A stretch of DNA of 64,000 bases from Paenibacillus sp. FJAT-29882 (GTDB lineage Bacteria; Bacillota; Bacilli; Bacillales; DSM-1321): NCBI RefSeq assembly GCF_001510645.1, contig NZ_LMVB01000001.1, forward strand, positions 2,800,981-2,864,980. Direction: 5' to 3'. Of this stretch, positions 1 to 64,000 are shown one piece after another; within the stretch, counting starts at the first letter, position 1, and each line of letters starts with the position of its first letter. The translations under genes were made by a program, and so were the position numbers. Below the pieces are notes generated by a model, which made no database searches, had not been told where the DNA came from, and saw only the letters and a program-made list of their open reading frames with translations.

Positions 1-477
1 AACCCGTACATCCGTTAGCGCTAAACCTGTTAAATCATCCAAGCCTACCGAATCCATTTCTGGAGAGAAATGTTGCATCAACTTAATATCAGGGCCAAGA
101 ACGATAGAACCTGTGCCTACCCCTATCAGCAGTCCACCATTTTGGACAAACTCTCGAATAACCGTATCTGCCCCACTCCTTTTGAGATGATGCAATAAAT
201 AAAATGGATTACCGCCATTCAAATAAATGACATCTGATTGCCGAAGTGTCTCAGGTTCTTCAAACTCAATATCTACAAAACGAACATTCTTCATTCCCAT
301 TTCATGAAAATCACGCAATATCTTTAAAGCAAACTCGTTATTCGATTTCTCATTAATTGAAGCTGTCGTTATTATTGATATCCTAGCATCCTCTGGTTTA
401 GTTTCAAAACATTGCAAAAAACGACTTCTAATTGCATCTGTATAAAAACCAGCTGATGTTAATAAAATTTTCCCCAT
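1..477 (-). CDS. Peptidase S51 / dipeptidase E-like protein, C-terminus outside window
   Basis: Reading the minus strand from ATG at 477 gives an open frame of 159 codons that runs off the left edge. It begins MGKILLTSAGFYTDAIRSRF and carries the class I glutamine amidotransferase-like fold signature of the S51 family: a parallel-strand start, an LNGGNPFYLLHHL segment, then a GGLLIGVGTGSIVLGP nucleophile elbow. In S51 peptidases the elbow normally reads GxSAGS with a catalytic serine; here the serine position is glycine (GVGTGS). The protein may therefore be a non-peptidase member or use the later serine. Family assignment is fairly safe, activity is not. Confidence 0.7.
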   Translation of the reverse strand, partial: MGKILLTSAGFYTDAIRSRFLQCFETKPEDARISIITTASINEKSNNEFALKILRDFHEMGMKNVRFVDIEFEEPETLRQSDVIYLNGGNPFYLLHHLKRSGADTVIREFVQNGGLLIGVGTGSIVLGPDIKLMQHFSPEMDSVGLDDLTGLALTDVRV

Positions 478-480
478 CGA

Positions 481-914
481 CTCTCCCCCTCGCTTTCTAT
501 GTTTAACAGTTCAGCAGCGATTAGGAAAACTCCTGCTGTATTTCCCAAGATATTCATCATCACTTGTCTCTAATCCTATTTTTTCTCTAGTAAATATTGC
601 GGAATGGGCAAACTAGATCCATTGTAGAGCTACCCCCTTCAGATGATCACGCTTTCTCTTTGGTTTTGAGGCAACCGCCTGTCTTTAATTAGGTAGCTAT
701 ATACTCTATTCATTGCCAAAGACGCATGTTATAATCAATTCCGTTGCATTTCCACACGTTTCCTATTTAATCAAGTCATTTTCTGTGGAAAAAAGGTGCG
801 GAGCTTCGCACCGCCACCTTCATTAGGTGATGCAATTTGAGAACCTGAACCTTTTTCATCGATTTAGTTAGGATCAGATGCTCATGAATATTTTTTAGAT
901 AAAGGAGTGTTTAC
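481..914. other. Intergenic region between divergent genes
   Basis: No coding frame of interest. It holds the 5' leader of the S51-like gene on the minus side, one minus-strand copy of repeat family 2 near 788-862, and the leader of the SulP gene, ending in an AAAGGAGTG ribosome site. I found no recognisable riboswitch or promoter here. Confidence 0.5.
788..862 (-). repeat. Repeat family 2, copy A
   Basis: Read on the minus strand this segment (core CGATGAAAAAGGTTCAGGTT, then a TCTCAAATTGCATCACC stretch and AAGGTGGCGGTGCGAAGC) closely matches a plus-strand segment at 40979-41055. It contains a short hairpin, GGTGCGGAGC opposite GCTTCGCACC. It lies upstream of the SulP gene. Confidence 0.6.
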
Positions 915-2375
915 TTGAATACCGCTAGATTAAAACAAGAATGGTTTGGCAATACACGTGGCGATATCCTATCGGGCATTGTTGTTGCATTAGCCTTAAT
1001 TCCCGAAGCGATTGCATTTTCAATTATTGCAGGCGTTGATCCGATGGTTGGCTTGTACGCCTCATTTTGCATTGCAATTGTCATTGCCTTTGTAGGTGGT
1101 CGCCCTGGGATGATTTCAGCCGCGACTGGAGCAATGGCACTTGTCATGGTTGATTTGGTTAAAGATCATGGCTTGCAGTTTTTATTAGCTGCGACCATTT
1201 TAACTGGAATCATCCAAATTTTCCTTGGCGTATTTAAAATTGGCAAACTGATGAAATTTATCCCAAGACCTGTTATGGTTGGCTTCGTCAATTCACTGGC
1301 GATCTTAATTTTCTCTGCACAATTGACTCACTTTGTCGGTGAATCATGGGTCATGTACGTAATGACCGCAGGTGCACTTGCGATTATTTATTTATTTCCT
1401 TATGTTACTAAAGTCATTCCATCCCCGCTTATTGCGATTGTTGTCATGACCATTATCGCTGTCACGACAGGAGCTTCTGTGCGGACAGTCGGTGATATGG
1501 GGGAACTTACGCAAGCGTTACCTACGTTCTTCCTTCCTGACGTTCCATTTACGATGGAAACATTCATGATTATTCTTCCTTATTCACTTGCATTAGCATT
1601 TGTAGGACTACTAGAGAGTTTATTAACCGCTCAAATTGTAGATGATTTAACGGACACAGAAAGTAATAAGAACACAGAAGCACGGGGCCAGGGTATCGCG
1701 AATATCGTTGCGGGTTTTTTCGGTGGCATGGCTGGTTGTGCCATGATTGGTCAATCAGGTATTAATATTAGATCCGGCGGTCGCGGCCGACTTTCTACCT
1801 TTGTTGCTGGTGGTTTTCTATTAATATTAATTGTTCTATTAAATGATGTTCTTGTGAAAATTCCGATGGCAGCCCTTGTTGGCGTGATGATTATGGTTTC
1901 AATTGGTACATTTGATTGGTCATCACTGAAAAAACTGCATCTGGTTCCGATCACCGACACATTGGTCATGCTAGTAACAGTAATCGTTGTTCTTTACACA
2001 AATGATCTTTCAAAAGGTGTATTTGCCGGCGTAATCTTAAGCATGATTTTCTTTTCGGCTAAAGCTTCTAAAGTGCGAGTTGAAAAGACAGTAGTTGAAA
2101 CCAGCAAAGAGACTTTATACTACGTACGAGGTCCTCTGTTCTTTGCGTCCGTACAAGACTTCGTGAAACAGTTTGACCTGCTGGAAACAACTGATCGTGT
2201 TGTTATTGATTTTAGTGGCTCGAAAGTATGGGACGATTCTGCTGTAGGTGCAGTGGATAAGATTATCTTGAAATACCGAGCACACAGTAAAACGGTCCAA
2301 CTTAAAGGTCTTGATACAGAAAGCTCACAACTGCTCAAAAAACTAGCTGCATATAAAGTTGAGACAGTAAATTAA
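915..2375 (+). CDS. SulP-family inorganic anion transporter with STAS domain
   Basis: A 486-residue protein with roughly ten or more hydrophobic segments over residues 15-390, typical of SulP anion permeases (sulfate, bicarbonate or molybdate carriers in the cytoplasmic membrane), followed by a C-terminal STAS domain (about 400-486) containing the [20 protein letters not shown] region. The early segment [20 protein letters not shown] matches the SulP signature region. The start is TTG, chosen because AAAGGAGTG lies at the correct distance. There is no linked carbonic anhydrase or sulfate-assimilation gene, so the transported anion is not indicated. A family-1 repeat begins immediately after the stop. 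Confidence 0.9.
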
Positions 2376-2381
2376 TCTATA

Positions 2382-2574
2382 CAAATCTGTATGGCGTTAA
2401 AACGCCACCATTTACCATAAAGGATTAATCCTGTAGCACGCTACACCCGCCTCATCACAATGGTGGCGGTGCGGAGCCGGAATTTTAGATGCTTTTCCGA
2501 TAAAATAAGTATATCTGCTAAATAGATTGGCTATATTTATAAGTCGCGGAGACCCTTCCCCATGTCCTTCATAC
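2382..2574 (+). repeat. Repeat family 1, copy A (structured, about 190 bp)
   Basis: Runs from the GTATGGCGTTAAAACGCC palindrome through ACGCCACCATT (pairing with AATGGTGGCGGT 60 bp later), AGGATTAATCCT, GTAGCACGCTAC and on to CATGTCCTTCATAC. A second copy with about 85-90% visible identity is at 14985-15184 and a diverged minus-strand partial copy at 47328-47411. No convincing coding frame spans it. Confidence 0.75.
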
Positions 2575-2701
2575 AAAAGAGGCTGCCCAAAAAGCAAAGG
2601 GTCAGACCCCGCAGCAACTAAATACAGTACAAGATTAGTGTCTGAAACACTACATACTGTTTTAGAGTGCGAGGTCAGACCCTTATGGGACAACCTCTTT
2701 T
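2575..2701. repeat. Repeat family 4, copy A: long imperfect palindrome, likely ppaC terminator
   Basis: Outer arms AAAAGAGGCTG and CAACCTCTTTT enclose two GGGTCAGACC palindromes and an inner ACAGTA/TACTGT stem. The copy at 35939-36068 has the same core. The element sits 8 bp beyond the ppaC stop codon, and read on the minus strand ends GCAGCCTCTTTT, so it can fold as a terminator for ppaC. Confidence 0.7.
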
Positions 2702-2708
2702 ACATTTA

Positions 2709-3638
2709 TTACTTCGTGAAAATGTCTGTTAACACAGGCACAATTTGTTTCTTACGTGATACAACACCGTGAAGAACAGCAATTTTATTATTCAATGTGA
2801 CATTATACGCACGTTCAACAGCTTGAGTTTGTGTACCTAGTGCAAGTCCGACAGAATCGTTTGTCAAAATATCAGTTACGACAAATAGGAATAAGTCTAA
2901 TCCTTTGTCTGCGATTACAGCCTCAATTGCTGCTTCCAATTCTGCTTGGCGCGCTAACACTTCATTCACATCGACTGCGTTTACTTGGGCGATTTCAACC
3001 TTAGCATCTCCCATTGTGAATTCTTTAGCATCTAGCGTGATGAGTTGAGAAATCGTTTTGTCACTAAGGTCTGCTCCTGCTTTGAGCATTTCAAGACCAT
3101 ATGTTTCCGCATTAATCCCAGCAATTTCTGCTAATTCCATGGCAGCCGCAACATCTTGCTCTGTGCATGTTGGTGATTTAAACAATAATGAATCAGAAAT
3201 AATCGCAGAAAGCATCAGCCCTGCAACTTCTTTTGGTACTTCAAGATTATTTTCTTTATAGATTTTATTTAAGATCGTTGCCGTACAACCAACTGGCTCA
3301 GCGCGATAGTATAACGGATCGCTCGTTTCGAAATTCGCAATTCGGTGATGATCAATGACTTCAATGACTCGAACCTGATCAATGTCATCTACACTTTGCT
3401 GACGCTCATTATGGTCTACCAATATCACATCAGAAGCTTCTCCTTTCGCTGCTGTAATCAAGCGTGGTGCTTCGAATTTAAATGTATCAAGTGCATATTG
3501 TGTTTCACCGTTCACTTCGCCTAGACGAACGGCCTCGGCATTCATTCCTAATTGTCTTTTCAAATCGGCATACGCAATTGCTGAACAAATTGTATCCGTA
3601 TCTGGATTTTTATGTCCGAAAATAAGTACTTTTTCCAC
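2709..3638 (-). CDS. ppaC: Manganese-dependent inorganic pyrophosphatase (family II)
   Basis: A 309-residue DHH-family phosphoesterase that hydrolyses pyrophosphate to phosphate in the cytoplasm, pulling biosynthetic reactions forward. Visible signatures: GHKNPDTDT (metal ligands H9, D13, D15), D75 in LVDHNE, the DHH motif at residues 96-98, and the C-terminal SRKKQ motif of family II enzymes near residue 297. Length is normal for the family. The start ATG at 3638 is preceded by AAAGGGGTAATA on the minus strand. It is monocistronic, and a family-4 palindromic repeat lies at its 3' end. Confidence 0.96.
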
Positions 3639-3961
3639 GTTATTACCCCTTTAAAATAAAATTGTTTCAATTCTTCTATTTTAGCATAAAGTTCTTTGCA
3701 AAACACATTTCAAACTTGCAAGTTTATTAATTAGCTCCTACGCAAATTACGGAAAATAGATGATACTCCATGCTGCCTAATCAATCATGCATCAAAATTA
3801 ATTTTTTTAAACCTGCTTCATCCTTGCTCAGTCTAGCAACCATTTGATAGAATAAGCAATTCAGGCACTTATTCCACAATTTTTTCAGCAGAAACTATAC
3901 TTTTTATAAAAATCAAGATTTGATTTATTTTTATTTATCCATTAGGATAATAAGGAGCGAA

Positions 3962-3977
3962 TCACAATATATAGATG
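3962..3977 (+). promoter_or_regulatory. NrdR-like box 1
   Basis: TCACAATATATAGATG matches 13 of 16 positions of the NrdR consensus (ACACWAYATATWGDGT, from memory). NrdR is the nucleotide-sensing repressor of ribonucleotide reductase genes. A second, weaker site follows 32 bp later, the three-helical-turn spacing typical of tandem NrdR boxes. Confidence 0.65.
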
Positions 3978-3993
3978 TTGAAAACCAGAAATA

Positions 3994-4009
3994 TATCTAT
4001 ATATAGAAA
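3994..4009 (+). promoter_or_regulatory. NrdR-like box 2
   Basis: TATCTATATATAGAAA matches 11 of 16 NrdR consensus positions, including the whole CWAYATATWG core. Its core G is exactly 32 bp from the equivalent base of box 1. Weaker alone; the phasing is what makes it credible. Confidence 0.55.
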
Positions 4010-4258
4010 TTATGCTTTAGATGCTAAAATCCTGCTTTACAGATATGGACAGCATAGTCGACATAATCCCACAAATTTACCTAACTAGATATAGTGAATC
4101 TCTAACTTATGTGAGTGAATGAATGAAAAGATCGTCTGCAAACAAACAGTTTTTATTTTGCGAGATGTTTTGATTCACTCACCATGTGTGACTATTACGA
4201 ATCGGCTTTTCACAAAAAATGCTACGTTTTTTTGATTGTATTTAAGGAGGAACTTACT

Positions 4259-6571
4259 ATGAACCTACCAATTAATAATTCTTTCGCCTTTCCTGATGTG
4301 GAAAATTTAACAGAAAATGCAAACTCACTACAATTAAACCACCTATCCAAAGAATTCGAAGGCAAATTGGACATGGACAAATATAAGAAGCGCTTTATGA
4401 AGTGGCTTGATCGCCAAGATGGTCCGACAGAAGAGCAAACTTCCAAGAAACTGATCCAAATGGCTCTTGAAAGTGTCGACATCGACGCTCCAGACTGGAC
4501 GTTCGTCGCAGCGGCTGAGTTATTGAACTCCATGTATCGTGAAGCACAGGCTAATCGAGGCTATGAAGGGATAAAATATGGCTCCCTTTATGAATTGATT
4601 CACTTAATGTCCAGCGTCCAAGACGGGCAACGCTACCCCGTTTATAAAGCTGAATTACTTGATGCCTATACTAAAGAAGAGATTGACGAATTGGGCTCAA
4701 CCATTGATCCTGAAAAAGACAAGCTCTTCTCGTATATTGGTCTCTATTTGTTAAACGATCGATATCTTGCACGCCCAACGAACAACGCTGTCTACGAGTT
4801 GCCTCAAGAACGGTTTATGATCATTGCAATGGAAATCATGCGTCTTGAACCGAAAGAATATCGACTTCAATTCGTCAAGGAAGCATATTGGGCCATGTCA
4901 AATCTCTACATGACCGTTGCGACGCCTACTCTTTCGAACGCAGGGAAAACACATGGACAACTAAGCTCTTGCTTTATTGACGCTATTGAAGACTCGATTG
5001 ATGGCATTTATCTATCAAACTATGATGCTGCAAAAGTTTCTAAATTTGGCGGCGGCGTTGGGCTTTATGTCGGTAAAATCCGTTCACTCGGTTCGGACAT
5101 TCGTGGCTTCTCAGGCAACAGCTCAGGTACAACACCATGGATTCGTCTATTTAACCAAACAGCAGTAAGTGTCGATCAACTCGGACAGAGAAAAGGTGCA
5201 ATTGCGATCTATCTTGATGCATGGCATAAAGATATTATGAGCTTCCTTGATTTAAAAACACAAAATGGCGACGACCGTCTGAAAGCACATGATATTTTTA
5301 CTGGCGTTTGTATTCCTGATCTTTTTATGGAAGCTGTAGAGAATCGCAAAGAATGGTATTTATTTGATCCTCATACAGTCAAGCAAACACTTGGGTTCTC
5401 ACTTGAAGATTTCTATGATGAGAAAAAAGGGGAAGGAAGCTTCCGTGAACATTACGCACTTGCAGTAGAAGCTGCCAAAAACGGGGTTCTTCCAAGCTAT
5501 GCGTTTGAAAAAATCAACGCCATTGAAATTATGAAAAGTATTATGATTTCTCAGTTAGAAGAAGGCGTGCCTTACATGTTTTATCGGGATGAAGTGAACC
5601 GCAAAAACCCGAACAAACATAAAGGGATGATTTATTGTTCGAACCTATGTACAGAAATTGCGCAAAACTTAAGTCCTTCTTCAATTACAGAAGAATACGA
5701 AACAGAAGATGGCGATGTTGTCATGATTCGTAAGAGTGGTGATTTCGTTGTATGTAACCTTTCTTCCATCAACCTGCCTCGCGCTGTTGGTGATGAAGTA
5801 TTAGACCGGCTTATCCCGATTCAAGTACGGATGCTTGATAATGTAATTGACGTGAATAATCTTCCTGTCAAGCAAGCAGAAATCTCAAATAAACGATACC
5901 GTGCGATTGGTTTAGGAACATTCGGCTGGCATCACCTGCTTGCTACGAAAAATATGTACTGGGAGTCAGACGAAGCAGTTGAGCTAGCTGACACTCTTTA
6001 TGAGAAAATTGCTTTTCTAACAATCAAAGCATCAAGTGAGCTGGCGCAAGAAAAAGGTGCTTATCCATATTATGAAGGCTCTGATTGGAATACAGGCAAC
6101 TACTTCGAACTTAGAAATTACCAAGATGAAGCTTGGACAACATTAAAAGAACAAGTGCAAAAACACGGCGTCCGAAACGGTTACCTGATGGCGATTGCAC
6201 CGAATTCATCGACCGCTAAAATCGGAAATTCAACTGATGGAATCGACCCGTTATATGAAATTGAATTTTACGAAGAAAAGAAAAACTTTAAGTTCAAGGT
6301 AACGGCTCCAGGATTAACGCCATCAACCTATGAATACTATAAGAAAACGCGATTCCACTTATCTCAAAAAGAAAGTATTCGACATAACGCAGCTCGTCAG
6401 CGTCATATCGATCAGGCTATCAGTTTTAACCTGTACGTTCATAACACGATTAAAGCGAAAGATTTACTCGATATACACATGACTGCATGGAACAGTGGAA
6501 TGAAATCAACGTACTACGTTCGTTCTACTTCTTCTGAATATGATAATGCATGCGAAAGCTGTTCTAGTTAA
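4259..6571 (+). CDS. Class I ribonucleoside-diphosphate reductase, alpha (large) subunit
   Basis: A 770-residue catalytic subunit reducing ribonucleoside diphosphates for DNA synthesis. Start at 4259 is fixed by AAGGAGGAAC; an upstream in-frame ATG at 4184 lacks a site. Catalytic residues visible: C238 in LSSCFI, thiyl-radical C464 and E466 in SNLCTEI, C499 in VCNLSSINL, and the C-terminal redox pair CESC at 765-768. The N-terminal region lacks a recognisable VxKRDG ATP-cone, so dATP overall inhibition is unlikely. First gene of an alpha-beta-flavodoxin cluster behind NrdR-like boxes. Whether it belongs to subclass Ia, Ib or another group needs a tree, so I avoid the symbol nrdA or nrdE. Confidence 0.93.
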   Translation: MNLPINNSFAFPDVENLTENANSLQLNHLSKEFEGKLDMDKYKKRFMKWLDRQDGPTEEQTSKKLIQMALESVDIDAPDWTFVAAAELLNSMYREAQANRGYEGIKYGSLYELIHLMSSVQDGQRYPVYKAELLDAYTKEEIDELGSTIDPEKDKLFSYIGLYLLNDRYLARPTNNAVYELPQERFMIIAMEIMRLEPKEYRLQFVKEAYWAMSNLYMTVATPTLSNAGKTHGQLSSCFIDAIEDSIDGIYLSNYDAAKVSKFGGGVGLYVGKIRSLGSDIRGFSGNSSGTTPWIRLFNQTAVSVDQLGQRKGAIAIYLDAWHKDIMSFLDLKTQNGDDRLKAHDIFTGVCIPDLFMEAVENRKEWYLFDPHTVKQTLGFSLEDFYDEKKGEGSFREHYALAVEAAKNGVLPSYAFEKINAIEIMKSIMISQLEEGVPYMFYRDEVNRKNPNKHKGMIYCSNLCTEIAQNLSPSSITEEYETEDGDVVMIRKSGDFVVCNLSSINLPRAVGDEVLDRLIPIQVRMLDNVIDVNNLPVKQAEISNKRYRAIGLGTFGWHHLLATKNMYWESDEAVELADTLYEKIAFLTIKASSELAQEKGAYPYYEGSDWNTGNYFELRNYQDEAWTTLKEQVQKHGVRNGYLMAIAPNSSTAKIGNSTDGIDPLYEIEFYEEKKNFKFKVTAPGLTPSTYEYYKKTRFHLSQKESIRHNAARQRHIDQAISFNLYVHNTIKAKDLLDIHMTAWNSGMKSTYYVRSTSSEYDNACESCSS

Positions 6572-6626
6572 AAGCCTTAGCGCCTTATTAGTAGTAAATT
6601 TATTAAAAATATAATCGTACACATTT

Positions 6627-6661
6627 GCTGAATAAAAAGGCTCCCTTTTTATTCAGCTTTT
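6627..6661 (+). terminator. Hairpin between RNR alpha and beta genes
   Basis: A perfect 14-bp stem, GCTGAATAAAAAGG against CCTTTTTATTCAGC, with a 3-nt loop CTC and a TTTT tail. It has the form of an intrinsic terminator or attenuator placed inside the cluster, 52 bp before the beta-subunit ATG. Confidence 0.75.
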
Positions 6662-6712
6662 AATACGATTTTGATACGAACTTATATTCCCTATAAACAA
6701 AGGAGCGATTAT

Positions 6713-7765
6713 ATGACAACTCACATAAAAAAAATCCGCTTGTTAGAACCAACATATCCTACAAAGGCAACAGGGGTATTCAAAGGTGAGGGATCCGGTT
6801 TTCTCCTCTGGAATGATATTCAATATGAAAAATTTTATGATGTCTATACACAGCTAATCAATAACTTTTGGAAGCCTTCAAGTGTAAACATGATTCAAGA
6901 TAAAAAGCAGTGGGGAGATTTGGACGAAGACATCCAAGACGCTTTTCTAGACATTCTTACGATGATTGCTGGTATGGACAGCTTGCAAACACCAACACTA
7001 GTGGAGATTCTTCGATATGTTAAAGACCCTGCTGCAAAGGCCATCCTTGCAAATATGGCACAGCAAGAATCAATTCATAACGAATCCTACTCTTACATCC
7101 TTGCTTCTTTGATTCCTTTAAATAAGCAGAAACAATTGTTTGATCGTATTAAACAGCATCCACAAGTTGTAAAACGAAATAAACCCATTGTAGATGCTTA
7201 TCAAAAATTTGTTGATGATCCAAGTCCACAACATTTATTCGAAGCTTTAATACATTCGACCAATCTCGAGGGTATTTATTTCTATCTTGCTTTTGCCTTC
7301 TATTACAATTTAGGCCGTCAAAACCTAATGACTGGTTCTGCAACGATGATTTCCTATATTCACCGTGACGAGATGGTCCACTTTGACTTTGTCGGAATGC
7401 TTGTACAAATTTTAATGTATGAATATCCAGAATTGAACAATGAAAGCAACACGAAATTTATTTATGAAACATTAGAAAAAGCTGTTGATTTAGAAAAAGA
7501 ATGGTCAGAGTATATGCTTGAAGACATTCAAGGAAAAGCAGACCTTGATTTAGAAGAGTTTTACGAATACATTGAATACATTGCTAATAAACGATTACGC
7601 ATATTTGGATTGGATAATCTCTATAAGGAATATCCAGAAAATCCAATGCCTTGGATTAAGACCTTTGATGATGAATCAATCAGACTGACAAAAACAGACT
7701 TCTTTGAACAAAAATCTAGAACGTATAGTCAGGTCAATGCAAGCAATGGATTCGATGAGCTATGA
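6713..7765 (+). CDS. Class I ribonucleotide reductase, beta (radical-generating) subunit
   Basis: A 350-residue ferritin-like subunit carrying the metal-radical cofactor used by the alpha subunit. All metal ligands are readable: D89, E119 and H122 (ESIH), E186 (NLEGIYFY), E220 and H223 (RDEMVH), and the radical tyrosine is Y126 (HNESY). Start at 6713 is set by AAAGGAGCG; the frame is open 14 codons further upstream. The last codons overlap the next gene by ATGA, implying translational coupling with the flavodoxin. The presence of the tyrosine argues against the tyrosine-less subclasses; Fe versus Mn loading cannot be read. Confidence 0.93.
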   Translation: MTTHIKKIRLLEPTYPTKATGVFKGEGSGFLLWNDIQYEKFYDVYTQLINNFWKPSSVNMIQDKKQWGDLDEDIQDAFLDILTMIAGMDSLQTPTLVEILRYVKDPAAKAILANMAQQESIHNESYSYILASLIPLNKQKQLFDRIKQHPQVVKRNKPIVDAYQKFVDDPSPQHLFEALIHSTNLEGIYFYLAFAFYYNLGRQNLMTGSATMISYIHRDEMVHFDFVGMLVQILMYEYPELNNESNTKFIYETLEKAVDLEKEWSEYMLEDIQGKADLDLEEFYEYIEYIANKRLRIFGLDNLYKEYPENPMPWIKTFDDESIRLTKTDFFEQKSRTYSQVNASNGFDEL

Positions 7766-8220
7766 AAACGGCCATCGTGTACCATTCTGCCGGGGGTAAT
7801 ACAAAAGCCTTAGCAGAAGCCATTTTTTCTTTTTTGCCGGAAGCAGAGCTATTTAGAATCAAAGATTTTGATCTCAGCACGATTTCCCAATATGAAGGTT
7901 TATTGGTAGGTACTTATACATGGGGCGATGGAGATTTACCCGCAAAAATCGTTCCATTATATGAAGAATTAGAAGTTGCTCAAGTAACGCCATTAGTTAC
8001 CGGCGTATTTGGTACAGGTGAAACAAACTACAATCATTTTTGCGGAGCTGTTAACCAGTTCCGTGACATGCTATTTGCCAACACTCAATTAGCCGTTACA
8101 TTAAAGATTGAGCAGATGTATCAGGATTCAGACCTTTCGCGAATTCAAAAGTTCACAGACGTTTTCAAAGCGAAATTAAAGGCTCAACAAAATAAGTTTG
8201 AAAAATCCGCCGCCCTATGA
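7762..8220 (+). CDS. Flavodoxin, likely reductant or activator for the adjacent RNR
   Basis: A 152-residue short-chain flavodoxin: FMN phosphate loop YHSAGGNTKALAEAI at residues 7-21, the VGTYTWGDGDLP flavin-shielding loop near 49-60, and FGTGETNYNHFCGA near 84-97. These are flavodoxin motifs, not those of the NrdI family normally found with Mn-type class Ib reductases. The gene overlaps the beta subunit by four bases (ATGA), so the two proteins are made together; a role in supplying electrons for cofactor assembly or repair is inferred from position. Its last codons form the 5' arm of the terminator. Confidence 0.88.
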   Translation: MKTAIVYHSAGGNTKALAEAIFSFLPEAELFRIKDFDLSTISQYEGLLVGTYTWGDGDLPAKIVPLYEELEVAQVTPLVTGVFGTGETNYNHFCGAVNQFRDMLFANTQLAVTLKIEQMYQDSDLSRIQKFTDVFKAKLKAQQNKFEKSAAL

Positions 8221-8240
8221 ATAGACGGTGGATTTTTTTC
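8201..8240 (+). terminator. Terminator of the RNR cluster
   Basis: AAATCCGCCG pairs with CGGTGGATTT (one G-T wobble) and is followed by a run of seven T. The 5' arm lies inside the last flavodoxin codons. Confidence 0.8.
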
Positions 8241-8373
8241 AACTAATGGTAACCCCTTGCTCCTGTCGCTAAATCTTTAGTTAACTATTCAATGAACAAA
8301 TACGAATTTGCTATATTCCTATGTATACATTTATTGTCTTTGCTTATTCTATGTATAGGAGGTGGCATACAAA

Positions 8374-8676
8374 ATGGATCGTTTTGAAGATGCATACAAT
8401 CAATATAAGGAACAAGAAGCTACAGACAGTCGGATAAATCCAGAGATTGATGATGGCAAGGAATATATTGAAGCCGTTCGGAAAAACGAGGATGGCAATA
8501 TCATTGCCGTTAAAACAAATGCTGGCAGAGAGCTAGATTACCCTACCGCTCTATCCGAAGCAAAAGATGGAAAACTTGCTCACGTAGATGTTTTCCATAA
8601 ATATGGACGAGATATTTTACGAAGTGAGCCGGACGGGATTAAGGAAAATAACCTGGATGAACTACCACTCTTTTAA
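8374..8676 (+). CDS. DUF3892 domain protein
   Basis: A 100-residue acidic soluble protein beginning MDRFEDAYNQYKEQEATDS. The middle part (EYIEAVRKNEDGNIIAVKTNAGRELDYP in two adjoining pieces, then ALSEAKDGKLAHVDVFHKYGR) follows the DUF3892 pattern seen in many Bacillales. AGGAGGT ends 10 bp before the ATG at 8374; a GTG four codons earlier overlaps that site and is rejected. No function is established. It is monocistronic, with its own upstream region and a terminator shared with the convergent csp gene. Confidence 0.8.
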   Translation: MDRFEDAYNQYKEQEATDSRINPEIDDGKEYIEAVRKNEDGNIIAVKTNAGRELDYPTALSEAKDGKLAHVDVFHKYGRDILRSEPDGIKENNLDELPLF

Positions 8677-8694
8677 AATAGGTTTTTAAAACAC

Positions 8695-8723
8695 GAAAAA
8701 GGCCCCAAAATGGAGCCTTTTTC
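8695..8723. terminator. Bidirectional terminator between DUF3892 gene and csp
   Basis: GAAAAAGGCCCC and its near complement GGAGCCTTTTTC flank a short AT loop, with T-runs in both directions. It serves the convergent genes on each side. Confidence 0.8.
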
Positions 8724-8738
8724 TTATAGAATCATAAA

Positions 8739-8936
8739 TTATTTTTGAACGTTAGCAGCTTGTGGTCCGCGAGCGCCTTGTTCGATTTCGAAAGAAACTT
8801 CTTGACCTTCTTCAAGAGTTTTGAAACCTTCACCTTGGATAGCTGAGAAGTGTACGAATACATCGTCTTGACCTTCAACTTCGATGAAACCGAAACCTTT
8901 TTCTGCATTAAACCATTTTACTTTACCTTGTACCAT
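8739..8936 (-). CDS. Cold-shock protein (CspA/CspB family)
   Basis: A 65-residue OB-fold RNA/DNA chaperone. RNP1 is KGFGFIEV (residues 13-20) and RNP2 is VFVHFS (26-31), with the aromatic W8, F15, F17, F27 and F30 surface that stacks on nucleic acid. It prevents unwanted mRNA structure, especially after temperature downshift. The ribosome site GGAGGC lies just before ATG at 8936. Upstream is about 150-215 bp without a gene on the minus strand, long enough for the extended 5' leader that usually regulates csp genes post-transcriptionally. Confidence 0.96.
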
Positions 8937-9151
8937 GTATAGTGCCTCCTGTTTGGAAAAAATCCCTTTATTACTATTCTTGATCTAGGATAATGTCTTC
9001 AAGAGGAAACCATAAAGGTACTTCCTTCTATGAATCTTATTCCGAACAAAAATAATTGATTATAGTATACCATGTATTTTAGAAAAAAAACAAGGAAATT
9101 GCCCAAATAACAATCGACAATTCCTCCTATTTTTCTACAATTAAAAGGCTT

Positions 9152-9631
9152 TTACTTCCTTTTTCTGAAGCGTTCTTCCATTAAATAACGCTCTGCCTCA
9201 ACTGGGGATTCGAAGCATTCTTCAATATTAGTGCCTGAATAAATATTCCATAACAAGTCCTCATGAACTAAAGTCAGCTCCTGTTTGTCACGACCAATCC
9301 AGATCCCCTCAAGGTCCGCAAATTCATCTTCAGCTTCTTCCACTTCTTCAAACGGCTCTGCTAAATAAGCAAGGCTTGATGCAATGATTTTCTTCAACTC
9401 AGCCTCAGAAAAATCCCTAATATTCACGAATCCTTTAGGTCCTCTTTCTTTCTTAGGCAGATGTCTGGCAAACACAAATCCATTTCCATTCGGGTGTAGA
9501 TGCTGCACAACAATTTTTTTCTCATGCAAACTTTCTTCATAATGAAAATTCACTCTTCCAAGTGAAACATCTTTTCTCGTTAATTCTGGAAATGCTTCAA
9601 TAATCTTTAATTTCTCTTCAAAAGTTAACAA
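9152..9631 (-). CDS. Conserved hypothetical protein, 159 residues
   Basis: I do not recognise a named family. The protein starts MLTFEEKLKIIEAFPELTRK, has a basic central strand-rich part (VNFHYEESLHEKKIVVQHLH), an acidic linker near residues 93-105 (EEVEEAEDEFADLEG) and ends in the basic RFRKRK. It is soluble, without signal peptide or membrane segment. Codon use resembles its neighbours, and the length and domain-like alternation suggest a real gene. It is alone, upstream of csp in the same orientation but separated by 215 bp. No function is proposed. Confidence 0.7.
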   Translation of the reverse strand: MLTFEEKLKIIEAFPELTRKDVSLGRVNFHYEESLHEKKIVVQHLHPNGNGFVFARHLPKKERGPKGFVNIRDFSEAELKKIIASSLAYLAEPFEEVEEAEDEFADLEGIWIGRDKQELTLVHEDLLWNIYSGTNIEECFESPVEAERYLMEERFRKRK

Positions 9632-9720
9632 AATCGTTCCTCATTTCATTCATTCAATAGTGTTCGTCGATTATATCATAAATGAGGATGAAAGAATAAT
9701 TTTCTATAGAAAACAAACAT

Positions 9721-10163
9721 AAAGTGAAACTTCCATCAGTGGGGGGTTTTTCATCCCCCACTGATGGTTAGTCCCGTTCTACTGTCGCTAAATCTTCGAT
9801 AAAGCGACGTACGAACCCGATTCAACGAACTCAGACTAAATTAAATAGCCGCATCCTGCGGCAACGTCTGAGTGACCCACATCCTGTGGGCCTCAACTAA
9901 ACCGCTGAAGAGCATAGCGGTAGTCTCACTGTATCTCACCAATCGGGGATTTACTTCAATAAGCGAGGCTACTGCTCAGCCTCGACAAGCATAAGATGGA
10001 ATACGGCGTGGCGTAGTTTGCCACCGAGTATTACAGCTTATGAACTCGAGAGGCTAGGAGCCGCAGCTAGATTAGGCTGTTTATCCCCCACCTATTTATT
10101 TCTTGATTCTCCCTCAAAAATTGAGGTGGGGGATAAACAGCCTGTTAAACCGGGATAAACACC
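9721..10163 (+). repeat. Repeat family 3, copy A, interrupted by a hairpin-rich insert
   Basis: The left part (AAAGTGAAACTTCCATCAGT to GAACCCGATT, 9721-9822) and the right part (TTGAGGTGGGGG to CCGGGATAAA, 10121-10159) align to the contiguous family-3 copy at 49306-49480. The roughly 300 bp between them have no counterpart in that copy. The left part folds with AGTGGGG against CCCCACT. Confidence 0.7.
9816..10142 (+). ncRNA. Candidate structured RNA element (unnamed)
   Basis: A non-coding stretch with many nested and consecutive perfect stems: CCCGATT 9816-9822 with AATCGGG 9941-9947 closing a junction that contains ACTCAGAC/GTCTGAGT (9829-9836, 9866-9873) around GCCGC-ATCCT-GCGGC, then CCCAC-ATCCT-GTGGG (9876-9890), then ACCGCT/AGCGGT (9901-9921). 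Next follow CGAGGCT/AGCCTCG (9964-9984), CATAAG/CTTATG (9990-10042) enclosing AATAC/GTATT and GTGGC/GCCAC, and finally a 19-bp arm pair GGCTGTTTATCCCCCACCT (10075-10093) and its complement at 10124-10142. Two hairpins share the same ATCCT loop. No protein frame covers it. RNA status, strand and boundaries are inference. Confidence 0.5.
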
Positions 10164-10193
10164 ATCACATTCGACAACAAGATCATCTAATTT

Positions 10194-10485
10194 AAAGTGG
10201 AACTTCCATTAATGGGAGTATTGTCGCCTTTAAAACCAGTATAATAGTAGCGAAATTAATTTTTCTAAAAAATATAGAAGTCTGACATGTAGCTGACACA
10301 AACAAACGGTAAAGTAAGAGTATCAAGAAAAGCAATCAATGTTCTCACCGCAGAACTTAGTGAAAAAGGTAACGTACTATTTCAGATGAGAGTTTCGTAA
10401 TTTACCCGTTACTTCATCATTAAACAAACAATAACTATACATTGAATACTTAAACTATTAAAATTTCTAGAAGGAGTCGATTGAA
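10194..10485 (+). other. Leader region of the spx-like gene with repeat and coding remnants
   Basis: Opens with a 5' fragment of repeat family 3 (AAAGTGGAACTTCCATTAATG). At 10293-10400 the plus strand has 35 coding-looking codons (VRVSRKAINVLTAELSEKG) ending in TAA but without an ATG, GTG or TTG start, so it is probably the tail of a lost gene. The end of the region carries AGAAGGAGTCG, the ribosome site of the next gene. Confidence 0.4.
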
Positions 10486-10881
10486 TTGGTTACTATTTAT
10501 ACTACTCCAAGCAGCTTAGCATGCCGAAAAGCAAAATCCTGGTTAAACAAACATGATATTGCCTACACAGAACGTAATTTATATGCACAACCATTAAGCG
10601 TTGAAGAAATTAAGGAAATCCTTCGTAAAACTGAAGGTGGCACAGATGAAATCATCTCAACACGCTCAAAAAAATTCAAAAATTTAAATATTGATATTAA
10701 TACAACACCATTAAATGAGCTATGCAAGATCATTCAAAAAAATCCTGATTTGCTTCGCCGCCCTATTATCTTTGATGAAAAGAATTTACATGCCGGCTAT
10801 AATGAAGAAGAAATGGGACGCTTCCTGCCACGTCAAGTTCGCCATATCCAATTGTGGAGAGCGATTAGTTTGATCAATTAA
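10486..10881 (+). CDS. Spx-family (ArsC-like) regulator with an SxxC in place of the CxxC switch
   Basis: A 131-residue protein matching Spx over its whole length: ArsC fold, TEGGTDEIISTRSKKF (G52 region), LLRRPIIFDEKN with R92, and the C-terminal GRFLPRQVRHIQL. Spx binds the RNA polymerase alpha C-terminal domain and redirects transcription in disulfide stress, sensed by Cys10-Xaa-Xaa-Cys13. Here residues 9-13 are SSLAC, so Cys10 is Ser while Cys13 remains. A redox disulfide within the motif is therefore impossible. The start is TTG, supported by AGAAGGAG. It is probably a paralogue of a canonical spx elsewhere in the genome. Confidence 0.88.
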   Translation: MVTIYTTPSSLACRKAKSWLNKHDIAYTERNLYAQPLSVEEIKEILRKTEGGTDEIISTRSKKFKNLNIDINTTPLNELCKIIQKNPDLLRRPIIFDEKNLHAGYNEEEMGRFLPRQVRHIQLWRAISLIN

Positions 10882-10893
10882 TACTTATTTATC

Positions 10894-10925
10894 AAAAGAG
10901 GCTGTCTCAATAGGCAGCCTCTTTT
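10894..10925 (+). terminator. Terminator of the spx-like gene
   Basis: AAAAGAGGCTGTCT and AGGCAGCCTCTTTT form a stable stem with a T-run, immediately after the stop codon. It could also work on the minus strand for the histidine kinase gene. Confidence 0.8.
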
Positions 10926-11031
10926 GATGGTTTAAAACATTTTCAACTGTTTAGATATCTTTTTAGTAACTCGTCATACTATTAAAAAATCTGATCCGTA
11001 AAAGTGGCTTTAGGGATGTCCCTTTTAGGTT

Positions 11032-12453
11032 TTAAGTCTCCGCTTTTCTAAGATGAATCGTAAAGGTTGTACCGTTTTCACTGCTTTCTTTCAGTGTAAT
11101 ATCTCCTTTTTGTGCTTTGGAGAGCATTTTACTGAACGGAAGGCCTAAACCTAATCCCCTTACTTTAAGCTTCTTCTTCTCGCCTCTGTAAAAAGGTTCA
11201 AATACATAATTTATCTCATGTATTGGTATGCCTCGTCCGTTATCTTTTACATCAATCCGAATTTCATTTTCCTCTTCATACAAGGAAACTTCAATTTCCC
11301 CATTTTCCACTAATGCTTGTTTTGCATTATTCAACAGATTGATGATAATTTGTTGGAGTCTGAAGGAGTCGACATAGCCAATAACAGATTGATCAGGCAC
11401 TTTGACATGTAGATCAAAGTCTTGCTCCTCTTGCGTCATTTTCCAGCGATACGCCATTTCTCGAAGAAATTCATTTATATCTGCATTCGCCATGAGCATG
11501 GTAAATGAGCCAGCTGACAGCGAATTATAATCGAGTAAATCCTCAATCATTCTTTGCAGTCGATGGGTCTCTTTAAGCGATATATCCAAAAACTCCTTGC
11601 TTTCTTCCCCAGTTACGACATCATCTTTGACTGCTTGAATTAAGCCGCTAATGGATGTAACTGGAGTTTTCAAATCGTGTGTAACGCCAGCAAGTAATTC
11701 AGCTCGTAATCTCTCCATTTGAATTAACCGATTTGTCATTTCTTTGAATGATTCGACCAACTCATAAATTTCCTCTTCCCGTGTCTCTTCTTCTTTTAGT
11801 TGAATATCATAATTCCCTTCACGAATTTGCGCCGCAGCATTCGCTACATGTTGAATCGGTATCGAGATTTTCCGAGAAAGAGCATAGATAACACCCCAAC
11901 CAAGAATCAACAGACCACACATCATTACAGCAAGCATCCCATGATCCGTGTTGATTTCATTTAAAGATGCTTCTTCCTGGGCAATAATCACCCAACCTTT
12001 TATTTCATCATGATCTATGATTGGAGACTTCACGATATACACTTCGTTTGCCTGTTCAAATTTCACTTTCTGAACCGTTTGCTTATGGTTCATAATAGCA
12101 GCTGGTAGCTTACTTGCACTGCTGTCAATATAGATTTGAGGGATGGTAGAAATAATTTCCCCATCAGGCTCTACAATGTAAATAATCGGGGTTTTATTTA
12201 GATTAATCATTTTTTCCCGTTCTTCAATCGCTTTCGATAGAACAGGTCCAACAACGATTTGTCCATTTCCTTTTATTGCACGGTCAGCTGTTTCTTCCGC
12301 TAAATATTTCAACAGATTAAGTCTGTATTCTAAAGCAGTCTTTTCCATCCACCAAAACGAAACAGCTGATAATATGAGTAAACCCGTTGTCAGTGTAATT
12401 AAGTATCTGGTTGTCCAATAGCGTATAAGTGTCGTTCTTTTCTTAATTTTCAT
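11032..12453 (-). CDS. Two-component sensor histidine kinase
   Basis: A 473-residue membrane kinase. TM1 lies at about residues 17-35, an extracytoplasmic sensor domain follows to about 170, TM2 at 172-192, then HAMP (193-245), HisKA with the phospho-accepting H259 in AGVTHDLKTPV, and a HATPase_c domain with N, G1 (DNGRGIP) and G2 (GLGLGLPFSK) boxes. Start at 12453 (MKIKKRT) is chosen because the frame further upstream runs into the regulator gene; the two genes overlap by 11 bp. It forms an operon with the upstream response regulator. The stimulus is unknown. Confidence 0.9.
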   Translation of the reverse strand: MKIKKRTTLIRYWTTRYLITLTTGLLILSAVSFWWMEKTALEYRLNLLKYLAEETADRAIKGNGQIVVGPVLSKAIEEREKMINLNKTPIIYIVEPDGEIISTIPQIYIDSSASKLPAAIMNHKQTVQKVKFEQANEVYIVKSPIIDHDEIKGWVIIAQEEASLNEINTDHGMLAVMMCGLLILGWGVIYALSRKISIPIQHVANAAAQIREGNYDIQLKEEETREEEIYELVESFKEMTNRLIQMERLRAELLAGVTHDLKTPVTSISGLIQAVKDDVVTGEESKEFLDISLKETHRLQRMIEDLLDYNSLSAGSFTMLMANADINEFLREMAYRWKMTQEEQDFDLHVKVPDQSVIGYVDSFRLQQIIINLLNNAKQALVENGEIEVSLYEEENEIRIDVKDNGRGIPIHEINYVFEPFYRGEKKKLKVRGLGLGLPFSKMLSKAQKGDITLKESSENGTTFTIHLRKAET

Positions 12454-13135
12454 AGACAAGCAGCTGATACCCCATTCCACGTAATGTTTTTATTTCTCCT
12501 TCTGTATCAGGCCATTTCCCCAGTGATTTCCTTATTCGTTTAATAGCAAGGTCCACCGCTCGATCACTTCCATCGTAATCGATTCCCCAAACCTGATCGA
12601 GTAATTGCTCCCTTGTGAAAATCTGGTTAGGATGTTTAACCAAGAACATGAATAATGAAAGATCACGTGGTGTGAATGGTATCTCTTGTTCATTCAAATG
12701 AACCTGATAGGAGTTTAAATCAACCTTCAAGCTTCCCAATTGTTTGGTGTTCTCATTTTCCTCATCAGCAAAAGCTGGTGATCTTCTAAGGACTGCTTGG
12801 ACCCTTGCTACAACTTCGTCTGCTACAAATGGCTTTGATATATAATCATCTGCACCAGATTTAAATCCAGACAAACGATAATCCACATCTCCAAGTGCTG
12901 TCAACATGATAACCGGACAAGAGCTACTTTCACGGATTTTATCCAAAATTGTCCACCCATCCATTCCAGGAAGCATGACATCAAGGAGGACAAGATCAGG
13001 TTCATGCTCTCTATATGCTGTTAATGCAAGCGAGCCATCGTAGATTTGAATGATTTCATATCCCGCTCGCTGCATATATGCTTTTAACACCATTGAAATG
13101 GCGATTTCATCTTCTACAATTAAAATCTTTTTCAT
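12443..13135 (-). CDS. OmpR/PhoB-family response regulator
   Basis: A 230-residue regulator with an N-terminal receiver domain (acidic pair in VEDE, phospho-acceptor Asp in VLLDVMLPGMDGW at residue 52 of this start, K in ISKPF) and a C-terminal winged-helix DNA-binding domain (TPRDLSLFMFLV to GMGYQLLVYEN). It is the partner of the kinase encoded just downstream with overlapping ends. I prefer ATG at 13135 (MKKILIVEDE), although an in-frame GTG four codons upstream is also possible; ribosome-site spacing does not decide between them. Confidence 0.92.
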   Translation of the reverse strand: MKKILIVEDEIAISMVLKAYMQRAGYEIIQIYDGSLALTAYREHEPDLVLLDVMLPGMDGWTILDKIRESSSCPVIMLTALGDVDYRLSGFKSGADDYISKPFVADEVVARVQAVLRRSPAFADEENENTKQLGSLKVDLNSYQVHLNEQEIPFTPRDLSLFMFLVKHPNQIFTREQLLDQVWGIDYDGSDRAVDLAIKRIRKSLGKWPDTEGEIKTLRGMGYQLLVYEN

Positions 13136-13519
13136 TGCCTTCTTCACTTCCTTGAATAAAAGTATAATGAATTTATCACCGAAGTGCTAGTCGTAGGGCA
13201 TAAGCCTCAAAACAATAGCAAAATCCATCACAAGACTTCGCTCTGATGGACGCTTCATTATAAGAAACAGTATATAGGACATATGTGTCAGCATTATGTT
13301 GAAATCGTTTAGGTTGTTTGATTCAAAAACAGATTATTTACTAAAAAGTGAAAGTTTCGGAAATCTAATAAGCACCTCACAGCCTTTATCACCATCATCT
13401 AGCGCCCATTTTAATAAACAGGCAAACATTTCTGGGTGATGGACATATGATGAATTAGCTTAGATCATTTGCTTTTACTAAGCCACTAGAAAGCTTTTCA
13501 AAATAGAGGAGGAACTACT
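13136..13519. other. Intergenic region between divergent regulator and yjcZ-like gene
   Basis: Contains a 7-bp hairpin TCCATCA/TGATGGA near 13227-13252 and an AGAGGAGG ribosome site at the right end. No gene or known regulatory element was recognised. Presumably it carries the divergent promoters. Confidence 0.4.
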
Positions 13520-13681
13520 ATGTCTTGTGTGGGTGAACGCGAATGTGGTGGATTCAATAATGGTTTTGCTTTAATCATTGTGTTATTCATTCTTTTGATT
13601 ATTATCGGGTGCAGTGGATTTGTCGGAGGTTTCCAAGGAGGATACGGTGGAGGATATGCCGGAGGCTATGGTTGTTGCTAA
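13520..13681 (+). CDS. YjcZ-family sporulation peptide
   Basis: A 53-residue peptide, too short for most gene finders: MSCVGERECGGFNNGFALI, a single hydrophobic stretch ALIIVLFILLIIIG (residues 17-30), then a Gly/Tyr-rich tail of GGY repeats ending GYGCC. This layout matches the YjcZ sporulation family (TIGR-type small membrane peptides associated with the spore or forespore). AGAGGAGGAACT is an excellent ribosome site for ATG at 13520, and a terminator follows the stop. Role in sporulation is by family only. Confidence 0.88.
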   Translation: MSCVGERECGGFNNGFALIIVLFILLIIIGCSGFVGGFQGGYGGGYAGGYGCC

Positions 13682-13695
13682 TAAGCTTAAATAAT

Positions 13696-13730
13696 GAAGG
13701 AAGGCGCTTATATGAGCGTCTTTCCTTCTT
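13696..13730 (+). terminator. Terminator of the yjcZ-like gene
   Basis: GAAGGAAGGCGCT pairs with AGCGTCTTTCCTTC around a short loop, followed by TT. Confidence 0.65.
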
Positions 13731-13820
13731 GTATCTATTTCTCGTTAATCTTTTACTGCTTCACGGTATTAATTACCGCTAATTGAAGGACAGCTTCAAT
13801 TCTAATCTATTCTAAAAAAG

Positions 13821-13862
13821 AAAAAAGCTTGCAGAGATACATTTCCTTCTCTCCACAAGCTA
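13821..13862 (-). terminator. Terminator of the dedA-like gene
   Basis: On the minus strand AGCTTG...AGAGA pairs with TCTCT...CAAGCT and is followed by TTTTTTCTTTTTT. It lies 15 bp beyond the stop codon. Confidence 0.75.
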
Positions 13863-13876
13863 GCATATTCTAACTT

Positions 13877-14473
13877 TTAATTTGTTCTTGTCTTCGATTT
13901 TCTGGCCTTCACAATCATCCAAATGATGATAATCGCAATGGGAATAAGGAGAAGGTTTGCGTATTGTCCAAAGATCGCACCGGCCTTTTCCCACTGAGGT
14001 CCAAGTTTATAGCCTAAATAAACATAAACACTTGTGACAGGTAGCATAGCTACATAGGTGTACACGATGAATTTCCAAATATTCATCTTCGTCATTCCAC
14101 ATGGGATTGAAATAGCTGTTCGTACACCAGGTATAAACCGTCCGAAAAATGCCACGCTTCCACCATATTTTTCAAAAAAATGGTCTGCTTTATCAATATG
14201 AACTTCTTTCACAAGAAAGTATTTTCCAAATTTCAAAACAATCGGCCTTCCGCCATAGCGTCCTAAAGCATACAGTGTTAGAGGTCCTAACACACCGCCA
14301 ATCGAACCAGCGAAAATGGCCAAATAAAGATTCATATCCCCTTCGTACACCCAAAAACCTGCAAGTGGCAACACGAGCTCTGCCGGTATAAATTCAAAGG
14401 TCAAAGCAAGCATGATTCCAAAATAGCCCAATCCTTTAAAGGCCTCAATCATATCCATAATAATGGATTCCAT
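13877..14473 (-). CDS. DedA-family membrane protein
   Basis: A 198-residue integral membrane protein of the DedA/VTT family, proposed flippases or transporters for polyprenyl phosphates and phospholipids. The hallmark FFGRFIPGVRTAISIPCGM motif is at about residues 107-125 (R and P of FxRxxPxxR), and the N-terminal re-entrant segment ALTFEFIPAELVLPLAGFW carries the conserved acidic residues. Start ATG at 14473 follows GGAGGGTATTACAA. Single gene with own terminator. Confidence 0.93.
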   Translation of the reverse strand: MESIIMDMIEAFKGLGYFGIMLALTFEFIPAELVLPLAGFWVYEGDMNLYLAIFAGSIGGVLGPLTLYALGRYGGRPIVLKFGKYFLVKEVHIDKADHFFEKYGGSVAFFGRFIPGVRTAISIPCGMTKMNIWKFIVYTYVAMLPVTSVYVYLGYKLGPQWEKAGAIFGQYANLLLIPIAIIIIWMIVKARKSKTRTN

Positions 14474-14748
14474 TTGTAATACCCTCCATCTTCTAACGAT
14501 TGCATACTAAAAAGGATGCCAAACTAAGGCAATAGGCATCCGCTTCATTTCGACAAGTAGCCGGCAACCGAAAACAAGTATTAACCAATCTACTCCTCGA
14601 CGATACAACCACTTTTTCTCTATTTAGAGTATAGTATACAAGCCTTTCCGTCAATTCCAAATAACTAGAAAAGGTTCGTGTTATATCCATTAAAAAGATT
14701 CGATCACGACCATGCGTCCAGCATTTCCTCCATAAGTGTGGCTCTTTT

Positions 14749-14823
14749 ACATATATCAATCGATTCCGACAATATATCAGCCGAATTAGAAATATATCGG
14801 CGGTTTTTACTATTATATCGGCG
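14749..14823 (+). repeat. Four phased repeats of about 21 bp with ATATATC core
   Basis: The core ATATATC (last copy TTATATC) starts at 14751, 14772, 14792 and 14813, each followed by a R-R-Y-S-G-like tail (AATCG, AGCCG, GGCGG, GGCGT). Spacings of 21, 20 and 21 bp are two helical turns. They lie upstream of the dedA-like gene with no gene of their own. Confidence 0.5.
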
Positions 14824-14930
14824 TGTTTCATTTATCTCTTCATTTCATAAGAATTTCTCATTTTATTCATAATTTGTTCATCATTATCCTATACTATAAA
14901 GAATAAGCAACATACCTTTTCCTCCTTATC

Positions 14931-14961
14931 TGAATCCAGCAGCTATTGCTGGATTTTTTTT
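14931..14961 (+). terminator. Isolated intrinsic terminator
   Basis: GAATCCAGCA and TGCTGGATTTTTTTT flank a 4-6 nt loop. No plus-strand gene precedes it within 1.2 kb, and the sequence before it (TTGTTC at 14874, TATAAA at 14895) could be a promoter for a very short RNA. Low confidence for any transcript. Confidence 0.6.
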
Positions 14962-14984
14962 CGCGTACAGACGATTATTTGCAT

Positions 14985-15184
14985 ACAAAACCTGTATGGT
15001 GTCAAAACGCCAACATTTACCATGAAGGATTAATCCTGTAGCACGCTACACCACCTAATCACAATGGTGGCGGTGCGGAGCCCGAATTTTGGATGCTTTC
15101 TAAGGTAAAATCCGTATACCTACTAAGTAGATTGGCTATATTAATAAGTCGCGGAGACCCGCCCCCATGTCCTTCATACAAAAT
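14985..15184 (+). repeat. Repeat family 1, copy B
   Basis: Near match to the copy at 2382-2574, from CCTGTATGGTGTCAAAACGC through GTAGCACGCTAC and TGGTGGCGGTGCGGAGC to CATGTCCTTCATACAAAA. Differences include compensating changes in part of the stem region. It lies 3' of the small SHOCT-like gene. Confidence 0.75.
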
Positions 15185-15237
15185 CCACTAATTACAGCTG
15201 AATACTGGCTTGTTTAGCGGATTATGTTTGATAATCT

Positions 15238-15366
15238 TTAATCAGCTTTCTTAATAACATACGCTTGCTTAATTTCTTGATATTCTTGTTCAGTGATGAT
15301 TCCGAGTTGTTTAAAGATCGCTGAATACCCTACAATTTTCTTTTGAGTCCGCTGTGAATAAGACAT
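15238..15366 (-). CDS. 42-residue SHOCT-like small protein
   Basis: Reading frame MSYSQRTQKKIVGYSAIFKQ followed by LGIITEQEYQEIKQAYVIKK and AD. The LGIITEQEYQEIKQ part has the pattern of SHOCT (short C-terminal) domains, an amphipathic helical hairpin (LGxITxxEYxxIK). A strong ribosome site AAAGGAGAG lies 10 bp before ATG at 15366. It was probably missed by automated annotation because of size. Function unknown; isolated SHOCT peptides are common in Bacillales. Confidence 0.72.
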   Translation of the reverse strand: MSYSQRTQKKIVGYSAIFKQLGIITEQEYQEIKQAYVIKKAD

Positions 15367-15430
15367 ATCTTGTTCTCTCCTTTTTACTACATAATGTATT
15401 CGGAAAATTTTTGCTTAGTGCAACATAATT

Positions 15431-15491
15431 GCTTGCGGTAATAAAGTAAAAAAATCAGTGGAGATGAAGCCCCCACTGATTGCAGTTTCAC
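15431..15491 (-). repeat. Repeat family 3, copy at the mtlD 3' end, serving as terminator
   Basis: Minus-strand AAAGTGAAACTGCAATCAGT followed by a hairpin AATCAGTGG/CCACTGATT and TTTTTTTACTTTATT. It directly follows mtlD and has all parts of an intrinsic terminator, so this repeat copy appears to have been co-opted. Confidence 0.75.
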
Positions 15492-15492
15492 T

Positions 15493-16635
15493 TTATTTTT
15501 TTAATACATCGTAATGCTTGATTACTTCTAGCGTAATTTCACTATTTTCATCTAATCCACTTACTTCTTTCAGAACATACGCTACACCATGTTCTTTTAT
15601 CATGGCTTGCATTTTTACTGCTTCTTCATCTTCCTTGTTATCAAAGAGTAAGGCTGATGCGATTGCCTTCGTAAGATTCGTGTAAGATAGTCCAGCTTTT
15701 TTTGCTTCAGTAGCTGGGCGTACTAGACGGTCATTTGCTCCAAGCTTACGAAGAGGCGAGCGGCCCACTCTAGTCACATCATCATTTAAGTAAGCATTTT
15801 TAAAGCGATTAATAATCTTATTAATATATTGTTGATGCTCCTCTGGATTTAAGCCATATTGCTTAATTAAATAAGCACCCGTTTCACCAAGTGTTGCTTG
15901 AACTTGCTTGATAATCTTTTCATCAGCTAACGTTTGGTCAATCGTCGACTTATTCTCAAGATACCCAAGGTATGCAATAACAGCATGTCCTGTATTCACT
16001 GTAAAAAGCTTTCTTTCAATAAATGGTGCAAGTTCTGAAACAATTGTCATCCCTTCGATTGGCGGAATGCTTTCACTTGTTTCTACAACCCATTCATAAT
16101 AAGGCTCAACCAGTACATCGAGAGAATCTTGATTGTTTTGAATAGGTACAATGCGGTCAACGGCTGAATTAAAGAAATAGACTTTACCAGCTAAAATTGC
16201 TTGGGTCTCTTCATCTAGATTTTCTAATATATAGCCTTTTAAAAGGTCTGTTGCCGAGATTTGATTCTCACAAGCGATCACGTAGATTTTTTCATCATTT
16301 TCCTTTACGCGAGCAGCCAAGCCCTTTGCGATCAATGGAGCAATACGTGGTAGGATATTCGGTCCAATTGCAGTCGTCAGGTAAGTTGCACCTTTAATCG
16401 CTTCAATGACTTCATTTTCCTGCCTCATATTATTTAGTCCTGATACATTTTCTATCGTTACAGCTTCTTTCTGATCTGTAGCCAATTTAACTTGATACTC
16501 CTTCTTCTCGTTTAACTGATTAATGATTTGATCCGCAAGATCGATAAATGTCACCTGATAACCAGACTGTGAAAAAAGTGCTCCAATAAATCCTCTTCCA
16601 ATGTTTCCTGCTCCAAAATGTACTGCTTGTTTCAT
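15493..16635 (-). CDS. mtlD: Mannitol-1-phosphate 5-dehydrogenase
   Basis: A 380-residue NAD-dependent enzyme oxidising mannitol 1-phosphate to fructose 6-phosphate in the cytoplasm. The Rossmann motif FGAGNIGRGFIG is at residues 7-18, and the catalytic-domain lysine region around RKLFTVNTGHAVIAYLGY near residue 205 is the family signature. Length is normal. It is the last gene of mtlA-mtlR-mtlD, only 5 bp after mtlR, so the two are cotranscribed. Ends in a family-3 repeat that acts as terminator. Confidence 0.96.
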   Translation of the reverse strand: MKQAVHFGAGNIGRGFIGALFSQSGYQVTFIDLADQIINQLNEKKEYQVKLATDQKEAVTIENVSGLNNMRQENEVIEAIKGATYLTTAIGPNILPRIAPLIAKGLAARVKENDEKIYVIACENQISATDLLKGYILENLDEETQAILAGKVYFFNSAVDRIVPIQNNQDSLDVLVEPYYEWVVETSESIPPIEGMTIVSELAPFIERKLFTVNTGHAVIAYLGYLENKSTIDQTLADEKIIKQVQATLGETGAYLIKQYGLNPEEHQQYINKIINRFKNAYLNDDVTRVGRSPLRKLGANDRLVRPATEAKKAGLSYTNLTKAIASALLFDNKEDEEAVKMQAMIKEHGVAYVLKEVSGLDENSEITLEVIKHYDVLKK

Positions 16636-16640
16636 TCATA

Positions 16641-18731
16641 TCATTCCCTTATTAAATTAGTATGAAGATAATCTAGAAAAACGGCCTCTAATTTTGCACG
16701 AATCATGCCCTCATTCGATGAGGAAAAAGTCATAATCGATTCATTATTCTCAATTAAACTTGTACTTATCAAACTTACGATTTCCTGCTTATTTACACTC
16801 AATTCCTCAGGCGCCAACATTAACAGCAAATTCTTCATATACATGTCTCTACCATCCATACCTTTTATCAGACAAGGCTCTTCTAAATGGGAGATTTGGA
16901 AAATAAGCTCTTGAACGTTCTCACTTCTGCAGTGAAAAAGACCCATTCCTGTGTTTGGAATGCCAAGCCCGCCTTTTCTTTCCCTATCCATTAACAGTTC
17001 AAACACTTCATTTGCATGAGTTAAAAGCTTTTCTTCTTGCGCCATCCAAACCATTTCTTTAATAACTTGTTCGTGGCCTTTTAAATGAGGTTTCCGATAC
17101 ACCCGAAAATGATCTAGAACAGCCTGGATGCTTTCTTGTACATCCTTCAGCTCTTGTAAGATTTCCCTAATCCCATCCTTTGCTACGCGAGAAGAGGAGG
17201 ATTCCGTTTTTGCTGTTTTTTTATAATGCTTATTTTTTGTTAAGTTCTCGATGTTATTCCGTAAAAATCTCCTAATCGTCAAAATGTTTTCCTCAGTTAA
17301 AAGTGGCGAAACCAAGATATTTTCAACGTGAATAAAAGGAAGGCGGACGGTAGAAATAATAACATCAAAGTTTTTTAAATTTCCATGCTTCTGAAGATCT
17401 TTAATCGAACTGATTTCTACAGAATCAATCTCTGAAATTTCTTTTTTTATTCGACTTGCTAGCATCTTTGAGGTACCTATACCGGTTGGGCACACAATTA
17501 GTGCTTTTATTGATATTCCTTCTTCCCTCATAACGAGTGCTGAGCCAAAATGAAGGGTAATAAAGGCTATTTCGTCATCGGGAAAATATTCAACTTCTTC
17601 AAATTCCTTTTCTACACTGTTCTGTACAGCCATAAATAGAACCGGATACTTTTGTTTGATTTCCTCTTTAAGTGGGTTAAATAATCCCATTTGTTGTTTA
17701 AGGCGGAACAACGCAGGTTCCATGTGAGCAAGAAGCCCCTGATACAAGGAAAAGTCCATTGTTAAATCAACATGTAGCTTTGAGGACACATTTCGGATGA
17801 AGCTTTTTACCTTTCGGCTTAATACAACGCTATCATAGGGAACGGTATCAGCTGCTTGTAGCTTAGATCCTTTAAGAATAACCGCCAAATAAATCAGATC
17901 GGCTTTAGTAAACACGACCGAGTAAGTTTCTTCAATCTCCTTACATATTTTCACGATTAGATTATATTCCTCAGTTAATTCAAGCGAATAATCTACAATT
18001 TCCTCTAAGAGAAAATCGGATTCTGTCCTTTGCATGGAAATACACATATGTACAATCAATCCAATATAATCGCCATCCGCAAGACGTGGCTGTAAACGAT
18101 TTAAAGTCATAATAACTAATCGATCAATAGCAAGAAAATACTCTGGAAGAAAATAATACAAGACCATTTCTTTTGAGTATTTTCCATTTTCTAATAAAAA
18201 TAAGCTCTCAATCAGTTCTTCATTAAAATACAGTAAGAAATAGTTTGCCAAGGCTTTTCGTTTATTTGCTTCCGTCCCGAGAAGCTCAACCCCGACTCCT
18301 CTTTTTCTAGTGATTTGCACATTTGAATGAGTTAACCAGTCCGTCAATTCATCTAAGTAGGTGGTTAGTGTCGTACTACTGACACCTAAACTAGTGGCTA
18401 ACGACTGGATTTTGTATGATTCTTCTTGCAATAGTGTTAAAAGTAGCTGCAGTTTTTTTTCCTCTGGTGTTTCATCGATTGGGTGAATTCCCAATAAGTA
18501 CTGAACCAATCGAAATATTTTTTCATTCTTCCCCTCAATCTTGAGCCCCTTATCCGCATTGCGGGCTAAATCAAGCTCAAATGGCAGGAGAATCTTTTCG
18601 ATTGTTTTTAAATCACGATGAATGGTTCTGACACTTACATTTAGATAATTCGCAATAGAAAAAGCTGTATGTTTCCCAGATGTTTTAATAATTAATTCAA
18701 TAATTGCTTTTTCCCTTGAGGTAATATACAT
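16641..18731 (-). CDS. mtlR: Mannitol operon transcriptional activator
   Basis: A 696-residue PTS-controlled activator: N-terminal HTH_11 and Mga-type HTH domains (about 1-170), two PRD domains (about 180-400) with regulatory histidines, an EIIB-Gat-like domain with GIGTSKM loop near 415-425, and a C-terminal EIIA-Mtl-like domain (about 545-696) with GIPNTGMGLFHCRSENV. EIIA domain carries GLFHC. Phosphorylation by HPr and the mannitol EII components sets its activity. It lies between mtlA and mtlD and presumably drives the mtlA promoter. Confidence 0.94.
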   Translation of the reverse strand: MYITSREKAIIELIIKTSGKHTAFSIANYLNVSVRTIHRDLKTIEKILLPFELDLARNADKGLKIEGKNEKIFRLVQYLLGIHPIDETPEEKKLQLLLTLLQEESYKIQSLATSLGVSSTTLTTYLDELTDWLTHSNVQITRKRGVGVELLGTEANKRKALANYFLLYFNEELIESLFLLENGKYSKEMVLYYFLPEYFLAIDRLVIMTLNRLQPRLADGDYIGLIVHMCISMQRTESDFLLEEIVDYSLELTEEYNLIVKICKEIEETYSVVFTKADLIYLAVILKGSKLQAADTVPYDSVVLSRKVKSFIRNVSSKLHVDLTMDFSLYQGLLAHMEPALFRLKQQMGLFNPLKEEIKQKYPVLFMAVQNSVEKEFEEVEYFPDDEIAFITLHFGSALVMREEGISIKALIVCPTGIGTSKMLASRIKKEISEIDSVEISSIKDLQKHGNLKNFDVIISTVRLPFIHVENILVSPLLTEENILTIRRFLRNNIENLTKNKHYKKTAKTESSSSRVAKDGIREILQELKDVQESIQAVLDHFRVYRKPHLKGHEQVIKEMVWMAQEEKLLTHANEVFELLMDRERKGGLGIPNTGMGLFHCRSENVQELIFQISHLEEPCLIKGMDGRDMYMKNLLLMLAPEELSVNKQEIVSLISTSLIENNESIMTFSSSNEGMIRAKLEAVFLDYLHTNLIRE

Positions 18732-18751
18732 GCTACCATCTCATTTCATTA

Positions 18752-18871
18752 GAAAAGCGCAAGGAGCAAGTTTCAGTGACCGGATAAAGACTTATCAAGC
18801 TGTATAAGGAATATCCTTCTTCCTATCAGTTTAATCGTCTTATGTTCCTAGAACCGATTGCGCCTTGCGCT
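18752..18871. repeat. Inverted-repeat element between mtlA and mtlR
   Basis: Ends in AGCGCAAGG and CCTTGCGCT, with a partly self-complementary interior (AAGGAATATCC). This resembles the GCGCAAGG...CCTTGCGC repeats common in Bacillus intergenic regions. It fills most of the 229-bp gap in the mtl operon and may partially uncouple mtlA from mtlR. Confidence 0.55.
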
Positions 18872-18960
18872 AGAAAACAGATTTGTTGTAAGAATTCACT
18901 CTTACAAAAGGGAGATTAGAAAAGCGCTTGGTTCACTTTTCTATTCGTAAATGCAAGTAT

Positions 18961-20868
18961 TTATTCTTTTCCTAAAATAGCTATTATTTCTTGCGCCGTT
19001 TTCGCTTCGACTAACTTTTCAATATTATCCATATCAGAACATGTCACGGCGATTCCAGATAATATCTCAAGATGTGTACCGTCTTTCCCAGCAATACCGA
19101 AGATTAAACGTACTTTTTGACCGTCAAAGTCCACTCCATTTGGAACTTGTAAAACGGTAAATCCAGAATTGAGAACATCCTTTTTCGCTTCTTCAGTACC
19201 GTGTGGAATCGCAACATCATTACCCATATAGGTTGAAGTCATTTCATCACGAGCAATCATGGCTTCAATATAGCTTTCGTTCACATATCCAGCATTCACT
19301 AATGCTCTTCCAGCAAAGCGAATCGCCTCTTCTTTATTAGCGAATTCTTGATTTAGAAACACATTTTCCGGACGAAGCAAGCCGTCATTGTCATTCTCAC
19401 TATCAGGGTTACCAGGAACAGCTTCTTGTGCATCTTCTACGATCTCATGAAGCTCTGCATTGGCTGGAAACTTTAACTGACTGATTAATCGATCATATTC
19501 TGGACTTGATAAGAAATTATCCACGGAAATATGATACGCATTCGGCACTTGTTTCTGTGCTCTCGGTGTCAGTTCTTCCTGTGTGATGACAATTTGGGCA
19601 TCAGAAGGAAGATTACTAATAGATGTATTCGTAACAGCGACATCCATTCCTGCTTCCTTCACTTTCTTGCGAAGAAGAGAAGCACCCATTGCGCTAGAAC
19701 CCATTCCGGCATCACATGCAAAGATGATTTTATTCACGTTATCCGGCATCGTACCTTGTGAAACAAATACATCTGCAACAGAACTTTTCTTCCCTTTCAT
19801 TTCTTGCATTTTTTTAGCTGCATCTTCAATGCTTTCATCTGTTTGCTTCCCTGTTTTCAGGACGAATGCAGAAATAACAAATGAAACAATTCCAGCTACT
19901 AACACACCTGCAAAGTTTGCTATAAACGCACTTGTGTGATGTGGAGTAACTGCAGCGATTGCCAGGATACTACCAGGTGATGCTGGGGCGAATAATCCTC
20001 CACCTAAAAGTACTAATGTAAATACGCCACTCATTCCACCCAAGATAACGGCAAAAAATAACATCGGACGCATTAATATATATGGGAAGTAAATTTCGTG
20101 GATTCCGCCAAAGAATTGAATAATGGCAGCTCCCGGTGCTGATTTCTTGGCTGTCCCTTGTCCAAAAATACTATAAGCAAGCAAGACGCCAAAACCAGGT
20201 CCTGGGTTTGCTTCAAGTAGTAACAAGACCGATTGTCCTGTCTGTTTAATCTGCTCTAAACCAATTGGTGAAAGGATGCCATGATTGATAGCATTATTTA
20301 AAAATAATATTTTTGCAGGTTCGATTAAGATACTTGTCAACGGCAGTAGTCCAGCTGCCACCAGCCAATCTACACCATTCACAAGCCAACCCGTAAACAA
20401 GTTTACAGCAGGACCAACCCCTAATAAGGATAGAATAGCGAGACCTCCGCCAATGATTCCTGCTGAGAAATTGTTAACAAGCATTTCAAAGCCAGCTTTC
20501 ACTTTCCCCTCAATAAACTGATCAAATTTCTTTATTGCATATCCGCCGACCGGTCCCATGATCATGGCACCAAGAAACATCGGAATGTCTGATCCTACGA
20601 TGACACCCATTGTCGCAATAGCACCAACAACACCACCGCGTTGATCATGTATAATCTTACCGCCTGTGTAACCTATTAATAGTGGCAGCATGTATTTAAC
20701 CATTGGATCGACCATTTGGCCTAAACTTTCACTTGGAAAGAAACCAGTAGGTATAAATAGTGCGGTAATTAACCCCCACGCTATGAAAGCTGAAATATTC
20801 GGCATGACCATCGAACTAAGGAAATTACCAAACTTTTGTACAGCTACTTTTATATTTAGTTGAGCCAT
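18961..20868 (-). CDS. mtlA: PTS mannitol transporter, fused EIICBA
   Basis: A 635-residue mannitol permease-kinase. IIC membrane domain occupies about residues 1-345 (NAINHG, GGIHEIYFPY signature), IIB about 375-470 with phosphocysteine C385 in FACDAGMGSSAM, and IIA about 490-635 with phosphohistidine in NDVAIPHGT. Many Bacillales encode EIIA separately as mtlF; here it is fused. Start at 20868 (MAQLNIK) follows AAGGGAAGAG; the frame is open upstream but without a better site. First gene of the operon, driven from the region to its right. Confidence 0.95.
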   Translation of the reverse strand: MAQLNIKVAVQKFGNFLSSMVMPNISAFIAWGLITALFIPTGFFPSESLGQMVDPMVKYMLPLLIGYTGGKIIHDQRGGVVGAIATMGVIVGSDIPMFLGAMIMGPVGGYAIKKFDQFIEGKVKAGFEMLVNNFSAGIIGGGLAILSLLGVGPAVNLFTGWLVNGVDWLVAAGLLPLTSILIEPAKILFLNNAINHGILSPIGLEQIKQTGQSVLLLLEANPGPGFGVLLAYSIFGQGTAKKSAPGAAIIQFFGGIHEIYFPYILMRPMLFFAVILGGMSGVFTLVLLGGGLFAPASPGSILAIAAVTPHHTSAFIANFAGVLVAGIVSFVISAFVLKTGKQTDESIEDAAKKMQEMKGKKSSVADVFVSQGTMPDNVNKIIFACDAGMGSSAMGASLLRKKVKEAGMDVAVTNTSISNLPSDAQIVITQEELTPRAQKQVPNAYHISVDNFLSSPEYDRLISQLKFPANAELHEIVEDAQEAVPGNPDSENDNDGLLRPENVFLNQEFANKEEAIRFAGRALVNAGYVNESYIEAMIARDEMTSTYMGNDVAIPHGTEEAKKDVLNSGFTVLQVPNGVDFDGQKVRLIFGIAGKDGTHLEILSGIAVTCSDMDNIEKLVEAKTAQEIIAILGKE

Positions 20869-21076
20869 TTTCTCTCTTCCCTTCATTATATTCATCATTA
20901 ATGGTAAAGGACGAGTCTCAAGCATTCAATAACGAAGAAAGCTAACTTTGTCGCGACAAAGGAGACAAAGGTATTGTTTCTCAATTATATTCGACTTATT
21001 CTCTTGTTAAAAGATTGCACGCTTATTTTATTGTGGATAATATAATAACAGTATTATTTCATTACAATCGATTTGT
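20869..21076 (-). promoter_or_regulatory. mtlA upstream region with palindrome
   Basis: On the minus strand a TATAAT box lies at 20984-20989 without a good -35, as expected for an activator-dependent promoter. Between it and the gene is a perfect 16-bp palindrome CTTTGTCGCGACAAAG (20946-20961), either an operator or an RNA hairpin. No cre site was recognised. Confidence 0.45.
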
Positions 21077-21403
21077 TTATTGCCTTGGTGCCCATAACAC
21101 AACAGATACACCAATTAAACAAATGGCACCACCTACCCAGTCGTACAAGTCTGGCGTTTTTTTTATCTACTCCCCATCCCCATAATACCGAAAGTATAAT
21201 AAAGACACCTCCATACGCAGCATAAACACGACCGAAAGATGAAATGTTTGAAACGTAGCAACAACTCCATATAAAGCTAAGGCGAGTCCTCCTAACATCC
21301 CCAAATAAAAGGGCTTTCCCTCACGAGGCCATAACTAAATAAGATAACCTCCACCAATTTCTGCTAATCCCGCAAATAAAAATACAGCAATCGTATAGAT
21401 CAT
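21077..21403 (-). pseudogene. Broken UPF0060 (YnfA-like) small membrane protein
   Basis: Translation from ATG at 21403 gives MIYTIAVFLFAGLAEIGGGY, then LI followed by TAG where YnfA has Trp, then [20 protein letters not shown], matching UPF0060. A frameshift after VATFQTF and another in an A8 run (before the [17 protein letters not shown] part) break it again. The C-terminus ends VVLWAPR plus Q and TAA. One nonsense mutation plus two frameshifts make it clearly dead. It lies beside a metal-resistance block. Confidence 0.85.
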
Positions 21404-21586
21404 CTTTACTCACATATGTTTGGTAAAATTAATTATACTTGATCCAATTCAAAATTCACTGAATTCTTCAAAGCCTATGTAAATATCGCCATATAAACGA
21501 TTTAAACATCCTGCCATTCAGACTATTTCATGTAAATAGGCAACATTAACTCTATTTTATAACGAGAATTCAATTAATTTAGAAGA

Positions 21587-21618
21587 AAAAAGCCATCCTC
21601 CTTTAACAAGAAGATGAC
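21587..21618 (-). terminator. Terminator of copC-copD
   Basis: Minus strand AAGTCATCTTC pairs with GAGGATGGCTT, followed by TTTTTTCT. It lies 46 bp after the copD stop. Confidence 0.65.
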
Positions 21619-21663
21619 TTTGATCCACATTTAGATTTGATAACAACATATTTGTATATGGAT

Positions 21664-22743
21664 TTATATGGACATGGATAACATCAATCCCATATACACA
21701 GCAGCCATAAAACTCACTCCGAATATTAATCCTAAATAAGGTTTTCTATTTTTAAAACTTACAATAATCATCGCCAAAAATACGAAGGAGATGATTATTA
21801 ACAATATCGTTTGAAAAAATGGAGTGAACTGTACATGTAACGGAACAATAATATCTATACCTAATAACCATTCTACCCAAGGAGAGGCCCCTTCAGAAAT
21901 TACTGTAAGATCAATTGTATGAGGGGGCGATAATGTCCCCATTACAGCGGTAAAATAGAATACAAACATTAGTAAAATACTTTCAACAATCAGCCAAGGA
22001 CGTGGGTTGAACGTCGAATGATTCATTGCTTTTTTCACAAGAAATCCGTTAACAAAAGCAAAAACAATGACAGGTATGATACTAATATGTTTAAGGAGCA
22101 ACATCTGTCCATAAGGTAAGACCCAAGACTTCACATAATCTTTCGGTTCCACAATCGGTACCATCATCATAAATCCACTTATAAAAATTACGACTAAACA
22201 GACGATAGCAAATGGTGTAAACCAGCGCAAAAATTTTAACCAATTGGAATGATTCTTTGAGAACCATGATATATGAATGAGTATACCTGCCCATATAGAA
22301 ACGATTAGAAAATGTGTCGTATTAGAGAATAATCCTTTCCAAAAAGACAATGATGCACTATGACTAGCATATCCTACTCCTAGAATCATTAAGAATAGCA
22401 GCAATGCCTGTAAATATTTAGATCCTTTTACATAGATGGTCATCCATAAAAACGTTGCCATAAAGCCTATGAAAATCCAGGACTTCCCAATCTGAAATTC
22501 AGTAAGTACAGACATCGTCGCCCGCTGTAACCCAACACTGTCCTTAAAATAGGAGATGACTTGCACAATGGGCACTACAGTAAAAATAATGATCCCAAGA
22601 GTTGAAAGTAATAATACAGATTTCGGAACATTTATCTTTGGCTTACTTTCTTCTGGTACAAATTGCAGCGCGATATACCCCGCTAGAATTGAAAACATCA
22701 GATAATTTCCTAATTCAGCAATTTGAATTAGTATATTCATCAT
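21664..22743 (-). CDS. CopD-domain copper resistance membrane protein
   Basis: A 359-residue protein with about nine transmembrane helices; CopD domain covers roughly residues 150-270 (HFLIVSIWAGILIHISWF, then LLLKHISIIPVIVFAFVNGF), with the His and Trp residues proposed to handle copper. In B. subtilis YcnJ, CopC and CopD are fused; here they are separate genes whose ends overlap (ATGATG at the junction), so they are translated together. Start is the first of two consecutive ATGs. A role in copper import or homeostasis is by family. Confidence 0.85.
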   Translation of the reverse strand: MMNILIQIAELGNYLMFSILAGYIALQFVPEESKPKINVPKSVLLLSTLGIIIFTVVPIVQVISYFKDSVGLQRATMSVLTEFQIGKSWIFIGFMATFLWMTIYVKGSKYLQALLLFLMILGVGYASHSASLSFWKGLFSNTTHFLIVSIWAGILIHISWFSKNHSNWLKFLRWFTPFAIVCLVVIFISGFMMMVPIVEPKDYVKSWVLPYGQMLLLKHISIIPVIVFAFVNGFLVKKAMNHSTFNPRPWLIVESILLMFVFYFTAVMGTLSPPHTIDLTVISEGASPWVEWLLGIDIIVPLHVQFTPFFQTILLIIISFVFLAMIIVSFKNRKPYLGLIFGVSFMAAVYMGLMLSMSI

Positions 22744-23282
22744 TTACGCTTCTTCTTGAACAATACAACTAGACCTATAACCAAAATGGCTAAAAGAAGT
22801 ACTGTAATAATTGTTGTTACTGTATTGGTTGATGTTTGATTTTCTGTTTGAGTCTCTACTTTATCCTGCTGTTCATTCTCTTGTTTGTTCTCTTCTACTT
22901 TTGGTTGTGTTGTTTCTTTTTCTTTGTTTATTTGTTCTATTTCTACAGTGAATGAAACCTTTCCAGTTATTGGATGCCCATCTTCACCCACAATATTCCA
23001 ATCAATGATATAAGAACCATTTTCAAGAGGGGCAGATAGTGTTCCAACCAGTTGCCTGTCTTGTACTAGGATTTGAGAAAGTGGTATTTCTACTCCATCT
23101 TTCAAAAGCTTCATAGTGCTTAATTTTTCAATATTCCCCGTGTAGTCGAGAATGATTTCCTTAAGTTCCTCGGTCACAACTTGGCCTTCTGTAGGATTAG
23201 ATGAAGATAGATGAGTATGTGCACTTGCCATGGTAGGGATTGATATGAACATACATATCAACATAAAGAGTAACTTTTTCAT
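22740..23282 (-). CDS. CopC-domain copper-binding protein, membrane anchored
   Basis: A 180-residue exported protein: signal peptide ending PTMASA, mature N-terminus HTHLSSSNPTEG placing His at position 1 as in CopC copper-binding proteins, CopC beta-barrel to about residue 120 with a second His in GEDGHPITG, a long polar Glu/Gln/Thr-rich linker (about 125-153), and a C-terminal TM segment (VTTIITVLLLAILVIGLVV) with KKKRK stop-transfer. It probably holds Cu(II) outside the membrane beside CopD. Confidence 0.88.
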   Translation of the reverse strand: MKKLLFMLICMFISIPTMASAHTHLSSSNPTEGQVVTEELKEIILDYTGNIEKLSTMKLLKDGVEIPLSQILVQDRQLVGTLSAPLENGSYIIDWNIVGEDGHPITGKVSFTVEIEQINKEKETTQPKVEENKQENEQQDKVETQTENQTSTNTVTTIITVLLLAILVIGLVVLFKKKRK

Positions 23283-23386
23283 TATCGATCCTTTCTTTTG
23301 ACTAATATTTTTCTATATAACCTTTTTATCGTAACATCTTTAGCCTCGATAATTTCGCACGTATTTTCGACAATTTTGTAAACATC

Positions 23387-23533
23387 ATAAAGTGAAACTT
23401 CAATGTTAGTCCCTTTCTAGTGTCGCTAATACCTCCGCGCAGCGTAGGTAAAGGGACACTGCGAACCCAATTGGTTCCTCTAAGCCTTGAGATGGGATTT
23501 TACTGCCCGTTAATGCGGGATAAAAGTCTATTC
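23387..23533 (+). repeat. Repeat family 3, copy near cadA 3' end
   Basis: AAAGTGAAACTTCAATGTTA then AGTGTCGCTAA...AGGGACACT and CCGTTAATGCGGGATAAA. It lacks the first hairpin arm present in the full copy at 49306. A separate hairpin CGGGCATA/TATGCCCG at 23563-23584 follows and is the best terminator candidate for the converging genes. Confidence 0.6.
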
Positions 23534-23590
23534 CGATATCCGTTCCAATTACTTGTATCATCGGGCATAAGATTCTATGCCCGGCACTTT

Positions 23591-25726
23591 TTATTTATCT
23601 TTTAATCTAAGAAGTCGTAAGCTGTTAAGTGTGACAAGTAAAGTGGCACCCATATCGGCAAAAATTGCAATCCAAAGCGTTAACCAACCAGGTACTACCA
23701 ATAATAAAGCCACAAGTTTAATTCCTAATGAAAATGTGATGTTTTGCTTGATGATTGATAAAGCTTTTCTGCTTAGTTGTAACGTATATGGTAATTTCTC
23801 TAAATCATCTGCCATAAGAGCGATATCAGCTGTCTCTAGGGCCGTGTCAGTTCCTGCACCGCCCATTGCAATACCAACCGTCGATGCGGCAAGTGCTGGA
23901 GCATCATTCACACCATCTCCAACCATGGCCACCTTTTCATATTTTCTTCTGAGATCCTTAATAAAAGCTAATTTATCTTGAGGGAGTAATTCAGCCTCGA
24001 TATCGGAAACACCGACTTGGCTCCCAATCGCATTTGCTGTGCCTGCATTATCTCCAGTCAACATGATCGTTCTCTGAATACCCAGTGAGTGAAGCTTTTC
24101 GATAACTGTCTTACTGTTTTCTCTCACTATATCCGCGACCGCTAGCAAGGCTAACACACCATTTGCAGTACCAATCAACATGACTGTTTTCCCCTGATTC
24201 TGCAATCCAGTGATCGTTTCCTTTGTGGTTGTCGGGATTCCATTCTGAATTATTTCATTAAATAATTGGGGACTTCCTACATAATAAGTCTCATCTTTTA
24301 CCTGCCCTTTAATGCCCTTACCTGTAATGGCGGTGAAGTCTTTGATGTTTACTTCTTTATAAGGTATATTCTCTGCCTCTGCCTTTTTCATGATAGCTGA
24401 TGCTAATGGATGTTGAGATCCGTTCTCTAAAGCTGTGGTAATCGCTAGAAGTTCACCCGAATTCATATCCGTTAATGGAAGATAATCCGTTACAACAGGA
24501 ACACCCTTCGTCAAGGTTCCCGTTTTATCGAATGCGATGGCTTTAATTGCGCCCATCTCCTCCAAATGGATGCCTCCCTTAATTAAGACACCTTTTCTAG
24601 CAGCGTTTCCGATTGCTGTTACAATCGCAACAGGTGTAGAAATAACTAATGCACATGGACACCCCACCACTAATGCAGCCAAGCCTTGATAAATCCATTT
24701 GTTCCAATCACCATCAAAAAACAGTGGAGGAATGGTTGCTACCCCTAAAGCAACCAAGATGATTAATGGTGTATAATATTTAGCGAACCGATCTACAAAT
24801 ACTTGGGAAGGGGCACGTTCTGCTTGTGCTTCTTCCACTAAGTGAATAATCTTTGCAATCGTCGTATCATCCACATGTTTCGTAACCCGTACCTCAAGAA
24901 GTCCTTCTTCATTTAAGGTTCCAGCGTACACTTCATCATCTATTCCCTTAGCAACAGGTACCGATTCTCCAGTGATAGCCGCTTGATTGATCGTGGATGC
25001 ACCTTTACTAACTATTCCATCCATTGCAATTTTTTGCCCAGGTTTTACAATCATGATATCGCCGATTTTGATCTCTTCAATTTCTATCATGAACTCTTTG
25101 GTCCCTCTACGAATGAACGCTTCTTTTGGTGCGATATCCATAAGAGAGCGAATCGATTGGCGGGCTTTATCCATTGAATAGGATTCTAATGCTTCACTTA
25201 TTGCGAAGAGAATCACAACAGTAGCACCTTCACCCCATTCTCCAATAATAGCAGCACCTATTACAGCAATCGTCATTAAAGTCCTCATATCAAACTGAAA
25301 ACGAATCAAGTTTTTAACTCCTGTGAGAAAGAGGTGATAACCACCAATAATCATAGATGCTGCATAAGCCAATACCGTAGCTACACTTTCTTCCCCATTT
25401 AATTGCCCATAAAAATAACCAAGTAATAGGAAAATAAGTGCGCCTATAACCGAAGAATTCTTTTTCCAGAAAGGTTCCTTCACTTCTACAAGACCTTGTT
25501 TTTCGGGAGTGACTTTTAAATTTTCAAAAGCTCCCGCTTTTTCCAATTCTTCAATGGAAGCATCACCAAAAACTGTAATTTTAGAAGCTCCAAAGTTTAA
25601 TTGTACATCTGATACTCCATCTAGACTTTTTACATTCTTTTCGAACTTAGCTGCACAGTTTGCACAAGAAAATCCTTGAACTCGATAGACTGCTTTTTCT
25701 TCTGAAGTCTCTAGCTTATTATTCAT
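23591..25726 (-). CDS. cadA: Cd(II)/Zn(II)/Co(II)-translocating P1B-type ATPase
   Basis: A 711-residue efflux pump. N-terminal HMA metal-binding domain with [11 protein letters not shown] (GMxCxxC-like), then membrane helices, the ion-site motif [11 protein letters not shown], phosphorylation motif DKTGTLT, and the TGDN and [10 protein letters not shown] hinge motifs. The CPC plus C-terminal K residues near [10 protein letters not shown] fit the Cd/Zn/Pb subgroup rather than copper. Start at 25726 ([10 protein letters not shown]) is set by GGAGGTGGC and overlaps the last codons of cadC by 8 bp. Confidence 0.95.
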
Positions 25727-26087
25727 GCACTGCCACCTCCTTTTGGTGAGTAAATGCAATTTGGACTAACTGTTTAACATGATCATCATCCAAGGAATAA
25801 AACACTAACTTTCCTTCTTTCCGATATTTAGCTAAACCTAAGTTTCGCAATAACCTTAGGTGGTGAGAGGCAGTCGCAGTTGTACACCCAACAATACTCG
25901 CTACATCACATACACATAATTCATCTTCTTCACTCAACGATAAAGCGATTTTAATTCTTGTATCATCAGCCAATGCTTTGAATATTTGCGAGACAGCCAT
26001 TGTATTTTGTTTGGATACAGATTCTTTCACTCTTTTTACTTTTGACTCATCAATACAAGTTACTTCACATACATCAGTTTGTTTCAT
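25719..26087 (-). CDS. cadC: Cadmium-responsive ArsR/SmtB repressor
   Basis: A 122-residue winged-helix repressor. Metal site 1 residues match CadC: C7 and C11 in DVCEVTC and the ELCVCDVA cysteines; site 2 Asp/His lie in [14 protein letters not shown]-recognition helix is [12 protein letters not shown]. The start at 26087 ([11 protein letters not shown]) aligns with staphylococcal CadC and gives exactly its length; GGCGGTG precedes it. An ATG five codons earlier is less likely. It heads the cadC-cadA operon with a matching operator just upstream. Confidence 0.93.
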
Positions 26088-26105
26088 TTTTTTCACCGCC
26101 ATTAT

Positions 26106-26121
26106 TCAAATGCTTATTTGA
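26106..26121. promoter_or_regulatory. CadC operator
   Basis: TCAAATGCTTATTTGA, a 6-4-6 palindrome, matches the staphylococcal cad operator half-sites TCAAAT and ATTTGA and lies 19 bp before the cadC start. A second inverted pair CAAACA/TGTTTG lies at 26154-26175. Confidence 0.75.
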
Positions 26122-26206
26122 TTATTTAGTATATGAGGTATTTTTTCATTAGTCAAACAATTATTTGAATGTTTGCTAAATTTCACGTATTCACATTTCG
26201 ATCAAT

Positions 26207-26278
26207 AAAAGGGTCAGACCTTCTCTCTATCGTTTATGACGTGTAAACGGTTTAGAGTGTGAGATCTGACCCTTTCCT
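26207..26278 (-). repeat. Repeat family 4, short copy; terminator of the PCYCGC gene
   Basis: GGGTCAGACCT and AGATCTGACCC form the outer arms, with GTTTA/TAAAC inside. On the minus strand it is followed by TTTTATT and starts 7 bp after the stop of the PCYCGC gene. Confidence 0.65.
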
Positions 26279-26284
26279 AATTTA

Positions 26285-26791
26285 TTAAGCTTCTGGAGTT
26301 GGTGTAGGCTTAGCGTATCCATTCTCATATTTTTTATCAATTGCTTTTCGGATTTCTTTAATAGATTTTCCTTCGCTATAATCAATGACCGATTGTGCGG
26401 CTATTTCTAAACAGACACCACATTTTGTTCCATGATCATCCCAAGTTAATGCTCCATTCCTTTTGTTTTCAAAAATAAAGCAATCATAGTTACTTTTATG
26501 ACTCACCGCTTCACCGCATCCACAATAACAAGGAATTTTTTCAAGCAAATCTTTATGGTTAGCGGCTGCGGTATAAATTAATTTCATATCTTCTGATTTA
26601 CCGTTCATAAAGTTCGGCAATACATCAATGCTGCTTGTTTCTTCACGGACATCACTAATAGCATGTTCTGTGTGTTCTGCATGAACTTCTTCTTTTTCAC
26701 TTTTCTGTTCCTCAACCGTAGTATTTGAACATGCTGATACTACTCCTAATAAAACACAAATCACAATCATAAACGAATGTTTAACTTTCAT
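26285..26791 (-). CDS. PCYCGC-motif lipoprotein
   Basis: A 168-residue lipoprotein: signal sequence MKVKHSFMIVICVLLGVVSA with lipobox Cys21, a His/Glu-rich linker (EEVHAEHTEHAISD) that could bind metal, then the family core with KIPCYCGCGEAV and later WDDHGTKCGVCLEIA, six conserved cysteines in all. The PCYCGC family is of unknown function. Position between cadC and ars genes suggests metal binding at the cell surface, which is inference. Start at 26791 is preceded by GAAAGGG; an ATG 18 codons upstream is less plausible because the signal peptide would be buried. Confidence 0.85.
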   Translation of the reverse strand: MKVKHSFMIVICVLLGVVSACSNTTVEEQKSEKEEVHAEHTEHAISDVREETSSIDVLPNFMNGKSEDMKLIYTAAANHKDLLEKIPCYCGCGEAVSHKSNYDCFIFENKRNGALTWDDHGTKCGVCLEIAAQSVIDYSEGKSIKEIRKAIDKKYENGYAKPTPTPEA

Positions 26792-26965
26792 TTTTTTATC
26801 CCTTTCCTCTTCAATGTTAATTAAAGTGTAAGCTCCTGTATTCAAGATAACAAGTCCTATTAAACAGCTAGCTTAAATTTATGAGATTAAATGATGACAG
26901 GATCAAAGGTTTCAACTTTCATTATCGTCATCTCTCTCACATAACCATTTACTTATACATGAATT

Positions 26966-27001
26966 AAAAGAAAAGCCAAGAGATGTCTCACGGCTTTCCC
27001 T
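26966..27001 (-). terminator. Terminator of the ars operon
   Basis: Minus strand AAAGCCGTGAGA and TCTCTTGGCTTTT with a TTTTCTTTTAAT tail, directly beyond arsC. Confidence 0.75.
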
Positions 27002-27007
27002 CTTTAA

Positions 27008-27427
27008 TTATTCACCTGTTTTAGCGAAACGTTCAATTCTTTTGCCAATTTCATCACGGACACGCCCAAAAATAGCCCATTTTTCTTCATCTGTTCCTTC
27101 CGCTTTTGCTGGGTCATCAAATCCCCAGTGTTCACGTTTTACATGTGGAGGTGTCACGGGACATTTGTCCGCCGCATCGCCGCATAACGTTACAACAAAA
27201 TCAGCATGATTTAAAATATCAGGGTCAATGATATCCGAAGATTGATTGGAAATATCAAGTCCAACTTCGTTCATTGCTTTTACGGCATTAGGATTTAAGC
27301 CGTGTGCTTCAATTCCTGCACTAAGCACTTGCCACTCGTCTCCTAGATATTTTTTTCCCCAAGCTTCCGCCATTTGGCTTCTGCAAGAGTTTCCCGTACA
27401 TAAGAAGTAAAGTGTTTTTTTCGTCAT
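27008..27427 (-). CDS. arsC: Arsenate reductase, thioredoxin-coupled
   Basis: A 139-residue low-molecular-weight-phosphatase-fold enzyme reducing arsenate to arsenite. The P-loop [12 protein letters not shown] contains catalytic Cys10 and Cys15, and the redox pair lies in [11 protein letters not shown] (Cys82, Cys89 region), as in S. aureus/B. subtilis ArsC. AAAGGAGAAATC precedes the ATG. Last gene of arsR-arsB-arsC, supplying arsenite for export by ArsB. Confidence 0.96.
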
Positions 27428-27459
27428 GTTGATTTCTCCTTTTTAAGTAAAATTCGTTT

Positions 27460-28758
27460 TTAATGAATAATAAGCAACCATATATACAAGCCAACTAATG
27501 TAATAAACAATGTTGGGATGGTTAAAATAATTCCTGTTTTAAAGTAAGTTCCCCATGAGATCTTCACGCCTTTTAATGAAAGTACATGTAGCCACAATAA
27601 TGTAGCCAAAGAACCAATTGGTGTAATTTTCGGTCCCAAGTCCGAACCGATGACATTTGCATAAATCAGTGCTTCCCTGATCACGCCTGTTGTACTCGTA
27701 TCCTTGATCGCAAGTGCATCAATCATAACAGTTGGCATATTATTCATGAGCGAGGAAAGTGTAGCCGCAATAAAGCCCATTCCTATCGTTGCTGTGAATA
27801 ACCCTTGATCAGCGGTAACTTGGATTACATCTGTTAATACATTCGTTAATCCAACATTTCGTAGACTGTAAACTACTACATACATGCCAATCGAGAAAAA
27901 TACAATTGCCCATGGTGCGCCTTTAATCACTGTTTTCGTGTTGACCGCTGGGCTCCTTCTAGCCATCATTAGGAAGAAAATTGCGACGATGCCTGCAATG
28001 ATGGATACAGGTACCCCAATAAATTCACTTGAAAAATAACCAATCAGCAATATTCCTAATACAATCCAAGACAGTCGAAACATTCTTTTGTCTTGAATGG
28101 CATCCACTGGTTTTTTAAGTTGTGATACATCATAATTTTTCGGAATACTTTTACGGAAAAACAAATATAAAACCAAAATACTTGCTACCAGTGCAAAGAG
28201 GTCTGGTACGATCATTCTTGATGCAAACTCGGCAAAACTAATACTGAAAAAGTCTGCCGACACAATGTTTACAAGATTGCTTACCACCAAAGGTAAAGAG
28301 GTAGTATCAGCAATAAAGCCACTCGCTATGATAAATGGGAAAATCATTTTATCACTAAACTTCAAGGCACGAACCATTGCTAATACAATCGGTGTAAGGA
28401 TAAGAGCCGCTCCGTCGTTTGCAAAAATAGCAGACACAAGAGCACCCAGAATACTTACATAGACAAACATTCTTACACCATTTCCCTTAGCCGCTCTAGC
28501 CATATGTAGAGCTGCCCATTCAAAAAAGCCTATCTCATCTAAAATAAGGGAGATAATAATAATGGCGACAAAAGCGAGCGTTGCGTTCCAAACAATTGAT
28601 GTCACGTCAATGACATCTGTAAAATCTACCACACCAACAAGTAAAGCTAAAACCGCACCGCCACAAGCTGACCATCCAATCGACAATCCCTTTGGCTGCC
28701 AGATAACAAGAATGAGTGTTAATAAAAAAATGATAATTGCCAAAATAACTGATCCCAC
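27460..28758 (-). CDS. arsB: Arsenite efflux permease
   Basis: A 432-residue permease with about 12 membrane helices, homologous to ArsB (ion transporter superfamily), not ACR3: the [17 protein letters not shown] segment and [13 protein letters not shown] are typical. It expels arsenite and antimonite in antiport with protons. It starts with GTG (AGGAGG 11 bp upstream) 18 bp after arsR and is followed by arsC. Confidence 0.94.
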
Positions 28759-28776
28759 TGAAGTAGTTCCTCCTAG

Positions 28777-29124
28777 TTAGTCACAACATATTCGTTTTCC
28801 TTGTGCTGTTAATTCTTCTAATTTAAAGTTTAGACTTGGCAAGTCCTTGATAACGGTTTGAATATATGAGAAATACGAAGATGTTGGGTTTAACGAATAG
28901 AATATCCATTGCCCTCTTCTGGCTTCTTTCACGATTCCGCTATCTTTTAATTTTCGTAAATGTTGGCTAATAGCAGGTTGGCTCATATCAAATAGGTCCA
29001 CAAATTCACAGACACAACACTCATGCTCAGACATAATTTTAATCATGGTCAAACGTGTTTTATCACCAAGAAGTTTAAGAACGTTTGCGGTCATTTCAAT
29101 ATCTAATTTTTCATTCATTTGCAT
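28777..29124 (-). CDS. arsR: Arsenical resistance operon repressor
   Basis: A 115-residue ArsR/SmtB winged-helix repressor with the arsenite-sensing ECCVCEF motif in helix alpha-3 and recognition helix MSQPAISQHLRKLK. GGGAGGTAAG precedes ATG at 29124. It controls arsR-arsB-arsC from the promoter immediately upstream. A terminal CCD adds further cysteine. Confidence 0.95.
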   Translation of the reverse strand: MQMNEKLDIEMTANVLKLLGDKTRLTMIKIMSEHECCVCEFVDLFDMSQPAISQHLRKLKDSGIVKEARRGQWIFYSLNPTSSYFSYIQTVIKDLPSLNFKLEELTAQGKRICCD

Positions 29125-29157
29125 GTTTTACTTACCTCCCTTACTTATTCAAAAATA

Positions 29158-29174
29158 ATTATATACTTATATAC
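29158..29174 (-). promoter_or_regulatory. ars promoter -10 and probable ArsR operator
   Basis: On the minus strand GTATATAAGTATATAAT contains a TATAAT hexamer and an imperfect ATATA-based dyad. It lies 34 bp before arsR, where an ArsR operator normally overlaps the promoter. Confidence 0.5.
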
Positions 29175-29214
29175 AAAAGAAAATATCCTTTAAATCTTTT
29201 TAAACCCTTATCAT

Positions 29215-29236
29215 TGTATAAGCATATCCTTATACA
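29215..29236. promoter_or_regulatory. Perfect 8-6-8 inverted repeat upstream of ars operon
   Basis: TGTATAAG, a 6-bp spacer CATATC, and CTTATACA. The symmetry and spacing resemble a dimeric regulator site. It lies 91 bp upstream of arsR, so it could be a distal operator or belong to a lost neighbour. Confidence 0.45.
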
Positions 29237-29640
29237 CACAAGCAAAAAAAGCATCTTCAATAAAAAACTGTTACTTTAAGCTGCTTAAAAAATGGTTTCA
29301 AATTAACTCCGATTACATAGCTAGTAATCGTTTAACGGAATATTTAAAAGTAATTGTGAGTTTTTATAATTTGGATAATTGGGTTACTGAAGCATTTAGT
29401 CTTCATATGTATGGTGCTAGTACAGTCTTGTGAACATGACTATACTAGCACCATGATTCCTATTTAAATCAGGTTTAATATCCAATTTATTGTTCAATTA
29501 AACTGTCGTTACAACTCTGTAATAATTCCGTAACTCATAAATAATTAACTTTGTCTGTTTTTAATAGGTTTCATTATTACTGCATGGTCTACCCTGAGGT
29601 ACATATTAAACAGCCGACCATATAAGCGGCCGGCTATCCT
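29237..29640. other. Gene-free stretch between ars and spoVR
   Basis: AT-rich, no coding frame of note. It contains a near-perfect 17-bp inverted repeat ATGGTGCTAGTACAGTC/GACTATACTAGCACCAT (29411-29454, one mismatch, 10-nt loop) without a clear T-run, and the spoVR terminator-like hairpin at 29610-29637 (AGCCG/CGGCT). Confidence 0.5.
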
Positions 29641-31059
29641 TTATAAATATTTCCGATGCACGCCTTTGCCATCATATGAAAAGAGCACTTCTTTTTTCTC
29701 CATGACCGATTCCAAATGAACAGGGCGTCCCCAAAGCTGGTGAATATAAGGCAGTACCTTTTCTAGATATTTCAAATCTAGCTCAATATCTTCGTACCAA
29801 TGTTTCAGATATAGCTCGCCGTTTCTTAGATAGTCGCCATCATTTACCGTAATGTATGGAAACCCGCCATTGACGCGCATGCTGACGAGCTGATCGCGAA
29901 CCTGCTCCCATGCCTTATCAACCACTTTGTAATCCTTCCCTTGCTTTTGGAATAGATACATATCTTCGCGTGTCACTAAGTCTTTAGTTAAATAATTCCG
30001 GATAAAAGATATGTCCGCTTCGATTTCTCGAACTTCAAACATCTTTTCTCGACCAGAATCTGGCTTGACACCAAGTTTCTTCATTTCATCAGTCGGGTTA
30101 TTATAACGTTCTTCAATATCTTCGAAAATCTTCAAACCGAGGTAATATGGGTTTATACTTGTACGTGATGGTTGGACGACACCAGCATTCAGCTTGGCGA
30201 ACTCCAATGCTTCTCCCGAAGTCAAATCCAATTCCCTGACGATTCTTTGATGCCAATAAGATGCCCAGCCTTCATTCATGATTTTCGTTTCAAGCTGTGG
30301 CCAAAAATAAAGCATTTCTTCGCGCATCATTGTTAAAATATCCCGCTGCCATTCGGTCAAATCACGGCTGTATTGTTCAATGAATAGTAAGATGTCCTTT
30401 TCTGGCTGTGGTGGGAATTTCTTTTTCTTTTTCCCTACACTACGTAGTGGTTTTTCTTTGTTATCCAAGGACCACAGATCATCATATGCGGACACAATTG
30501 GTTTAATTTCATCCTCATCATAATCTTCGTCCTCCATGGACCAATCTAGCTTCGGCCGGATTAAAGACGGATCGATATGTTCATCAATGGCCAACACTGC
30601 ATCTAGAAATATTTCGACCTCTTTTTTGCCATGTAGAATTTCATATTGGCGAATCCGATCGGCCGTTGCTGCCATACTTTCGACCATATCACGCTTTGTA
30701 TTCTGAAATCGAACATTATTTTTGAAGAAATCACAGTGAGCAAGCACATGCGCAACAATCAATTTGTTTTGAATGAGCGAGTTTGAATCCAATAAAAACG
30801 CATAGCAAGGATTTGAATTAATAACCAATTCATATATTTTACTCAACCCAAAATCATACTGAATTTTCATTTTATGAAATTGTTTCCCGAAGCTCCAATG
30901 GGAAAACCTGGTTGGCATTCCGTACGCACCAAATGTATAAATGATTTCTGATGGACAAATTTCATACCGCATCGGATAGAAATCCAGTCCAAATCCCTCT
31001 GCAATCTCAGTAATTTCACTTATCGCATATTCCAATGCTTTCTGATCTTCTGTATTCAT
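29641..31059 (-). CDS. spoVR: SpoVR family protein (spore cortex)
   Basis: A 472-residue SpoVR protein, in B. subtilis a sigma-E gene needed for normal cortex formation. Diagnostic segments include [34 protein letters not shown] and an [21 protein letters not shown]-terminal part; length matches the family. An insertion-like charged segment ([16 protein letters not shown] and [12 protein letters not shown]) falls at about 185-225. GGGGGAGAGGCGG precedes the ATG. Part of a region with yhdC/yhdB/pgcA-like genes that is syntenic with B. subtilis as remembered. Confidence 0.96.
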
Positions 31060-31103
31060 CCGCCTCTCCCCCTTTTTTCTTCCTTACATTAATGTATGAA
31101 AAA

Positions 31104-31147
31104 AGCGCGGGAACATGACGGAAGTTGGAATAGCTCCATAATATTAT
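31104..31147 (+). repeat. Direct repeat, left copy, flanking an accessory segment
   Basis: GCGCGGGAACATGACGGAAG then TTGGAATAGCTCCATAATAT and TAT. The right copy is at 33840-33883 in the same orientation with four to five differences. The left copy lies in the spoVR leader. Confidence 0.65.
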
Positions 31148-31215
31148 CCCCATATGAAGCATATTAAAGAATTTATAGAGTAGCACACAGCCGATCTATG
31201 TTCTTTTTAGGAGTC

Positions 31216-31323
31216 TTATTGATCTCCAAAGGATCGAACATTTTTATGAATATCCTGTACAGACCCATAAAATACATTATAAACCACAGAAGTTTTTAAC
31301 CATTTCCATATGTATTTTTTCAT
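31216..31323 (-). CDS. Possible 35-residue basic peptide
   Basis: Frame MKKYIWKWLKTSVVYNVFYG followed by SVQDIHKNVRSFGDQ, with ATG at 31323 preceded by GAGGTGTCGTCT. N-terminal half is basic and aromatic, and amphipathic. No family recognised. Accepted only because the ribosome site and start are good; could be chance. It lies inside the 31.1-33.9 kb accessory segment. Confidence 0.4.
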   Translation of the reverse strand: MKKYIWKWLKTSVVYNVFYGSVQDIHKNVRSFGDQ

Positions 31324-31502
31324 AGACGACACCTCATTTTAGCGTTCCCTAGCTTATTTTCTTATTCAACATTACTCCCCCTTTAGTTGAACAGGAATAA
31401 CGGTTGCCTTAGCAACCCCTTATTCCACGATAGTACCCGTTAGCCATCCATGTAGCGCAAGACCAATGCCTTCACCACTGAGGATGAAAATGGATGCTCC
31501 TG
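31324..31502. other. Gene-free stretch with decayed coding sequence
   Basis: On the minus strand GASIFILSGEGIGLALHGWL followed by TGTIVE and a stop looks like a remnant of a membrane protein, without start codon or ribosome site. A small hairpin GGTTGCC/GGCAACC style structure lies near 31402-31420. Nothing else supported. Confidence 0.35.
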
Positions 31503-31673
31503 CTAATACTGTTTATTTTCATGAGAGTTGAAAAAGAATGATTTACTTATGTCCGTTTGTATCTTGAATTTATCTTTAGGTAAATCTTCCACTTTTATTT
31601 CTTTATGTTTAAAATTTATTACCTCAAAACCAGGAATCCTAAAAGTAATAGTTTCAAGACCATAGGGAGGCAT
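31503..31673 (-). pseudogene. Coding remnant, 56 codons
   Basis: Minus-strand frame MPPYGLETITFRIPGFEVIN continues FKHKEIKVEDLPKDKFKIQT to a TAG at 31503. Codon usage looks protein-coding, and codons upstream of the ATG are also sense for a short distance (NGGNLSI), so this is probably the 3' end of a lost gene rather than a complete one. Family not recognised. Confidence 0.35.
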
Positions 31674-31723
31674 AATGGACAAATTACCACCATTGGTTCA
31701 GTTTCCTTCAGCAAAGTAAGAAG

Positions 31724-31858
31724 ATGGCGGACAAAGAACAGATAAATCAGATGTTACTCAGTGGCTGTCAAAACTCAAATAGTATTACAGTGAATTTTTT
31801 GCGTAAGGTATTAAAAAATAGCCATTCCATCGAGGAACAGCTGCGCTCTGTAAAGTAA
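31724..31858 (+). CDS. Possible 44-residue hypothetical protein
   Basis: Frame MADKEQINQMLLSGCQNSNS then ITVNFLRKVLKNSHSIEEQL and RSVK. AAGTAAGAAG is a poor ribosome site. It ends 7 bp from the convergent GNAT gene. The composition is plausible but there is no recognised family; it might be a fragment. Confidence 0.3.
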   Translation: MADKEQINQMLLSGCQNSNSITVNFLRKVLKNSHSIEEQLRSVK

Positions 31859-31865
31859 TATTTAA

Positions 31866-32789
31866 CTACTTTTTAAACTCTTGGTAATACACTTCAAGTA
31901 GTTTTTCTACTGAAATATTATCTATTGTCATTCCTGTTAAGTCACTATCCTTAATTTGTAAGTTTCTTAGGTTGCTGTTACTAATTTTAGTCCCCTGAAG
32001 GTCACATCTTTCAAAAGAGATTGGTTCTTCATCATCTCCAAGGTTTGTATCTATAAAGCGAACTCCTCCTAAAGTAACTAACCTCACTTTGCTATGAGAA
32101 AGGTTTAAATCAGCATAAAGAGAATGTTTGAAATTAATATTTTGGAACTTTGAGTGACTAAGGTTACAGTTATTGAAATGAGTATTCATTATGTTGCTAT
32201 TACCAAAAGAACTTCCTTCTAAATTTACTTGATAACACTCTGTTTTTTCCATATTGCAATTCTCATATTGAACATTCGAAATATCCTTATTTTCGACTAG
32301 GCTCTCTATCCCTAATGAGCTCTCTTTTCTCTTGATGTAGCAATATTCATCTTCTGTTATAAAGGTAGTTCTATAACCCATTTTCTCGTAAAAATGGTGG
32401 TTATTAACTTGTCTACTCGATGTCTCAAGTTCCCAGGTTTTTACGGTAGGAAATTCTTCCTCAATTAATTCTATTGCTCTTGAACCGATTTTTTTCCCTT
32501 GATGTTTAGGGTCAACGAAAATACGATCTATTCTTCCAAAGGATTTACCCGTTATGGTCACTATAATGCCACCAACGATATCTTTGTTATATATTATTTT
32601 GTAATAAGCTAATTCTTCAATCATATATTTAGTCATTTCAACTGAAGAATAACCAGGAGGTTGGATATTGTAATCTAAGATCCCTTGATTCTTAAGCCAT
32701 CTTCTTGCTTCTTCATCAAATGTTTCTTTCATTATTTCTGTTAGCTTCTCAGCATCCAAAACGGATGCTTTTTGAATAGTTATCAACAT
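31866..32789 (-). CDS. GNAT acetyltransferase fused to pentapeptide-repeat domain
   Basis: A 307-residue two-domain protein. Residues 1-155 are a GNAT N-acetyltransferase with IDRIFVDPKHQGKKIGSRAI (acetyl-CoA loop Q/RxxGxG/A) and HHFYEKMGYR. Residues about 175-300 are pentapeptide repeats of the A(N/D)LxX type: NLEGSSFGNSNIMNTHFNNC, LSHSKFQNINFKHSLYADL, DLQGTKISNSNLRNLQIKDS. Start at 32789 (MLITIQK) has AAGGGAGAAAT. Pentapeptide proteins can mimic DNA or act as scaffolds; the substrate of the GNAT domain is unknown. Low GC and lineage-specific location suggest acquisition. Confidence 0.85.
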   Translation of the reverse strand: MLITIQKASVLDAEKLTEIMKETFDEEARRWLKNQGILDYNIQPPGYSSVEMTKYMIEELAYYKIIYNKDIVGGIIVTITGKSFGRIDRIFVDPKHQGKKIGSRAIELIEEEFPTVKTWELETSSRQVNNHHFYEKMGYRTTFITEDEYCYIKRKESSLGIESLVENKDISNVQYENCNMEKTECYQVNLEGSSFGNSNIMNTHFNNCNLSHSKFQNINFKHSLYADLNLSHSKVRLVTLGGVRFIDTNLGDDEEPISFERCDLQGTKISNSNLRNLQIKDSDLTGMTIDNISVEKLLEVYYQEFKK

Positions 32790-32954
32790 ATATTTCTCCC
32801 TTTTACAAAGATTGAATGAAAACATACTCAGCTAAATTACCCGTTAATTGAGTAGGCTCTTAGGTTACAAAATACCATAATAAGGAAACTATTTCTTGTC
32901 TATTTTAAAAGCCATAATGTTTACGAAAAGAGCCTAGCATAAAGAACATATCAT

Positions 32955-33170
32955 CTACATCTTACCATTTTTTATCCATGTCCAAATTTGATAACTACCA
33001 AATACAGATACAAAGAAAAGTAAAATTATAAATATAACGTAAATGGATAAACTATTTATTTCTTGTAACCCTTCACTATTAGCCACTACCCAAACGGATA
33101 AACCAATTAACATTAAATAACAAAATACAGTTGGAATACCCCATACTATTCTTCGTTTTCGATTTTTCAT
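32955..33170 (-). CDS. Small membrane protein, two TM segments
   Basis: A 71-residue protein: basic MKNRKRRIVWG, TM1 about 11-29 (IPTVFCYLMLIGLSVWVV), a short outside loop ANSEGLQEINSLS, TM2 about 43-62 (IYVIFIILLFFVSVFGSYQI) and WIKNGKM. AAAGGAACC precedes ATG at 33170. No family recognised. It lies in the AT-rich accessory segment. Confidence 0.6.
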   Translation of the reverse strand: MKNRKRRIVWGIPTVFCYLMLIGLSVWVVANSEGLQEINSLSIYVIFIILLFFVSVFGSYQIWTWIKNGKM

Positions 33171-33287
33171 AAGGTTCCTTTCATAAATACAAGTACGAAT
33201 ATTAGTAGGTTTATGTTTCATATACAATATCATCCTTGTTCAAGTATAATCTTTCACAATTTAACAATATATGTATTATAATACAAA

Positions 33288-33665
33288 TTGCCAACTGCAT
33301 TTTCAATTAACCATAATTCCCCTCGTTCATATCATCATACTTTTACAAAAATAACAGATTTAAGTAAAGAAAATAATGAACGTCTCTTTTTAAATGATAA
33401 TTTTTATAGCGCAGAAATCACGAAAAAATATGGAAAGAAAATAGAACAAAATAGAGATGTTACAGGTTATGATTATTATGAGTTAAGAAAAGGAATTGAA
33501 GTCTCAACTAACAAATCTGGCTAAATCACAAGATTTATCATAACCGACAGGAATTTAGAAACTGTAAAAGGAATAAAAATTGGTAACAAAAAGGAAAATG
33601 TAATAAAAGCATATGGAAAGAATGATCATTTCCGTTTAGATCAAGGGCTGAATATTATTAACTAG
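33288..33665 (+). pseudogene. Truncated and interrupted protein gene
   Basis: A 126-codon frame on the plus strand with an internal TAA at 33522-33524 (after EVSTNKSG) and continuation in the same frame: ITRFIITDRNLETVKGIKIG then NKKENVIKAYGKNDHFRLDQ, ending TAG at 33665. The GIKIGNKKENVIKAYGKND motif resembles the repeated unit in small Bacillus lipoproteins. The N-terminus has no signal sequence, so the 5' end is also lost. Not functional as written. Confidence 0.6.
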
Positions 33666-33977
33666 GTAGACTTCATTTTTTTAAGCTAATTCTTATTTTG
33701 TACCTCTAAACCAAACTAGTTAGATGCAAATCACATAATCTTGATCTTTAATTATTCCGTAACTATATCTTCATGTACCGCTGTTTGGTAAGCTTGTTTA
33801 AGATGATTAATTTGATTTGAAAACAGTAATCTAAAAAGGAGCGTAGGAACATGACGGAAGTTAGAATAGCTCCAAAATATTATAACTACATCCCCCATCA
33901 TTCTACTCATTTAAAATCCTTCATTTTTTGAAACAAAAAAAGACACAGCTTTCTGCCATGCCTTTCAATTCCTTTAT
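33666..33977. other. Gene-free stretch containing the right direct repeat
   Basis: The right copy of the 44-bp direct repeat (33840-33883) ends the accessory segment. No other feature was recognised. Confidence 0.4.
33840..33883 (+). repeat. Direct repeat, right copy
   Basis: GCGTAGGAACATGACGGAAG then TTAGAATAGCTCCAAAATAT and TAT; counterpart of the left copy at 31104-31147. Confidence 0.65.
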
Positions 33978-34286
33978 TCACTTACTTTCTTCAACCGTTA
34001 AATTTAATAACTTATTATTGGCTAGGTTATGTTTGATTTTGACAAGCACATTGAATTCTTTTCCACTTTCCGCTACCAAGAAAAGAAAATCATCTTCTAC
34101 TTCATCTTTTGTCAATTGTTTTCGGCCTTTATATTCGTAGTCGGTGACTTCTTCAGCCGGATGGTTTGCTTGTACAACAGCAATGGCAATTTTTCCGTAT
34201 TTTTCATAATCAGGCTGTTGGGCCAAAACTAGTTGAAACGAGCTAAGGCTTAGGATGAATATAAGTATACCTATGATTTTCTTCAT
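33978..34286 (-). CDS. DUF3889 (YhdC/YqzG-like) secreted protein
   Basis: A 102-residue protein with a signal peptide (MKKIIGILIFILSLSSFQLV then LAQ) and a compact domain YEKYGKIAIAVVQANHPAEE, VTDYEYKGRKQLTKDEVEDD, typical of DUF3889. These secreted proteins of Bacillales have no established function. AGGAGGAAAACG precedes ATG at 34286. Position next to spoVR and a yhdB-like gene matches the B. subtilis yhdB-yhdC order as remembered. Confidence 0.85.
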   Translation of the reverse strand: MKKIIGILIFILSLSSFQLVLAQQPDYEKYGKIAIAVVQANHPAEEVTDYEYKGRKQLTKDEVEDDFLFLVAESGKEFNVLVKIKHNLANNKLLNLTVEESK

Positions 34287-34352
34287 CGTTTTCCTCCTGT
34301 TGCAATGGTATACCTATAGTATGGAGCGTATTCTTCTTCTTATTCTAAAGTT

Positions 34353-35321
34353 TTAAAAAGCGGACGATGCAAGCATCAATAAAACGGCACGGTTGCGATT
34401 CCATTCCTCGTAAATTACCTCGAGTGGAGGGCTCGTTTCATCGACAAGGTAGCTTAACTCAATCGTCATGGCCGGTCGTTCAAATTCGGTGATGAACCAA
34501 TCGGTATAGCCGCTTCCATTGGCATGTTTCTCAGGAATAGACAAGTTGTAACCTGTTAAAACCGCCGTCTTTTCTGCCAAAGAGTAATCACGTAAGATAT
34601 TCTCAGGCTTATTATGGTAATACCAAAAAATTTCACGCCCTGATGTATGATAGGAAACAGCAAGTATTGGTTTGATTTGTTTAGTAAAGTGAACGAGCGC
34701 TTTTGATTCAGAGGCTTGCAGCGGTTTCTTTCCTTTGTAAAATTGATAATTTGGTGCCTGTGTATTTGTGTCCAGTTCATTCCAACCGGCTGGATATTGA
34801 CGATTTAAATCTATCCCTCTTCCATTCGCCTTCCACCTTGACCAGTTTGTGCTAAAGTTGTTCATCCTAAACAATGCCCATTTTTCCTGTAGATCAAATG
34901 CGGAAAAATCCCCTTGTTGGATTTGAACACCATCCGGATTTAACAGAGGCACAAATATGAGGCTGACTTCATCTAATATATTTGTGGAATACCCATCAAT
35001 GTTCAACTTTGATTCATAGGCTTTTGCGTATGCATTGATCATTTTCATAATTAATAAAGTAGAGAGCCATTCTCTGCCGTGGTGTGAACCGTTAATCAAA
35101 ATTGATTTTTTTCCTTTTCCAAGCTTCACTGCCCAAATATTCTTTCCCTTTTCAGATTGACCGATTGACATCAAGTCAAGATGATAGCGTTTCTCCAAAT
35201 CCTTTATCTCTTTTTCAAACTGCCCAACTGTATAGACAGGATTTGATGTCTTTGTGTCAGCTTGAATGGGAAAACCAATCAAAATCATGGAACCTACTAT
35301 GCAAACGATGACTCGTTTCAT
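34353..35321 (-). CDS. Secreted M14-family zinc carboxypeptidase
   Basis: A 322-residue exported peptidase: signal peptide to about residue 22 (IQADTKT), then the M14 domain. Zinc ligands are His and Glu in GSHHGREW and His in VSYHTSGR; the catalytic Glu is in MTIELSYLVDE, and RGIDLNRQYP holds the substrate-binding Asn-Arg. Likely cleaves gamma-D-glutamyl or C-terminal residues of peptides outside the cell. AAGGTGG precedes the ATG. Monocistronic. Confidence 0.92.
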   Translation of the reverse strand: MKRVIVCIVGSMILIGFPIQADTKTSNPVYTVGQFEKEIKDLEKRYHLDLMSIGQSEKGKNIWAVKLGKGKKSILINGSHHGREWLSTLLIMKMINAYAKAYESKLNIDGYSTNILDEVSLIFVPLLNPDGVQIQQGDFSAFDLQEKWALFRMNNFSTNWSRWKANGRGIDLNRQYPAGWNELDTNTQAPNYQFYKGKKPLQASESKALVHFTKQIKPILAVSYHTSGREIFWYYHNKPENILRDYSLAEKTAVLTGYNLSIPEKHANGSGYTDWFITEFERPAMTIELSYLVDETSPPLEVIYEEWNRNRAVLLMLASSAF

Positions 35322-35376
35322 TTATAAACCACCTTCGTTTACCCGGTTTAACAAGTTCGAACTAACAGTACTTTAA

Positions 35377-35548
35377 TTTTTCTCCCGCATTAACGGAAAG
35401 TCAAGCCCCTCCACTGATTGAAGTTTTACTTTATAAGAAAATCTTTGATTGGGGAAATACGGTGAACTTTGCCAACGCGACAGTAAAACAACGCTAACCA
35501 TCAATGGAGAGGAGGAAATCTCCACTAATGGAATTTTCATTTTAGCCA
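35377..35548 (-). repeat. Repeat family 3, two minus-strand copies
   Basis: One short copy at 35377-35434 (AAAGTAAAACTTCAATCAGT, GGAGGGGC, CCGTTAATGCGGGAG) and a second fragment at 35480-35548 (AAAATTCCATTAGTGGAGA and the arms TGGAG/CTCCA). They lie 5' of the M14 gene on its own strand. Confidence 0.6.
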
Positions 35549-35655
35549 GGTAAATAGCAACAATCCCTAAGAAATAACATCTCCACATTTTTCATTGTAA
35601 TAAACGAACAAGTTTGAACAAACTACAAATAGCTCCTTAGTAAGGAGGAGATTTC

Positions 35656-35898
35656 ATGACCAAAACGGATTACGACAGAGCATTGTTTTACACACACAGG
35701 TCAGAATGGGATAATTTGCTTATCTTAATGGTCCGCACCCGAGATCATTTTCTCTCAAAAAAGATTGAGCGCTTTTTGCATGCATATCACTTTGAACATG
35801 ATCACAAGCTCATTGAAACACATCTATATACATTACTTCGTTATCTCGATCATGCAGCTGAAAATATGACAGATTACTTCGAGCTGCTTCCTAGCTAA
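35656..35898 (+). CDS. YhdB-family small protein
   Basis: An 80-residue soluble protein, rich in His and aromatic residues: MTKTDYDRALFYTHRSEWDN, LLILMVRTRDHFLSKKIERF, LHAYHFEHDHKLIETHLYTL. It matches the YhdB family of Bacillales (function unknown). AAGGAGGAGATTTC gives a strong ribosome site. Divergent from the M14 gene and convergent with pgcA, with a family-4 repeat in the gap. Confidence 0.8.
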   Translation: MTKTDYDRALFYTHRSEWDNLLILMVRTRDHFLSKKIERFLHAYHFEHDHKLIETHLYTLLRYLDHAAENMTDYFELLPS

Positions 35899-35938
35899 CA
35901 TTGCTATAGCTTCTGCAAATTGGAAACATATATACATG

Positions 35939-36068
35939 AAAAAGAGGGGCGTCTAAAAAAGAAAAGGGCCAGACCCTGCAACAACTAAATACAGTACAAG
36001 ATTAGTGTATGAAACACTACATACTGATTTAGTGTGCGGGGTCAGACCCTTATAAGACGCCTTTTTTC
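35939..36068. repeat. Repeat family 4, copy B: terminator for yhdB-like gene and pgcA
   Basis: GGCGTCT/AGACGCC arms with A- and T-runs outside, two GGGTCAGACCC-type palindromes and the inner TAGTGT/ACACTA stem. The core is about 90% identical to the copy at 2575-2701, but the outer arms differ in sequence while keeping complementarity. Confidence 0.75.
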
Positions 36069-36080
36069 TTTACATACCTA

Positions 36081-37811
36081 TTAGATCAATTGTTGAATAC
36101 GTGTCATGAAATCTTCCATAACAACCGTTAATTTTTCTTTCGTGTCCTTCATCGTCTTTCCTTGTACACCAAAGTAAAATTTGATTTTTGGTTCCGTACC
36201 CGATGGTCGTAAACATACCCATGTGCCGTCTTCTAAAAAGTATTTAAGTACATTGGATTTAGGTAAGTCAATTGCAGTTTGTTCGTTTTTTAGCAAGAAA
36301 AGCTTTTGACTGCTTTGGTAATCTTCCTGAACCACTACATGGTATCCAGCAATTGCTTTTGGCGGATTTTCACGGAACTCATTCAATATCCCCTGAATTT
36401 GTCTGGCACCATCAATTCCTTTAAGCGTAAGTGATTGTAACCCTTCCAGGTAAAAACCGTATTTTTCAAAAACTTCTAATAATCCTTCATACAATGTCAT
36501 GCCTTGTTGTTTGTAATATGCACATACCTCAGAAGCTAATACGACAGATTGAATGGCATCTTTATCTCTCGCGAAATCTTTAATTAAATAGCCATAGCTC
36601 TCTTCATATCCAAATAGAAACTGGTGTTCACCTGACTCGTGGTACTGACCAATTTTCTCGGCAATGAATTTAAACCCAGTCAGGACGTCTATCGTTTGTA
36701 ACCCGAAACTAGTAGCAATCGCGCGGCCTATTTCGGATGTCACAATCGTTTTCAATACCACTCCATTTGTAGGTAAAGTTCCCTTTGCTTGTTTTTGTTT
36801 TAATAAATAGTCCAAGAACAGTGCACCGGTTTGATTGCCAGTTAACACCACATATTCCCCATCCAAATTTTTCACAGCGACTCCAAGGCGGTCAGCATCA
36901 GGATCTGTTGCAATTAATAGATCCGCGTCTACTTTGCTACCAAGCTCAATGGCTAATTCAAATGCCGCTGGCTCCTCTGGATTCGGTGAGGTAACCGTAG
37001 AAAAATTAGGATCAGGCAGCTCCTGTTCCTTTACAACATGGACATTCTTATATCCAAGATCCTTCAATGCACGCCGCACGGATTTGTTAGCTGTACCATG
37101 AAGCGGTGAAAAGACAATTGAAATATCCGTTTCCGCTGCAAGTGTTGGATTTTCTGGAATGCTTAATAATTGTTCATTATAGGCTGTATCCAGCTCTTCG
37201 CCAATGGAAACGATAAGCCCTTTTTCCTTCAATGTCTTTGCATCATCAACTTGAAGAACAAGTTCATTTTCAATTGCATTCACATATTGAATGACTTTGT
37301 CTGCCGCATCTAGTGGCAACTGGGCACCATCTGGACCATATACTTTATATCCGTTATATTCAGGTGGATTATGACTTGCAGTAATAACAATTCCCGAAAA
37401 AGCATTCAATTCTCGAACAGCGAATGATAATTCTGGTGTCGGACGAAGCTCATCGAAGAGATAGGCTTTAATACCGGAAGTCGCAAGGGTCTTTGCTGCT
37501 TCTAATGCAAATTCTGGAGACTTATGTCTGGAATCATAGGCAATGACCACACCACGTGATTTCGCTTCCTCGCCAAATGATTCTATATATTGAGCTAAAC
37601 CCAATGTTGCCTTTCTGACTGTATATACGTTCATCCGATTCGTTCCTGCGCCGATTTCCCCACGCATTCCGCCTGTCCCAAATTCAAGGTTTTTATAGAA
37701 TGCATCCTCTAGCAATGCATCATCGCCTTCTAATTGGTCAAGCAACACTCGTAATTCGTTGTCTAAATTTGGATCCCCTATCCATTTTGCGTATGTATCT
37801 CTCCAATTCAC
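36081..37811 (-). CDS. pgcA: Alpha-phosphoglucomutase (phospho-sugar mutase)
   Basis: A 576-residue member of the alpha-D-phosphohexomutase family interconverting glucose 1- and 6-phosphate, needed for UDP-glucose and teichoic-acid glycolipids. Phosphoserine loop is [11 protein letters not shown], metal loop is DPDADRLG, sugar-binding loop GYEESYGYL, and phosphate loop [12 protein letters not shown]. Start is GTG at 37811 ([10 protein letters not shown]), fixed by AAAGGGGA and by alignment with B. subtilis PgcA; the open frame extends 16 codons upstream. It occupies the same neighbourhood as in B. subtilis. Confidence 0.95.
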
Positions 37812-38377
37812 AAGCACAGTCCCCTTTTCTATAACGTGGATAACATTTTGAAAATTCACACTTGGATATATATTTCCTTTTTACCGTACCACATTTGTAT
37901 AAAAAAAAGAAGCAGAAAAAGCGACTGTTCCAAAAGAAATGAACAAGCTCCGAAACGACTAAAAATCGTAGAAAACAAGGATGTTTTCATATTTACTTTT
38001 TTGAAATTTATGTAACTTACAATCATCTTATCCCCCCACTTCTTTAGACCTATTTAACTTACTATAATATCTATCACTACTTTCACACAAAAACCCATTC
38101 ATCCGTTTGCATTTACCCAGAATACTTATAGAACAATCGACAATTCTATTTGGAGTATCCAAATAAAGGGAAACTTCAATCGAGGGAGATTTCTTCATCC
38201 TCCACCTACGTTTCTTCGGTTCCTCTAAGTCTTGAGCTGGGGGTCTTGACTTTCCGTTAATACGGGATAAATCCACTTTCTAGCATTATGCAAATAACTT
38301 TTAGTAAGTACATTTATTTTACATAAGGGCTTTGGACATACTATAATTTTTATGAAAAAACAATAGGTGGAGAGAAG
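37812..38377. other. Region between pgcA and bdbC
   Basis: Divergent promoters presumably lie here. A family-3 repeat occupies 38164-38276. An open frame on the minus strand over 38028-38276 is only the repeat and is rejected. The right end has GGTGGAGAG for bdbC. Confidence 0.4.
38164..38276 (+). repeat. Repeat family 3, copy upstream of bdbC
   Basis: AAAGGGAAACTTCAATCGAG to CCGTTAATACGGGATAAA, with TCTAAGTCTTGAGCTGGGGG inside, corresponding to the 49306 copy but lacking its middle stem. Confidence 0.6.
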
Positions 38378-38815
38378 ATGAAAACGATAAAAGATAATCG
38401 TGATAACTATTTATTCTTTGCGTGGGCAGTATCTGTCATCGCAACGCTCGGCAGTTTGTACTTTTCCGAGATTAAGCAATATGAACCATGTGAACTATGT
38501 TGGTTCCAAAGAATTGTCATGTATCCATTTACAGTGATAGTAGGGATTGCGGTTGTTAGAAAAGATTATCGGATTAGTTTATATACCATGATTCTATCCG
38601 GGGTTGGAGCACTAATTTCAAGCTATCATTATTTAATTCAAAAAGTTGCTCTATTCGGTGATCATGCTGCTTCCTGTGGAAGGGTTCCTTGTACAGGGCA
38701 ATACATTAACTGGTTTGGCTTTATTACCATTCCGTTCCTTGCTTTGACTGCATTCGTCCTAATCTTCATCTGTAGCATTATCATCTGGAAAAAATCCAAG
38801 GAGGAGTACGCATGA
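38378..38815 (+). CDS. bdbC: Disulfide oxidoreductase, DsbB/BdbC family
   Basis: A 145-residue four-helix membrane protein that passes electrons from a thiol-oxidase to quinone. The N-terminal redox pair is in EPCELCWFQR and the second pair in CGRVPCTGQY, matching BdbC. GGTGGAGAG precedes the ATG. Its stop overlaps the next gene's start (ATGA), so it is coupled with a membrane-anchored thioredoxin-like partner. Confidence 0.93.
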   Translation: MKTIKDNRDNYLFFAWAVSVIATLGSLYFSEIKQYEPCELCWFQRIVMYPFTVIVGIAVVRKDYRISLYTMILSGVGALISSYHYLIQKVALFGDHAASCGRVPCTGQYINWFGFITIPFLALTAFVLIFICSIIIWKKSKEEYA

Positions 38816-39288
38816 AAAAAATCATTATTTTTCTAGTCGTCATCATTGCGTTATTCGCAACACTAGGGATTGTAACAACTATGCAAAAAGACGAAAAACT
38901 AAAGACAGCGGATAATCCATATGGCACCGACAAGCTTGACCCGGCAACTATCGACCAATTGGATGATCCAAACTATCAAAACATCATCCTGCCAGCCCAA
39001 TTAGATAAAAAGTTGAAAGCGAAAGAAGATGTAGCCGTTTATTACTTCAGTCCACTTTGTGAGCACTGCAAAAGAACAACACCAGTTGTAGCTCCACTTG
39101 CTGAAGAAATGGGCATCGACCTTGTTCAATACAATCTTCTTGAATTCGAACAAGGCTGGAATGAATTTAATGTAGAAGTAACGCCGACAATTGTTTTCTA
39201 TAAAAACGGTGTTGAACAAGCTCGCATCACAAGTGAAAATGACGAAGCAACATTTAAACAATGGTTCGAAGATAATGGTGTTAATTAA
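38812..39288 (+). CDS. Membrane-anchored thioredoxin-family protein
   Basis: A 158-residue protein with an N-terminal membrane anchor or signal (KKIIIFLVVIIALFATLGIV) and an extracytoplasmic thioredoxin fold: YYFSPLCEHCKRTTPV has the CEHC active site and VEVTPTIVFYKNG the cis-proline. Coupled to bdbC by a 4-bp overlap, it is likely the thiol-disulfide partner (BdbA/BdbD role) for exported proteins. Direction of redox flow is inferred from BdbC. Confidence 0.9.
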   Translation: MKKIIIFLVVIIALFATLGIVTTMQKDEKLKTADNPYGTDKLDPATIDQLDDPNYQNIILPAQLDKKLKAKEDVAVYYFSPLCEHCKRTTPVVAPLAEEMGIDLVQYNLLEFEQGWNEFNVEVTPTIVFYKNGVEQARITSENDEATFKQWFEDNGVN

Positions 39289-39361
39289 GAGCAAACAACC
39301 CTTTTAAGTACTTCTACTTTTAACTAAACTGCAAAATGAATGAAACAACTTTTTAAAGGAT

Positions 39362-39399
39362 AAACAAGAGGCTGACGAGTTTGCGTCAGCCTCTTGTTT
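39362..39399 (+). terminator. Terminator of bdbC operon
   Basis: AAACAAGAGGCTGACG and CGTCAGCCTCTTGTTT with a 6-nt loop; a strong bidirectional stem between two convergent genes. Confidence 0.85.
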
Positions 39400-39420
39400 A
39401 GGTAAAATGAAGGATAATGG

Positions 39421-39837
39421 CTAGTTTAAAAATTGATTGACCAGCTCTTCGTAGACCATTGAGGAGTTTTCATTATTTTCTTCGTTTTCATTGTTTGATT
39501 GAAGAAAGTGATTGCTAAGAAAAGGGAAAAACATACCGCTTTCATTAAGTAATTGAATATTTTTGCTTAATAGTAATTCCATTTTCATATCAATCGAATT
39601 CTGTTCACTATTTTCATTTTTCTCAAGAATCGTGGTGATTACTTGCAAACTAGTCATAATCTGATACGCTCTTCTTAACGTCCCAGCGTATGCCTCAGAC
39701 TGAAGCACACCAATTTTTTTAAAATGTGAGATTTCGTTTTCCGGAAAGTAATTTGGGAAAATAAAGTCAAAAAAATATGATACAAGATTCTCTATTCTTT
39801 GTTCTTGTTCATATGTAGAAGAATAAACAACCTTCAC
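39421..39837 (-). CDS. DUF5365 (YhcU-like) protein
   Basis: A 138-residue cytoplasmic protein: VKVVYSSTYEQEQRIENLVS, YFFDFIFPNYFPENEISHFK, then a helical part and an Asn/Glu-rich tail (NNENEENNENSS). Family of unknown function, next to an rluD-like gene as in B. subtilis yhcT-yhcU. Start is GTG at 39837, where AAGGGTGGG is at good spacing; a TTG eight codons upstream opens the frame but is less likely. Confidence 0.8.
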   Translation of the reverse strand: MKVVYSSTYEQEQRIENLVSYFFDFIFPNYFPENEISHFKKIGVLQSEAYAGTLRRAYQIMTSLQVITTILEKNENSEQNSIDMKMELLLSKNIQLLNESGMFFPFLSNHFLQSNNENEENNENSSMVYEELVNQFLN

Positions 39838-40044
39838 TAACAACCCACCCTTGTAAATCAATAAGTATGATAATGGTTTCAGTTTCTTTCAATAGAATAC
39901 CATAAGATTTAGGTAGAAAGGGTGGAAAATATCGCCACTTACTTTTTCTTATAGGTAGAAAGATTGGTAAAAATTCCATTATCCTATCAGAACAATGTAG
40001 TATTTTGTCGAATTAAATATTTATATGTCGAAAGCGGTGGAAAA

Positions 40045-40950
40045 ATGCTTACTAACAAGCGAATTCAAGATAATTTGGCAATAACCGTGCCAAAAAAGTG
40101 GAATGAATTAACAACAGAAAAACTTATGAAAGATTATTGGAAAGCCCCCAAAAAGCTGATACACGAATGGCGAATGAGTAAAAAGGTAACAATTAATGGA
40201 GAAACTGCTCAGTGGACAAAACCGTTACAAGAAGATGATGTACTGGGAATTCCCGTATTCGAATTTCCCATCACCGATTCCCCAGTGCCGAAGGATCTCC
40301 ATATCGATATTTTATATGAAGATGACCACCTCCTAATTGCTAATAAACCAGCTTGTATGGATACCCATCCCGCAAAGCCTGAACAAAACAACACACTTCT
40401 TAATGGAGTTGCTTATCACTTAGCAGAAACGAATCAACAGCCGTTCATCAAACATATCCATCGCCTTGACAAAGATACAACAGGTGCTGTGCTATTCGCG
40501 AAAAACCCCTTCGTTGGCGCCATTCTAGATCGGATGTTAGAAGAACGTACAATAACTAGGACCTATGTAGCATTAGCAGAGGGGCAAATGACGAATGACC
40601 AAGGTCGCATTGATGCTAAAATAGGACGGGACCGCCATCATGCTACGAGAAGACGAGTATCGCCGACTGGCCAAACAGCCATCACTCATTATAAAGTACT
40701 AAGATCTTTTCCCGAAAAAAATCTAACGATGGTAAGCTGTACATTAGACAGTGGACGCACTCATCAAATCCGTGTCCACTTTAGTCATATTCAGCACCCA
40801 TTAGCAGGCGATACTTTGTATGGGGGTAAGAAAACATTTCCCCGTCAAGCTTTACATGCCCGAAAAATAGCCTTCATTCATCCCATGACTGAAGAAAACC
40901 TGTGTATTACTGCACCATATTTAGATGAACCGCCCATTTTCACCATATAA
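40045..40950 (+). CDS. RluA-family pseudouridine synthase (YhcT-like)
   Basis: A 301-residue enzyme isomerising uridine in rRNA. The active-site HRLDKDTTG contains the catalytic Asp; KIGRDRHHATRRRVSPTGQT and SGRTHQIRVHFSHIQHPLAG are the RluA/RluD signature stretches. An N-terminal basic S4-like part (residues 1-75) precedes the catalytic domain. ATG at 40045 is chosen because GGTGG lies 6 bp upstream; an earlier ATG at 39964 lacks a site. Specific target base not deducible. Confidence 0.9.
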   Translation: MLTNKRIQDNLAITVPKKWNELTTEKLMKDYWKAPKKLIHEWRMSKKVTINGETAQWTKPLQEDDVLGIPVFEFPITDSPVPKDLHIDILYEDDHLLIANKPACMDTHPAKPEQNNTLLNGVAYHLAETNQQPFIKHIHRLDKDTTGAVLFAKNPFVGAILDRMLEERTITRTYVALAEGQMTNDQGRIDAKIGRDRHHATRRRVSPTGQTAITHYKVLRSFPEKNLTMVSCTLDSGRTHQIRVHFSHIQHPLAGDTLYGGKKTFPRQALHARKIAFIHPMTEENLCITAPYLDEPPIFTI

Positions 40951-40978
40951 AACATCCATTAGCGTCTGCTTCCAACCC

Positions 40979-41055
40979 AACGATGAAAAGGTTCAGATTC
41001 TCAAATTGTATCACCTTATGAAGGTGGCGGTGCCCAGCTGGTTTTGCGAAGCCCC
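40979..41055 (+). repeat. Repeat family 2, copy B
   Basis: CGATGAAAAGGTTCAGATTC, TCAAATTGTATCACC, TATGAAGGTGGCGGTGCC; counterpart of the minus-strand copy at 788-862. It lies between the rluA-like gene and a strong terminator. Confidence 0.6.
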
Positions 41056-41062
41056 GCCCATT

Positions 41063-41106
41063 CCCCCCAAAAAAAGGATGCCGAATCGGCATCCTTTTTT
41101 TGGGGG
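41063..41106. terminator. Strong bidirectional terminator
   Basis: CCCCCC plus A7 then GGATGCCGA, mirrored by TCGGCATCC, T7 and GGGGG. It serves the rluA-like gene and the convergent glsB-like gene. Confidence 0.9.
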
Positions 41107-41112
41107 ATTGAG

Positions 41113-41367
41113 TTAAGAAGCACGTCTGGTGCCACGTAATATCAGACTTAAAATAAACACGAATACGATCGCGCCAATCAATGCTGGTATGATCGCAAAG
41201 TTAGAAATAACAGGTCCCCAATTTCCTAAAACCAATGACCCTAACCAAGCACCGACGAAACCCGCGATAATATTTCCGACTATCCCAAATGGCACGTCAC
41301 GTCCAATAATCATTCCTGCTAGCCAACCAATAATCCCACCAATAATTAATGACCAAAGAAAACTCAT
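41113..41367 (-). CDS. GlsB/YeaQ/YmgE family membrane protein
   Basis: An 84-residue hydrophobic protein with three TM segments and glycine-zipper motifs (LIIGGIIGWLAGMIIGRD, GNIIAGFVGAWLGSLVLG), ending RGTRRAS. Family members are general stress, transglycosylase-associated membrane proteins. ATG at 41367 (MSFLWSL) is favoured; AGGAGG lies 12 bp upstream, and a further in-frame start 12 codons upstream is less likely. Confidence 0.88.
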   Translation of the reverse strand: MSFLWSLIIGGIIGWLAGMIIGRDVPFGIVGNIIAGFVGAWLGSLVLGNWGPVISNFAIIPALIGAIVFVFILSLILRGTRRAS

Positions 41368-41840
41368 ACTATTTAATTCCTCCTTCAATGTTTTAGATTG
41401 CAAATGCTAAGAGGCTGCGCACCCTCTTACTTCTAATCAACGGAAGTGATTTTTAGGTGCAGTTCAAAAATCGAGTGACATATTTCTATAATATTGAATA
41501 ATATCCTGCTTTCTATCTTATCCCTTGCGCTGTCACCCGCCACCCATTCGGAGTATTTTGCACTGACGCCTTACTTACCGTCTTATATACTTACTTTCCC
41601 CCTGTTTAGATTCTAAAACCAAAAAAAGCCGAATAAATAAATGTAATTATTTCAACGTTTATTTTTGAACAATGTGGGAATATAGGGACCTTTGTTCTAG
41701 TACGGAGGAACGCTCAGATCAGCGTGAAGAAGCGTTCGAATACTTGATGAAATTTCGAAGATACCTATTCTCTGTGACATTTCTTTTTATTTACGCCCGC
41801 TTTTAATTCATCAGACTCTCACGCTACAAGCGATCATCAA
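41368..41840. other. Gene-free stretch
   Basis: About 470 bp between the glsB-like gene and the aldo/keto reductase terminator. The only structure is a weak dyad GAACGCT/AGCGTTC near 41710-41741. No gene, repeat copy or known RNA was recognised. Confidence 0.4.
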
Positions 41841-41882
41841 AAAAAACCTGAAACAAGCAATAATCTGCTTGTTTCAGGTTTT
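41841..41882 (-). terminator. Terminator of aldo/keto reductase gene
   Basis: AAACCTGAAACAAGCA and TGCTTGTTTCAGGTTT with a 6-nt loop and A/T runs on both sides; overlaps the last bases before the stop codon. Confidence 0.9.
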
Positions 41883-41885
41883 GGT

Positions 41886-42716
41886 TTAAAATTTGACTTC
41901 GTCAGGATTTGATCCATATCGTTCATTAAGATTTAATGCATTGATTTTGTTCATTTCATCTAAACTTAATTCGAAGTCAAAACTTTTAGCATTTGATTCA
42001 ATTCTTGATGGTGTAATTGATTTAGGTATCACTATCGTTCCATGCTGTAAGTGCCATCTTATTAAGACTTGTGCAGCAGATTTATTATGTTTTTTAGCTA
42101 AGTGGTTGATGGTTGGTTCATCAATAAGATGTCCTTGCCCGAGCGGCCCCCATGCTTCCACTTTAATATCGTGCTGTTTACAAAACGCTCTTATTTCAAG
42201 CTGTGAAAGACGTGGATGTAATTCAATCTGGTTCACAACTGGTTTAATATCTGTATTCGCTAATAAGTTTTCCAAATGATGAACATGGAAGTTACTTACA
42301 CCGATGGCACGAACTCGGCCTTCCTTATAAAGAGTTTCAAGCGCTTTCCAAGTTTCGATATATTTATCTTGCCCTGGCCAATGAATTAAGTATAAATCCA
42401 AATAGTCGAGCCCTAGTCTTTCAAGGCTTGCTTCATATGCTTGAAGAGTTGACTCATACCCTTGATCCGTGTTCCAAACTTTAGATGTGATGAAAAGCTC
42501 CTCACGAGGAATTCCGCTTTCTTTAATGGCCTGCCCCACACCTTCTTCATTTTTATAAATAGCAGCAGTATCGATGGAACGGTAACCTACTTCTAACGCT
42601 TTCCTTACTGACTCAACAGTTTGAATTCCATTTTCAACCTTGAAAACGCCAAAACCGAGCTGTGGAATTTCTACTCCATTATGTAATGTGATCGTTTCGT
42701 TCATACTTTTAATCAT
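41886..42716 (-). CDS. Aldo/keto reductase (YvgN/YtbE-like)
   Basis: A 276-residue NADPH-dependent reductase with TIM-barrel fold. Catalytic tetrad Asp and Tyr in IDTAAIYKNE, Lys in FITSKVW, His in YLIHWPG; the NADPH loop is IPKSITPSRIESN. Closest to the 2,5-diketo-D-gluconate reductase/methylglyoxal reductase group (YvgN, YtbE). AAGGGGG precedes ATG at 42716. Substrate not deducible. Confidence 0.93.
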   Translation of the reverse strand: MIKSMNETITLHNGVEIPQLGFGVFKVENGIQTVESVRKALEVGYRSIDTAAIYKNEEGVGQAIKESGIPREELFITSKVWNTDQGYESTLQAYEASLERLGLDYLDLYLIHWPGQDKYIETWKALETLYKEGRVRAIGVSNFHVHHLENLLANTDIKPVVNQIELHPRLSQLEIRAFCKQHDIKVEAWGPLGQGHLIDEPTINHLAKKHNKSAAQVLIRWHLQHGTIVIPKSITPSRIESNAKSFDFELSLDEMNKINALNLNERYGSNPDEVKF

Positions 42717-42908
42717 CGAATAACCCCCTTCTAAACTAACACAAATTATACCATTAACTGGTTTCTTCTTCTAAAGAAATGATCTCCACAAACAGAATCG
42801 TTTTACGCGTACACCCTGTAACCATTTCTAAAAAAAACACATAATCTTATATTATAATTAAACTTTATTGATGTAATTAGCATTAACTATGTAGTTTTTT
42901 AAATTTTC

Positions 42909-42936
42909 TGTAATTCTTTTGTAAAGTTTTTGTAAA
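42909..42936 (-). promoter_or_regulatory. PhoP box array upstream of pit operon
   Basis: Three hexamers read on the minus strand as TTTACA, TTTACA and ATTACA, starting 11 bp apart (5-bp spacers). This is the direct-repeat pattern of Bacillus PhoP binding sites (TT[ATC]A[CT]A every 11 bp). A TATAAC -10 candidate lies at 42958-42963. It suggests control of the pit operon by phosphate starvation. Confidence 0.6.
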
Positions 42937-43062
42937 GTTTCGTCGAAATAACTTCCCTATAACTAAGAGAATTCGTTACAATAAGTTCGCTAATACTATA
43001 CATAGGCTTCTGACTTTTAATTGTCAAAGCTATGCCAATTCTGCTTTAATGGGGGTTTTCAA

Positions 43063-43683
43063 ATGGTTTTCAAATCAAAGAAAGACAAGTTCGCACAAGC
43101 TCTTATTAATATTTCTCAAAATTTAAAAGAAAGCGCAGATTATTTTGCTGATTTTAAGTTAAAGAACGTTAGCGATCTTAAAGTTTTCTCAGAAATGATG
43201 AAAGAATATGAGCACAAAGGCGATGATATGGTCCATGGCGTCATTACAGACCTTAACAATGCCTTCATTACGCCGATTGAGCGTGAAGATATCCTACTAT
43301 TAACAATGAGCATGGATGATGTGTTAGACGGCATAGAGCATTGTGCCGCTTTATTTGAAATGTATTCAATTATCCATGTGGATGAATACATGTTGAAATT
43401 TGTCGAAGCGATTAAAGAATGCACGTATGAAATCGAGAAATCTGTTGATCTTTTAGCAACAAAAAAATTACTAGACATTCGTGAACACGCGATTAAAATT
43501 AAAGATTTAGAATCAGTATGCGATGGCATTCAACGTCAATCCATCAAAAATCTGTTTTCAGTTGAAAAAGACCCTATCCGTATTATTCAATATAAAGAAA
43601 TTTATGAAAGCCTTGAAGAAATTGCTGACCATTGTCAGACTGTCGCCAATACACTTGAAACTATTATCATGAAAAACGCGTAA
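43063..43683 (+). CDS. DUF47/UPF0111 PhoU-like protein (Pit partner)
   Basis: A 206-residue all-helical protein of the DUF47 family (B. subtilis YkaA): KKDKFAQALINISQNLKESA, MMKEYEHKGDDMVHGVITDL and FITPIEREDILLLTMSMDDV. The acidic EHKGD and PIEREDI motifs match PhoU-type metal binding. Start ATG at 43063 follows GGGGG at 7 bp. It ends 14 bp before pit and likely regulates the phosphate carrier. Confidence 0.93.
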   Translation: MVFKSKKDKFAQALINISQNLKESADYFADFKLKNVSDLKVFSEMMKEYEHKGDDMVHGVITDLNNAFITPIEREDILLLTMSMDDVLDGIEHCAALFEMYSIIHVDEYMLKFVEAIKECTYEIEKSVDLLATKKLLDIREHAIKIKDLESVCDGIQRQSIKNLFSVEKDPIRIIQYKEIYESLEEIADHCQTVANTLETIIMKNA

Positions 43684-43697
43684 GGAGTCTTCCACAA

Positions 43698-44696
43698 ATG
43701 GATAGTTTATTTCTATTAACGATATTAATCGTCATCTTTGCACTTGCATTTGATTTTATTAATGGTTTCCATGATACTGCCAATGCCATTGCAACTTCTG
43801 TATCAACGAAAGCATTAAAACCACGCCACGCGATTATCTTAGCTGCAACGATGAATTTCGTCGGTGCAATGACATTCACAGGTGTAGCCAAAACGATAAC
43901 GAAGGGCATTGTCGATCCGTTTACATTACCGAACGGCTCCATTGTGATTCTCGCTGCCCTTATTGCTGCCATCACTTGGAATTTAATTACCTGGTATTAT
44001 GGGATTCCAAGTAGTTCTTCCCATGCACTAATTGGTTCGATTGCAGGCGCTGCGATTGCTGCTGCTGGATTCTCAGAAATTAAATGGGGCGGATTTTTAA
44101 AAATACTTGAAGCCCTAATCATTTCACCAATCCTTGCATTTGCTGTAGGTTTTATTGTTTATTCCATTATTAAAATGATCTTTAAAAATAATAATTTAAC
44201 AAAAACAAACAAGCAGTTCCGTACTATTCAAATTGCTACGGCAGCCCTTCAATCGTATTCACACGGAACAAATGATGCTCAAAAAGCGATGGGTATTATC
44301 ACTCTTGCCCTTATGACGAACGGCTTCGCAACTACCGATGATATTCCGTTCTGGGTACAATTCTCTTGTGCACTAGCAATGGGTATTGGTACATCAGTTG
44401 GCGGTTGGAAAATTATTAAAACCGTCGGCGGGAAAATTATGAAAATCCGTCCGGTAAACGGCGTTGCGGCAGATTTAACAGGTGCTGCCATCATCTTCGG
44501 GGCAACACTTATACACTTACCAGTCAGTACAACCCATGTTATCTCTTCATCTATCCTTGGTGTAGGTTCAGCTCACCGAATTAAAGGTGTCAAATGGGGT
44601 ACTGCCAAGAGCATGATTATTACTTGGTTTATTACATTACCTATTTCAGCAACGCTTGCAGGTTTAATTTACTTCGTACTGAATTTATTTATGTAA
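43698..44696 (+). CDS. pit: Low-affinity inorganic phosphate transporter
   Basis: A 332-residue PiT-family permease with about ten TM segments and the two inverted signature repeats: FDFINGFHDTANAIATSVS near residue 13-35 and SYSHGTNDAQKAMGIITLAL near 190-210. It imports phosphate, usually as metal phosphate, with protons. AAGGAGTC precedes the ATG; second gene of the DUF47-pit operon. Confidence 0.95.
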   Translation: MDSLFLLTILIVIFALAFDFINGFHDTANAIATSVSTKALKPRHAIILAATMNFVGAMTFTGVAKTITKGIVDPFTLPNGSIVILAALIAAITWNLITWYYGIPSSSSHALIGSIAGAAIAAAGFSEIKWGGFLKILEALIISPILAFAVGFIVYSIIKMIFKNNNLTKTNKQFRTIQIATAALQSYSHGTNDAQKAMGIITLALMTNGFATTDDIPFWVQFSCALAMGIGTSVGGWKIIKTVGGKIMKIRPVNGVAADLTGAAIIFGATLIHLPVSTTHVISSSILGVGSAHRIKGVKWGTAKSMIITWFITLPISATLAGLIYFVLNLFM

Positions 44697-44710
44697 TACC
44701 TCTTTATCCT

Positions 44711-44744
44711 CCTTTCCGACCTACTGAAGCGGAAGGGTTTTTTT
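44711..44744 (+). terminator. Terminator of pit operon
   Basis: CCTTTCCG and CGGAAGG stem followed by GTTTTTTTA. Confidence 0.8.
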
Positions 44745-44822
44745 ATTGCCCGCTTTTTTCACTTATTCCCTTCCCCCCTTCAAAGGAACTTATTCTTTCA
44801 ATTAAGTCAACAAATAGATTAA

Positions 44823-44956
44823 AATAACGTGAAAGAGACTGTAGTCAAAATGGTGCCGCCAAACAGCTTCATATTCATGTTAACAAGCTTAATTATCGCT
44901 TGAAACGAATTGCAGCAGTTGGTCATGTTCGTCCGAAGGATCCATGCAAAAAATGA
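44823..44956 (+). pseudogene. Remnant of PucR/CdaR-type C-terminal HTH
   Basis: NVKETVVK, then after a one-base shift GAAKQLHIHVNKLNYRLKRI followed by AAVGHVRPKDP and a stop. The IHVNKLNYRLKRI stretch is the HTH_30 recognition region of PucR/CdaR regulators. The rest of the gene is missing, so only a tail survives, with a frameshift. Confidence 0.7.
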
Positions 44957-45027
44957 CCATCTTTCTAGATTTAAAAATCAGGCATGATCAAGACTTTTTA
45001 AGAAAAAATAAAAGGATGGGATCCCCC

Positions 45028-45843
45028 TTGAACAATGAATCAAAGGAATATTTGGAATCGGAGCTACAAATCATAAGTAAATGGGAAAATGAGCAAAAAG
45101 GGTTATGGTTTTGGGAGAAAATTGGCCGTTTACCCTTTAAATTACTTGATAAAGCGACCCCTGCATTTATTCAAGACAAGATCGCTCTCTTACTCGATGA
45201 ATTAGGAAGCTTCGTTCAAAGTGGCGGGCAATATTTAACGAAAGAACAGTCAGTATTTAAGCGAATTGAAGGATATGTCCCAGGAGAATCCATTACCTCT
45301 GTCGATGATTGTGCCAATGTTTCGCTCCTTGTCATGAACTCGGTAAGTGAAGATATTAAAAAGGCCAATAGTAAGCTTGCTACTGTACAAGGGGCATCCA
45401 CTGGAATTGGGGGGATTTTCACGTTATCTATTGACATCCCTTTATTATTGAGCTTGTCTCTGAAAACCTTACAAGATATCTCCCTAGCATATGGCTTTGA
45501 TCCGAAAGACAAAGAAGAACGAATTTTTATGGTTAAATGCTTGCAATTTGCGACAGCAGATATTGTTGGCAAAGAAGCAATATTAAATGATTTATCCTCG
45601 TTTCACCGCAACGAACAGGCTGATCGAAAAGAAATGGTCAGTCAGCTTCAAGGTTGGCGTGAAGTTGTCTATACATATCGTGATCAATTTGGTTGGAAAA
45701 AACTTCTGCAAATGATTCCGATTGCCGGTATGGTCTTTGGGGCCTTTACCAATCGGAGCATGATTGCTGACGTAGCTGAAGTTGGCAGTATGCTCTATCG
45801 GAAGCGTCGAATTATGATGCGATTAGAAGCAAAAATCGATTAA
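45028..45843 (+). CDS. EcsC-family protein
   Basis: A 271-residue protein of the EcsC family: an amphipathic N-terminal part with WFWEKIGRLPFKLLDKATPA, the glycine-rich helix VQGASTGIGGIFTLSIDIPL, LLSLSLKTLQDISLAYGFDP and a C-terminal AGMVFGAFTNRSMIADVAEV. EcsC proteins are of unknown function, sometimes with the EcsAB ABC transporter; none is linked here. I place the start at TTG 45028 (NNESKEYLESEL), because the earlier in-frame ATGs lack spaced ribosome sites; ATG at 45016 is an alternative. Confidence 0.85.
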   Translation: MNNESKEYLESELQIISKWENEQKGLWFWEKIGRLPFKLLDKATPAFIQDKIALLLDELGSFVQSGGQYLTKEQSVFKRIEGYVPGESITSVDDCANVSLLVMNSVSEDIKKANSKLATVQGASTGIGGIFTLSIDIPLLLSLSLKTLQDISLAYGFDPKDKEERIFMVKCLQFATADIVGKEAILNDLSSFHRNEQADRKEMVSQLQGWREVVYTYRDQFGWKKLLQMIPIAGMVFGAFTNRSMIADVAEVGSMLYRKRRIMMRLEAKID

Positions 45844-45975
45844 TTGAAATAACGTTTGTAGAATTCCACAAATATTCGTCTTGTAATTTTCTGATTTCAC
45901 ATATCATATTTTTTCTGATACAGTTATACTTTGTGTACAAAGAGTGATTCTTTTTTGAAATGGAGTGATTTGATT

Positions 45976-47109
45976 ATGCGAATTGGAATTCCTAAGGAAA
46001 TAAAAAACAATGAAAATCGTGTCGCCATTACTCCCGCTGGTGTTGTCGCTTTACGTAATGCTGGTCATGAAGTATATGTTGAAAAAAACGCTGGTCAAGG
46101 AAGCAGTTTTTCAGATGAATCTTATTTAGCTGCTGGAGCTATTATTGCCGAAACAGCCTCAGAGGTTTGGACCACCGCTGAAATGATCCTTAAAGTAAAA
46201 GAACCTATCGTGTCAGAATATCAATATTTCCGGAAAGATTTAATTCTTTTCACATACCTACACTTAGCTGCAGATCCTGAGTTAACAAAAGCACTTAAAG
46301 ATAGTGGTGTCCTTGCCATTGCCTATGAAACGGTTTCTGTGAGTAACACACTTCCATTATTGACGCCAATGAGTGAGGTAGCTGGTAGAATGGCTGCACA
46401 AATAGGCGCTCAATTTCTTGAAAGAACTCATGGTGGGAAAGGAATCTTATTAAGTGGTGTTCCAGGTGTAATACGTGGAAAAGTAACGATTGTAGGTGGC
46501 GGTGTTGTCGGTACGAATGCAGCCAAAGTAGCCATCGGTTTAGGCGCAAATGTCACGATTATCGATCTCAGCCCAGACCGTCTTCGCCAATTAGACGATA
46601 TCTTCGGAAATCAAATTTCCACATTAATTTCTAACCCATATAATGTGGCACAAGCTGTATCTGAATCTGATTTAGTCATTGGTGCCGTATTGATTCCTGG
46701 AGCAAAGGCTCCTAAGCTTGTTACAGAAGAAATGGTAAAATCGATGTCGCCTGGTTCAGTTGTCATTGACGTTGCTGTTGACCAAGGCGGGATTTTTGAA
46801 ACAGTTACCAAGATTACCACTCACGATCAACCGACATATGTAAAGCATGGAGTCGTCCATTATGCTGTCGCGAACATGCCTGGAGCTGTCCCAAATACAT
46901 CAACTCTAGCCTTAACAAATGTGACAATACCGTACGCGCTACAAATTGCCAATAAAGGTGCCGTGACAGCCATTCTTGAAAACGAAGCACTGGCAAAAGG
47001 AGTAAACGTCGCAAACGGCGAAATTACCTTTGAGGCCGTTGCTAAAGACCTTGGCTATAAATACGTACACGTTGAAACGGCGTTAAAAAATGAAAATATT
47101 AATGGATGA
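45976..47109 (+). CDS. ald: Alanine dehydrogenase
   Basis: A 377-residue NAD-dependent enzyme converting L-alanine to pyruvate and ammonium, important for alanine use and for sporulation in Bacillus. N-terminal [20 protein letters not shown] is the family signature, catalytic Lys and His lie in KVKEP and [10 protein letters not shown], and the NAD-binding motif is [13 protein letters not shown]. Start at 45976 follows TGGAGTG; frame is open 15 codons upstream. Monocistronic. Confidence 0.96.
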
Positions 47110-47181
47110 GGCTATTAAGAAAACATCTTAATCCTCTAAGCCGTTTTCTTTTTAGAACCTCACATATAAAAGAACAAAGAT

Positions 47182-47219
47182 AAAAGCAGTGGATTTCATG
47201 AACGAAATCCACTGCTTTT
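47182..47219 (+). terminator. Terminator of ald
   Basis: AAAAGCAGTGGATTTC and GAAATCCACTGCTTTT, a perfect 16-bp stem with a 6-nt loop. Confidence 0.9.
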
Positions 47220-47527
47220 AACACTTTTACAGACAAATCTTGATTGTAAATGGGATTTGACATTGCCCAGTATCATATTTCAAAGAAGCGCTACTTTATC
47301 ATTTGACCATTTAGTTCTACATATAACGACTGTATTTGTATGAAGGACATAGGGACTTAGGCTTCGCGACTTACTAATACAACCAACCTATTTATCAGGT
47401 ATACTGATTTCACCTTATCACTACGCCTCAAGCCCTAGCAATAAATAATTCCCCAGCTCATTGTTTCAACAACTGTATTTCCTTAAAATTAAATTATCGA
47501 AAACAAATCACTAATGGAGGTTTTTTT
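47220..47527. other. Gene-free stretch with diverged family-1 repeat
   Basis: Between ald terminator and the DUF4097 gene. A minus-strand partial copy of repeat family 1 spans 47328-47411. The right end has AATGGAGG for the next gene. Confidence 0.45.
47328..47411 (-). repeat. Repeat family 1, diverged partial copy
   Basis: On the minus strand TCAGTATACC, TAGGTTGGTTGTATTAGTAA, GTCGCGAAGCC and CCTATGTCCTTCATACAAA follow the order of the 3' half of the copy at 14985-15184. Confidence 0.55.
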
Positions 47528-48385
47528 GTGAAAAATTATCTAATGATTTTTCTTATTATTATTGGAATTGCTTTATTATTTACAATATCCAATACGATTC
47601 CTTCGCTTTTTTCTCATGGGGAATCGAATCATACTAAAATGTCAAAAGGAATAGATACACTTGATTTTCATATTTCAAGTGTCGAAGCAAAGATCGTTCC
47701 CGAAAAAAGGTCAGATATAAAGGCAGAGTTAAGTGGTAAGGGTTCTGTCAACGTAAGGCAAAAAGGGAATAAAGTAATGATTGAATACAAGCGTAAATGG
47801 TTTGAGCAAATTGGCTTCTTCAACGCTCCTAAGCTTACGGTTTATATTCCTGAAGATTATCATGAAAACATGGACATTTCCGTTTCGTCTGGCAGCTTGA
47901 AGTTTGCTGGTGACTCAAAGAATCATCCAATGGAACTTAAAGACCTTTCCGTAAATATTGGGTCAGGTCACGCAGATTTCGCCAATCTTAACGTAGATAC
48001 CTTCACTTCTGTTGTTTCATCAGGAAATTTTGAAATGAACGCTATTACAACAGATTCCGGAAACTTTGACGTGAGTTCTGGCAGAATGGTTGTCAAACAT
48101 TATAGTGGCCAACTACAAGCTGAGGTTTCTTCTGGACTTGTAAATATCCAGCTTGATAAATTAACCGCTCCAGCTGATGTTACAGTAAGTTCAGGTTCCG
48201 TCAAATTAGATGTACCAGACGACGCGAGCTTTACGCTTCATGGCAAAGTAAGCAGCGGAGTTATTAATAATAGCTTTCAATTAAAAAACGCAACGACATC
48301 AGATAAGAATATAGAAGGAACGTATGGCACTGGTAAATATCCAATAGACCTTCAAGTATCGAGCGGCAACATCACTGTGCATTAA
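47528..48385 (+). CDS. DUF4097 beta-helix-type repeat protein
   Basis: A 285-residue exported or membrane-anchored protein with an N-terminal hydrophobic segment (YLMIFLIIIGIALLFTISN) and a repeated short beta-strand pattern around SSG: VSSGSLKFAG, VSSGNFEMNA, VSSGRMVVKH, VSSGLVNIQL, VSSGSVKLDV, VSSGVINNSF, VSSGNITVH. This matches DUF4097, as in LiaG. Function unknown; a cell-envelope role is inferred. GTG start follows AATGGAGG. Confidence 0.88.
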   Translation: MKNYLMIFLIIIGIALLFTISNTIPSLFSHGESNHTKMSKGIDTLDFHISSVEAKIVPEKRSDIKAELSGKGSVNVRQKGNKVMIEYKRKWFEQIGFFNAPKLTVYIPEDYHENMDISVSSGSLKFAGDSKNHPMELKDLSVNIGSGHADFANLNVDTFTSVVSSGNFEMNAITTDSGNFDVSSGRMVVKHYSGQLQAEVSSGLVNIQLDKLTAPADVTVSSGSVKLDVPDDASFTLHGKVSSGVINNSFQLKNATTSDKNIEGTYGTGKYPIDLQVSSGNITVH

Positions 48386-48511
48386 GTGTACCTGTTCATT
48401 TTTCCATAATAAAAGACATCCAGCAAAATTTGAGAACCCCTCCGCTAAAATGTATGACTTCTAGCAGTATCACATATAGATTAAATAGCTTGTGATAAGA
48501 GGAGGGTTTTA

Positions 48512-49303
48512 ATGGCAGATGAATTTGTAAGCAAATCCTTAGATGAAATCCGTTTCTGGTCAAGGATTATGAAAGAGCACTCCTTATTTTTAAGTTTGGG
48601 TTTCAGTTCAGATGATACTACATTAATTGATGAAGCCAAGCAATTCATCACGGTTTTTGAAAGAATTGAGGAGCAATTAAATCGGTTTTCCCCTAGTTCA
48701 GATCCACAGCAGGTTCAAGCGTTTAACAATCAAGTGTATCAATCCGTGGCGTCTATTTGGGCTTATAAAAGAAAGGTATTGGGTCTAACTTTACGATGTG
48801 AGGTGCTCTCAAATAATTACCCATTGTTGATTGATCATACGAGTCGAGAAGCTGCTTATTTCGCGAATCGATTGAAAGAGCTCAATGAAGGAAAACTTGT
48901 GCCTTTGCCTGAGGCGATTATTCAAGAAAATGTTTTCTTCCTTAAAATTATGGCGGATCACGCCAAGTTTATCGGGCATCTTTTAGATCCGACCGAAAGA
49001 AAACTAGTCGACCAAGCACGAGAATTTAGTCATGATTTTGATCAACTTCTGTACCAAGCAATCGACTTGGAGCATATGAGACCAGAATCCGAGACGCCTG
49101 CCCTTCTAGACCAATTTTTAGATCAAAACAGAGTTTCCGTCGTTTCACTAAGGGACTTCAAGAAAACAGCGCGAGATTTAATCGAAGCATGCCGGATCAA
49201 GAGTAATATTCACCCTCTTCTAGCTGATCATGTATTTAGGGAAGCAGAAAGGTTTATTGAAATTATCGATATGTTTGAAGGACATCTTCAAAATAGTCAT
49301 TGA
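48512..49303 (+). CDS. DUF2935 domain protein
   Basis: A 263-residue, all-helical protein with two similar halves: DEIRFWSRIMKEHSLFLSLG at the start and IIQENVFFLKIMADHAKFIG near residue 130, each with E and H residues (EHSLF, DHAKF, DHTSREA, DHVFREA) that suggest a four-helix metal-binding bundle. This is the DUF2935 family of Bacilli and Clostridia. Role unknown. AAGAGGAGGG precedes the ATG. A family-3 repeat begins right after the stop. Confidence 0.9.
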   Translation: MADEFVSKSLDEIRFWSRIMKEHSLFLSLGFSSDDTTLIDEAKQFITVFERIEEQLNRFSPSSDPQQVQAFNNQVYQSVASIWAYKRKVLGLTLRCEVLSNNYPLLIDHTSREAAYFANRLKELNEGKLVPLPEAIIQENVFFLKIMADHAKFIGHLLDPTERKLVDQAREFSHDFDQLLYQAIDLEHMRPESETPALLDQFLDQNRVSVVSLRDFKKTARDLIEACRIKSNIHPLLADHVFREAERFIEIIDMFEGHLQNSH

Positions 49304-49305
49304 TA

Positions 49306-49480
49306 AAGTGAAACTTCAATCAGTGGGGTTTTCTTCATCCCCACTGATTGTTAGCCCCGTTCTAGTGTCGCTAAATCTTCGATAAAGCGACACTACGAAC
49401 CCGATTGGTTCAACCTACGCTTCTTCGATTCCTCTAAGCCTTGAGGTGGGGGTCTTACTGCCTGTTAATGCCGGATAAAA
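49306..49480 (+). repeat. Repeat family 3, full-length copy
   Basis: The most complete copy: AAAGTGAAACTTCAATCAGT, hairpin CAGTGGGG/CCCCACTG, second hairpin AGTGTCGCT/AGCGACACT, CCCGATTGGTTCAACC, TCTAAGCCTTGAGGTGGGGG and CCTGTTAATGCCGGATAAA. It serves as the reference for the other copies. Confidence 0.75.
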
Positions 49481-49514
49481 AATTTCATATGAAAAGTACG
49501 AGGAAATATAAATA

Positions 49515-49562
49515 AAAGGAAGCTTCCCTACTCGCTTTATTAAGCGGAAGCTTTCTTTTTTA
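49515..49562. terminator. Terminator between DUF2935 and DUF2071 genes
   Basis: AAAGGAAGCTTCC pairs with GGAAGCTTTC and is followed by TTTTTTT. The stem is long looped. Confidence 0.65.
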
Positions 49563-49643
49563 TGTTTCCCCTTGTTAGCCAGACATCGGTTAATGTTCGC
49601 TTGGCTGCTAATCCTAGCTCCTCCCTTTTTTTACGCTCTTAAC

Positions 49644-50402
49644 CTACTTCATCCTCTCTCCTACCTTCTTTGGCGGATAGACGAAAACCCTTCTTCGGTT
49701 TGAGTAATGTAGTAAACTAGGGATTTTCACAATATTGTCTACTGGTAAAAAGGATGCCATCGTGTTGATTAAAGTGGTTACTTTAGCTTTCGATACCTTC
49801 CATTTATCATGATGGATGTCTCCTCTTAATAGTTTTTTTCCCTGAAACGAATACATACAATACCGCTCCAACAGCCAGTGATCTAAAGACCCTGGCAATG
49901 ATTCAAACAATACATCTCCCGGTTTATAGGTAAGATCAAGTTTTTCAGAGGTGCTTTTATCTAAGTGCCTTTCGCTCTTAAATTGAAAACCATTTTTCAG
50001 CTGCTGAAATTTCATATGCGCATGTTTATAGGGAAGCCCTACTGAGAGCTTTGCCCCAATCACAAAGAGTGGATGGTTCGCAGCCAGGCTGAAAAAATAG
50101 ATACCTGGAATGCCCTTATACGTCACATAAGTTCGGACGTTTAACTCCAGATAGGAATTCAACATTGGAAGAGGAGGAATTCCCCTTGCCTTCATTTTCG
50201 TGACCCTAAATGGAATGATAGTGATCCATCCCCTATTTTCATAAACATCCAGATCGAATTCAAGTGGTACGTAATTCCTTAAAACATTCGGGTCCATTGG
50301 ATAATGCATAAATAATAAGTCCTCCCACACCTGACTCAACAACCAAGGTGAGGAAGGCAAAGGAAAAGGTCGATGATCAAGCTGCTTAAATTCAACGTGC
50401 AT
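49644..50402 (-). CDS. DUF2071 (YqjF-like) protein
   Basis: A 252-residue protein of the acetoacetate-decarboxylase-like DUF2071 family: SQVWEDLLFMHYPMDPNVLR, NYVPLEFDLDVYENRGWITI, RTYVTYKGIPGIYFFSLAAN. The conserved W, P and R residues of the family are present. Function unknown. AGGAGAG lies before the ATG at 50402. Monocistronic. Confidence 0.9.
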   Translation of the reverse strand: MHVEFKQLDHRPFPLPSSPWLLSQVWEDLLFMHYPMDPNVLRNYVPLEFDLDVYENRGWITIIPFRVTKMKARGIPPLPMLNSYLELNVRTYVTYKGIPGIYFFSLAANHPLFVIGAKLSVGLPYKHAHMKFQQLKNGFQFKSERHLDKSTSEKLDLTYKPGDVLFESLPGSLDHWLLERYCMYSFQGKKLLRGDIHHDKWKVSKAKVTTLINTMASFLPVDNIVKIPSLLHYSNRRRVFVYPPKKVGERMK

Positions 50403-50580
50403 GATTCTTCCTCTCTCCTATCATGAATAAGATTTAACACTTTTATTTACCTTATCCTATATCACCGATATTTATGAACATGACGAGTAACAATGGGCGA
50501 ATTGGGGATCACAAATTGTTTACAACAGGAAATGTTTTCACTCACTTTCAGATCTCTCGATAATTGGAAATTAAATTGAT

Positions 50581-51957
50581 TTATTTCGTTTCGTCCAAAA
50601 ATATTTTTCCTGGATTTAGTATTCCTTTCGGGTCTAATACTTGCTTAATCGATAACATGACATCATACGCATTTCCATGTTCACGGCGTTGGTAAATTCT
50701 TTTGCCAATCCCGACCCCATGTTCACCTGTACACGTCCCCCCACGACTAAGTGCATAGTCAACAATTTCTGCATTTAACCGCATCGCCTCGGCTACTTCA
50801 AACGGATCAGTTAAATCCAACATAAAGAGCACATGATAGTTGCCATCCCCAACATGACCTGCAATGGCTCCTTCTACTTTCGAGAGGTCTATTTTTTCTC
50901 GAGTGTTCAGAATCGCATCCGCTAATTCGTGAAGTGGAACACTGACGTCAGTAGACATCAGCTTTTTCCCAGGTGAGCTATGAATTAAAGCATATGCAAG
51001 CTTATGTCGCGCTGCCCATAGTTCATTCCTAGCGATTAAATCGATTTCAAACGTAATATTCTCACAGCCCAAGTCACGAACAATGTCCTTTGCAAACTCG
51101 ACATCTTGCGCTAAGCCTGCCGCGTTACCATGAAATTCAAGGAATAAAGTTGGTTTTTCTTCATATGACTTGTTCATATAGGTATTTACTTGTGTGATTG
51201 AGCGCGCATCCATCAGTTCGATTCTTGCGATTGGAATCCCAGCAGACATAATGCCATTCACAGCTGAAACCGCTTGCTTAACAGAAGGAAACAAGGCTCT
51301 TCCTGCGACGATTTCTTCTGGAATGCCATATACTTTAAGAGTCAGTTCGGTGAATACACCTAGTGTTCCTTCCGAACCGACAAACAACCCGTTCAAATGT
51401 AATCCTGACGAAGATTTCGTCGCTAAGCTTCCAGTATGGATGATTTCCCCATTAGCTAAAACCACTTCAAGGTCACGAACTTGATCGCGCATGATCCCGT
51501 ATCTAACCGCTGTGGTTCCGCTAGCATTGGTCGCAGCCATCCCACCAAGGGTAGCATCTGCACCTGGATCAACTGAAAAGAATAGTCCATATTTCTTCAG
51601 AGCCTCGTTAAGTTGTGTTCGTGTAACACCTGGCTGAACTTTGACTAAAAAATCTTTTTCTCGTACTTCAATCACCTTGTTCATCAGCGACATATCCAGA
51701 GAGATGCCGCCATTATAAGGAATCGCATTCCCTTCCAAACTTGTACCGAGTCCAAAAGGAACAACAGGGACTTCTTGTTCGTTGGCAAATTTTAATAGAG
51801 CAATCACTTCTTCTTTACTTTCTGGAAAAGCAACGACATCCGGCAAATGTGGAGTATGATAGGACTCATCCCGGCTGTGCTGCTCTAATATCGTTTGATT
51901 AGTGGTTACCCGGTCCTCTGCTAATAGACTTTTTAACTCTTTTACATAATTTATCAT
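50581..51957 (-). CDS. FAD-linked oxidase (glycolate/D-lactate dehydrogenase GlcD type)
   Basis: A 458-residue flavoprotein: FAD_binding_4 domain at about 35-210 with VVPFGLGTSLEGNAIPYNGG and GADATLGGMAATNASGTTAV, and FAD-oxidase_C domain to the end with GHVGDGNYHVLFMLDL and GTCTGEHGVGIGKR. Likely oxidises D-lactate or glycolate at the membrane face. Start ATG at 51957 has AGAGGTGG spaced 5 bp; a GTG three codons upstream lies inside that site. No glcE/glcF partner is linked. Confidence 0.9.
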   Translation of the reverse strand: MINYVKELKSLLAEDRVTTNQTILEQHSRDESYHTPHLPDVVAFPESKEEVIALLKFANEQEVPVVPFGLGTSLEGNAIPYNGGISLDMSLMNKVIEVREKDFLVKVQPGVTRTQLNEALKKYGLFFSVDPGADATLGGMAATNASGTTAVRYGIMRDQVRDLEVVLANGEIIHTGSLATKSSSGLHLNGLFVGSEGTLGVFTELTLKVYGIPEEIVAGRALFPSVKQAVSAVNGIMSAGIPIARIELMDARSITQVNTYMNKSYEEKPTLFLEFHGNAAGLAQDVEFAKDIVRDLGCENITFEIDLIARNELWAARHKLAYALIHSSPGKKLMSTDVSVPLHELADAILNTREKIDLSKVEGAIAGHVGDGNYHVLFMLDLTDPFEVAEAMRLNAEIVDYALSRGGTCTGEHGVGIGKRIYQRREHGNAYDVMLSIKQVLDPKGILNPGKIFLDETK

Positions 51958-52071
51958 ATTAACCACCTCTTCTTTAATCGTTGTCCCACCTAATCTTAAT
52001 TCATATTGACAGAAAATTAAATATATTCACGCTCCTATTATGGAAATTAACTTCATATAGCTCGCTAAACA

Positions 52072-52100
52072 AAAAAAAGCCAATCGTAACTGGCTTTTCT
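52072..52100 (-). terminator. Terminator of proC
   Basis: AAAAAAGCCA and TGGCTTTTCTT stem, 8-nt loop, T-run on the minus strand. Confidence 0.75.
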
Positions 52101-52107
52101 TCCATTC

Positions 52108-52917
52108 TTATTCATCATCTAATCCTTTACTTTTTCGAGTGCATGCTTCCATGGCATTCAGGATTGAGGCTCTGAAATTGCTTTCTTCCAATGCAGCAAC
52201 TGCTCGAATGGTTGATCCTCCTGGTGTGCACACATCATCCTTCAAGCTACCCGGATGCTTCTCTGTTTCAAGAACCATTTTTGCGGCTCCGAGCACAGCT
52301 TGGGCAGCCATTTTGTACGCTTGCTTTCTTGGAATGCCATCTCTGACTCCGCCATCAGCTAACGCTTCAATAAACATATACACATAGGCAGGTGAAGAAC
52401 CACTAATAGCAGGCACAGCATCCATTAGTTCTTCTTTCAGAAGTTCTGTTTTTCCAAACGCATTCAAGATATCTTTTACATTAGCCAAATCTTCTTCAGT
52501 TATTGACTCATTAATGGCAAAGGCTGTCATTCCTTCTCTAACTAAAGATGGTGTATTTGGCATCGTCCGTACCACTTTAACCGACTTGCCGAAAGCAGAC
52601 TCCACTGTTTGAATAGAGATGCCTGCAGCGAGCAAAATAATCACAGAATCTTCTTTCACATCATGCTTAACTTCTTCGACCACTTTCGCATAACTCGATG
52701 GCTCAACCGCTAAGAATAAAAAATCTGCAAATCGGGCAATATCTTTATTATTAAGTGATCCTTGAACTCGGAGCTTTTCAGTTACCTTGAATAACGTTGC
52801 TTCCGAACTTGTACTTACTTTTATTGAATCAGCTGGTACAACGCCCGCCCTGATCATCCCTTCAACCATGGCCTGCCCCATTTTTCCGCAGCCAATAAAT
52901 CCAATTTGTTTATTCAT
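52108..52917 (-). CDS. proC: Pyrroline-5-carboxylate reductase
   Basis: A 269-residue NAD(P)H enzyme making proline from pyrroline-5-carboxylate. Rossmann motif IGFIGCGKMGQAMVEG at the N-terminus, VRTMPNTPSLVREGMTAF in the middle, and the P5CR signature region GSSPAYVYMFIEALADGGVR and TPGGSTIRAVAAL. Start at 52917 (MNKQIGF) is favoured; GGATGTG lies 6 bp upstream. Monocistronic, with terminator. Confidence 0.95.
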   Translation of the reverse strand: MNKQIGFIGCGKMGQAMVEGMIRAGVVPADSIKVSTSSEATLFKVTEKLRVQGSLNNKDIARFADFLFLAVEPSSYAKVVEEVKHDVKEDSVIILLAAGISIQTVESAFGKSVKVVRTMPNTPSLVREGMTAFAINESITEEDLANVKDILNAFGKTELLKEELMDAVPAISGSSPAYVYMFIEALADGGVRDGIPRKQAYKMAAQAVLGAAKMVLETEKHPGSLKDDVCTPGGSTIRAVAALEESNFRASILNAMEACTRKSKGLDDE

Positions 52918-52969
52918 ATAAGACACATCCTATTTGTTTATTCTATCCCGTTTTAACAGTACAGTGGAA

Positions 52970-52999
52970 AAAAACTCACTGATGGAAGTTTCACTTTAT
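52970..52999 (-). repeat. Repeat family 3, 5' fragment
   Basis: Minus-strand AAAGTGAAACTTCCATCAGT, the conserved 5' end of the family. Confidence 0.55.
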
Positions 53000-53091
53000 T
53001 ATAAGATGATTTAAACGAACTATGCTATTATTTAGCAATTAAGATATTTTCTCAGATAGATCCCAATCACACAAAAATATATGGACTTATA

Positions 53092-53143
53092 AAGTGAAAC
53101 TTCAATCAGTGGGGGTTTTGACTTTCCGTTCATGCCGGATAAT
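53092..53143 (+). repeat. Repeat family 3, deletion derivative just upstream of AAG gene
   Basis: AAAGTGAAACTTCAATCAGT joined directly to GGGGGTTTTGACTTTCCGTT and CATGCCGGATAAT; the central part of the element is missing. It ends 25 bp before the ATG of the glycosylase gene, so it lies in its leader. Confidence 0.65.
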
Positions 53144-53168
53144 ATTGCTAAACAGTGGAGGTAAACAT

Positions 53169-53756
53169 ATGACTAAATTTCATGCATTAGCCCGTGATTT
53201 TTATGACAAACCAACATTGGATCTCGCGCAATCTTTACTTGGCTGTTTGTTGATAAAAGAAACACCCGAAGGCATCTGTTCAGGGTATATCGTGGAAACC
53301 GAAGCTTATATGGGACCTTGCGATCGTGCCGCCCATAGTTTTGGCAATCGACGGACGAAACGGACAGAAATTATGTTTGGCCAGTCCGGACTGGTCTATA
53401 CATATCAAATGCATACTCATACATTGGTCAATGTCACGAGCGGGGGAGCCGATAAACCTGAAGCCATCCTCATTCGAGCTCTGGAACCAGTCGAAGGAAT
53501 TGAACTGATGCAGCAAAGGCGTGGCTTACAAGCTGGGAAGAAACTGACGAATGGGCCTGGGAAGTTAACAAAGGCACTTGGGATTACTATGCAGGACTAT
53601 GGCTTGAGCTATACAAAGCCGCCGATTTATATCACCCCTGGTATGATTCCTGAACATATCTCCAGCGGTCCTAGAATCGGTATTGAGAATAGCGGTGAAG
53701 CAAAGGATTATCCATGGCGTTTCTGGATTACAGGGAATTCGTATATCTCCAAGTAG
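53169..53756 (+). CDS. DNA-3-methyladenine glycosylase (AAG/MPG family)
   Basis: A 195-residue base-excision enzyme removing alkylated purines. Catalytic Glu is in YIVETEAYMGPCDRAAHSFG, with RRTKRTEIMFGQSGLVYTYQ and GPGKLTKALGITMQDYG characteristic of the family. Length is typical. GTGGAGGTAAAC precedes the ATG at 53169; the frame is open 25 codons upstream through a repeat and those codons are not used. Confidence 0.93.
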   Translation: MTKFHALARDFYDKPTLDLAQSLLGCLLIKETPEGICSGYIVETEAYMGPCDRAAHSFGNRRTKRTEIMFGQSGLVYTYQMHTHTLVNVTSGGADKPEAILIRALEPVEGIELMQQRRGLQAGKKLTNGPGKLTKALGITMQDYGLSYTKPPIYITPGMIPEHISSGPRIGIENSGEAKDYPWRFWITGNSYISK

Positions 53757-53768
53757 TTGTCTAGGTTC

Positions 53769-53803
53769 AAAAAGGATCAGACATCAAATGTCTGATCCTT
53801 TTT
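53769..53803. terminator. Bidirectional terminator
   Basis: AAAAAGGATCAGACAT and ATGTCTGATCCTTTTT, 3-4 nt loop; shared by the AAG gene and the convergent RDD gene. Confidence 0.88.
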
Positions 53804-53805
53804 CA

Positions 53806-54351
53806 TTACGGCAGGTTTTTCGTTACAAATGTTCCTGCAATCAAGTCGTGAAGCGCGCGCTTATCTTCTCTTAGTCCAATCATGAAGGCACTAATTATAT
53901 AGAGAACACCTGATAGTAAAAGGCCGATCATCACCCAAACGAACCCTTTCAATAGTAGTCCGCCAAGTACCTCATCATTCATCAAATTTTCACTCATGAA
54001 TACATCAAATCCTGAAACACCGACCGTTACAAGAAAACCGATAACACCTATAAATGAAGGCAATCCATATACAATCCCTGCTATGACATAGCGCTTAATC
54101 ATAGTCCAGAACGAAACCTGACTCCCATCAAGCTTTACAATTCGAACCTTGAGCGCTTTTTTCCCGACTGTATATCCATACCAAAAGATAGGAAGCAATA
54201 GAGCATATAAAAATGATATAATATTGCTCACCCATTCAGATGTTCCATTCGAAAGAATAGTTCCCAATACCAATCCAAGTACGATAAAAATAAGTGCATC
54301 AATCGCCTGTGCGCCAAACCGCACCCAAAATCCTGCTGGGTTTTCAACCAT
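53806..54351 (-). CDS. RDD-family membrane protein
   Basis: A 181-residue membrane protein with about four TM segments. The RDD pattern appears as AGFWVRFGAQAIDALIFIVL (R and D), the second R-D as IVKLDGSQVSFW-adjacent YTVGKKALKVRIVKLDG, and DKRALHDLIAGTFV near the end. Family function is uncertain; some members act as ion antiporters. AGGAGGAC precedes ATG at 54351. Confidence 0.88.
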   Translation of the reverse strand: MVENPAGFWVRFGAQAIDALIFIVLGLVLGTILSNGTSEWVSNIISFLYALLLPIFWYGYTVGKKALKVRIVKLDGSQVSFWTMIKRYVIAGIVYGLPSFIGVIGFLVTVGVSGFDVFMSENLMNDEVLGGLLLKGFVWVMIGLLLSGVLYIISAFMIGLREDKRALHDLIAGTFVTKNLP

Positions 54352-54489
54352 AGTTGTGTCCTCCTTTACTTATTCCACTAACAACATACATATTCAATTA
54401 TACATAAAATTAGAAGATCCATTACTTTTTTCTAAAAAGGTCATGATTTCCTATTATTGATTATTTTTCTATTTGTGATTATGAGCTTA

Positions 54490-54535
54490 TAAAAAAACAA
54501 AACACCTTACCACCAAAAGGTGATAAGATGTTTCC
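54490..54535 (-). terminator. Terminator of the RND gene
   Basis: Minus strand AACATCTTATCACC with GGTGGTAAGGTGTT and a TTTTGTTTTTTT tail. A fragment of family 4 (AAAAGGGTCAGACAC) at 54552-54567 lies between it and the stop codon. Confidence 0.7.
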
Positions 54536-54595
54536 TATTTTTTCAACTTAATAAAAGGGTCAGACACTATTTGGACACCTTCTTTACCCCTTTAA

Positions 54596-57500
54596 TTATA
54601 GTGAAATTTCCTGTTCAACGCTTTCTACAGCCCGTTGTTTCTTTGATTTTCTAAAGTATAGCAGCTCATAAATACACGGGATGACGATTAGTGTCAGTAA
54701 GGTTGCCATGGCTAAGCCTCCAATGACCACAATGGCTAAACTTTGTGAAACTAAGCTGCCAGTTTCCGATTCTTTCAATAATAATGGAAGCATTGCACAG
54801 ATTGTGGCAATTGCTGTCATGAAAATCGGTCTCATTCTAGTAGCTGTTGCTTCTACCAGCGCCTCCCGAATAATCATCGTTTGTTCGTTTTGTTTAACCC
54901 GATCTAAAAGAACAATGGCATTTGTCACGACAATTCCTATAAGCATTAATGCTCCTAGAAGTGCAGTTATATCTACAGATATTCCGCTTATGACAATTCC
55001 TAAAATAGCGCCGATTGCTGCAAGCGGAAGAGAGCAAAGAATGGCAATCGGTGCTTTAATCGACTTAAAGGTGATGACCATAATTAAAAATACAATGCCG
55101 ATGGAAACAAGCATGATGAGAAATAAATCCGTAAAGTCATCTGCCTGCTGAGCACTAGCTCCTCCGATAAGAACGTCTACATCCTCTGGAAGATTCATCC
55201 CTTCATGATCCTTTTGGTCCCCGAATATCTCAAGATTTACCTTGCTTGATATTTCGGACAGCTTTGCAGAATCGACAGAAGCCGTTACACGAAGGTAAGT
55301 TTCTCCGTCTTTATGAAACTGGTTAGTTGAACGCTCTTCACTTTGTAATGAAGCGATAGACGATACTGGTACGAGACCAGCATCTGTAGAAATCGGAATA
55401 TTTTTCAATTCTTCAGGCGTTTTCGTATCAAGAATAGGCTCCAGAAAGACTGGTGTTTGTTTGTCATTCAAATTGATCGTTCCAATTGGTGTTTGATTTA
55501 ACATGATACCAACTTGTTTGGCGATTTGTTCTGTGTTCCCTTTTGCAGGATCTACCGTTAAGGAATAAACAGTTTTCTTTTCATCTTGATTAGTTGTCAC
55601 TTCTTTGACGCCATCAATTTCTTCTACTTTTTCTTTAATAGCGTTGGCTGTTTTTTCAAGATCGGTTACATTTTCTCCGACTACATCGATTGTGACATTC
55701 GTACTGCCTCCCCCCATCATAAATGAGGAAGCGAATACCTCTAACTGTGCATCAGGATATTGATTTTTCTTATTTTCCACTTCAGTTAGTATCTTTTCTG
55801 TGTCTTCTTTATCATGTAACAAAATACTTAAGGTCGCTTCAGTAGGTGATCCAACATAACCGAACTGAGCAGCCTCAGCCGGAGACCCTACTTGCGAGAA
55901 TACATAGTTGACCTCATCCATTCCACTTACCCATGATTCTAGTTCAATCGTCTTTTTCTTTACTTCTTCAATCGGTGTATCATTCGGATAACTTAATGTG
56001 GCAACGACATAGTCAGCAGATGAATTATCAACTGCCCCCTTAGGGATGACAAAATATGTCCCGATCGAACCGACAAAAAGAAGGAATGCAATCAAGAATA
56101 CAATCCATTTGTGATTTAATGACCAAGTAACCATTTTCGGAAAACGTACTGCTGGTTTATGTTCAGGAAGCTTTGTATTCTTCAGTAAACTTGCACTCAT
56201 TAATGGTACAACGGTCAATGCGACGATGAGGGAAGCAAGCAAGGAGTATGTGACCGTTAAAGCAAATGGTAAAAGAAATTCTTGAAGTCCTCCGTTCAAC
56301 AGACTCATCGGTAAGAAAACAGCCACTGTCGTTAATGTTGAGGAGGTAATGGCAACTCCTACTTGCTTCGTTGCATCAATGACCATTTGGACAGAAAATT
56401 TCTCTGTTTGCATTTTTCGGAAAATATTTTCGATGACAACAATACTGTCATCAACAAGACGCCCAACAGCAACAGCGACTCCGCCAAGCGTTAAAATATT
56501 CAATGTAATTCCAGACCACGACAGCAAGAACAGTGTAAAACAAAGTGATAGTGGAATCGAAACAATGGTAATAAAAGTAGACCGGATATTTCGCAAAAAC
56601 ACCATAATGACAATGGTTGCAAATAGTGCACCAAGTAGGACTTCTTTCATCATGGTTTGTACGGAGGTCTGTACCATGTCAGCAGATGATATGTAAACCA
56701 CAGACTCCTGCTGATCATACATTTCATTTATTTCCTTCGTTACTTTTTCTACCTCTTTACTTATTGTCACTGCATTTGATTGGCTGTCCTTCGTAATGCT
56801 AATATCTAGACTATCTTTCCCATTAAAACGACTAATGAAATTGGCATTCTTTGTTTCGTCAATCGTTGCTATATCTCCAAGCGTTACATTTGGAGCTACC
56901 ACTAATCCTTTCAGCTTCTCTAAACTAGTTACGTCACCGATCACCTTAATATTGCTTGTTTTTCCATCAATGATTTTTTCCCCGATGGATAAGGCTGTGT
57001 TTTGACCTTGAAGAACTCCCATAACTGCTTGGAGTGAAATTTGTTTTTCAGTTAATTTATCATTATTAATTTTGACGGATACGCTGGAATCTGTAATCCC
57101 ATACACATCAACACTCGAGACACCTTTGATATCTTGATATAGCGGTTGGAGTTTTTCCCGTGCTAATGCCATATTATCTGCCGTCATTCCATCTTCAAAA
57201 GTTACGGCTATATTAGCGATAGGAATCATAGATGTATTAAGTTGTGAAACGGTAGGCTTTGATATATTAAGAGGTAATGTTACACGATTTAACGCATCTT
57301 GAACCTCTTGTTTAGCTTGCTTCATATCCGAGCCAGCTTCGAAAAATATGTCAACTTTTGAGAAACCATCTCCCGTTGTAGAGTAAACCGATGTTTTTCC
57401 ATTCACACCTGTTACTACTCTTTCTACAGGAATGGTTACCTCCGTTTCCATTGTTTTCGAATCGGTACCTTGACCCACTGCGATAATCGTTACCTGTGGA

Positions 57501-57628
57501 TTATCAGCAGCAGGCAGAAACTCCATTGGCAATCTCAAATAACTAACAATACCAATGATTAAAATTAATATAGTCATTAATGAAACTGCAGCTTTATTAC
57601 CAAACGCCCACTTCGTTATAAACGACAC
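54596..57628 (-). CDS. RND-family efflux permease (SwrC/AcrB-like)
   Basis: A 1010-residue inner-membrane permease with 12 TM segments in two repeats: large extracytoplasmic loops at about 35-325 and 545-835. Family motifs are AVGRLVDDSIVVIENIFRKM (helix 4 proton-relay Asp pair) and AIVLLDRVKQNEQTMIIREA near the end. Likely a multidrug/lipid exporter; Gram-positive members such as B. subtilis SwrC act without an outer-membrane factor. No membrane-fusion gene is linked. Start is GTG 57628 (VSFITKWAF), with GAGGTGAC 8 bp upstream. Basic C-terminus (KSKKQRA). Confidence 0.93.
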   Translation of the reverse strand: MSFITKWAFGNKAAVSLMTILILIIGIVSYLRLPMEFLPAADNPQVTIIAVGQGTDSKTMETEVTIPVERVVTGVNGKTSVYSTTGDGFSKVDIFFEAGSDMKQAKQEVQDALNRVTLPLNISKPTVSQLNTSMIPIANIAVTFEDGMTADNMALAREKLQPLYQDIKGVSSVDVYGITDSSVSVKINNDKLTEKQISLQAVMGVLQGQNTALSIGEKIIDGKTSNIKVIGDVTSLEKLKGLVVAPNVTLGDIATIDETKNANFISRFNGKDSLDISITKDSQSNAVTISKEVEKVTKEINEMYDQQESVVYISSADMVQTSVQTMMKEVLLGALFATIVIMVFLRNIRSTFITIVSIPLSLCFTLFLLSWSGITLNILTLGGVAVAVGRLVDDSIVVIENIFRKMQTEKFSVQMVIDATKQVGVAITSSTLTTVAVFLPMSLLNGGLQEFLLPFALTVTYSLLASLIVALTVVPLMSASLLKNTKLPEHKPAVRFPKMVTWSLNHKWIVFLIAFLLFVGSIGTYFVIPKGAVDNSSADYVVATLSYPNDTPIEEVKKKTIELESWVSGMDEVNYVFSQVGSPAEAAQFGYVGSPTEATLSILLHDKEDTEKILTEVENKKNQYPDAQLEVFASSFMMGGGSTNVTIDVVGENVTDLEKTANAIKEKVEEIDGVKEVTTNQDEKKTVYSLTVDPAKGNTEQIAKQVGIMLNQTPIGTINLNDKQTPVFLEPILDTKTPEELKNIPISTDAGLVPVSSIASLQSEERSTNQFHKDGETYLRVTASVDSAKLSEISSKVNLEIFGDQKDHEGMNLPEDVDVLIGGASAQQADDFTDLFLIMLVSIGIVFLIMVITFKSIKAPIAILCSLPLAAIGAILGIVISGISVDITALLGALMLIGIVVTNAIVLLDRVKQNEQTMIIREALVEATATRMRPIFMTAIATICAMLPLLLKESETGSLVSQSLAIVVIGGLAMATLLTLIVIPCIYELLYFRKSKKQRAVESVEQEISL

Positions 57629-58014
57629 TTCCACGTCACCTCTCAATAGATAAATTTGACATCGATACAAATATTACCATAGACCCACTAAAAAAGTATC
57701 GAATATTTAGTTAATTTTAAAAGTTAACAATTTTACATTTCATTCATAATTCCTCCTCTTAACTAATACGTAGGTTGCATATTCATTTTAGAAAAAAATT
57801 ACATTAAATGCATGGAGCCCTAGGATTATCTTTTTCTAAGTCTCGAGACGTAGGATCACCGGTATAACTTTCTATATAAAACAAAAAAACCTTATCACAC
57901 CCTCGTACAACACGAGGAATGCAATAAGGTTTCATTCGAATAAAAGGGGATGTAAAAACACTAAGCTCTCATTTTAGGAAAAAATTTGAATAACGAAGTC
58001 ATATACTTTTTGTG
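57629..58014. other. Intergenic stretch with terminator
   Basis: The only structure is the amidohydrolase operon terminator at 57887-57932. The rest is AT-rich leader of the RND gene; no recognisable regulator site. Confidence 0.45.
57887..57932 (-). terminator. Terminator of the MFS-amidohydrolase operon
   Basis: Minus strand AAACCTTATTGCATTCCTCG, loop, CGAGGGTGTGATAAGGTTT and TTTTTG; a long hairpin with CCTCG/CGAGG and ACCTTAT/ATAAGGT arms. Confidence 0.8.
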
Positions 58015-59202
58015 TTAGTCTACTTCATAGTAGCTGCATACAACTTGTCCTACTGCTTTTGCCGCTACAAGAAGGGCATCTTCGTCAATATCAAATTTTG
58101 GATGATGATTGAAGTAAGGTTCTTCTACACCTTTTGGAGAACATGCGATGTAAAAGAAGCAAGCAGGGAATTTTTCTGCATAGTAGGCAAAGTCTTCGGA
58201 TGGCGGTAATGCCGGAAATTCCTTCACTTCTTTAATATCTTTATCATTCATACTTTTTAGACTTGCTGCAACCTGTTCTGTAAGTTCAGGGTTATTGTAT
58301 AAAGGTGGATAATCCGGTTCATACGTTAGCTCACAAGTCACGCCGAACTCTTCTTCTAGGCCTTTAACAAGACGACGAACTTCTTTTTCAATCTTTTCCT
58401 TTGTTTCTAAAGCCATATAACGGATATCACCTTCAAGTTCAACACTGTCTTTAATGACGTTAAAAGTACCTTTTCCATCAAATGAACCAATTGTAATAAC
58501 GCCGACTTCAAAAGGATTTAACCGGCGACTAATAATCGTTTGAATGGCAGTAACAAAGTATGAACCAGCAACAATCGCATCGTTAGCCAGATGAGGCGAC
58601 GAACCGTGTCCGCCTATCCCTTGAACTTTTAATTTGAAATACGCTCTTCCATTAAATGAAAATCCTGCATGATACCCCACAACTCCTGCTGGACCCATTG
58701 GTAACAAATGAATGCCGTAAACAGCATCTAAGTCGTCGATTAAACCAGACTCAACAATACTCTTTGCTCCACCTGGCGGAACCTCTTCCGCATGTTGATG
58801 AATAATTTTAATCGTTCCTGGAATTGATTCTTTTAATTGAATCAAACAATCAGCTAACACTAATAAATATGCTGTATGTCCATCATGACCACATGCATGC
58901 ATAACCCCTTCATTTTTCGATTTAAAAGGGACATCTGTTTCTTCTACGATTGGCAATGCATCAAAATCTGCTCGTAAACCAATTGTTTTTCCTGGTTTGC
59001 CACCTTTAATCGTTACAATAATGCCATAACCATTACCTACATTTGTTTGAATTTCAACATCTTTTCCTTTGTAAAAATCAGCAATATATTGAGCCGTTTT
59101 CTCTTCTTTAAAAGACAACTCCGGATTTTCATGTAAATAGCGGCGAATTTGAATGATTTCCTCTTCTCGTGCTTCTAACATTTCCATTAACTGTTTTCTC
59201 AC
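58015..59202 (-). CDS. M20-family amidohydrolase, copy 2
   Basis: A 395-residue cytoplasmic metallo-aminoacylase/carboxypeptidase-like enzyme. Metal-binding motifs are HACGHDGHTA and HQHAEEVPPGGA, plus PPSEDFAYY and NHHPKFDIDEDALL at the C-terminus. The dimerisation domain (about 185-300) contains GHGSSPHLANDAI. GTG start at 59202 follows AGGGAGGG. About 80% identical over long stretches to the next gene, with most differences in residues 300-370. It forms a probable operon with copy 1 and the MFS transporter. Confidence 0.9.
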   Translation of the reverse strand: MRKQLMEMLEAREEEIIQIRRYLHENPELSFKEEKTAQYIADFYKGKDVEIQTNVGNGYGIIVTIKGGKPGKTIGLRADFDALPIVEETDVPFKSKNEGVMHACGHDGHTAYLLVLADCLIQLKESIPGTIKIIHQHAEEVPPGGAKSIVESGLIDDLDAVYGIHLLPMGPAGVVGYHAGFSFNGRAYFKLKVQGIGGHGSSPHLANDAIVAGSYFVTAIQTIISRRLNPFEVGVITIGSFDGKGTFNVIKDSVELEGDIRYMALETKEKIEKEVRRLVKGLEEEFGVTCELTYEPDYPPLYNNPELTEQVAASLKSMNDKDIKEVKEFPALPPSEDFAYYAEKFPACFFYIACSPKGVEEPYFNHHPKFDIDEDALLVAAKAVGQVVCSYYEVD

Positions 59203-59281
59203 AATAGTTCCCTCCCTAATCATGACCACTCTTATTACAGAAACGAGGTTAATCCATTATTGTCCAATTAAACTCGATACC

Positions 59282-60475
59282 TTATTCTATATCAGAATAA
59301 CTGCAAACTACTTGAGCGACTGCTTTTGCCGCTACAAGAAGGGCATCTTCATCGATATCGAATTTTGGATGATGATTGAAATAGGCCTTCTCTACCCCTT
59401 TAGGTTTACAGCCAATATAGAAAAATGCGCCAGGAAATTTTTCCAAATAGTAAGCAAAGTCTTCTGATCCAGACAGCATGTCGAACTCATAAACGTTTTT
59501 AATATCCGGATCATCTTTTTTCAAGCTTTCAAGACTTTTCACAACTTCAGCTGTCCGTTCAGGATCATTGTATAATGGCGGATAATCCGCAGTATATATG
59601 AGCTCACATTTCACATCAAATTCCGCTTCAATTCCTTTCACTATTCGATGGATTTCTTGATCGATCAAAGTTTGCGTTTCCTTCGTCATATAACGAACGT
59701 CACCTTCAAGTTCAACACGATCTTTAATCACATTAAAAGTACCTTTTCCGTCAAAAGATCCGATCGTAATAACACCGACCTCAAATGGATTTAATCGACG
59801 GCTGATCACCGTTTGAACAGCTGTTACAAAATGGGCAGCGGCCACAATGGCATCATTAGCTAAATGAGGCGAGGAACCATGTCCACCCACTCCTTGAACC
59901 CCTAATTTGAAATATGTTCTTCCCGCCATTGCATAGCCACTACGGTAGCCTACACTACCCGCTGGACTTGTTGGGAACAAGTGAATTCCATATACCGCAT
60001 CCAAGTCATCAAGCAAGCCAGATTCAACAATGCTCTTGGCTCCACCTGGTGGAACCTCTTCCGCATGTTGGTGTATGATTTTAATCGTACCTGTAAGAGA
60101 ATCTTTTAGTTGAATTAAACAATCGGCTAACACTAATAAATATGCCGTATGTCCATCATGCCCACATGCATGCATGACTCCTTCGTTTTTCGATTTAAAC
60201 GGAACATCCGTTTCCTCAACAATGGGCAGCGCATCAAAGTCTGCCCGTAATCCAATTATTTTTCCCGGTTTGCCACCTTTAATCGTTACGATAATTCCAT
60301 ACCCATTGCCGACATTCGTTTGAATATCCACATCTTTGCCCTTATAAAAATCAACAATATATTGTGCTGTCTTTTCTTCCTGAAAAGATAATTCGGGGTT
60401 TTCATGTAGATATCGACGAATTTGAATCATTTCATCTTTACGCGCTTCTAACAAATCCATTAATTCACTTCGCAT
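59282..60475 (-). CDS. M20-family amidohydrolase, copy 1
   Basis: A 397-residue homologue of the adjacent gene, with identical HACGHDGHTA and HQHAEEVPPGGA metal motifs, GSEDFAYYLEK and NHHPKFDIDEDALL. Such enzymes deacylate N-acyl amino acids or cleave peptides. The second copy has lost or gained a few residues at 315-360. GAGGTAGAT gives a ribosome site for ATG at 60475. It lies 128 bp after the MFS gene and 80 bp before copy 2. Confidence 0.9.
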   Translation of the reverse strand: MRSELMDLLEARKDEMIQIRRYLHENPELSFQEEKTAQYIVDFYKGKDVDIQTNVGNGYGIIVTIKGGKPGKIIGLRADFDALPIVEETDVPFKSKNEGVMHACGHDGHTAYLLVLADCLIQLKDSLTGTIKIIHQHAEEVPPGGAKSIVESGLLDDLDAVYGIHLFPTSPAGSVGYRSGYAMAGRTYFKLGVQGVGGHGSSPHLANDAIVAAAHFVTAVQTVISRRLNPFEVGVITIGSFDGKGTFNVIKDRVELEGDVRYMTKETQTLIDQEIHRIVKGIEAEFDVKCELIYTADYPPLYNDPERTAEVVKSLESLKKDDPDIKNVYEFDMLSGSEDFAYYLEKFPGAFFYIGCKPKGVEKAYFNHHPKFDIDEDALLVAAKAVAQVVCSYSDIE

Positions 60476-60602
60476 TATATCTACCTCATTTATAAGTTAA
60501 GATTAGACAGTTTCCTGTATTTCCTCTCAATGAATTAATCTTCTCCCACTCGATGTTCCAAGTAAAATATTAGGAGAGAAGACTTCTCCCCAACGTGTTT
60601 CT

Positions 60603-62036
60603 TTAATGACTAGGATGTGGTTGACCAGTATTTTTTCTTGATCGAGGTGATGGCTCATTGGATGTTTTTCCAGCATCACTAGGAACCATAAAAATAATCG
60701 AGATGATGGAAAGTATACCGAAGATTACGTTGACAATTATCCCTCCTGTTGCAGCTAATTCAACACTACTAGTAGCCGCAATGGCACCGTAAACAGACGC
60801 AGAAATCGCAACGCCGAACGCCGAACCGAGTGAACTTGCCATTTTGTAAACCCCAGCCGCTGCCCCAACTTTATCAGAAGGTGAATTAGATACAGATGTA
60901 TCTGTAGATGGCGTTGCATAAATTCCAAGTCCAAGACCGAACAAAGCAAACCCAATAAATACGACAACTGTATAGGTAATACCGGGTAAGAATGTTAATC
61001 CCATCAGAGCTACACCAATTGTAGTTATTAAAGCCCCCCAAATCATTGGAGACTTTGCGCCTGATTTTTGTAAAATCTTCTCACCGACACGAATCATCGC
61101 AAGCACTGCTACTAAATAACCGATTGATAACATGCCTGATTGAAAAGCCGTAAATCCGCGAGCGACTTGAACATACGTATTCGCTACAACAAGTGTTCCA
61201 GCAATTGCATTTAACAAGAAGTTGGAATATGTGGCTCCTGCGTATGGTTTATTTTTAAATAAAGAGAAGTCAATCAATGCAATCGATTTCTTTAATTCCA
61301 CCTTAACGAATACAATGATCCCTATGATTGCGACCACTGCACAAATTAAAGTTAAAGCGCTTGTCCAGCCCCAATCCGCACCGCGAGTAATAAACAAGTT
61401 TAAAGCAAGCATCGTAATAATAAAAATACCTAATCCAGAATAGTCAAATTTAAAAGTACCTGTTGATTCTGCTTTACTTTCTGGAGTATCTTTTATAAGC
61501 CACATCGCAAGAAGTGCGAAGATAATAGAAAAGATGAAAATCCATCGCCAGCCCATATATGTTGCTATTGCTCCACCAGCAAGTGAGCAAACACCTGAGC
61601 CACCCCAAGAACCGATGGACCAGTAACTGAGGGCTCGTTGTCGATCAGCCCCCTCATAATAATCTTTTACTAACGCAATTGTTGCTGGCATAATACATGC
61701 TGCTGAAATCCCTATAAGTATACGTCCGATAATCAACAATGCTGCTCCTTGTGTTATAACAATAAGCAAGGAGCCGATAACGCTTAAAATCAACCCTACA
61801 TACGTGATTTTTTTACGTCCAATCTTATCTGCAAAGCCACCAGCAGCAACGATAAACATGCCTGAGAACAAGGCAGATAAACTAATGGCTATGTTTATTG
61901 TTCCGAGTGAAATCCCTAAATCTGATTGAACGGCCGGAACGACATTGACCATTGATTGAGCAAACAGCCAAAACGTGATAACCCCGAAAACAATACCAAT
62001 AATCAATTTATTTGTGCCTTTATAATTTGTTTCCAT
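60603..62036 (-). CDS. MFS transporter, DHA2-type
   Basis: A 477-residue major facilitator with about 14 TM segments. Motif A-like GGFADKIGRKKITYVG at loop 2-3 and motif C region (ISAACIMPATIALVKDYYEG) are visible. The tail is basic (SPRSRKNTGQPHPSH). Drug/substrate exporter of the DHA2 group by family, but linkage to two amidohydrolases suggests import or export of an N-acyl or peptide substrate (inference). AGGAGG precedes the ATG. Confidence 0.88.
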   Translation of the reverse strand: METNYKGTNKLIIGIVFGVITFWLFAQSMVNVVPAVQSDLGISLGTINIAISLSALFSGMFIVAAGGFADKIGRKKITYVGLILSVIGSLLIVITQGAALLIIGRILIGISAACIMPATIALVKDYYEGADRQRALSYWSIGSWGGSGVCSLAGGAIATYMGWRWIFIFSIIFALLAMWLIKDTPESKAESTGTFKFDYSGLGIFIITMLALNLFITRGADWGWTSALTLICAVVAIIGIIVFVKVELKKSIALIDFSLFKNKPYAGATYSNFLLNAIAGTLVVANTYVQVARGFTAFQSGMLSIGYLVAVLAMIRVGEKILQKSGAKSPMIWGALITTIGVALMGLTFLPGITYTVVVFIGFALFGLGLGIYATPSTDTSVSNSPSDKVGAAAGVYKMASSLGSAFGVAISASVYGAIAATSSVELAATGGIIVNVIFGILSIISIIFMVPSDAGKTSNEPSPRSRKNTGQPHPSH

Positions 62037-62423
62037 GGTGAACCTCCTGATGTTTTGATTAGATTTCTGTCAGATTGTCTAAAGATTAAATGATTACTTA
62101 CCTCTATCATTTGCATAGGGTAAAGTTTTCACAATAGAAATAATATCCATAATAGCTTTAATTTGTGGAAATAATCTATTAGAACAAATCTTAACAGGAA
62201 CCTTATGTTTATTTTCTCTACATTCATTATAAAAAATATAGATAAATCAGTAGAGTCAATCCTTATGTTGTTTCATACCATTTGGAGTGAAATATTAAAC
62301 CTCGTCTCGAATCAGGTAAAAAAAAGAGGGTTGATTTTTTACCATCTATTAATTAAAGATGTTTTTTAAAAGCAAAAAAGGATCAGACCCCATATTCTTT
62401 TGCTGGTGGTCTGATCCTTTTAT
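62037..62423. other. Intergenic leader of the MFS operon
   Basis: Gene-free. Contains the left-pointing terminator of the AraC gene at 62375-62421 and AT-rich leader sequence; no repeat copy or known site seen. Confidence 0.45.
62375..62421 (-). terminator. Terminator of the AraC/GH39-like gene
   Basis: AAAAAGGATCAGACC and GGTCTGATCCTTTT arms around a CT-rich loop, with flanking A and T runs. Confidence 0.82.
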
Positions 62424-64000
62424 TTATTGATACGTTTTTCGAATATCAAAAAAGTGAATTGCGTTGCTCGTCAAGTAGGAATAAAATGACCAATTTCCAT
62501 CAATCGTTTCATCAAATAATTCCAAAGAAGGACGGCTGGAATTGATGATATAATCAATAATTTCGGCATCCATTCCATGGTTACTGTTTAAGTTCCACCA
62601 TTTCGTATATAAAGCTCCATGTTCTTTGTCAAACACTTGTTTACGTATTTGATATTCGCCAGTTTGTAATCCAGAAATAGTAATGCGAATATCTTTATTA
62701 AGTTTTTGAAGGATTGTCTCTTCGAGTGAGAAATAAGGATTAACAATTGTACAATTCATCAATACCAATTGAAAACCTCGCTCATTTTGCGTCATCACGT
62801 AATCTGAACCGTGTGCCACAACTTCGCCATGAAGACGTTTTAAGAACATCATGGCAAAATATGCAGGACGCTTTCCGTTAAAATAATGGAATAATTCTAA
62901 GCCGTCCATTCGAAAACGCTGATCCCTCCCCCCCTCTTCATGGACTTCTGTGTTAATCCAGAATCCGACCGATTCCACGTCATTTGCGATATCCAAAACG
63001 TTTTTTAAGACTAAAGCTCCCCGAAAAAAAGTGCCGTTTGTAAATCGGGTATTCCCAGACAATGTATTCCATGATACGAGATGGAGCGGTTTTTCTAAAT
63101 GGTTTTTCTTTAAATACCGCTTCATCTTACTTGTTTTTTCTTTAATATAATCCTTCGCTAATTGGAACGAGTCATCTACCATTTCTTCAAAGTCAATAAA
63201 CTCATTTTGGTTCGCACTGTAGCCGATAAAATCTATGTACTCACTGCATCCTAATTGCCATATATGATGATCACTTGTTTTTTCTTTGTGGAAAGAAAAC
63301 GGCATATAGACCCCAACACGAATCGACCCAATATACTTTTTCAGTACTCCATGTAATTTTAGATAGATTCTTTGAAGCTCTTTCGCTTCGACACCTGTAG
63401 AATACGACTCATAAAACATAACATGCCAGTGTTTAACAAACGCTTCTCCGTATATTTGCAAACAATGCCTCATGAATTGAGTGAGCTTAGTAAAATAACG
63501 ATCTTCATTCCTTGAAATATCCTTATAATCAATCCGTACGAATAGAGCCAAATCATACTTTTTTAGAAATTCTAGTGCACGATCAATATTAAAATATGGA
63601 GAGGTTGTCGCAATCGCTTCATCTGTTTCTACCTCTGGAGGAATCACTGTGCGGCTGAGCAGATGATGAACTCCAATATACCGAAGCTGTAAATCTTGTT
63701 TCACTGCCAGTACTTGAGATTGAACATCTTCCTTTAATAATTCGACGATTTCTCCAATATTAAGAATGTGATCTGGACAATTTAATTTCAACGATAATGG
63801 CTTGGACAAGTTGATTGACAGCTTATCAAAACGTGTCTCAGTGTGAGAATACGACTTTTGATCTTCCATCAGCAGACTGCTTAAATTCGCAACTATTTCT
63901 GGTGAACGAATCAGCATCGCAGCATCCTCAATGCTATAGCTTTGAACAGAATCTTCTGTTTGTATCCCATGTTTTTCCCGATAAGCATGAGGGGTTATTT
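62424..64000 (-). CDS. AraC-family HTH fused to GH39-like domain; 5' end outside window
   Basis: The frame is open from 62424 to the right edge. The window-edge residues TPHAYREKHGIQTEDSVQ are the end of an AraC HTH (TPxxYR). After a linker a GH39/xylosidase-like barrel runs over about residues 90-470: HWHVMFYESYSTGVEAKELQ, VESVGFWINTEVHEEGG, FHYFNGKRPAYFAMMFLKRL. An ATG at 63917 is internal. Several Bacillus AraC regulators carry this fused domain. A GH39 acid/base NE pair is not obvious, so it may act as a sensor rather than a hydrolase (inference). Confidence 0.8.
   Translation of the reverse strand, partial: ITPHAYREKHGIQTEDSVQSYSIEDAAMLIRSPEIVANLSSLLMEDQKSYSHTETRFDKLSINLSKPLSLKLNCPDHILNIGEIVELLKEDVQSQVLAVKQDLQLRYIGVHHLLSRTVIPPEVETDEAIATTSPYFNIDRALEFLKKYDLALFVRIDYKDISRNEDRYFTKLTQFMRHCLQIYGEAFVKHWHVMFYESYSTGVEAKELQRIYLKLHGVLKKYIGSIRVGVYMPFSFHKEKTSDHHIWQLGCSEYIDFIGYSANQNEFIDFEEMVDDSFQLAKDYIKEKTSKMKRYLKKNHLEKPLHLVSWNTLSGNTRFTNGTFFRGALVLKNVLDIANDVESVGFWINTEVHEEGGRDQRFRMDGLELFHYFNGKRPAYFAMMFLKRLHGEVVAHGSDYVMTQNERGFQLVLMNCTIVNPYFSLEETILQKLNKDIRITISGLQTGEYQIRKQVFDKEHGALYTKWWNLNSNHGMDAEIIDYIINSSRPSLELFDETIDGNWSFYSYLTSNAIHFFDIRKTYQ

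Follow-up and report, generated by a model that had tools for sequence, protein, structure and literature searches.

A Hairpin-Rich Block of Paenibacillus sp. FJAT-29882 Is Probably Carried by a bcr1-like Element of Recent Insertion

The hairpin-dense block at positions 9816–10142 of the window (the whole stretch of 64,000 nucleotides of Paenibacillus sp. FJAT-29882 DNA that was analysed) is best interpreted as DNA carried by a bcr1-like element of recent insertion, rather than as a new RNA gene. The carrier, designated family A, very probably inserted at the pentanucleotide ATAAA a short time ago, bringing the block along as its cargo, and it is in all likelihood a non-autonomous insertion element with an ATAAA target and an interior composed of exchangeable hairpin cassettes. 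Insertion is precise at two sites of the window, the ends of the element carry ATAAA, the copy number is high and one of the cassettes occurs in several carriers.

Structure of the Block and of the Surrounding Element

The hairpins of 9816–10142 are real and lie far above chance. The plus strand folded at −129.8 kcal/mol relative to a mean of −87.2 kcal/mol for 100 dinucleotide shuffles (z −8.41), the minus strand gave a z of −7.67 with the same number of shuffles, and none of the 100 shuffles per strand folded as well, which bears out the hairpin density beyond random DNA claimed in the earlier note. The two stems described there as sharing an ATCCT loop were found at 9848–9862 and 9876–9890. 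The motifs CCCGATT (9816) and AATCGGG (9941), thought to close the block, are present, but they could close just 9816–9947 and were paired in the minus-strand fold while unpaired in the plus-strand minimum-energy fold. The inverted pair at the end of the block is also there, with arms of 20 bp (10074–10093 and 10124–10143) instead of the 19 bp given, and it forms part of the right end of the element core. As had been stated, no protein appears to be encoded: ORFs of at least 80 aa were absent between 9632 and 10485, and the longest one within 9719–10159 had 46 aa.

Although the block had been taken as the unit, a close relative with an empty site (genome G011) marks 9719–10159 as the inserted DNA, i.e., the whole family-A element with both ATAAA copies, the ends of which are sharp in the copies of the same genome. 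All its parts are on the plus strand. The two ATAAA sequences, at 9719–9723 (target or direct repeat) and 10155–10159 (direct repeat), were placed by the empty-site alignment. The left one is followed by a left-end hairpin detected in an inverted-repeat search (9733–9767, with 13-bp arms CCATCAGTGGGGG and CCCCCACTGATGG) and by an extra hairpin, H (9784–9808, GTCGCT/AGCGAC), recognised from the sequence and by alignment and present also in the copy at 49303. Then come a Bacillaceae-1 RNA cassette (9820–9890), consisting of two RUCCU-loop hairpins, one of them within an outer stem, and a small CCGCT/AGCGG hairpin read from the sequence (9902–9920). A module resembling repeat family D (9965–10063; pattern match at 10045 with up to 4 substitutions in 19 allowed) comprises a GAGGCT/AGCCTC hairpin, a GACAAGCATAAG..CTTATG stem and CTCGAGAGGCTAGGAGCCG, and these motifs were also read in the family-D copies L247, L249, L253 and L255. 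The right-end hairpin (10074–10143), with its perfect arms, belongs to the element core and occurs in core copies of other species, among them a 158-bp core copy of Peribacillus huizhouensis.

Further repeats and a known RNA element were noticed in the window. A cspA thermoregulator was reported by Rfam at 8692–9057 on the minus strand (94.4 bits). A third repeat type of about 110–120 bp (CACCTTCATTAGGTGATGCAATTTGAGAACCTGAACC...), typed by eye, is represented at ~783–889 and, reversed, at ~40953–41068; G011 lacks the first copy at the corresponding place, and G010 the second.

Precise Insertion at ATAAA

The left flank of the element (9100–9718) matched 33 of the 36 genomes of the genus, the FJAT-29882 genome included. 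In G011 (locus L289), where this flank is 93% identical to the window, the two flanks run on directly as AAACAAAC-ATAAA-CACCATCA with a single ATAAA, and the window has 436 extra bases. A second family-A copy (38163–38271, plus strand) showed the same arrangement, with 104 extra bases where the relative has one ATAAA. A total of 10 left-end matches were found in the window, with a clean empty site for just these two. A deletion in the relative rather than an insertion in the window is formally possible; it would require precise deletion twice over, with one ATAAA left behind each time.

Older traces of the family were seen around the same site. A decayed mini copy stands beside the new insertion (10192–10245, plus strand, end approximate), as read from the alignment with G011, which has a clearer form of it at the same place, and in G010 this intergenic region was read as holding a decayed copy of greater age. 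The plus-strand copy at 49303–49479 (given earlier as starting at 49306) had been regarded as the uninterrupted form of the repeat. The alignment shows instead a deletion form that keeps the H hairpin, hence one hairpin more than the core, and that has lost most of the 5' arm of its right-end hairpin.

In the FJAT-29882 genome, family-A copies open with ATAAA-GTGAAACTTC and then a hairpin, and they close with a second hairpin and then GTTAANNCGGG-ATAAA. ATAAA stood on both sides of 35 of the 44 copies with both ends and one side differed in the other nine, counts that are biased toward ATAAA because the left-end search tolerated two substitutions in 15. Outside ATAAA, the flanks had no consensus (50 left, 44 right). 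Tandem copies have one ATAAA in common (L099, L117; L146, L192), which is what the insertion of one copy into the ATAAA end of another would produce.

The mechanism that we propose is as follows. The element would insert at ATAAA (TTTAT on the other strand) and leave ATAAA on both sides, and the end hairpins beside the cut site would presumably serve as recognition sites of an enzyme supplied in trans. Cassettes, in this copy the Bacillaceae-1 pair and the family-D-like module, would be picked up between the end hairpins and may themselves move independently or by recombination. These cassettes make up most of the block 9816–10142.

Copy Number and Distribution of Family A

The FJAT-29882 genome (5.32 Mb, 21 contigs) contained at least 75 blastn pieces matching 9720–10260 of the window, as judged from the best 40 of 279 candidates scored. 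Together with the matches to the Rfam model of Bacillaceae-1 (RF01690), these pieces defined 60 places, compared as 59 stretches, in which family-A copies were 135–520 bp long. A 15-mer of the left end gave 398 matches at up to two mismatches (36 for a reversed control) and 275 at up to one mismatch (3 for the control), and the left end is present about 270–360 times.

Across the 36 genomes of the genus, the number of left ends ranged from 0 to 350. The highest counts were found in G010 (350), FJAT-29882 (275), G011 (149), G003 (71) and G002 (41), and the remaining 31 genomes had at most 17, many of them near the control level. Beyond the genus, a 26-base left-end pattern occurred in at least 111 stretches of named genomes. 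Among the 80 stretches listed, nearly all came from Bacillales, including Niallia, Cytobacillus, Oceanobacillus, Lysinibacillus, Sporosarcina, Psychrobacillus, Metabacillus, Ornithinibacillus, Natronobacillus, Terrilactibacillus and Priestia, besides others and one Modestobacter contig. The pattern had no match in the phage records searched; two plasmid searches matched 3 and 6 records, and a B. cereus-group plasmid was absent among them.

Family-A end sequences were also present in a Modestobacter sp. contig of 4601 bp (L163) and in the Klebsiella grimontii plasmid pNY3A (L349, positions 221561–221624). Our guess is contamination or a mislabelled assembly for these two records.

Core Form and Variable Interior

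Left ends were paired with right ends in the window, in the 80 loci from named genomes and in 11 syntenic stretches. After the removal of 10 artefacts (5 bp, tandem junctions) from 94 pairs, 84 real pairs were left, 79 of which spanned no more than 650 bp, with 150–170 bp being the commonest class (30 of these 79). Four of the five longer pairs enclose ordinary genes and the fifth, in the window, reflects a missed right end. A further 60 left ends in the paired loci had no right end by the pattern used; these are truncated or diverged copies.

The family-A core of about 155 bp consists of the left hairpin, TTAGTTGAACCAATCGGGCTTTTAC and the right hairpin. In very short forms, about 54 bp long, the two ends are joined, perhaps through deletion between GTGGGGG repeats. 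To the core, the window copy adds the H hairpin, the Bacillaceae-1 pair, the CCGCT hairpin and the GACAAGCATAAG..CTTATG..CTCGAGAGGCTAG module. Module sets differed widely among the 44 copies of the FJAT-29882 genome, a sample in which module-poor copies are under-represented because the copies were found through similarity to the window copy.

No gene common to family-A copies was found. Reading frames of 80–108 aa occurred in 2 of the 44 copies and in three other copies (L148, L193, L205), and they were unlike one another, save the two from the FJAT-29882 genome, which share hairpin DNA. Reading frames of this length look like translated hairpin DNA. With two clean empty sites, ATAAA on both sides, many copies and no shared gene found, the nonautonomous transposon that the earlier note had named as one possibility is supported.

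Search for the Mobilising Enzyme

Y1 transposase genes were detected in 15 of the 36 genus genomes, among them each of the five that have 41 or more left ends, and TnpB in 17 of the 36; no TnpB match was found in G010, the genus genome richest in left ends. A total of 45 Y1/TnpB loci were fetched (15 of 38 Y1 places and 30 of 71 TnpB places) and in none of them was the gene bracketed by family-A ends, with stray family-A matches in three (L283, L340, L348). Neither these loci nor the 84 end pairs revealed an autonomous parent with the same ends.

The Y1 gene of the FJAT-29882 genome (L061, L101), covered in addition to these 15 Y1 places, is RAYT-like and flanked by GGGGTCAGACCCC repeats. RAYT-like Y1 genes with GGGGTCAGACCCC palindromes on both sides were seen in five loci from several genomes of the genus (L101, L273, L275, L281, L284), which represents a clear RAYT-REP pairing in Bacillales; a GGGGTCAGTCCCC variant was present in L280. 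The RAYT/IS200 transposase was considered as the driver of family A and rejected, since the RAYT-like genes in these five loci are flanked by their own palindromes and not by family-A ends.

The origin of family A from an IS200/IS605-type (Y1) element, with ATAAA/TTTAT as the cleavage site and the subterminal hairpins read as single-stranded DNA, is conceivable but doubtful, and it is one candidate mechanism for the insertion, not an alternative to it. It is consistent with a subterminal hairpin at each end, with the fixed pentanucleotide on both sides and with the lack of terminal inverted repeats. In the available text of PMC10640517, TTTAT is likewise given for the left ends of solo-tnpB elements of Sulfolobus islandicus. 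The co-occurrence of Y1 genes with the highest left-end counts also points this way, although it may reflect shared ancestry. The unbracketed genes of the 45 loci argue against such an origin, as do the GGGGTCAGACCCC repeats around the RAYT-like gene of FJAT-29882, flanked as in other species, and the weak orientation of copies relative to GC skew. With skew taken as a proxy, 34 of 91 copies in the named loci lay on the strand of positive skew (sign test p 0.02, Wilcoxon p 0.07), and the corresponding figures were 24 of 54 in the FJAT-29882 genome (p 0.50), 5 of 13 in the syntenic stretches and 3 of 6 in the window.

Bacillaceae-1 Hairpins in Several Carriers

The only match above the cut-off in the proposed Rfam check of the block was RF01690 at 9820–9890 on the plus strand (cmscan, 69.5 bits; gathering cut-off 35; model positions 1–67 of 67). 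The suggestion of a candidate structured RNA thus holds in so far as an RNA-like part exists; that part, raised in the earlier note as possibly an undescribed ncRNA, is already described as the Bacillaceae-1 family.

The FJAT-29882 genome had 45 RF01690 matches, 44 of them above the cut-off. A covariance model, R1, built from 21 Bacillaceae-1 copies found 45 copies in the compared stretches of this genome, a set that differs slightly from the 45 RF01690 matches. Family A carried 29 of the 45 (27 by motif and 2 by reading within long copies), family B 14 and family D 2. Family B has ends with GTTCAAAAAGTCCGGTAAAAA, which gave 84 matches in the FJAT-29882 genome and 1 in the control. By eye, its copies (e.g., L076, L078, L084) have imperfect inverted ends and are MITE-like, often holding Bacillaceae-1.

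In 94 other loci, 42 Bacillaceae-1 matches were found, 25 in family A and 9 in family D by motif; of the other eight, four lay near rRNA ends and four were unassigned by motif and D-like by eye. These shares are not estimates, since most of the loci had been selected with the left-end pattern or with RF01690. In L256, the hairpins at 1501–1566 stand 10 bases before a 16S gene and in L252, at 1501–1567, about 120 bases after a 5S gene, in both cases on the rRNA strand and with the rRNA confirmed by Rfam. The two cassettes of L248 were placed near 5S ends by an 18-base 5S-end motif alone, with no 5S reported by Rfam. The rRNA neighbourhood of L256 and L252 is possibly a setting where Bacillaceae-1 acts as RNA.

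The position of the cassette in family A varied as well. Outside the FJAT-29882 genome, three arrangements were seen by eye: the cassette lay oppositely oriented in the loop of the left hairpin (Marseille-Q3522, Cytobacillus citreus, Terrilactibacillus), oppositely oriented behind that hairpin (Cytobacillus, Fredinandcohnia and others) or behind it in the same orientation (B. chungangensis, Sporosarcina). Within the genus, its number ranged from 0 to 88 per genome and was uncoupled from that of left ends. The numbers of left ends and cassettes were 71 and 0 in G003, 41 and 0 in G002, 5 and 88 in G015, 17 and 85 in G005 and 2 and 32 in G009, the cassettes being counted with stricter filters; FJAT-29882, G010 and G011 had many of both. 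With several positions, both orientations and several carriers, the two Bacillaceae-1 hairpins act together as a cassette that can be exchanged.

In five distinct loci (L148, L174, L193, L253, L272), another small insert, containing TCGTGCGA, sits in a TCCT loop of the Bacillaceae-1 hairpins, with TCCT at both borders; four or five of five flanking bases were paired in four of these loci. The pattern used demanded TCCT, and the five loci are not a survey. A bolder and rather speculative proposal, which we hold to be less probable than not, is that Bacillaceae-1 as such might be a mobile DNA hairpin cassette and not an independent small-RNA gene. It would enter hairpin repeats, often in or next to their loops, and its TCCT loops would in turn take inserts, so that several Bacillales repeat families would make up a nested exchange system with stems held in perfect pairing as DNA. 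As far as the accessible text of the open-licence literature goes, no description of Bacillaceae-1 within mobile repeats was found.

Conservation of Stems and Strand Signals

The covariation check of the cassette stems gave a clear signal. In 40 distinct rows from the other loci, 125 cells were changed on both sides of a pair compared with 40.0 in shuffles, in an alignment that was fitted to the structure, and sliding the partner destroyed the pairing. The seed of 21 rows, which were chosen for pairing, had 94.6% of cells paired, 66 double-sided changes and 0 G-U. In the model-based alignments (38 and 40 distinct rows, 1321 cells), G-U accounted for 19 cells (1.4%) and A-C for 44 (3.3%); without the three outermost pairs, 16 G-T and 21 A-C cells of the cassette were left. 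An earlier count in 56 cassettes selected by a regular expression gave 29 A-C and 5 G-T, the selection having demanded paired stems and the outer stem being offset-fitted. The left-end hairpin showed 27 G-T and 33 A-C in 1416 cells (177 of 270 distinct left ends). In the single control set, 34 tRNAs of the fetched loci, G-U made up 32 of 436 cells (7.3%), and the ARAGORN notation may omit A-C cells.

The choice of a strand by G-U versus A-C pairs was tried for Bacillaceae-1 and abandoned, as neither strand was favoured (16 versus 21 inner pairs). Neither strand resembles a typical selected RNA, and the pairing pattern fits the upkeep of DNA hairpins or arm-to-arm correction without proving either. 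For the 'RNA-based mobile element' of the earlier note, no evidence was obtained: almost every stem substitution was Watson-Crick, a pattern that lends no support to an RNA intermediate while leaving room for one.

A functional Bacillaceae-1 ncRNA gene at this locus, with the surrounding repeat being incidental, is unlikely. The RF01690 score, the strong covariation, the same-strand cassettes beside rRNA genes (L256, L252), the two near the 5S-end motifs of L248 and two terminator-like sites inside the element (2 found versus 0.8 expected, for the whole scanned region) speak in its favour. However, the window copy sits in an element missing from a close relative, the copies of the same genome are distributed among three repeat families and their number is anything from none to dozens within the genus. 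The G-U content of the stems, lower than that of A-C and far below the tRNA value, also speaks against it, and the promoter check yielded no promoter-like match inside the element.

Two other readings are highly improbable. An omega-like (TnpB guide) RNA or a remnant of a TnpB element, raised in the earlier note as an orphan omega-like RNA, would agree with structured DNA next to a TTTAT-type flank, but the 30 fetched TnpB loci lacked family-A ends around the gene, G010 combines many copies with the absence of a TnpB match and the Rfam scan at E ≤ 1 gave, besides Bacillaceae-1, low-scoring matches far below the cut-off and no guide-RNA family. A decoy binding CsrA through minus-strand loops is just as hard to credit: both loops of the window copy read CAGGAUG on the minus strand (CAGGACG in one loop of many copies), resembling the site consensus RUACARGGAUGU with GGA in loops, as far as given in the accessible text of PMC7652899 and PMC3856055, but next to rRNA genes the rRNA strand is the opposite one, wobble pairs had no strand preference once the three outermost pairs were omitted, and csrA, present in 35 of 36 genomes regardless of cassette number, was uninformative.

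Relation to Known Repeats and Significance

Judged by description, the closest known kind of repeat appears to be the bcr1 type (group A, bcr1–bcr3), a likeness and not a membership. The available text of PMC6542083 and PMC3446304 describes bcr1–bcr3 of the B. cereus group as MITE-like and TTTAT-linked, with up to 130 copies of bcr1, and that of PMC6542083 states that bcr repeats are specific to this group and absent from other species. Family A is alike in its TTTAT/ATAAA ends and in a core length near 150–170 bp. It differs by its presence in many other Bacillales genera among the matches listed and by the gain of cassettes, which extends copies up to 520 bp.

Family A also resembles MITEs, of which RUP, NEMIS, ERIC and EFAR are named in the accessible part of PMC3733652, in being short and structured, with direct-repeat flanks and no shared gene, and its two empty sites hold a single copy of the direct repeat. 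It differs in having a fixed pentanucleotide target and in that no parent transposon was found. Inside ATAAA, its ends read GTGAAACTTC and, as the reverse complement, CCCGGTTTAA, i.e., terminal inverted repeats are absent, and therefore family A is not a standard MITE. The REP/REPIN repeats with their RAYT, as described in the available portion of PMC3116915, are similarly palindromic, non-autonomous and dispersed in hundreds, whereas the five RAYT-like loci of the genus are flanked by GGGGTCAGACCCC and not by family-A ends.

Bacillaceae-1 is listed in PMC2864571 and eight such structures were counted in B. subtilis (PMC8208703), according to the accessible text of both. The sequence at 9820–9890 agrees with the Rfam family in its full length and on the Rfam strand and differs in being a cassette within mobile repeats.

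Modular repeats with variable inner modules occur elsewhere, as in the BOX elements of Streptococcus pneumoniae. By description, family A shares this modularity; the host is different and its modules are common to unrelated repeat families. The sharing of one hairpin cassette among several unrelated repeat families is the unusual part of the finding.

Wherever a catalogued RNA family turns up, it is likely to be taken for a small-RNA gene. The Bacillaceae-1 copies of FJAT-29882 lie in elements that are mobile or repeated; annotation and functional work on this family should therefore weigh the carrier. With several hundred copies and insertions that differ between close species, a bcr1-like element beyond the B. 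cereus group offers a system for seeking the missing enzyme of such repeats, and the exchange of cassettes between unrelated repeats is both unusual and testable.
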